A DNA stretch of 22,654 nucleotides, from positions 1-22,654 of the IMG/VR virus record IMGVR_UViG_3300005537_000067; one strand, 5' to 3'. A program made the position numbers and the translations under genes. The notes under the pieces are model-generated. The model searched no databases, had not been told where the DNA came from, and was given only the letters and a program-made list of their open reading frames with translations. The stretch comes from a virus. Shown here one piece after another: positions 1-22,654 of the stretch (the first letter of the stretch is position 1; each line of letters starts with the position of its first letter).

Positions 1-770
1 CTGCCGGCGCCCATGCTCGCCAGGAACGTCGCGAGGTCCTGCGACGTCTTCAGAGACTGACTCGCCAGGTTCTGCTCGACGGTAATCTGATTGTTGTAGG
101 CCGTCGTGACGCCCTGGATGACCGGATAGGCCATTGCCGCGGCCAAAGCGCCGAAAGCGGCGACAGCGCCAAGCGTGCCGAGGTTCAGGCCGCCCATGCG
201 ATTGGTCAGGACCAGCAGCGAACCGGGAATGCGCGAAAAGTCGCCGCTGGCGATCTCGCGGCCCAGCACGATGATTTCGCGGGTGACGCCGGCCGTGCCG
301 ACGGACAATCCTTGCTGAGCCGCGGCGGCATTCGTCGAGGCCGAGCCCATGCGGGTGGTGGCGTCGGCGTGCGAAGAAGCGGCAGATGCGCCGCCCGTCA
401 GTTCCGCATTCAGCTGCGCCACGCTCGCGGCGAAGCGCTGATTGATGCCGACCGCCGCGTCACCAACCTGGTTGAGCGCGCCAGTGCGGGAGATCGCCGC
501 ATCGATCGCCGCCTGCTCCTGGCCGCGCACGATGACCATATTCTTGATCATCTCGTTCAGCTGGATGCGCTTCTGCGCTTCCTGCTCGAATGCGCCGGCT
601 GCCGTGGTCGTCGCCGCGGCTTCCTGCGTCACTGCCTGCTGCGATGCTGCGCGGGCGCTCGTGACGTCCGAGATAGCTGCCTTCAGCCGGGCATATTGCT
701 GCATGAAGGCATCCGCACCGGTGGCGGCGTCTCCTGCATCAATTCCAAGACTGAGGACGATATCGGACAT
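1..770 (-). CDS. Tail tape measure protein, N-terminal part (runs off the window)
   Basis: About 256 residues are visible before the window edge; the protein continues past it. It begins MSDIVLSLGIDAGD, followed by a long Ala/Gln/Glu-rich helical stretch (about residues 20-130). Around residues 165-190 comes the block VLGREIASGDFSRIPGSLL, which I recognise from tape measure proteins of lambda-like siphophages. A hydrophobic Ala/Gly-rich segment follows (about residues 195-215). The family sets tail length and is threaded through the tail tube. The start overlaps the stop of the frameshifted chaperone gene (TGATG at 768-772), with a GGAGAAGTG ribosome-binding sequence just before it. Its place directly after the two-frame chaperone is the canonical siphophage order, which supports the call. 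Confidence 0.88.
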   Translation of the reverse strand, partial: MSDIVLSLGIDAGDAATGADAFMQQYARLKAAISDVTSARAASQQAVTQEAAATTTAAGAFEQEAQKRIQLNEMIKNMVIVRGQEQAAIDAAISRTGALNQVGDAAVGINQRFAASVAQLNAELTGGASAASSHADATTRMGSASTNAAAAQQGLSVGTAGVTREIIVLGREIASGDFSRIPGSLLVLTNRMGGLNLGTLGAVAAFGALAAAMAYPVIQGVTTAYNNQITVEQNLASQSLKTSQDLATFLASMGAG

Positions 771-1527
771 CACTTCTCCGGCGAGCGGGCTCTGAGGATT
801 TTCATGAGGGCGGCATCGGCGGCGCGGATCATCCGGACGAGGACGTCGAAATCCTCATCTTCGATGCCGTGCCGCCGCGCATAGCGGTCGATGGATGACC
901 AAGGGATCGGGGATATGCCGCTGAAGGATGGCGGCCGATCCGTGGAGAGTTCTTGAAACGCCCGGTAATATTTCTCGACGCCGGGCGTCGGCTTGGGCCG
1001 GTGAAGAATGGGATTTCCCTTGTCGAGGGGGTCATCCACCAGCCATTTGCGGAAAAGCTCTATGTCCTCGCCGTATTCTTCTTGCCATTCGACGAGGCCG
1101 ACGAGTTTTTTTCCGTGGCCTTGGTCGCGGCCTTGCGATAATTGGCGGCGTTCATGGAGAACGTCACGACGCGGCCGCGCAGATCCTCGAATTCCTTGTC
1201 CAGCAGCATGGCCTCGGCCAGCGCGGGCGAATAGGCCACCTCGGTCTCGTCATTGGGATCGACCAGGCCGGTGATGCCGCCCCAGCCGACCAGCACGCCG
1301 CCGGCGATGCCCTTGACCATCAGGCCCTCGGATTCTTCGTCGGTGAGCTTCACGCCCAGCTCGATCTTGTCGCGGTAGGGCTCGCGCAGCTGCTCCAGCA
1401 GCGCAGCATGCTTCTTGTTGCCCCAGCGGGCGACCAGGAAATAGGCGCCGTCGCCCAGGTCCATCTTGGCGCCGCTCACCGTCGCATCGACGTTAAGGGC
1501 GAATTTCTTCTTGAGGTTCAAAGCCAT
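770..1527 (-). CDS. Tail assembly chaperone, long form made by -1 frameshift
   Basis: This is a probable fusion product analogous to lambda gpGT. Translation starts at 1527, reads the first frame to the slippery A_AAA_AAC (1105-1111), shifts back one base and continues in the -1 frame to the stop at 770-772. That gives 252 residues: 1-140 from the first frame, then KLVGLVEWQEEYGEDIELF and onward to the end RARSPEK. The second frame is open continuously from the slip site to 770. Without the shift it has no convincing start: the only candidate is a GTG at 1039, which lacks a clear ribosome-binding site and would discard about 90 open bases. In the family the long form recruits tape measure protein and tube subunits during tail assembly and is absent from the virion. 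The fusion is inferred from sequence, not shown. Confidence 0.72.
1060..1527 (-). CDS. Tail assembly chaperone, short form
   Basis: A 155-residue protein beginning MALNLKKKFALN. I assign it as the lambda gpG-like chaperone mainly from position (after the tail tube gene, before the tape measure gene), its length, and the slippery heptamer near its 3' end. The zero-frame tail after the slip site (from N141) is a low-complexity Ser/Asn/Lys stretch ending KNTART, as expected when most information lies in the frameshifted product. The start has AAAGGAA about 10 bases upstream, inside a leader that carries three copies of CCCCGACAA. A strong hairpin separates it from the tail tube gene, so its expression is probably set below that of the tube protein. 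Confidence 0.72.
   Translation of the reverse strand: MALNLKKKFALNVDATVSGAKMDLGDGAYFLVARWGNKKHAALLEQLREPYRDKIELGVKLTDEESEGLMVKGIAGGVLVGWGGITGLVDPNDETEVAYSPALAEAMLLDKEFEDLRGRVVTFSMNAANYRKAATKATEKNSSASSNGKKNTART
1105..1111 (-). other. -1 programmed frameshift slippery site A_AAA_AAC
   Basis: Seven consecutive A residues on the minus strand (1106-1112) followed by C give codons GAA AAA AAC in the chaperone reading frame, an exact X_XXY_YYZ heptamer. A one-base backward slip continues straight into the downstream open frame. An AAGG sequence lies about a dozen bases upstream and could act as a Shine-Dalgarno-like stimulator, as in dnaX. I see no convincing downstream pseudoknot. Confidence 0.72.
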
Positions 1528-1643
1528 TTGTCGGGGTTCCTTTGTCGGGGAGTCGGAAATTGTCGGGGCGGAAGAAACGGGCGGCCGGCGCCCGACGCGC
1601 CGGCCGCCGCTCGGGCCGAAGCCCTACCGAGCTTTCGCCCGGG
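1528..1643 (-). promoter_or_regulatory. Non-coding gap with repeated CCCCGACAA leader motif
   Basis: This 116-base gap between the tail tube and chaperone genes holds the strong hairpin listed separately at 1580-1608 and then a leader with three direct copies of CCCCGACAA (minus strand, about 1529-1537, 1543-1551 and 1560-1568). The last copy abuts the chaperone start codon. A similar leader (AAGGAAACCCCGACAATG) precedes the 136-aa gene at 7736. The motif covers the initiation region and could bind a regulator or reflect a duplicated ribosome-binding region; its role is unknown. Confidence 0.5.
1571..1608 (-). terminator. Intrinsic terminator or attenuator after the tail tube gene
   Basis: A perfect 12-bp all-GC stem (1580-1591 paired with 1597-1608) closes a 5-base loop. 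On the minus strand it is followed by GTTTCTTC, a moderate U-rich tract. It lies 36 bases past the tail tube stop codon. It would cut or reduce transcription from the abundant tube gene into the chaperone and tape measure genes, unless an antiterminator such as the phage NusG homologue overrides it. Confidence 0.62.
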
Positions 1644-3080
1644 TCACGCGCCGTAGGAGGCGATGCGGTTGATGCGCATCTGCTTGCCGGAAACGCTGTC
1701 GTACTGGGTGGTGAAAGTGCCGGTCAGCTTGTAGTCCTGGTTGATGCCTGAGACGGGGGTCTTGGCATCGGTGAACCGGCCCGCCGGCATATCGACCGCG
1801 TAGGCATTCCCGGCGGCGTCCTTCAGGACGAACCATAGGCTGGACTGCGTACCGGCCAGGAACTTCGAATAGATGCTCTGGCCCTGGGTCGCGGACATAT
1901 AGATGCCGAACTGCAGGGTGGCATTGAATTGGCCGTCGCGGACGTCCGCATCGCCCAGCACGCCCAGCGCCATAACGTCGCCCAGGTTGTTCTTGATCAT
2001 CAGGGTGGCGTCGCTCATCTTGCCGGACGCGACGCCGGCCTCGTTGATGCGGACCACGCTGGTCACCGCGTTCATGATGCTGTTGTTCGGCGCCGCGATA
2101 GGCGTGCCGGTGCTGGCGGTCGCGGTGCCGGTGGAAACGCTCATGCCCTTCCAGGTCGTGGTCGCCTCGAGGATCTGGCCGGGCGTCATCTTCAGCTGGA
2201 ACTGGTCCGGATAATGCCCGGTGAATTCGCGGGTGAAGCTGATGTCTGGGTGGTCTTCCTCGACGGTGAAGCTGTTGCGCGTCACGCCATTGGCGATGGT
2301 GTCTCCCCACAGCAGGCGGATGGCTTTTCCCGCGCCCGCGTCGGTGGTCCAGCCGGTGGGCAGGTTGTCGCAGGTCAGCGCGTGTGCGGCGATGCCAGTG
2401 ATGCGGACATAGTCGTTATTGGCCGCGGTGGCGAACTGATTGGCCGCCTGCGAACCGCCGACCTTGACCACCAACCCGACCGACAGGCCCAGCGTGGTGA
2501 AATCGAGCGTGGTGCTGGCCAGGCCGGTCGAGGTCGCGGTGATGTCGCCGGAAGCGCCCTCGTAGCCGATCACCTTCAGCGTCTTGCCCGCGCCGGCGGT
2601 TTCCGCCGTGCTGGGCGCCGTTGCGGTGGTGATGGTGGTCCCTGTCGAGGACGAGGCCTTGAACACACCGTCATTGCCCGAGTTGGTGAAGCCCGAGGCA
2701 TAGAGCAGCATATTGGCCAGAACCGCCGCGCCGCCCGAGGGCACGGTGAAGACGTTCGGGGTGCCGGCGGTAACGGCCACATTCGAGAAATTGGTCGTCT
2801 GGTTCCAGGTCGCCGCGTCCTGAAGGGTCGCCGCCAGGATCGGATCTGCGACCCCATAGGCGAATTCATAGACCAGCGTTCCGCCCGGCTTGCGGTCGGT
2901 CAGGATATTGTCCTGCACGGTGCGATCGGTGCGGATGCCCTGGCTCACGGTGAAGGTCTGATTGGCTTCCAGCGCGCCACTCTTGGCGGTGATATTCTGG
3001 AACGCGACCGCGGGGATCTGGTTCTGCGTCGCCTCGACGGCGTAGCGGAATTGGGTCTGCGAAGTGTTGCTGAAGGACAT
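1644..3080 (-). CDS. Major tail tube protein
   Basis: 478 residues. It forms the stacked rings of the siphophage tail tube. The N-terminus (MSFSNTSQTQFRYAVEATQN), the block RTDRTVQDNILTDRKPGG at about 50-67 and the C-terminal half with IANGVTRNSFTVEEDHPD at about 262-279 match my memory of the Phage_tube_2-like tail tube family. It is longer than a minimal tube protein because the middle holds two Gly/Thr/Ala-rich beta-type segments (about 110-175 and 191-260) that look like divergent copies: SGNDGVFKASS ... TAGAGKTLKVIG against AANNDYVRITG ... DAGAGKAIRLLWG. These may be surface-exposed domains. A clear AAGGAG lies 8 bases before the start. A GC hairpin follows the stop, consistent with high expression and controlled read-through. 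Confidence 0.82.
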   Translation of the reverse strand: MSFSNTSQTQFRYAVEATQNQIPAVAFQNITAKSGALEANQTFTVSQGIRTDRTVQDNILTDRKPGGTLVYEFAYGVADPILAATLQDAATWNQTTNFSNVAVTAGTPNVFTVPSGGAAVLANMLLYASGFTNSGNDGVFKASSSTGTTITTATAPSTAETAGAGKTLKVIGYEGASGDITATSTGLASTTLDFTTLGLSVGLVVKVGGSQAANQFATAANNDYVRITGIAAHALTCDNLPTGWTTDAGAGKAIRLLWGDTIANGVTRNSFTVEEDHPDISFTREFTGHYPDQFQLKMTPGQILEATTTWKGMSVSTGTATASTGTPIAAPNNSIMNAVTSVVRINEAGVASGKMSDATLMIKNNLGDVMALGVLGDADVRDGQFNATLQFGIYMSATQGQSIYSKFLAGTQSSLWFVLKDAAGNAYAVDMPAGRFTDAKTPVSGINQDYKLTGTFTTQYDSVSGKQMRINRIASYGA

Positions 3081-3116
3081 TTTCTCGGCTCCTTGATGCG
3101 CTTACGGCAAGGCGGG

Positions 3117-3136
3117 AGCGTCCGTCGGGAGACGCT
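3117..3136 (-). promoter_or_regulatory. Hairpin in the leader of the tail tube gene
   Basis: AGCGTC (3117-3122) and GACGCT (3131-3136) form a 6-bp stem with an 8-base loop, inside the 113-base gap (3081-3193) upstream of the tail tube start. There is no U-tract. It may be a 5' stability or processing element. Nothing else is recognisable in the gap apart from the ribosome-binding site AAGGAG. Confidence 0.3.
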
Positions 3137-3193
3137 GGGTAAGGCCGAGCCGAAGGGCGCGGCAATTGCTGGGGGATTGGTCTGAGGCCTGGA

Positions 3194-3667
3194 TCAGGCG
3201 TCGTAGTCGTACCAGAAGCGGATGACCGCGGCGGCGGTGTACCAGGATGCGTCTTTAGGACTATTGGCGGCCGGCGTCGCATAGGAATTGAAGAACAGCA
3301 GGTGGCCGGCGCCGCTGGTATCGAGGGCGTGGCCGCGAAAGACCTGCGCTGCCTCGTCGAGCAGCTGCGAAAGCGCTGCCTTACCTTGGCCTGCCTGCAC
3401 CGCTGCGGTGATGATCACCTGGCCCGGAATGCGCCAGCGGCGCGTGCCGTTGTTGGCGGTCGAGATCTGGCCCAGCCCGGGCTGCTGGATGACGCGCAAT
3501 TCGACCCAAGGGCCGCCATTCTGAAAGCCGGCGCCGATATCTGCTGCGTTCAGATTATGCGGGTCGAAGGCGACGTTTTCCCATGCCGTCGGCGTGGCCG
3601 TCCATGCCGCTTGCCACATGGCGATGATTGAGGCGTCGATATCCTCGGCGGGGATCGCGTTGGTCAT
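3194..3667 (-). CDS. Probable tail terminator protein
   Basis: 157 residues. It resembles DUF4128/tail-terminator-type proteins: a helical start with AMWQAAWTATPTAWENVAF, then GGPWVELRVIQQ at about 51-62, a Gly-rich beta hairpin with RWRIPGQVIITAAVQAG, and QLLDEAAQVFRG near 101-112. This is the pattern of proteins that cap the tail tube and fix its length. It lies between a gp10-like neck protein and the tail tube gene, where tail terminators usually sit. It follows its upstream neighbour by 13 bases. Assignment rests on pattern and gene order, so a related connector role is possible. Confidence 0.65.
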   Translation of the reverse strand: MTNAIPAEDIDASIIAMWQAAWTATPTAWENVAFDPHNLNAADIGAGFQNGGPWVELRVIQQPGLGQISTANNGTRRWRIPGQVIITAAVQAGQGKAALSQLLDEAAQVFRGHALDTSGAGHLLFFNSYATPAANSPKDASWYTAAAVIRFWYDYDA

Positions 3668-3680
3668 GAAAAGGCACCGA

Positions 3681-4169
3681 TCAGAAGGGGATCGCCGCCA
3701 TGCTCTGGTCGGCCAGGAACTGCCAGGAATAGCCGGGCGCGAAAGCCGACTGGATCATCGCCGCGGCCAGGCCGAAGGGCTCGACATGGCTTTCGACATC
3801 CTCGGCATAGGGCACCGCGTCGGCGATGTAGACTATCTGGAACGCTTGGATGCTGGCCAGGGAATCGACCATTCCGTCGACATCGGCAGGCGGGTAGGGA
3901 TTGGGGTGGATCGGCCAGGGGCCGGGATTGTCGGGTGCTGCTGTGTCATCGGGTGCGCCGACGGCCACGGTTACCGAGGCGCGGAACTGGCCGGACCAGT
4001 AATCATTCGGCTGCTTGTCGTTCCAGGTCGCCTTGGCGGTGACGATCGCCTCGGCGGCGGCGCGGGCGACCTCGAGCTGCGCTGCGACGACGGCCGGCTT
4101 GACGACCTTTTCCATCCAGTCATGGCAGGCGGCCTCGAATTCTTCGGCGGTTGTGACGGTGACGCCCAT
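3681..4169 (-). CDS. HK97 gp10-like neck/tail-completion protein
   Basis: 162 residues. The layout matches the HK97 gp10 family: an N-terminal helix (residues 6-50), YWSGQFRASVTVAVGAP at about 57-73 (compare 'G.LR.S..'), then a beta segment with VYIADAVPYAEDVESHVEPFG at about 113-133, the equivalent of the 'N..pYA..vE' motif. These proteins sit at the head-tail joint or help tail completion. The ribosome-binding site TAGGAG overlaps the stop codon of the gene upstream (TAG at 4177-4179), so the two are likely translated in tandem. Confidence 0.62.
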   Translation of the reverse strand: MGVTVTTAEEFEAACHDWMEKVVKPAVVAAQLEVARAAAEAIVTAKATWNDKQPNDYWSGQFRASVTVAVGAPDDTAAPDNPGPWPIHPNPYPPADVDGMVDSLASIQAFQIVYIADAVPYAEDVESHVEPFGLAAAMIQSAFAPGYSWQFLADQSMAAIPF

Positions 4170-4176
4170 GGCGCTC

Positions 4177-4602
4177 CTAGAACAGGAGCGCGGCGGCTCC
4201 CGAGACGGCGATCAATACGAAGATCCAGCCGGGCGCGGCGCTCTCGCGTTTGGGCGCCTCGATTTCGGGGAAAACGACAGCCGGCGGATGTGGCCGTTCC
4301 CAGTGATAGGACTTGTCCGCTTGGACCCGAGAGCCTGCCCCCATTCTCACGGCGCCCTTCCTCGGGCTCATGTGAAAATCCCGCTCATAGGCCAGGACTT
4401 CCTCGGCATAGATCCGCATGAAGCGCTCGGCCTCAATCTCCCCCGCCCGCTCAGCAACCTCGGCCCGGTGCTGCGCCAACTCGTCGTTGAGGTCGTTCTG
4501 CGTTGCGTGCCATCTTCCATCGCCTTCGGCGGCGAATTGCCGGCGGGCGTGGTCTTCGACAAGGGCGCGAATGGCGTGGCGGGATAGCTGGGTGGTCGAC
4601 AT
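4177..4602 (-). CDS. Tail-anchored membrane protein of unknown function
   Basis: I do not recognise this 141-residue protein. Residues 1-75 are charged and helical (LARE-rich, probably coiled), a polar middle follows, and the last 17 residues (GWIFVLIAVSGAAALLF, 125-141) form one hydrophobic segment ending at the C-terminus, with no residue after it. That is the layout of a tail-anchored membrane protein, or of a hydrophobic virion peptide. It lies between connector genes, an odd place for a membrane protein. The start lacks a strong ribosome-binding site and is covered by a small hairpin (4602-4620). Confidence 0.6.
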   Translation of the reverse strand: MSTTQLSRHAIRALVEDHARRQFAAEGDGRWHATQNDLNDELAQHRAEVAERAGEIEAERFMRIYAEEVLAYERDFHMSPRKGAVRMGAGSRVQADKSYHWERPHPPAVVFPEIEAPKRESAAPGWIFVLIAVSGAAALLF

Positions 4603-4620
4603 GGCGCGAATTATGCGCCA
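4602..4620 (-). promoter_or_regulatory. Hairpin covering the start of the tail-anchored protein gene
   Basis: TGGCGC (4602-4607) and GCGCCA (4615-4620) pair perfectly around a 7-base AT-rich loop. On the minus strand the stem ends in the A of the AUG, so the initiation region would be occluded in the mRNA. The 38-base gap contains no good Shine-Dalgarno sequence. It may lower translation, or expose the start only when ribosomes arrive from upstream. Confidence 0.4.
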
Positions 4621-4640
4621 ATCGCCGGAAAACCGCCAGA

Positions 4641-5582
4641 TTATCGCGCTTGGACGTCGAAGACCGCGATATCGGTGCCGGCATATTCCGGCTTGCAGGC
4701 GATCACCGAGCGCGCGACGCCGTCGATGATGATCTGATCGGTCAGCGACGGTTGCGGGATCTCCCGGCCATCCTCGGACAGCGGCGACAGCATGACGCGC
4801 AGGTCCGCGATCTTAACCACGCCGTTCGCCATCATCGAAGCGTCGTAGCCGCTGATCAGCGCCTTCACCGGATAGTCGGTGGTGGTGCGCGTCGGGTTCG
4901 GCCCGCTGCCGGTGGTGATCTGGCGGTACGTCAGCAGCTTGCCGATCAGGCGGATGACCGTCTGGTAATGCTTGATGACGCTGTCCGACAGGAGGGTGGT
5001 CTGCTGGATCGAGCAGCGCCAGCCCAGGTCCGACAGCTCGGCCGCCGTCATGAAATACTGGCGCCCGAGGTCGTCGGTGACGAGGTCCGCGACCTCCATG
5101 GTCAGGTCGGGCACGGCGGGCAGCAACATCCACCAGTGCGGCGTCGACGGGCTGCCCGCGATGTCCTCAAGCGGGGCGTTGCCGCGCGTGCTTTCCACCA
5201 GGATCGAGGCCGGCCAGCCGACGGCGACCGGGTTTGTTCCGCCCTGAGTGATCGACACCACCCGATTGCACCCCACCGCCAGGATCGGCAGCAGCGGCTG
5301 CTTGGCCGCGATGAAGAACGTCCCGGGCGCGCCGACCAGATAGTCGCCGACATTGACCTGGCTGCCGTCCAACACCGCTTGCCATGTTGCCTGCCCGTAG
5401 GTGTTTGGCTTTCCATAAGCGTAGGAGGTGGTGAAGCTGGCCGACAGCTGCGCGGTCGCATTGGCCGGGTCGATCGGGTTCAGCGCGCCGTTCGGGCGAT
5501 AGCCCTGGAACGGCAAGCCGGTATGCGCCGCCGCTTTGCCGAGCCCCTTGTAGACCAGCGATTGGAGGCGGGTGCCGTCCAT
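4641..5582 (-). CDS. Unrecognised virion-region protein
   Basis: 313 residues, function not recognised with confidence. The N-terminal part (MDGTRLQSLVYKGLGKAA, then GLPFQGYRPNGALNP) and the later block with LPAVPDLTMEVADLVTDDLG look like minor structural proteins I associate with alphaproteobacterial siphophages. No enzyme motif or membrane segment is visible. The C-terminal part (about 230-313) is beta-rich with MLSPLSEDGREIPQPSLTDQ and ends in a domain like those of head-tail connector proteins. The start overlaps the stop of the Ntn-hydrolase gene (TGATG at 5580-5584), which favours this ATG over one 48 bases upstream. Context suggests a virion component or assembly factor. Confidence 0.62.
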   Translation of the reverse strand: MDGTRLQSLVYKGLGKAAAHTGLPFQGYRPNGALNPIDPANATAQLSASFTTSYAYGKPNTYGQATWQAVLDGSQVNVGDYLVGAPGTFFIAAKQPLLPILAVGCNRVVSITQGGTNPVAVGWPASILVESTRGNAPLEDIAGSPSTPHWWMLLPAVPDLTMEVADLVTDDLGRQYFMTAAELSDLGWRCSIQQTTLLSDSVIKHYQTVIRLIGKLLTYRQITTGSGPNPTRTTTDYPVKALISGYDASMMANGVVKIADLRVMLSPLSEDGREIPQPSLTDQIIIDGVARSVIACKPEYAGTDIAVFDVQAR

Positions 5583-6142
5583 CAGTGAGTGACCTTCGGA
5601 GCCCGCTCCGCGCCCAATTCGGCAGCCCAAAAGCCGTCGATGGACGGAAAATAGCGGTGCGCGATGTCGATGGTCACTCTCATTGCGTTCAGAGGCGCGA
5701 CGCTGACGGCGGTCAGGGCGTCCAGCGCACCATAGGCAACCTCATCACCTTGCCCGATGCAGCACCAGCGGCCGACGGATATTTCGCAGGCATCGCCAAA
5801 GCTGTTGCAGCGGAATACGCGCCCTGGACGCGCCAGAATGAGGTCCGAATCGTGCTCGGGAAACTCACCCTCTTTGATAACGGGCTTCATGCCTCGCGCG
5901 ACATGCGCCTGCCAAATCGCCGCGACGATCTCGATGGGCTCCTCGCCGCCGGAAATGACCTTTGCCGCATCATCGATGGCAAACCGCACAAGCGCTGCCC
6001 CAGCGATGCCAACCATCCAGCCATGCAGCGGAATCCACTTCTGCATGACGACCGGATGGCGCCAACCGAAGCCGTTCTGCAAGACGGTATCAGCGCCAAT
6101 CCACGTCGTCTCGCCATCGGTATAGGCCATGCAGAGGGTCAT
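5582..6142 (-). CDS. Ntn-hydrolase (proteasome beta/HslV-like peptidase fold)
   Basis: 186 residues starting MTLCMAYTDG. The first 60 residues align by eye with HslV and proteasome beta subunits: Thr2 at the position of the catalytic Thr1, Asp18 in WIGADT at the position of Asp17, and Lys35 in VMQKWIP close to Lys33, followed by HGWMVGIAGAALVRFAIDD, equivalent to the 'iaGf.G...Da' segment. If Met1 is removed, Thr2 would be the N-terminal nucleophile. The ATGA overlap with the MuF-like gene (6139-6142) fixes this start and hence Thr2. It sits inside the head-morphogenesis cluster, and no other prohead protease is visible in the window. It could be a virion or maturation peptidase, or a non-proteolytic relative; substrate unknown. 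Confidence 0.66.
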   Translation of the reverse strand: MTLCMAYTDGETTWIGADTVLQNGFGWRHPVVMQKWIPLHGWMVGIAGAALVRFAIDDAAKVISGGEEPIEIVAAIWQAHVARGMKPVIKEGEFPEHDSDLILARPGRVFRCNSFGDACEISVGRWCCIGQGDEVAYGALDALTAVSVAPLNAMRVTIDIAHRYFPSIDGFWAAELGAERAPKVTH

Positions 6143-6924
6143 GCGTCGGGGTCCTCGGTGTCGATCGTTGTGTGACAGCGGCAATTCGGATGCGCGGCGG
6201 GCGCAGGCAGGCCGCCAGGGAAAAACTCATCAATGCCGACCTTCACGCCGTCCAACGGGCCGCAAATCGAGCAGACCCGTTCGTCGCCGGCCGTGTTCCA
6301 GGTCTTGGTGACTCGGTAATTGGTCTGGCGCTTCATCTGGCCACCGGCGAGCACTTGACCCAGCTGCGCGCCGCTCCATAGGGCATCCGATGCGATGATT
6401 GCCGAGCGCTCCTCGATTACACCCTTGGCGCTCTTCCGCGCCGCCGTTACCAGCGCCGCGTCGCTCGATCCGGTCGACGCCATGCTGGCCAGCGTCGTCA
6501 GGATCGGCGAAATCTGGTTGGCGTTCAGCCCGGCCAGTTCCTGCATGATGCCGTCGCGCGCCTCGGCGGAAATGCCGGCCGATTGCGCCCAGGTCACCAC
6601 CTGGTTGACGGCCTTTTTCGTCGACGCCACCAGATCCGCCACCATCTTGTCGCGCTGAGCGCGCTGGGCGTTGACAGTGGCGGGGTCGAGGCTGTCGAAG
6701 CCGAGATAGACGGCCTTTGCCGCTTCGTCGCCGGCCGTGGTCGCGGCATCGAGCGCTTGTCCCAGCCGATCAGCGAATTCCGACCAGGTGCTGGGCATCC
6801 AATAGAGCATGAGCGTCATACGCGGCTGCAGGAACAGCATCGCCGCAGCGACCGCCTTCTCGACCTGGCGCTGGCGCTTATCGGCTGCCGCCTTAGCCGC
6901 GCGCTGGTCGCTGGTGAGCACCAT
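6139..6924 (-). CDS. MuF-like minor head (head morphogenesis) protein
   Basis: 261 residues. The N-terminal three quarters are helical and Ala-rich. The C-terminus has the phage Mu F/SPP1 gp7 signature: WNTAGDERVCSICGPLDG (209-226), then EFFPGG and HPNCRCHTTID, with Cys218, Cys221, His245, Cys248, Cys250 and His251 as likely metal ligands. The family joins the portal during head assembly and may be injected. Here it is separated from the portal gene by scaffold, coat and two small genes, whereas MuF usually follows the portal directly. The chosen ATG lies 2 bases after the upstream stop codon. Confidence 0.8.
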   Translation of the reverse strand: MVLTSDQRAAKAAADKRQRQVEKAVAAAMLFLQPRMTLMLYWMPSTWSEFADRLGQALDAATTAGDEAAKAVYLGFDSLDPATVNAQRAQRDKMVADLVASTKKAVNQVVTWAQSAGISAEARDGIMQELAGLNANQISPILTTLASMASTGSSDAALVTAARKSAKGVIEERSAIIASDALWSGAQLGQVLAGGQMKRQTNYRVTKTWNTAGDERVCSICGPLDGVKVGIDEFFPGGLPAPAAHPNCRCHTTIDTEDPDA

Positions 6925-6926
6925 GA

Positions 6927-7325
6927 TCAGCTGCGCGTGACGGTGTTGCCGCCCTGAAGCATAGGCCCAGGCGCCACGCCGAGGAACGAGCACAGCTCCA
7001 GCCTGGCGTAGCGGTATAAAGATTTGCGCTCGGCGAGTTCCTGCGGGTTGCGGGTCCAGATGCCAGCGACGGCGGTGTCTTGGTTGGCGGTTGTGCCGTA
7101 GATCGCCTGTTCCAGCGTAGCCAAATTGGCGAGGTGGATATTGATCAGCGTGGTCTCGTTCTCGGGCCGCAGGTTGGTGAGGATGCTTTCCAGCGTCTCC
7201 CACACGCCGGGCAGCGTCCAACCATACGAGAAGTCGCGCGAGGCATCGACCGTATGGTTGGCGCCGACCTGCGGATAGCCGGCATAGCGCCGGACGTCAG
7301 CCAGCTGCTGATCGGTAAGGGCCAT
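6927..7325 (-). CDS. Probable head-tail connector protein
   Basis: 132 residues. It begins MALTDQQLADVRRYAGYP, a helical start common in head-tail adaptor proteins that follow the coat gene. The rest is mainly helical with ETLESILTNLRPENETTL in the centre and LYRYARLELCSFLGVAPGP near the end. No catalytic motif is visible. The gene follows the 136-aa gene with no gap (TAAATG). I infer an adaptor-type role from size, helical content and position; I do not recognise the exact family. Confidence 0.58.
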   Translation of the reverse strand: MALTDQQLADVRRYAGYPQVGANHTVDASRDFSYGWTLPGVWETLESILTNLRPENETTLINIHLANLATLEQAIYGTTANQDTAVAGIWTRNPQELAERKSLYRYARLELCSFLGVAPGPMLQGGNTVTRS

Positions 7326-7736
7326 TTACTCGGCCGGCTCCCAGCCGCCCAGGCGATAATTCTCGACCTCGGCCGGATGGACCGTCGCGGTATGGGGCTC
7401 GGAATAGGCGTCGGGATCGCGCACCATCTGCACGAATTCGACGATTTCCTCTTCGGGCTCGATCGGCTGCTCGTCGATCGGCGGCGCGGCGTTGTCAGAA
7501 CCATCATCCGTCACGGTGTCGCCGTCGACGGGAGTCATCTCGACGCCGGTTCCTTCGAAGGCCTGCTCGGCGGATACGGCCGGGGCCGGAGCTTCCGATG
7601 CGGGCGCATCGGGGGCCAGTTCGCCGCTGGCGGGCACCGGTTCGGCGGCGCGGCTGTCGGGCGCGGAAGCCTCCTCGGCCTTCGGGGCCAGGGTGAGCGT
7701 CGCCTGCTTCTTGGTGGTCTTGGTCTCGTCGGACAT
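7326..7736 (-). CDS. Small acidic Ala/Pro/Glu-rich head-region protein
   Basis: 136 residues, not recognised. After a Lys/Thr-rich start (MSDETKTTKKQATLTLAPK) comes a low-complexity, probably disordered stretch rich in Ala, Pro, Glu and Asp (about 20-90). A compact C-terminal part follows, with EIVEFVQMVRDPDAY, HTATVHPAEVENYRLGGW. The ordered C-terminal piece resembles short domains I have seen in phage genes next to coat genes, but I cannot name it. The start is chosen from AGAAGGAAA upstream and the composition change; an upstream ATG at 7841 would lie within the coat gene. The leader shares AAGGAAACCCCGACAATG with the tail chaperone leader. Confidence 0.6.
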   Translation of the reverse strand: MSDETKTTKKQATLTLAPKAEEASAPDSRAAEPVPASGELAPDAPASEAPAPAVSAEQAFEGTGVEMTPVDGDTVTDDGSDNAAPPIDEQPIEPEEEIVEFVQMVRDPDAYSEPHTATVHPAEVENYRLGGWEPAE

Positions 7737-7761
7737 TGTCGGGGTTTCCTTCTGTTCGGCG

Positions 7762-7783
7762 GCGGGGCTGTCGGGCGCCCCGC
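7762..7783 (-). promoter_or_regulatory. GC hairpin just after the coat protein gene
   Basis: GCGGGGC (7762-7768) and GCCCCGC (7777-7783) form a perfect 7-bp stem with an 8-base loop, starting 8 bases after the coat stop codon. There is no U-tract on the minus strand, so it is more likely an mRNA 3'-end stabiliser or weak attenuator than a full terminator. Confidence 0.42.
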
Positions 7784-7791
7784 AGCCTGGG

Positions 7792-8922
7792 TTAGCCCAG
7801 CAGGATCGCCGAATGCTCCGGCTTGATATTCGACGCGCCATAGGCGATCGAAATTTCGTACCGGACGCGGCGATACTGCTTGTACATGGCCACTTCGAAG
7901 GCCAGGCCGGAACGCGGATCGGTCAGCATCATCCGATCGTCGGCCATATCGCCCTCTACCGGCAGGGCCGGCGCGCGGGTGGCCAGCACCAGGGCGGCGC
8001 GGGCGAAGGCCAGATTGGCGGTGAAGCTGCCGCCGACGGTGACGGCGGTGCCGCTGTTGATGGCGGTCCGCAGGCCGGGCGCGGCGATCACCACATTGCC
8101 GCCGGTCAGGGCGGTGGTGACCAGGTACTTGTTGGTGTCGCCGGCGAAGGTGATGAAGTTGCCGGCGAGGATCGTGCCGGTGCCGGTCTGGACCGGGATG
8201 GTGGTGGCGCCCTTGGCCAGCGCGCCGTTGGTGACGTAGTTGGCGCCAGTGCCGGCGGTGACGGTATTGACGCCGGCCGACTCACGGATGTTGAAGCCGT
8301 CCAGCTGGAGCAGGGTGCCCTGGGCGCGGAGCTCGGTGGTGCCGGCTTCGTTGGCCTTGGTCAGCTGCGCCAGGCTGCGCATCTTGGTGCCGGCCGTGGT
8401 GTTGATCACCAGCTGCATGTCGGACAACGGCGCGCCGTTGTCGGCCAGGATCTGGCGCATGTTGGCGGGATCGGACAGGTCCGAGGCGAACGGCGTGGTG
8501 CCGGCGGTCCCGTAGGCACGCGAGGCGCTGACCGCCAGACCGCCGACGAAGCTGTCGATCTCGTTGGTCAGGGTGCGGAACGCCTGGGCGATCTGGTTGG
8601 TCCGGATGTTGTTGTAGCCCGGGCCGGAATTGACGCCCTTCTGCTCCTCGCCGGTCCAGCGGAACGGCACGGTGCGCGCCTTGGTGATGACGATCTGGTT
8701 GTTGCCGATCGTCTGGTCTCCGTCATCGGGCGGCAGCTGGCCGGGCGAGATGTCCTCGGCGGCGGCGGCCGGCGCGACGAAGCTGCGCACGACCTGGTTC
8801 AGCGCGGCGCGGTCGGCGCTGGCGTCCAGGGTTACGGAAGGGATGAAGCCCACGAGTTCGCGGGAAACGACGTCCAGCGCCTCGAACAGGTCGGGCACCA
8901 GGCTGGTCAAAGTATTGGCCAT
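7792..8922 (-). CDS. Major capsid protein, P22 coat-protein family
   Basis: 376 residues. It builds the icosahedral shell (HK97 fold). The N-terminus MANTLTSLVPDLFEALDVVSRELVGFIPSV is typical of the P22 gp5-like family, as are the segments TVPFRWTGEEQKG, IAQAFRTLTNEIDSFVG and NMRQILADNGAPLSDMQLVIN. Residues about 225-295 form a Gly/Thr/Val-rich beta segment inserted in the fold. A ribosome-binding site CTGGAG lies 7 bases before the ATG in a 135-base leader. No N-terminal delta domain or protease-cleaved extension is evident, so a separate scaffold (the gene just upstream in transcription) is expected, and is present. Confidence 0.85.
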   Translation of the reverse strand: MANTLTSLVPDLFEALDVVSRELVGFIPSVTLDASADRAALNQVVRSFVAPAAAAEDISPGQLPPDDGDQTIGNNQIVITKARTVPFRWTGEEQKGVNSGPGYNNIRTNQIAQAFRTLTNEIDSFVGGLAVSASRAYGTAGTTPFASDLSDPANMRQILADNGAPLSDMQLVINTTAGTKMRSLAQLTKANEAGTTELRAQGTLLQLDGFNIRESAGVNTVTAGTGANYVTNGALAKGATTIPVQTGTGTILAGNFITFAGDTNKYLVTTALTGGNVVIAAPGLRTAINSGTAVTVGGSFTANLAFARAALVLATRAPALPVEGDMADDRMMLTDPRSGLAFEVAMYKQYRRVRYEISIAYGASNIKPEHSAILLG

Positions 8923-9057
8923 GATGATCTCCAGGGAATGGAAAGGGGATTTCGCGGTGCGTCATCCGACGCGAGCGCCCCTCCCCATCCAGGGAGACAG
9001 GCCAATGAGACGCAGGGGGTTGGGCTGGCGTCTCAGCAGCTTTTCGGGTTTTGCGGG
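8923..9057 (-). promoter_or_regulatory. Coat-gene leader with two inverted repeats
   Basis: This 135-base non-coding gap lies between scaffold and coat genes. It holds TGAGACGC/GCGTCTCA (9006-9013 and 9028-9035, 14-base loop) and GCGTC/GACGC (8959-8963 and 8968-8972, 4-base loop). Neither is followed by a U-run. The leader may carry a coat-gene promoter, a processing site or a stabilising structure; no promoter match is convincing. Confidence 0.4.
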
Positions 9058-9840
9058 TTAGTCGGTGACCTTGCCGCCGTCCTTGAGGAAGGCGCGCTGG
9101 GCGTTGGGGTCCATGCCTTCGAACTGCTGGCGATTGGCGGTCTTGGCGCCGCCGGCGCCGCCGGAACCACCCGCGCCGCCGCCCGAGGCGCCGGAGCCCT
9201 TCACGATCTGGTCGCGGAAGGGATACGAGGCGACGATGGTGGACAGGGCTTCGTCGAGGTCGGCGATTTCGCCGGGGTTTTGCCGGCTGAAGATGCGCTG
9301 GCCGTTGGCGTCGTAGCCGACCACACGGCCATCCTCGACCTTGAAGTGGCTGCCGAACGTCGCGCGCACCATCGGGGCGGGCACAGCGAGGTTGTCGGCG
9401 ATGAATTTGGAGCCGCTGAAGGCATAGCCGATGGTCATGTCGGTGAGTTTGTCCGCCAGGCCGTCGCGCTCTTCCACGACCGGCTTGTACTTGGCCTCAA
9501 CCTGCTCGAGTTGCTGCTGGAAGGCGGTCTTGGCCTCGTCCTTGACCCGTTGGACTTCGCCGGCATCGATCAGCTGCTTGCTGTCGAGATTCTGGAAGGT
9601 CTCCAGCGCCTTACGGGCGGCGGCCGGGTCCAGGCCCTCGAACACTTTCAGCTGCTCCAGCGCCTCTTCCTTGGCGACGCGATGCGTCTTGGCTTCGGCG
9701 TTGAGTTGCGTGATCTTGGCGACGGTCGCATTGGCGTCGAACGGGCTTTCGCGCCCGTCGTCGTGGATGTAGACGGGCATTCCGTTCTCGATCACGGCAT
9801 GGCCCTGATCGTCGATTTTCAGCTTCATGGGCATGGTCAT
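9058..9840 (-). CDS. Capsid scaffolding protein
   Basis: 260 residues. It has a short beta N-terminus (MKLKIDDQGHAVIENGMPVY), a long charged coiled-coil region (about 35-130, rich in Glu, Lys, Ala and Gln), a globular part with GYAFSGSKFIADNLAVP, a Gly/Ser/Ala linker near 215-235, and a C-terminal hook FEGMDPNAQRAFLKDGGKVTD of the type scaffolds use to bind coat protein. It resembles the DUF6651-type phage proteins found directly upstream of P22-like coat genes. The start is set by AGAAGGG about 5 bases before the ATG at 9840; two further in-frame ATGs (MPM, MKL) follow within five codons. Confidence 0.72.
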   Translation of the reverse strand: MTMPMKLKIDDQGHAVIENGMPVYIHDDGRESPFDANATVAKITQLNAEAKTHRVAKEEALEQLKVFEGLDPAAARKALETFQNLDSKQLIDAGEVQRVKDEAKTAFQQQLEQVEAKYKPVVEERDGLADKLTDMTIGYAFSGSKFIADNLAVPAPMVRATFGSHFKVEDGRVVGYDANGQRIFSRQNPGEIADLDEALSTIVASYPFRDQIVKGSGASGGGAGGSGGAGGAKTANRQQFEGMDPNAQRAFLKDGGKVTD

Positions 9841-9855
9841 CCGACCCTTCTGTTG

Positions 9856-9869
9856 TGCCGATCCCGGCA
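9856..9869 (-). promoter_or_regulatory. Small stem-loop upstream of the scaffold gene
   Basis: TGCCG (9856-9860) and CGGCA (9865-9869) pair around a 4-base loop, just upstream of the AGAAGGG ribosome-binding site. It may influence access of the ribosome or be incidental. Confidence 0.25.
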
Positions 9870-9901
9870 GTTGCACCCCTTCGCGTCCGCGTCAGGGCAG
9901 G

Positions 9902-9921
9902 AAAAGCCGCTCGGTGGCGGC
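9902..9921 (-). terminator. Weak terminator-like hairpin after the portal gene
   Basis: On the minus strand GCCGC and GCGGC (9917-9921 and 9906-9910) form a 5-bp GC stem with a 6-base loop, followed at once by TTTT (9902-9905). It lies 14 bases past the portal stop codon. The stem is short, so it would at most attenuate. Confidence 0.35.
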
Positions 9922-9935
9922 GAAATGAACGGGTG

Positions 9936-11465
9936 TCAGGCGTCGTCGGCGGGCGGCGTCGGGGCCGGCGCGGGCGTGGGGGCTGCGCCAGGCGGTGGCA
10001 CGGCTCCAGGCGGAACGGACGCGGGCGGCGGAGGCGGCGGCGGGTTTTCCGCCTTCTCGGCCTTGATCTTGGCCTTCTCGTCGTCCCAGGACTGACCGGC
10101 CGGGATGATGTCGCGGCGCTTGAGGCCGTCGAACACGGTCTGTTTCGAGACGTAGCCGGCGCCCTGGGCCTTCATCAGCGTGTCGGCCGAGGAATCGGAC
10201 AGGCTGGCCGCGCCGAAGTCCTTGAACAGGCTGACCTCGGCATTGCAGGGCAGCTTCATCCAGTCGCCCAGGCAGTCGATCGCCTTTTCGAGCGTCTCCT
10301 CGAAATCCTCGACGATCTGCTGCAGCTTCGACTTCGACGCCTCGCCCTCGGAAATGGTCTGGGTCGCGGTGACGTTCAGGGTCTGCTGGATCAGCAGTTC
10401 GGCGCCCAGCTGGCGCATGCGGTCCTCGATGTCGACGATGCTCTGGCGGCCTGCGTCGATCGCGGCGCCGGTGTGCTCGACGAACTTCATATCGGCGTCG
10501 GCGCTCGACACCAGCGTGATGCTGTTGGCGCCGACGACGACATTCGCATCCTCGGGAAAGCCCTTGCCGAACAGGATCGGCACGCGGGCGACGTGCAGGA
10601 TATTCTGCTGGTCGCTGCTGGACTGCCAATGCTCGACATTGGCATAGGCCAGGTCGAGCAGCGGCGACTTGCCGATGCCGAATCCCAGCTTGTAGCCGTA
10701 GAAGAAGAAGAACGGGATGTAGGTGAGCGTCGTGACGCCCTGGTCGAAGATGGCCCAGACCTGCCGCCCGGCATTGGTCGGGTCCTGCACCATGCGCCAG
10801 ACCTGCCAGATGCCCGGCATCAGCACGCGAACCTGCTTGACCTGCTTCTCGCCGAAGTCGCCATCCGGCTCGGTGACGCTCTCCAGCAGGCGCAGCTGGG
10901 TCAGCTTAAAACCGATCTTGTCCTGGTCCTTGTCGGCGTCCGTGGCATTCGGATTTCTCGTCACCTTCTCGACGCGCCACCCCAGGATCGACGGCGCGGA
11001 ATAGGCGCAGAAATACGGGCGGATGCCGGCGGCCTTTTCCTCGGCCACGGTGCGCGTTCCCGGGTTCGGCGGCGCGTCGACCAGGATGCCGCCGATGCCG
11101 AACTGCAGGGCTTCGCGCAGGCGCTGCATGGTGAAGCTGGCCAGGGTCGAGTCCTGACCATCGATGTCGTCGAACAGCGCTTCGATCTGCGGCGGCACGC
11201 CGTTGATCGACATCTCGCGCGACATCGGCTTGGCCGCCAGCACGTCGACGGTGTTGCTGAAGGCGGCGAACAGAACGGCCTGCCCGAGCCGGATCTTATA
11301 GGCGTCCTCGGTTTCCTTGGGGAACTGCGGCAGGAAGGTCTTGCCGGCCGCGCGCATCGCTCCGGTGCCGTCGATCAGCGCCTGGATCATCGGCCACGGC
11401 TCGGCCATCTTCTGGACGGCGGCCGATTGTGCGGCGACGGCTGAATTGTCCGGAGTTGCGGCCAT
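9936..11465 (-). CDS. Portal protein (DUF4055 type)
   Basis: 509 residues. The portal forms the dodecameric ring through which DNA enters and leaves the head. The N-terminal half carries the DUF4055 pattern: KTFLPQFPKETEDAYKIRLG (about 42-61), FAAFSNTVDVLAAKPMSR, and YFCAYSAPSILGWRVEKV around 150-167. The middle contains the helical stem and crown regions, with DIEDRMRQLGAELL and SEGEASKSKLQQIVEDFEETLEKA. The last 40 residues are a proline/alanine tail including seven consecutive Pro, probably disordered. The gene follows the large terminase by 6 bases, with AGGAC ahead of the ATG. The order terminase-portal-scaffold-coat is classic. Confidence 0.82.
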   Translation of the reverse strand: MAATPDNSAVAAQSAAVQKMAEPWPMIQALIDGTGAMRAAGKTFLPQFPKETEDAYKIRLGQAVLFAAFSNTVDVLAAKPMSREMSINGVPPQIEALFDDIDGQDSTLASFTMQRLREALQFGIGGILVDAPPNPGTRTVAEEKAAGIRPYFCAYSAPSILGWRVEKVTRNPNATDADKDQDKIGFKLTQLRLLESVTEPDGDFGEKQVKQVRVLMPGIWQVWRMVQDPTNAGRQVWAIFDQGVTTLTYIPFFFFYGYKLGFGIGKSPLLDLAYANVEHWQSSSDQQNILHVARVPILFGKGFPEDANVVVGANSITLVSSADADMKFVEHTGAAIDAGRQSIVDIEDRMRQLGAELLIQQTLNVTATQTISEGEASKSKLQQIVEDFEETLEKAIDCLGDWMKLPCNAEVSLFKDFGAASLSDSSADTLMKAQGAGYVSKQTVFDGLKRRDIIPAGQSWDDEKAKIKAEKAENPPPPPPPASVPPGAVPPPGAAPTPAPAPTPPADDA

Positions 11466-11471
11466 GAGGTC

Positions 11472-13139
11472 CTAGATCGAAAGCTGTTTCGAGGAGGCGG
11501 TCGGCGGCTGCACCGGCCAGAAGGCCATGGCGACGGCGTCACCGAGGTTGGGCGACTTCGTGCCCTCGGGGGTCTTGTTGATCAGCAGCTTCAGCCGCGC
11601 GCTTTTCCCGGCGACGGGCTGGCTGAGCTCCTTTTCGAGCTTCAGCCGCAGCGGCAATTCGCTGGGAATGACGATCAGATCCTCGGGCCGCCAGGTAAAG
11701 CCGGGCTCGTTGATGGCGCGCCAGGTGCGCTCGAAGCGCCGCGCGAGGTTCCACCAGGCCTGGGCCTTCAGGTTCTCGAAGAAGTCCTCGTTAAGCGGGC
11801 TGTCCTTGTCGCCGGCGATCACTCGCTCTTTCGGCTTCTGGGCGCCCGCTCCGGCGTTCCATGGTACCAGCCGCAGGCCGGCGGGCAGCAGCTTCTCGTC
11901 GCCCAGCCGATTGGTCTCCGCCTTGATGCCGGCGCCGATGCCGATGCAATCATATTGGAGCTCGAAGGGTCCGAGGCCGGTGCAGGCCGAGACCGCATTG
12001 CGCGCGGTGACGGCTGTATCGCGGGCCGCCCATTCGGAGACCGACTTGATGAAGATGCCCTTGCGCAGCGCCAGGGCATTGACGTCCGGCCCTTCGTCGG
12101 CGACGTCGAGGGCGCCGCCCCAAAGCCCGGTGTCGGTGAGGCGCAGTTTCTTGTCCGCGTCGACCGCGGCGAGAATCCACTCATGCCGGATCATCACGCC
12201 CTCGACGCTGGCCGCATAGTTGCGGTCGACCTCCTGGGCGAAGACATGCAGCAGGCCGTCGTCGCGGGCCTTCGCCTTGCGCTGGTCGTACCAGGCCTGG
12301 GTCTTCTCAGGATGATCGCGCCAGTCCATGACGAACACGCGCGTCTTGCCCCGCGGCATCTGCGCGCCGCGCACCCAATCGACGCCACCCTCGCGCCGGC
12401 GGTGGAAGACGTTGCCGGTACCGTTGACCGACGAGATGTCGATCTGCACGCGGGTATTGTCGGCCAGCGCCGCCTCGATCTTGTCCGGGCGGGCGTAGTG
12501 CGCGCTCTCGTCCTTGAAATAGATCAGCTTGCGGCCGCCGCGGCCGATATTGTCGCCCGCCTCGCCGGTGATCGTGGCGCCCGTCTCCGGGTTCACGATC
12601 CGCATATAGGCCATGTGTTCGTCGGCGCCGAATCCGGCCGGCAAAAATTCGACCGGCAAGCGCCCGATGATGATGCGCAGCTTCTCGAAGATGCTGTCGG
12701 GGTCGCCGATCTTGTCGACCAGCTGGCCCTTGCGGCTGCCCCAGCCGACAGCGGCGCCGGGCCAGAATAGCCAGAGATAGACCGAGACGGCGGCGCACAG
12801 CCAGGTGGCGCCCATGTCGCGGCACTTCTCGACCAGTCCGCTTTCCTGGTCGCGCAGGCAGCCGATCAGGAACTCGACCAGATCATCCTGGCGCAGAAAC
12901 AGCACGAACGGCATGTGCGCCGGCTTGTCGATGCTGCCGGCCACGCGAGGATCGTAGGTGTCGACCCAGTGATTGATGAACGCCTGCGCGCCACCGGCCG
13001 ATGACCGGTAGAACTCCTTGGCGCCCTGCAGCAGGATCGGTTGAGCCCTGAACCTGTTCAGCTGCTCCAGGCGCCAGGCGAAGACCGCGTGATAGTCCGG
13101 CGGCCAGGCGTCATTTCTGAGGGTTGAGGGAGGCAGCAT
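11472..13139 (-). CDS. Terminase large subunit
   Basis: 555 residues: the DNA-packaging motor with an N-terminal ATPase and C-terminal nuclease. The visible motifs are a variant Walker A, EKCRDMGATW (104-113), in which Arg replaces the usual GK pattern as is common in TerL; ITGEAGDNIGRGGR (190-203); Walker B plus catalytic Glu in IYFKDE (206-211); and a coupling motif DISSVNGTGN (234-243). Nuclease acidic residues are Asp345 in GALDVADEG, Asp397 in QYDCIG and Asp534 in PNLGDAVAMAF. The gene overlaps the small subunit by 29 bases; AAGGAGG lies about 12 bases upstream of the ATG. The length is normal for the family and it appears intact. Confidence 0.92.
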   Translation of the reverse strand: MLPPSTLRNDAWPPDYHAVFAWRLEQLNRFRAQPILLQGAKEFYRSSAGGAQAFINHWVDTYDPRVAGSIDKPAHMPFVLFLRQDDLVEFLIGCLRDQESGLVEKCRDMGATWLCAAVSVYLWLFWPGAAVGWGSRKGQLVDKIGDPDSIFEKLRIIIGRLPVEFLPAGFGADEHMAYMRIVNPETGATITGEAGDNIGRGGRKLIYFKDESAHYARPDKIEAALADNTRVQIDISSVNGTGNVFHRRREGGVDWVRGAQMPRGKTRVFVMDWRDHPEKTQAWYDQRKAKARDDGLLHVFAQEVDRNYAASVEGVMIRHEWILAAVDADKKLRLTDTGLWGGALDVADEGPDVNALALRKGIFIKSVSEWAARDTAVTARNAVSACTGLGPFELQYDCIGIGAGIKAETNRLGDEKLLPAGLRLVPWNAGAGAQKPKERVIAGDKDSPLNEDFFENLKAQAWWNLARRFERTWRAINEPGFTWRPEDLIVIPSELPLRLKLEKELSQPVAGKSARLKLLINKTPEGTKSPNLGDAVAMAFWPVQPPTASSKQLSI

Positions 13140-13851
13140 AGAGATCCGCAGCCTCCTTGACGCTCATCTCGCTGGTCACGGTGGCGACCGGGCCGCCGCC
13201 CTTGCCGGTCAGTTCGATCTTGTCCTTGAAGGCGCCCAAGGCGCGGCCGATCATCTCGTGCAGCTTGGCGCGGTCCACGTGGAGCGCCTTCTGGCCGTCC
13301 TTGCCGATCTGCATACCCTCGTAGAGGCGGCGTGCGGCCGGGGAAAGCGTGCGGCTGTCCTTGAAGATCAGCCGGCCGATTCCCTCGCCGCGGCATTCCG
13401 GGCAGTCGGGACAGGGCGCGCGGGTGATGTCGTAATCCAGGCCGCCGATCTCGGCAGGCGGCGGCTCGCGCTCCTTGACCTTGTCGCTCAAGCGGTCGTA
13501 TTTGCGCTCGGCGGCGCGGAACTCGGCTGGCGTCCACTGATATTCATGGTCGACGCCCCAGCAGTACCGGCAGTTGACGCGGCGATACTCGACGATCTCG
13601 TTGATGTCGACGTTCGCCATCTCGACCCACTGGCGAACCAACTCGTCTTGGTCGATCTGCAGCCGCTCGATCCGCTCGGCTTTCAGCTCGGCGATCCGGG
13701 CCTGGATCTCGGGCCATTTCAGCCAGAGCGAGGCGCGGTTCCTCGCGCACTTCTCTGTGATGCCGACGAAGCGGGCAGCGCGCGCGCCATCGCCGTTGAA
13801 AGCGTATTCGACGCAGAAGGTTTCGTGCTGGGGGGTGAGGCGGCGGGTCAT
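13111..13851 (-). CDS. Terminase small subunit with Cys-rich insertion
   Basis: 246 residues. The N-terminus (LTPQHETFCVEYAFNGDGARAARFVGIT, residues 5-32) is the Terminase_2-type helix-turn-helix start, followed by the helical IQARIAELKAERIERL. The protein recognises phage DNA and hands it to TerL. Residues about 90-160 carry a probable zinc site absent from minimal TerS: Cys94 and Cys97 (CRYC), then Cys147, Cys150 and Cys153 (CPDCPEC). The C-terminal part has LHEMIGRALGAFKDKIELTG, the usual oligomerisation/TerL-contacting region. The start overlaps the stop of the NusG-like gene by ATGA (13848-13851), so the two are likely translationally coupled. Confidence 0.82.
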   Translation of the reverse strand: MTRRLTPQHETFCVEYAFNGDGARAARFVGITEKCARNRASLWLKWPEIQARIAELKAERIERLQIDQDELVRQWVEMANVDINEIVEYRRVNCRYCWGVDHEYQWTPAEFRAAERKYDRLSDKVKEREPPPAEIGGLDYDITRAPCPDCPECRGEGIGRLIFKDSRTLSPAARRLYEGMQIGKDGQKALHVDRAKLHEMIGRALGAFKDKIELTGKGGGPVATVTSEMSVKEAADLYAASLNPQK

Positions 13852-14594
13852 CGCACTGCCTCCTGAAAACGCCGCGACAATGGCTCGGCGTTTTCTTCGC
13901 CTGCCTTCGTCGTCAGCTTGGAGCGATCTTTTTGGTTCCGCCGACTATGTCCTTTGCGACTGGGCTTGTCAAGATGTTGGGCCTGCTTGCGCCTCTCAGG
14001 CCCTATATGCGCTTGCTCGATGCGGATCTCGGTGTCGCGGCCGAAGACGTTCAGCCGCACCGTCGCGGTCTCGTAGTCGGCGGCGGTGCAGACGCCGGCC
14101 CGGCCACCGAAAGGGCCGTCGATGATGTCGAGGATGAAATCGACCTGGCCGAAAGGATCGTCGACCGATTCGTCAAGGATCAGCTTGCCCTCTCGGAAAT
14201 AGACGTCGAGGGCCTTGGCGAGTTGCGCGCGGGAAACCTTGGCCTCTCCGCCCTGGGTGCAGCGCATGATCAGATCGATCAGGCTGTCCGGCACCGGCGA
14301 CGGATATTGGCAGTGCAGCGGCAGAATGCCTGCGACGCCCATTACCTTGGTCTTGATCAGCGTCCAATGCTGCGGCGCCTCGCGGCGGCAATCGGAGCGG
14401 AAAAACAGGTATCCGGGGAACATCGGTTCGATGTCCTCGACCAGTTTCAGGTTGCGGACCCGAGAGACCTTGAAGTGAGGCCAGAGCACCGGAAACGCCG
14501 GCCGCCCGGAGAACGGATCGGGCCGCGCCAGCTTCTTCGCCACGATCGCGTCGAATTGCGGCTCGACCGCCAGCACGTACCACCTGTCCGACAT
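13848..14594 (-). CDS. NusG-family transcription elongation/antitermination protein
   Basis: 248 residues. The NGN domain (about 1-110) begins RWYVLAVEPQFDAIVAKKL and contains MFPGYLFF (58-65), the RNA-polymerase-binding signature, then GVAGILPL. A linker rich in charged residues leads to a KOW domain (about 155-198) with IIDGPFGGRAGVCTAADYE and VRLNVFGRDTEIRIEQAHI, very close to the bacterial NusG KOW pattern. Residues 199-248 are a basic tail not found in housekeeping NusG. The start is chosen because GGGAG lies 8 bases ahead of it; an ATG 36 bases upstream lacks one. It is the first gene after a 142-base leader and overlaps the terminase gene. I infer a specialised RfaH/LoaP-like regulator of the late genes. 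Confidence 0.84.
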   Translation of the reverse strand: MSDRWYVLAVEPQFDAIVAKKLARPDPFSGRPAFPVLWPHFKVSRVRNLKLVEDIEPMFPGYLFFRSDCRREAPQHWTLIKTKVMGVAGILPLHCQYPSPVPDSLIDLIMRCTQGGEAKVSRAQLAKALDVYFREGKLILDESVDDPFGQVDFILDIIDGPFGGRAGVCTAADYETATVRLNVFGRDTEIRIEQAHIGPERRKQAQHLDKPSRKGHSRRNQKDRSKLTTKAGEENAEPLSRRFQEAVR

Positions 14595-14736
14595 ACCACA
14601 TCTCCCGCCTCTGGCCGGCGCTTGCCACAAGGGCTTGTGCCGGTGTATCTATTGGACTTCCGCACGAGCTAGCGGCTTTCTTGTCAGAGACTGGTGATGC
14701 ACACCCCGGCGCCGCGCCAACGGCGGCCGGGGTTTT
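14595..14736 (-). promoter_or_regulatory. 142-base non-coding leader upstream of the NusG-like gene
   Basis: This is the largest gap in the window and separates the replication genes from the late genes. On the minus strand it contains a GC-rich hairpin (14703-14733), CCGC/GCGG flanking an 8-base loop near 14658-14673, the short dyad CACAAG/CTTGTG (14626-14639), and the ribosome-binding site GGGAG. I see no convincing minus-strand promoter. It is a candidate loading or autoregulatory site for the phage NusG homologue. Confidence 0.5.
14626..14639. promoter_or_regulatory. Dyad-symmetric sequence, possible operator
   Basis: CACAAG-GG-CTTGTG is a perfect 6-bp inverted repeat with a 2-base centre, 32 bases upstream of the NusG-like start codon. 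In DNA it looks like an operator half-site pair; in RNA the loop is too tight for a full hairpin. It also falls between a TTGCCA (14622-14627) and a TATCTA (14646-14651) that could form a weak plus-strand promoter. Confidence 0.35.
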
Positions 14737-14737
14737 T
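14703..14737 (+). terminator. Intrinsic terminator reading on the plus strand
   Basis: ACCCCGGCGCCG (14703-14714) pairs with CGGCG, a bulged G, then CCGGGGT (14721-14733), with a 6-base loop, followed by TTTT (14734-14737). This is a textbook rho-independent terminator for plus-strand transcription, opposite to every gene here. On the minus strand it has no U-tract. It may stop antisense transcription, end a small plus-strand RNA, or serve as a structured leader element on the minus strand. Confidence 0.6.
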
Positions 14738-15009
14738 CATTGGAATGTCGCCTCCTGCATCTGGGCGACCATCCATTCGGCCAAAGCCTCCGAATCGGTC
14801 TCGCGGATCATCGTCCACGGCATCTCGATCCTGATGACCTTGTCGTCCATAGCGACGCCGAAGGTGAAACTGTCGCGCTTCAGCGCGGCTGCTATCTTTC
14901 CGCCAGGATCGTTGGCGATTTTCTCGCCTCTCGCTGCTGCCTTGAGACTTTTGACAATACCTCTTGCTTGCGCCTTGAGGGCGCGGCGCGGCGATCCGGC
15001 GGTCGTCAT
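14737..15009 (-). CDS. Small unrecognised protein (90 aa)
   Basis: 90 residues, family not recognised. The N-terminal 45 residues are basic and Ala-rich (SPRRALKAQARGIVKSLKAA), the C-terminal half is acidic and appears to form one beta-alpha unit (FTFGVAMDDKVIRIEMPW, then a helix SEALAEWMVAQMQEA). It overlaps the membrane-protein gene by ATGA (15006-15009) and is the last gene before the non-coding leader. The layout could suit a small nucleic-acid-binding or regulatory protein, but nothing proves it. Confidence 0.6.
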   Translation of the reverse strand: MTTAGSPRRALKAQARGIVKSLKAAARGEKIANDPGGKIAAALKRDSFTFGVAMDDKVIRIEMPWTMIRETDSEALAEWMVAQMQEATFQ

Positions 15010-15176
15010 TTTCCCACCTCGATCACCTTTGCGCAGACCGGCTTGGTCCAGCCGCGCATGAGTTCGCCGCCAGCCGCATGGCAAGGACCGGCAAGCGTCG
15101 CGTATTGCCAAATCGGAATGCCCATGGCCGCCAAGACGATGAGCGCCAGAAGCGCTGCCAGGATTTTCTCTTTTAT
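15006..15176 (-). CDS. Small membrane protein with apparent AUA start codon
   Basis: 56 residues if translation starts at ATA (15174-15176). The frame reads (M)KEKILAALLALIVLAAMG, then IPIWQYATLAGPCHAAG and ends VIEVGK. Residues 2-4 are charged and 5-23 form one membrane-spanning or signal-anchor helix. Cys32 and Cys48 could form a disulfide if the tail is outside. AAGGAGG lies 8 bases before the ATA, and the ATA overlaps the upstream stop as ATAA, exactly where ATGA occurs at most other junctions. The first in-frame ATG (15125) would give only 39 residues, cut the helix and lack a ribosome-binding site. Function unknown. Confidence 0.6.
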   Translation of the reverse strand: MKEKILAALLALIVLAAMGIPIWQYATLAGPCHAAGGELMRGWTKPVCAKVIEVGK

Positions 15177-15436
15177 CGCTGCGTCCTCCTTATCCTGGCC
15201 GAAGCCGCGCGGCGCCCATGCCGGTTGTTCGGCAAATCGGCGGTCTCATATTCGAGGCGCTTCAGCCGCTCAATCTGGGCCTCCGCCTCCTCGATTTTGG
15301 CCTGCAGGGCCGGATCGCTCGGGCGGTCGAAGTCTTCCCGCGCTTTCGCCAAGCCGCGCTCCTGCTGTTCGAAGAGGGCTTCGCGCTCGTCTGCGGTGAT
15401 TCGGCGCAGGAGCTTGGTCTGTTCGTAGCCGCTCAT
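15173..15436 (-). CDS. Small coiled-coil protein (87 aa)
   Basis: 87 residues, not recognised. It is strongly charged and helical: RRITADEREALFEQQERGLAK, then a probable coiled coil QAKIEEAEAQIERLKRLEYE (about 45-64), and a basic tail NNRHGRRAASARIRRTQR that could touch nucleic acid. It starts at an ATGA overlap with the previous gene (15433-15436). Its 3' end contains the AAGGAGG ribosome-binding site of the next gene and ends at TAA within ATAA. Confidence 0.62.
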   Translation of the reverse strand: MSGYEQTKLLRRITADEREALFEQQERGLAKAREDFDRPSDPALQAKIEEAEAQIERLKRLEYETADLPNNRHGRRAASARIRRTQR

Positions 15437-15654
15437 GACCGCATCGCCTCTTCCGCCGCCCGATAGACCGGGCTTGAGCTGTTCACGACGCCGGTCTTGA
15501 TCGCTGCCAGCAGGTCGCGCGTCGCCTGCTTGATGCGGACGTTCTCGGCCAGCACCTCGTCGAACCTCCTGGCCCGGCTTGCTTCGTTGGCCTTGCGCGT
15601 CTCCCAGCCCTTCCTGGCAGCGTCGGTGCGGCCGATGGTCGAGGCGCGGGTCAT
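15433..15654 (-). CDS. Small unrecognised protein (73 aa)
   Basis: 73 residues, not recognised. It starts MTRASTIGRTDAARKGWETRK, a basic stretch with an 'AARKGWETRK' segment like those of small DNA-associated phage proteins, then a helical region RRFDEVLAENVRIKQATRDLLAAI. ATGA overlaps at both ends place it firmly in the operon. Confidence 0.6.
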   Translation of the reverse strand: MTRASTIGRTDAARKGWETRKANEASRARRFDEVLAENVRIKQATRDLLAAIKTGVVNSSSPVYRAAEEAMRS

Positions 15655-15851
15655 TGCCGGTCACCTTTTGTCACCGAGTTACCCTTTGTGACTGGCGCGC
15701 CTTCGTAGACCAGGTCGGCGCCATGGGCAGCGCAGGTCATGCGCCGCGTGTCCATGCCCTGCTGTTCCAGCCAGGTGCGCAGCTCGCCGCGGCGGTCCAT
15801 GTCGCTGGCCTCGGCGGCGGCGAGGCGGATGGTGACGGTTTCATCCGACAT
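15651..15851 (-). CDS. Small unrecognised protein (66 aa)
   Basis: 66 residues, not recognised. It begins MSDETVTIRLAAAEASDMDRRGELRTWLEQQG, a beta strand and helices; the C-terminus has a short repeat APVTKGNSVTKG before the stop. It overlaps the upstream replication gene by 11 bases and the next gene by ATGA. The start at 15851 is chosen for this coupling; there is no longer version with a better signal. Confidence 0.57.
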   Translation of the reverse strand: MSDETVTIRLAAAEASDMDRRGELRTWLEQQGMDTRRMTCAAHGADLVYEGAPVTKGNSVTKGDRQ

Positions 15852-16815
15852 GGTCGGCCTCCTCGGTTTCGTTGCTAACGGCGCCGATGCCTGGCGCGAA
15901 CCCGATCTCGACCAGCACGTGATGAGGAACCCTGCATCCAGCCTCTCCGGGCTGTGGCCCCCAATGGTCGAACCACTTCCCGGCCTGGTGGCGGCGCATG
16001 CGGTGACGCCATTGCTCATCCTCAGCCTCAGCGTCACCGATAGGCTCTGCTTGGCGTTGCTCGGTGCGCATCCTGGCCAGTTCATCGGCGAAGGCTTTGA
16101 CCAGCAGGGCGATGGGATTTCCCCTCAGGCTGAACCCGGGTCGATTGGCGAGACGCTGGGCGACGGCCAAGATGGTCTCGGGACTGTTGCCCTGAGCGTT
16201 CAGGTCTCGAAGCTGACCGAAGTGACCCATGAACGATTTCGGGTCGACGCCGAACGCTGAGAGGATCGCATTTCCGAGTTCCAGCAATTCGGCGTGCTCT
16301 AAGCTAGCCTCTGGCTTCTGGCTTCTGGCTTCTGGCTTCTGGCTATTACCATGGGGCTCGGGAGGCCGCTCAGGCGCTCGCTCTGCCGGGCGCTCTGTTT
16401 GCCGCTCGGGAACGCGCTCATCATCGTCACCGAGCGGTGCGAAAATTCCCTTTTTATTTCGGGCACTTACTGAACCGCCGACTGAGCCATTTTTCTTGTT
16501 CGTTTTGCGCGCTTTTTCTTCCTTAACCATGCGCCGGGAGTAGATATTTCCGTGCCGATCTCGCGAAAAAACTCGGTTATTTTCGAGTTCGGTTACCAAC
16601 TCGGCGATTTGATCCGAGGGCTTTCCGACCAGACTGGCGAGGGCGTCGGTGGAGACGGGGCGACCACTCACGAAGAGGAAACCGACGGGGTCCGCTTCGG
16701 CGCAGATGCATAGCATGCGCATCCATAAGCCCTGCGCGGCCAGGCTGCAAATCCTGAGCTCCTTGTCGGCCTCCCAGTCGCTCCAGAAGAATTTCGCCCA
16801 TGGATTACCGGTCAT
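15841..16815 (-). CDS. Putative replication initiation / helicase-loading protein
   Basis: 324 residues. The N-terminal 105 residues (WAKFFWSDWEADKELRIC, AAQGLWMRMLCICAEADP, then STDALASLVGKPSDQIAELV) resemble the winged-helix start of phage replisome-organiser or YdaU/DUF1376-like proteins. Residues about 106-172 are a charged, low-complexity linker with ER-P repeats and SQKPEARSQKPEAS (158-171). The C-terminal part (about 173-255) is helical and may contact the helicase, followed by a His/Trp-containing tail. It overlaps the dnaB-like gene by 11 bases, the expected neighbour. The role is inferred from fold resemblance and context. The linker is encoded by a 7-bp tandem repeat that could change frame. 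Confidence 0.66.
   Translation of the reverse strand: MTGNPWAKFFWSDWEADKELRICSLAAQGLWMRMLCICAEADPVGFLFVSGRPVSTDALASLVGKPSDQIAELVTELENNRVFSRDRHGNIYSRRMVKEEKARKTNKKNGSVGGSVSARNKKGIFAPLGDDDERVPERQTERPAERAPERPPEPHGNSQKPEARSQKPEASLEHAELLELGNAILSAFGVDPKSFMGHFGQLRDLNAQGNSPETILAVAQRLANRPGFSLRGNPIALLVKAFADELARMRTEQRQAEPIGDAEAEDEQWRHRMRRHQAGKWFDHWGPQPGEAGCRVPHHVLVEIGFAPGIGAVSNETEEADHVG
16309..16344. repeat. 7-bp tandem repeat (CTGGCTT, nearly five copies)
   Basis: From 16311 to 16344 the plus strand reads CTGGCTT four times plus CTGGCT. It lies in the linker of the replication gene. Because 7 is not a multiple of 3, the repeat passes through all three frames and yields a 7-residue period, SQKPEAR. Loss or gain of one unit would shift the reading frame. 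Confidence 0.9.
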
Positions 16816-18292
16816 GCCAATCTCCCGCGCCGCTGCTGGGCGCTTGGTGCAGGTTGCTGAATTTGGTGAGGCGCCCATCGAAGTGGGCTTTGACGCTGTC
16901 GGCGCTGCCGTGCCTGTTCTTGGCGATAAGCACCTCGGCAGTATTGCGGCATGCGTCCAGAAGGCGCTCCCAGGAGGCGTAGCGCGCATTGAACTTGTCG
17001 TCGCTTTCGTCGGCCCGGCGGTTAGGCTCCGCGCGCTCCAGGTAGTATTGCTCCCGGTAGATGAACAGCACGGCATCGGCGTCCTGCTCGATCGAACCGG
17101 ATTCGCGCAGATCGGCCAGCTGAGGCCGCTTGTCCTCGCGGTCCTCGACCTTGCGGGATAGCTGTGACAGCGCCAGAATCGGCACGTCGAGTTCTTTTGC
17201 CAGAGCCTTGAGGCCGCGGGTGATCTCCGAGACCTCCTGCACACGGTTCTCCAGGCCCCTGCCGGTGCCAGGTCCACGCATCAGCTGCAGATAGTCGATA
17301 ACGATCAGGCTTAGGCCATGCTTGCGCTTAACGCGCCGGGCCCGAGTACGGATCTGAGCAACGGACAGGCCGCCGGTGTCGTCGATATGGATGGGCAGCG
17401 CCTTGATCTCAGCGCCCGCTTCTACGGCTCGGGCCACGTCAGCGCCCGATGCGGTACCCTGGCGTAGTCGCGCGCCCTCAATGCCCGATGCGGCGGAGAT
17501 CGACCGGTGAGCAAGCTGCTCCCGGCTCATTTCGAGCGAGAAAACCGCGACCTGTTTTCCGCTTCGCGCGGCAGCTTCTGCGATCGTCAGGCCAAGGGCG
17601 GTCTTTCCCATACTGGGACGGCCGGCGAGGATGACGAGGTCCGAGTTATGCAGTCCGCCGAGCCGCGCGTCGAGATCAACCAGGCCGGTGGTGACGCCGA
17701 TCAATTTGCCGTCGGCCTTAAACGCGGCGTCTATGGCCGCCAGAGCAAGTTCGACGGCGCCGGCGATGGGCTCGGTCCGGTCTTTTTCCGTCACAGCGCC
17801 TGTGATGCTGGCGATCTCGACCTCAAGCCCCTCAAGCAACGCGGCGCCGGTGATGTCGTCGCTGGTGCTGGCCAGCATCTGGGCTGCTTCCTGAAGCGAT
17901 ATCATGGCGCGGCGGCGAAGCCACATGTCGGCGACACGGCGCGCGCGCTCCTCGACGAACCCTGGCAGCGTCAAGACGACGGCACCGCAGAGATCCATCA
18001 GATACTTGCCGCCACCGAGCTCGATATAGGCCGGATCGTCCTTGAGCCTGGCGTTGATCCCCGGCGGCGTGATGATCCTGTTCTCGGCATATGCCTCGGC
18101 GATGACGCTCCAGATTGCGATGTGGCCGTCGTGGGCGAAATGTTCGGGCCGCACGATCTCGGCGGCGATCTCAACCAAGCTCGCCTTCATCATGACGGCG
18201 CCCAGCAGCGCTTGCTCAGCCTCAAAATCGACGGGCAACTCGGGGATCAGGCTTTCCGGGCTATCGGGGTGCATGACGGTGAGCGCGTTCAT
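16805..18292 (-). CDS. dnaB: DnaB-type replicative DNA helicase
   Basis: 495 residues. It unwinds DNA at the phage replication fork as a hexamer. An N-terminal DnaB domain (about 20-130, PVDFEAEQALLGAVMM) leads to a RecA-like domain with GRPSMGKT (Walker A, 224-231), FSLEMSREQL (251-260), LIVIDYLQLM (Walker B, 329-338), LALSQLSRKVEDR (373-385) and LRESGSIEQDAD (395-406), all family signatures. All key residues are present and the length is normal. No intein is seen. The start overlaps the 64-aa gene by ATGA (18289-18292), and the stop overlaps the putative loader gene. Confidence 0.95.
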   Translation of the reverse strand: MNALTVMHPDSPESLIPELPVDFEAEQALLGAVMMKASLVEIAAEIVRPEHFAHDGHIAIWSVIAEAYAENRIITPPGINARLKDDPAYIELGGGKYLMDLCGAVVLTLPGFVEERARRVADMWLRRRAMISLQEAAQMLASTSDDITGAALLEGLEVEIASITGAVTEKDRTEPIAGAVELALAAIDAAFKADGKLIGVTTGLVDLDARLGGLHNSDLVILAGRPSMGKTALGLTIAEAAARSGKQVAVFSLEMSREQLAHRSISAASGIEGARLRQGTASGADVARAVEAGAEIKALPIHIDDTGGLSVAQIRTRARRVKRKHGLSLIVIDYLQLMRGPGTGRGLENRVQEVSEITRGLKALAKELDVPILALSQLSRKVEDREDKRPQLADLRESGSIEQDADAVLFIYREQYYLERAEPNRRADESDDKFNARYASWERLLDACRNTAEVLIAKNRHGSADSVKAHFDGRLTKFSNLHQAPSSGAGDWHDR

Positions 18293-18483
18293 GGCCGTCC
18301 GTACCCCTTGCGCTCGGCCGCAGCCAATTCCGCGTGGGTGACCCAGACACTGAAATCGCGCAGCCGGATAATCGCGCGCGCCCGAATCCTGCCAGAGCCG
18401 TCGCAGCGCGTGAGGAAGTAATGACCCGACAATGTCGGTGGCTGCAGCGGCGCGGGATATCGATCCCGATATTCGTAATTCAT
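18289..18483 (-). CDS. Small unrecognised protein (64 aa)
   Basis: 64 residues, not recognised. It starts MNYEYRDRYPAPLQPP, followed by a compact beta-rich part, GHYFLTRCDGSGRIRARAII, RLRDFSVWVTH, and a helix AELAAAERKGYG. ATGA overlaps at both ends (helicase stop, dnaB start) show that it belongs to the replication operon. The beta content and basic residues would allow a nucleic-acid-binding fold, but this is a guess. Confidence 0.6.
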   Translation of the reverse strand: MNYEYRDRYPAPLQPPTLSGHYFLTRCDGSGRIRARAIIRLRDFSVWVTHAELAAAERKGYGRP

Positions 18484-19889
18484 TCCGCCGCCTGCCTTCC
18501 GGCGATGCCGGTTCTCTGCATAGCCCTGTCCACCCATCCCCGGTCGTTGATGCCCTTCAGTTCCGCGATGGCTTCCATATCCCGGCGCGAGGTCGCGATC
18601 TCGACGGCGTCCTGCAGCGTCATGGCGGCGACCACCTCGGGCCGGCGGCCGGCGATGCTGGGCAGGTGCCAGACGGTGTCCAACGCGCCCTTCTTGGCCT
18701 TGGGATAGCCGCAGCCGCAGCCGGGGCAGTGGTCGGCTTTCTCGTGCACGCGCCAGCAGCGGACGCAGCGGCTGGTCGGCGCGACCTGGCGCTCGAGGCC
18801 CTTCAGGCCGCCTTCCAGTGTCCATGGCCTGGGCGCGTCGTACATTCCATGCCGGGCCGTGTTCATGACTAGGTCGAGGATGACGGCGTGCGACTTGTCC
18901 GGGTGAGGCCGGAGAGCCCGGCCGATCTGCTGGATGAATAGCGAGGTCGACTCGGTCGGCCGCTCAAGGATCGCCACCGCGATTTCGGGGCAGTCGAACC
19001 CCTCGCCCAGCAAGCTCACGCTCGTCAGGATCTGGATGCGCCCGCTGGCGAGGCCCTTGACGGCGGCGGCGCGCTCGCGGGCCGACATGGTGCCGTCGAC
19101 GGATTGCGCGCTCCAGCCGGCGGCGCGGTAGGCGGCAGCCGAAGCCTCCGCCATCTCCACGGTCGGGCAGAAAACCAGCGCCGGCTGGCCCGGCGCATGG
19201 CGCGCATACCAGCGCCGGCCAATCACCGCCAGCTGGGCGCGCTGCACCTCGGCCGCCATGTCGGATAGCTTGTAGTCGCCGCCCAGCTTGGGCACCGAGC
19301 GCATGTCCAGATCGGTCGGCGGCGAATAAACGATCGCCGGCGCCAGGTAGCCCATGGCGGTCAAATCGCGGCTTCCGGGGCACTGCACGATACGGTCGAA
19401 ATGGTTGCCTTCACCCAGGCCGCGGCCGTCCAGCCGGAACCAGGTGGCGGAAAGGCCGACGCGTTGGGCCCGCACCGCGGCCGATACCACGCCATTCCAG
19501 CCGCTGGCGACGATGTGCTGCGCCTCGTCTATGAAGATGAAGTCGAGGCTTTCCAGCCAATCGCAGATGCCGCCGAGCCGGGCGGCCAGGGTGTCGACCG
19601 AGCAGATGTGGAACCGCTCGGGGCCGATTTCATGGCCGGGCATGACGCGGCCGTGCGGAATGCCATACAGGGCGGCGCGTTCGCTGGCCTGGTCGCACAG
19701 TTCCACGCGGTGCGCCAGCCACGCGCCGCGCTTGCCGGCGTCCAGCAGGGTCTTGACGACGGACATGCCCATCGTGGTTTTGCCACTGCCGACCGGGCTC
19801 TCTACCGCAACGCCGCGGCAGCCGCGCTGCAGATAGGCCAGGGTTTCAGCGACGGCGCGGGATTGGTAGGGGCGAAGCTGAACCGTCAT
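18480..19889 (-). CDS. DEAD/DEAH-box SF2 helicase with C-terminal zinc ribbon
   Basis: 469 residues. It is an ATP-dependent helicase or translocase of the SSL2/type III restriction-like group. The motifs run in order: a Q-motif-like RPYQSRAV (6-13), Walker A SPVGSGKTT (31-39), FIDEAQH (119-125), LSATWFRLDG (146-155), and motif VI QQIGRALR (320-327). After the second RecA domain lies a probable zinc ribbon, Cys375, Cys378, Cys388 and Cys391 (CVRC ... CPGC). The chosen ATG at 19889 overlaps the upstream stop (ATGA); an ATG 63 codons upstream would add an Arg/Pro-rich antisense-like stretch. It probably acts in phage replication or recombination; the partner is unknown. Confidence 0.87.
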   Translation of the reverse strand: MTVQLRPYQSRAVAETLAYLQRGCRGVAVESPVGSGKTTMGMSVVKTLLDAGKRGAWLAHRVELCDQASERAALYGIPHGRVMPGHEIGPERFHICSVDTLAARLGGICDWLESLDFIFIDEAQHIVASGWNGVVSAAVRAQRVGLSATWFRLDGRGLGEGNHFDRIVQCPGSRDLTAMGYLAPAIVYSPPTDLDMRSVPKLGGDYKLSDMAAEVQRAQLAVIGRRWYARHAPGQPALVFCPTVEMAEASAAAYRAAGWSAQSVDGTMSARERAAAVKGLASGRIQILTSVSLLGEGFDCPEIAVAILERPTESTSLFIQQIGRALRPHPDKSHAVILDLVMNTARHGMYDAPRPWTLEGGLKGLERQVAPTSRCVRCWRVHEKADHCPGCGCGYPKAKKGALDTVWHLPSIAGRRPEVVAAMTLQDAVEIATSRRDMEAIAELKGINDRGWVDRAMQRTGIAGRQAAE

Positions 19890-20065
19890 CGCGCCCCGCC
19901 CTCCAGGTCTATCCCGGCGCTCGCCGGCTCTGCATCCGGCGCCTTCATCAGCACCGAATGCCGGCCGTTGTGCGTGTCGGACAGGTCGTCGGATACGGTC
20001 CATCCCTTCGCCTCGTATTCGGCGCGGCGGTGGTGCGGGATGAATTGGAAGGTGCCTTCGGTCAT
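19886..20065 (-). CDS. Small unrecognised protein (59 aa)
   Basis: 59 residues, not recognised: MTEGTFQFIPHHRRAEY, then EAKGWTVSDDLSDTHNGRH and a variable acidic tail. It starts at an ATGA overlap with the methyltransferase gene and ends in another with the helicase gene, so it is very likely translated. A helix followed by 'AKGWTV' and 'THNGRHSVLM' strands suggests a small alpha-beta fold. A link with its enzyme neighbours is possible but unproven. Confidence 0.6.
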   Translation of the reverse strand: MTEGTFQFIPHHRRAEYEAKGWTVSDDLSDTHNGRHSVLMKAPDAEPASAGIDLEGGAR

Positions 20066-21054
20066 TCGGCAGCGCCATCGAATAGGCACTGCTGCGCCTT
20101 CTTGATGCTGCGCAGGTTCGCGATGGCCTGGCGGAAATAGCTCTCCTTCAGCTCGACGCCGATCGCCTTGCGGCCCATCTCGACCGCGCAATAGATCTCC
20201 GACCCGATGCCCGCGAACGGGCTAAAAACGACATCGCCGGGATTGCTCCACAGGTCGATGCAACGGCGGATCGGCGTGAGTTGGAGCGGGGAAATATGCC
20301 GCTCGTCGGCTTCCTCGCGGGCGCAGCGGAACGAGAGAACATCGTTTTGGTTGATGTCCATCCAGCAGGACTCGGCGTAACGCTGCCAGACCGCCACGGA
20401 GAACCAGGGATCGCCTGGGCGCAGCATGTCGACACCCTGGCTGTTCTCGTTGCGCAGAGGACCTTCCGGGGGCGCCTCATCGCCGTAATAGGCATCGAAT
20501 GGCCCCGAGATGGGTTCGGGGTTGTCGCCCGGCTTGCGCATCATGACCATGTAGTCGGCCGCCGCCATCCGGCTCATGGCGCTGTCCTTGCAGATCTGCT
20601 TGTGCAAGAGGCCGATCGCCTTGGATCGCTGCATGGCCGAGACAGGGTCCTTGCGGATCATCACCTCGGAGTGGAAGTGCATGCCTTCAGCCTGGAAGGC
20701 GCGGATGATCTCGCCGCGGAAATCGCGCATGCCGATGAACCCATCACGGGTCTTGCTGGTCGGGAGCTGCATGCAATGGGTGGCGATCAGCCGGCCCGGC
20801 ACGGTGGCGCGTACCATCTCCTTGATCAGGAAGCGGTAATGCTCCCAGAACACGGCCGCGCTCTTGTTATTGGAGATGTCGCGTGGGTTGTCGCTGAAGG
20901 TGTAGAGCGATTCGAACGGCGGCGAATAGATCGTGAAGTGCACAGAGTTGTCCGGTAGGCCGCGCGCCACGTCGACGCAATCGGCATTCCAGATGGTCCA
21001 GTCTTCGCCATGCTCTTGGGCCAGCACGAGGGGCTGATTCACGCCGCCATCCAT
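20062..21054 (-). CDS. Beta-class DNA methyltransferase (N4-cytosine or N6-adenine)
   Basis: 330 residues. It transfers a methyl group from S-adenosylmethionine to an exocyclic amine of DNA. Motif IV is SPPF (44-47), preceded by DNSVHFTIY; motif I is near the C-terminus, GDVVFSPFAGIGSE (273-286), followed by MGRKAIGVELKESYF. This order (IV, target recognition, I) marks the beta class. SPPF fits N4-cytosine best but N6-adenine cannot be excluded. The FSPFAGIGS motif differs from the common DPFxGSG. The start overlaps the SNF2-like gene by 16 bases, with GGAG 8 bases before it. It may protect phage DNA from host restriction. Confidence 0.85.
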   Translation of the reverse strand: MDGGVNQPLVLAQEHGEDWTIWNADCVDVARGLPDNSVHFTIYSPPFESLYTFSDNPRDISNNKSAAVFWEHYRFLIKEMVRATVPGRLIATHCMQLPTSKTRDGFIGMRDFRGEIIRAFQAEGMHFHSEVMIRKDPVSAMQRSKAIGLLHKQICKDSAMSRMAAADYMVMMRKPGDNPEPISGPFDAYYGDEAPPEGPLRNENSQGVDMLRPGDPWFSVAVWQRYAESCWMDINQNDVLSFRCAREEADERHISPLQLTPIRRCIDLWSNPGDVVFSPFAGIGSEIYCAVEMGRKAIGVELKESYFRQAIANLRSIKKAQQCLFDGAAE

Positions 21055-22496
21055 CTGGGAAGCTCCATCGGTTGAGTGGGTTCGTAGGTTGAGGCGGTCT
21101 GCCGGCCGCCGCGAATTTCTGCGGTTGAGAGGTCTTTCATGTGATCGACCATCGCGGCCATCATGGCGTCGTACTTCGCCTCCTTCTTCTTGAGGTTGGC
21201 GACGACCGCGCCCTCCAGTTCGGAAGCGATGAGCCAGCCGTGTACGTCCTGCTCCTGGCCGAAGCGCCAGAAGCGGCGGATCAGCTGGAACAGCTGCTCG
21301 AAGCTGTCATTGAGGCCGACGCAGACGAACTTGCGGCAGTGCTGCCAGTTCATGCCGCGCGAGGCGATTTTCGGCTTGGTCAGGATCATGCGCGGCTCGC
21401 CATGCGCGAACCCGATCAGGCGCTCAGCCTTCAGCTCGGGCTTGTCGCTGCCGCGCACCTCGACCAGGCCGGGCACCAGGGCGCGGATCGCATCGGCTTC
21501 GTCATTGAGGTTGCACCAGACCGCCCAAGCGTCGTCAGGGCCGTTCTCGGCGATGATCCTCGCCGCCGCCTCGGCGCGCTCTTTCACGGTGTCGCGGCGC
21601 ACGGCGATCCGGTCCTGCAGGGTCTGCGCGGCCACCGGGAACAACATCCCCGCCAGGGGGCGCGCTTCGGTGGCTACCGTGACCTGATGCAGATGCAGCG
21701 GCGGCAGATGATAGCCCGGCTCGTCATAGCCAAGGTCGTTCGGGTTCTGGATCACGACCGCCCAGGACGCCACCCAGCGCCAGAAGTCGGAGGCCGCGTG
21801 ACGCTTCAGCCGCCACTCTTCGCCGTTGGGGTCGGCGCGCACCGATCCCTCATGGACGAAATACATGGCGAGCATTTCCTTCTCGCTCATCACGTCGAGG
21901 AATTCGGCATGCGTTCCCAGCTCAGTGTAATCGTTCGGCGCCGGGGTAGCGGAGGCGCACAGCTTGTAGAAGGTCTGCCGGCAGGCGTCGGTGATTTCCA
22001 TTCTGGTCTTGCCCGACGCGTCCTTGATGATGCCGCTTTCGTCGAGGACGACACCGGCGAAGTCGGACGGGTCGAAGCTGGCCAGGCGCTCGTAATTGGT
22101 GACGACGATGTCGCCGGCCGCGGTCTTCTGGCTCTCGGCGTAGCGCACACCATCGAAGCCCCATTTCGGCGCTTCTTCCTCAACCGTCTGCCGGGCCACG
22201 CCGAGGGGCGCGAACACCAGAACACGACCTTGGGTTTCGTGCGCAACGGCGCGCGCCCAGGACAGCTGCTGCACAGTCTTGCCGAGGCCGGTTCCCTCGA
22301 ATAGGGCGGCGCGGCCGCGGCGTAGTGCCCAGCGCACGATGTCGCGCTGGAAGGGCTTTAGGAATGGCGGCAGGGTATTGCCGGGATCGAAGCCGATCGA
22401 CGGCGCGACGTTCTGCTTGCGCGCGAGGAAGGCATCATAGGATTCGGCCATGCGCTCGGGGTTGATGTCGAGCTCGGTGAGGAGGGCGGAGGTCAT
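21039..22496 (-). CDS. SNF2-like SF2 helicase/ATPase
   Basis: 485 residues. Motifs in order: LKPFQRDIVRWALRRG (46-61), Walker A EGTGLGKT (67-74), Walker B variant LDESG (151-155), ATPAPNDYTELGTHAEFLD (183-201), and motif VI QLIRRFWRFGQ (404-414), the typical R..R.GQ. It is the phage SNF2-like type commonly found next to methyltransferase genes. Helicase activity is not certain; many relatives only translocate on DNA. The C-terminus is helical, with KKKEAKYDAMMAAMVDHM. It lies between two methyltransferase genes, with ATGA overlap at its start (22493-22496). Confidence 0.86.
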   Translation of the reverse strand: MTSALLTELDINPERMAESYDAFLARKQNVAPSIGFDPGNTLPPFLKPFQRDIVRWALRRGRAALFEGTGLGKTVQQLSWARAVAHETQGRVLVFAPLGVARQTVEEEAPKWGFDGVRYAESQKTAAGDIVVTNYERLASFDPSDFAGVVLDESGIIKDASGKTRMEITDACRQTFYKLCASATPAPNDYTELGTHAEFLDVMSEKEMLAMYFVHEGSVRADPNGEEWRLKRHAASDFWRWVASWAVVIQNPNDLGYDEPGYHLPPLHLHQVTVATEARPLAGMLFPVAAQTLQDRIAVRRDTVKERAEAAARIIAENGPDDAWAVWCNLNDEADAIRALVPGLVEVRGSDKPELKAERLIGFAHGEPRMILTKPKIASRGMNWQHCRKFVCVGLNDSFEQLFQLIRRFWRFGQEQDVHGWLIASELEGAVVANLKKKEAKYDAMMAAMVDHMKDLSTAEIRGGRQTASTYEPTQPMELPRWMAA

Positions 22497-22654
22497 TCAG
22501 CGGCCTCCGCGAAGGCCTGCGGCACATTGGCGCGCCACAGCAATTCGGACATCTCGCGCGGCACGCTGTTGCCGACCAGGCGGAAGGTTTCCGTCTTGGT
22601 CAGCGGCCGATCGATCCAGACCCTGCCGAACTCGTCCGGCACGGCATCCGGATC
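22493..22654 (-). CDS. C5-cytosine DNA methyltransferase, C-terminal end (partial)
   Basis: Only the last 53 residues lie in the window. They contain TKTETFRLVGNSVPREM, the motif X region of C5-cytosine methyltransferases (usually 'R..GNSVP'), and end in AFAEAAE. The start lies outside. The stop codon overlaps the ATG of the SNF2-like gene. The call rests on one motif, but it is specific. Confidence 0.75.
   Translation of the reverse strand, partial: DPDAVPDEFGRVWIDRPLTKTETFRLVGNSVPREMSELLWRANVPQAFAEAAE

Follow-up and report, generated by a model that had tools for sequence, protein, structure and literature searches.

The window, by which we mean the whole stretch of 22,654 nucleotides analysed here, belongs to a siphophage that IMG/VR also contains as a record of 62 kb; across the 12 kb that were compared, the two are 99.99% identical. 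Its virion genes follow one another on the minus strand, in the order terminase small and large subunits, portal, scaffold, P22-type coat, a short protein and the adaptor Ad1, then a MuF gene, a peptidase gene, an Hc1-type fusion, neck, tail terminator, tail protein and tail chaperones. The features that bear on the peptidase gene are as follows.

9058–9876, minus strand: separate scaffolding protein (phrog_784, phrog_206, DUF6651)
7792–8922, minus strand: P22-type major coat protein (phrog_283, E 9e-96; relatives annotated as "P22 coat protein 5 family")
6927–7325, minus strand: head-tail adaptor Ad1, 132 aa (phrog_14539), the left border of an insertion slot
6139–6924, minus strand: MuF-like minor head protein (PF04233, E 3.2e-10; PHROG head morphogenesis), directly upstream of the peptidase gene
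5582–6142, minus strand: proteasome-like Ntn peptidase gene, 186 aa, ATG start, no propeptide (translation, profile, PDB and fold matches)
6137–6139, minus strand: codon of Thr2, the predicted N-terminal nucleophile once Met1 is removed
6089–6091, minus strand: codon of Asp18, equivalent of Asp17
6038–6040, minus strand: codon of Lys35, equivalent of Lys33
5999–6001, minus strand: codon of Gly48, equivalent of the oxyanion Gly47
4641–5582, minus strand: Hc1-type head-closure protein (phrog_14605, E 3.9e-49; phrog_161 Hc1, E 1.5e-8), directly downstream of the peptidase gene

The name Ad1 was taken from annotated relatives that carry Ad1 in the same position. Translation places the ATG of the peptidase gene at 6142 and its TGA at 5584–5582, and the protein reads MTLCMAYTDGETTWIGADTV...QKWIPLHGWMVGIAGAALV... 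The coordinates 5582–6142 of a preliminary description of this DNA were thus correct; the coding strand is the minus strand, a plus-strand reading of the same interval having been rejected. Both ends of the gene overlap its neighbours, the MuF stop with the peptidase start (ATGA) and the peptidase stop with the Hc1 start (TGATG). Given these overlaps, the peptidase would be co-expressed late with the head genes. The downstream gene encodes a fusion, with an N-terminal phrog_14605 domain at residues 2–122 and Hc1 at residues 208–314. In the window and in one related virus contig (L114) the MuF-like gene stands after Ad1, and in isolated relatives a head-morphogenesis gene directly follows the portal gene; the MuF-like gene appears to have been relocated together with the peptidase gene in the window and L114. 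Elsewhere in the window, the gene upstream of the terminase small subunit (13848–14630) matches a transcription antiterminator family (phrog_6386), and two helicase-like genes, both of phrog_16, flank a DNA methyltransferase gene at 18480–22496, perhaps a helicase-methyltransferase module that was split or duplicated.

Searched as a single sequence, the window peptidase gave a weak signal: PHROG_1040 ("peptidase HslV family") was matched with E 7.6e-4, and Pfam yielded no match. Relatives were therefore gathered for a family profile. The resulting family has seven members, namely the window protein, those of two virus contigs that share the head cluster (L114 and L190), of another virus contig (L191) and of a prophage (L027), and those of Caldovatus sediminis (L193) and a proteobacterial MAG (L194/L030). 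Two further genome matches, G136 and G429, resemble methylmalonyl-CoA mutases and were discarded as relatives. In tblastn searches of 50,697 phage records the window peptidase found no match, even at E 10, and three of its relatives found none in the phage records either.

Using the seven-member profile against the PDB, we found BPH (5ovu, E 2.6e-9; 5ovs, E 3e-7) and many HslV structures (E 2e-5 to 2e-2); a smaller family profile also matched HslV genes in dozens of genomes across the class. On these sequence grounds the likeness to proteasome/HslV peptidases is not a chance one. An AlphaFold2 model from a six-row alignment (pLDDT 82.5, pTM 0.81) superposes through residues 2–180 on proteasome-type Ntn folds, with Z 15–17 for BPH, HslV, Anbu and 20S beta subunits; the best superposition on a solved structure was that on BPH (Z 17.4, 169 residues, 3.0 Å). 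In addition to its sheets, the model contains helices at residues 52–59, 69–82, 133–145 and 150–164 and a final strand at 169–176 with nothing after it, which corresponds to the group I architecture of the proteasome-like superfamily (Fuchs et al. 2021), an Ntn beta-sandwich with H1–H4 and without S12/H5. The N-terminal nucleophile of group I proteins, Thr or Ser, is represented in the sequence by Thr2, directly after the initiator Met, and the Asp17, Lys33 and Gly47 equivalents by Asp18, Lys35 and Gly48. Moreover, residue 2 of the superposed model falls on chain residue 1 (Thr1) of BPH and of the 20S beta subunits.

Conservation within the family is concordant with this assignment. Five of the seven aligned members have Thr as residue 2 and the other two have Ser, and none of the seven departs from Asp18, Lys35 or Gly48, even though most pairs are only 24–36% identical. 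The alignment of Thr2, Asp18 and Lys35 with the proteasome triad, proposed in the preliminary description, is therefore borne out, and Gly48 can be added as the oxyanion glycine. That description had also named two findings that would speak against an Ntn hydrolase, a predicted fold of another kind and a Thr2 equivalent not conserved in homologues; neither was obtained, since the fold is Ntn-like and matches HslV and its kin, and residue 2 is kept as Thr or Ser in 7/7 close members. It should be noted that the surroundings of the Ser2-type members (L193 and L194/L030) are without clear phage genes, so that the window clade may also include a chromosomal branch.

The same invariance bears on the possibility that the protein is an inactive relative whose Ntn fold serves as a binding or structural module. 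The window protein carries Gln (IGQGD) at the position of Ser in the GSG motif, a replacement that could lower activity, and it sits on a long branch (2.04). Moreover, two more distant members each lack one catalytic residue: the catalytic Asp is replaced by Asn (GGN) in L206, and the nucleophile Thr by Pro (Met-Pro) in L121. Both are probable pseudo-enzymes, judging from these substitutions. However, conservation of all four site residues (Thr2 or Ser2, Asp18, Lys35 and Gly48) across seven such divergent sequences argues against loss of activity in the close family, and we regard an inactive window protein as unlikely. Inactivity, which had been raised at the outset, thus probably applies to L206 and L121 and is less likely for the window protein. 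Estimates of dN/dS were saturated for L114 versus L190 and uninformative for L193 versus L194 (dN 0.41, dS 0.86).

Proteasome homologues of phages have already been described (Fuchs, Alva and Lupas 2021, PMC8665760), and we placed the window protein among them with a tree of 49 proteins that covered the window clade, AAH-like proteins, HslV, BPH and PPH. The labels AAH, PPH and BPH were assigned by resemblance to the descriptions in that study (PMC8665760), and for BPH also through the PDB sequence. The window clade, including the divergent L206 and L121, stands on a branch of its own with support 98/94 (100/99 in an earlier tree that did not contain BPH). HslV, BPH and PPH all fall outside it, and AAH-like phage proteins form its sister group (98/93); the sister relation is tentative, since the branches are long. 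Profile-profile comparison likewise gave AAH-like proteins as the best match (E 3.8e-14), with HslV and PPH at about 6e-9. Taken together, profile, tree and predicted fold show that the gene encodes a putative phage-borne proteasome-like Ntn peptidase of the HslV/BPH/AAH group, which supports the identity first proposed for it.

With the AAH-type proteins of Geobacillus phage E3, Escherichia phage Eps7 and Moorella phage MTATph1 (PHROG_1040) the window protein shares a phage-borne, compact group I Ntn fold and an N-terminal Thr directly after Met, together with the Asp and Lys, whereas the window proteins form a separate clade with a motif of their own, WIGxDT...KW. BPH, the beta-proteobacterial proteasome homologue (PDB 5ovs/5ovt/5ovu), is the nearest solved structure by both profile and fold; in the tree, however, it joins HslV and PPH, the window protein is only ~17% identical to it, and BPH membership was rejected because the window protein falls outside the BPH group (own support 92/83). 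PPH proteins, the proteasome homologues of phages and their hosts, are also phage-borne, with the same catalytic residues, and they occupy the same slot between Ad1 and Hc1 in two related loci. They are ~140 residues long and without helix H2 (PMC8665760), whereas the window protein has 186 residues with helices 52–59 and 69–82 as H1 and H2 and lies outside the PPH clade, so that PPH membership was rejected as well. RPC proteins are said to be without H2 and to have a C-terminal extension (PMC8665760), in contrast to the window model, in which H2 is present and no extension is seen. Finally, HslV (ClpQ) shares the fold, the triad and a GxG motif ahead of helix H3, but the window protein falls outside its clade and below the HslV family models (NCBIfam models match one of the seven members, at E 0.01), and the phage record offers it no partner HslU; HslV membership was rejected on these points. 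The window protein is thus an additional member, in a separate clade, of the phage proteasome homologues described before. Among other HslV-like genes in phages, Aeromonas phage 2L372X has two adjoining genes that each carry the annotation HslV family peptidase, and Escherichia phage 121Q has the gene of an HslV-like protease next to a ClpP-like protease gene and a Sir2-like gene.

With a P22-type coat, the lack of a classical prohead protease in the head cluster, correctly remarked on in the preliminary description, is expected: in P22 the scaffold leaves the head without being cut and is used again, in contrast to HK97 and T4 (PMC3185693). Likewise, none of the head genes shown for the isolated relatives Acinetobacter phage qsb1 and HK639 is annotated as a protease, and in them Ad1 adjoins Hc1. 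A prohead-protease fold, herpesvirus-protease-like or ClpP-like, was rejected for the window protein on the basis of its positive superposition on proteasome-type Ntn folds and its lineage; no such fold occurs among the structure matches listed, which alone proves nothing.

To place the gene in its genomic setting, we compared 66 loci in which both Ad1 and Hc1 were located. The coat scan retained the best 80 relatives, and the 66 loci include L114 and L190, which were found via the Hc1 and peptidase searches, so that the following counts describe a biased sample and not a frequency. Ad1 and Hc1 lie within 16 bases of each other, with the slot empty, in 58 loci, and something is inserted between them in the remaining 8. 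In 5 of these 8 insertions the last gene, immediately ahead of Hc1, is proteasome-like. Three of these five genes belong to the window clade (window, L114 and L190) and two are of the short PPH type (L036 and L107). MuF stands immediately upstream, with the ATGA overlap, in two of the three window-clade slots (window and L114), and the L190 slot has the peptidase and no MuF, which weakens the idea that the two genes always travel together. The peptidase as the defining gene of this phage type was rejected, as it is missing from 58 of the 66 relatives. The recurrent use of the slot may stem from a site that tolerates insertions, from late expression, or from a genuine connection with the assembly of neck or head, and the retention of the gene directly upstream of Hc1 hints at some connection of the last kind.

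Outside head clusters, homologues were observed in other settings. The prophage homologue (L027) follows tail fibre, endolysin and holin genes, and in Jersey- and Kagunaviruses the homologue is located before the holins. In Eps7 it adjoins thymidylate synthase, DHFR and RNase H genes, further homologues lie in RNA-repair and NAD gene islands, and some relatives with the same fold adjoin terminase. For phage proteasome homologues, Fuchs et al. reported that hints of their function are limited and that their genomic context is not revealing (PMC8665760), and our literature search found no study of their function. These observations, namely the P22-type coat, the 58 of 66 loci without a gene in the slot, the lack of an annotated protease among the head genes of the isolated relatives and the homologues outside heads, speak against the proposal that the peptidase matures the head; the protein is probably not a prohead protease.

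We therefore favour, with a probability of roughly 0.7, an accessory threonine peptidase of the Ntn type through which a host or phage protein is processed or degraded late in infection. Methionine aminopeptidase removes Met ahead of Thr or Ser, so that Thr2 could act as the nucleophile without a propeptide: the host enzyme would take off Met1, and Asp18, Lys35 and Gly48 would complete the predicted site around it. No HslU was matched in the 62 kb phage record, itself possibly a fragment, and the host genome encodes HslVU; given the lack of a phage HslU, the peptidase probably works without an unfoldase of its own. It may assemble by itself into a BPH-like ring or act with a host partner, in an ATP-independent or host-assisted manner. 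The predicted substrate would be a specific host or phage protein that is cut late in infection.

A narrower alternative is a lineage-specific maturation step, in which the peptidase would process a virion protein such as MuF, the Hc1 fusion or the scaffold. Its position speaks for such a role, as the gene is flanked and overlapped by those for MuF and Hc1, immediately precedes Hc1 in three head clusters, and belongs to one of two proteasome-like clades that account for most Ad1-Hc1 insertions. However, L190 has the peptidase without an upstream MuF, the gene is missing from most relatives that share the coat, scaffold, Ad1 and Hc1, P22 heads mature with their scaffold uncut (PMC3185693), and homologues adjoin lysis and metabolism genes, so that we consider virion processing to have a small chance of being correct. 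That the protein substitutes for HslV by docking on host HslU and redirecting HslU-dependent proteolysis is very improbable. The HslVU of the host, the missing phage HslU and the HslV-like fold would suit this reading, but the tree position and the poor match to HslV models do not, and homologues of this sort had no AAA+ partners in the study of Fuchs et al. (PMC8665760).

Whichever protein the accessory peptidase acts on, the locus adds a distinct clade of proteasome homologues that Pfam and NCBIfam do not cover, and a recurrent position, directly upstream of Hc1, that is occupied by two clades. This position offers a testable clue as to whether the target is a virion protein or lies in the host. 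In a more speculative and rather improbable scenario, the Ad1-Hc1 site of P22-coat siphophages would have repeatedly taken up peptidases, from at least two separate clades, for trimming a minor protein of the head or neck (MuF or the Hc1 fusion) or for clearing misfolded head proteins; if true, this would to our knowledge be the first case of a proteasome-type enzyme taking part in virion assembly. Among the P22-coat relatives, PPH-type homologues were also observed at a different place: in seven loci (L046, L047, L053, L063, L073, L079 and L080) such a gene lies upstream of the portal gene, at about position 1500–4000 of the locus, and not in the Ad1-Hc1 slot.
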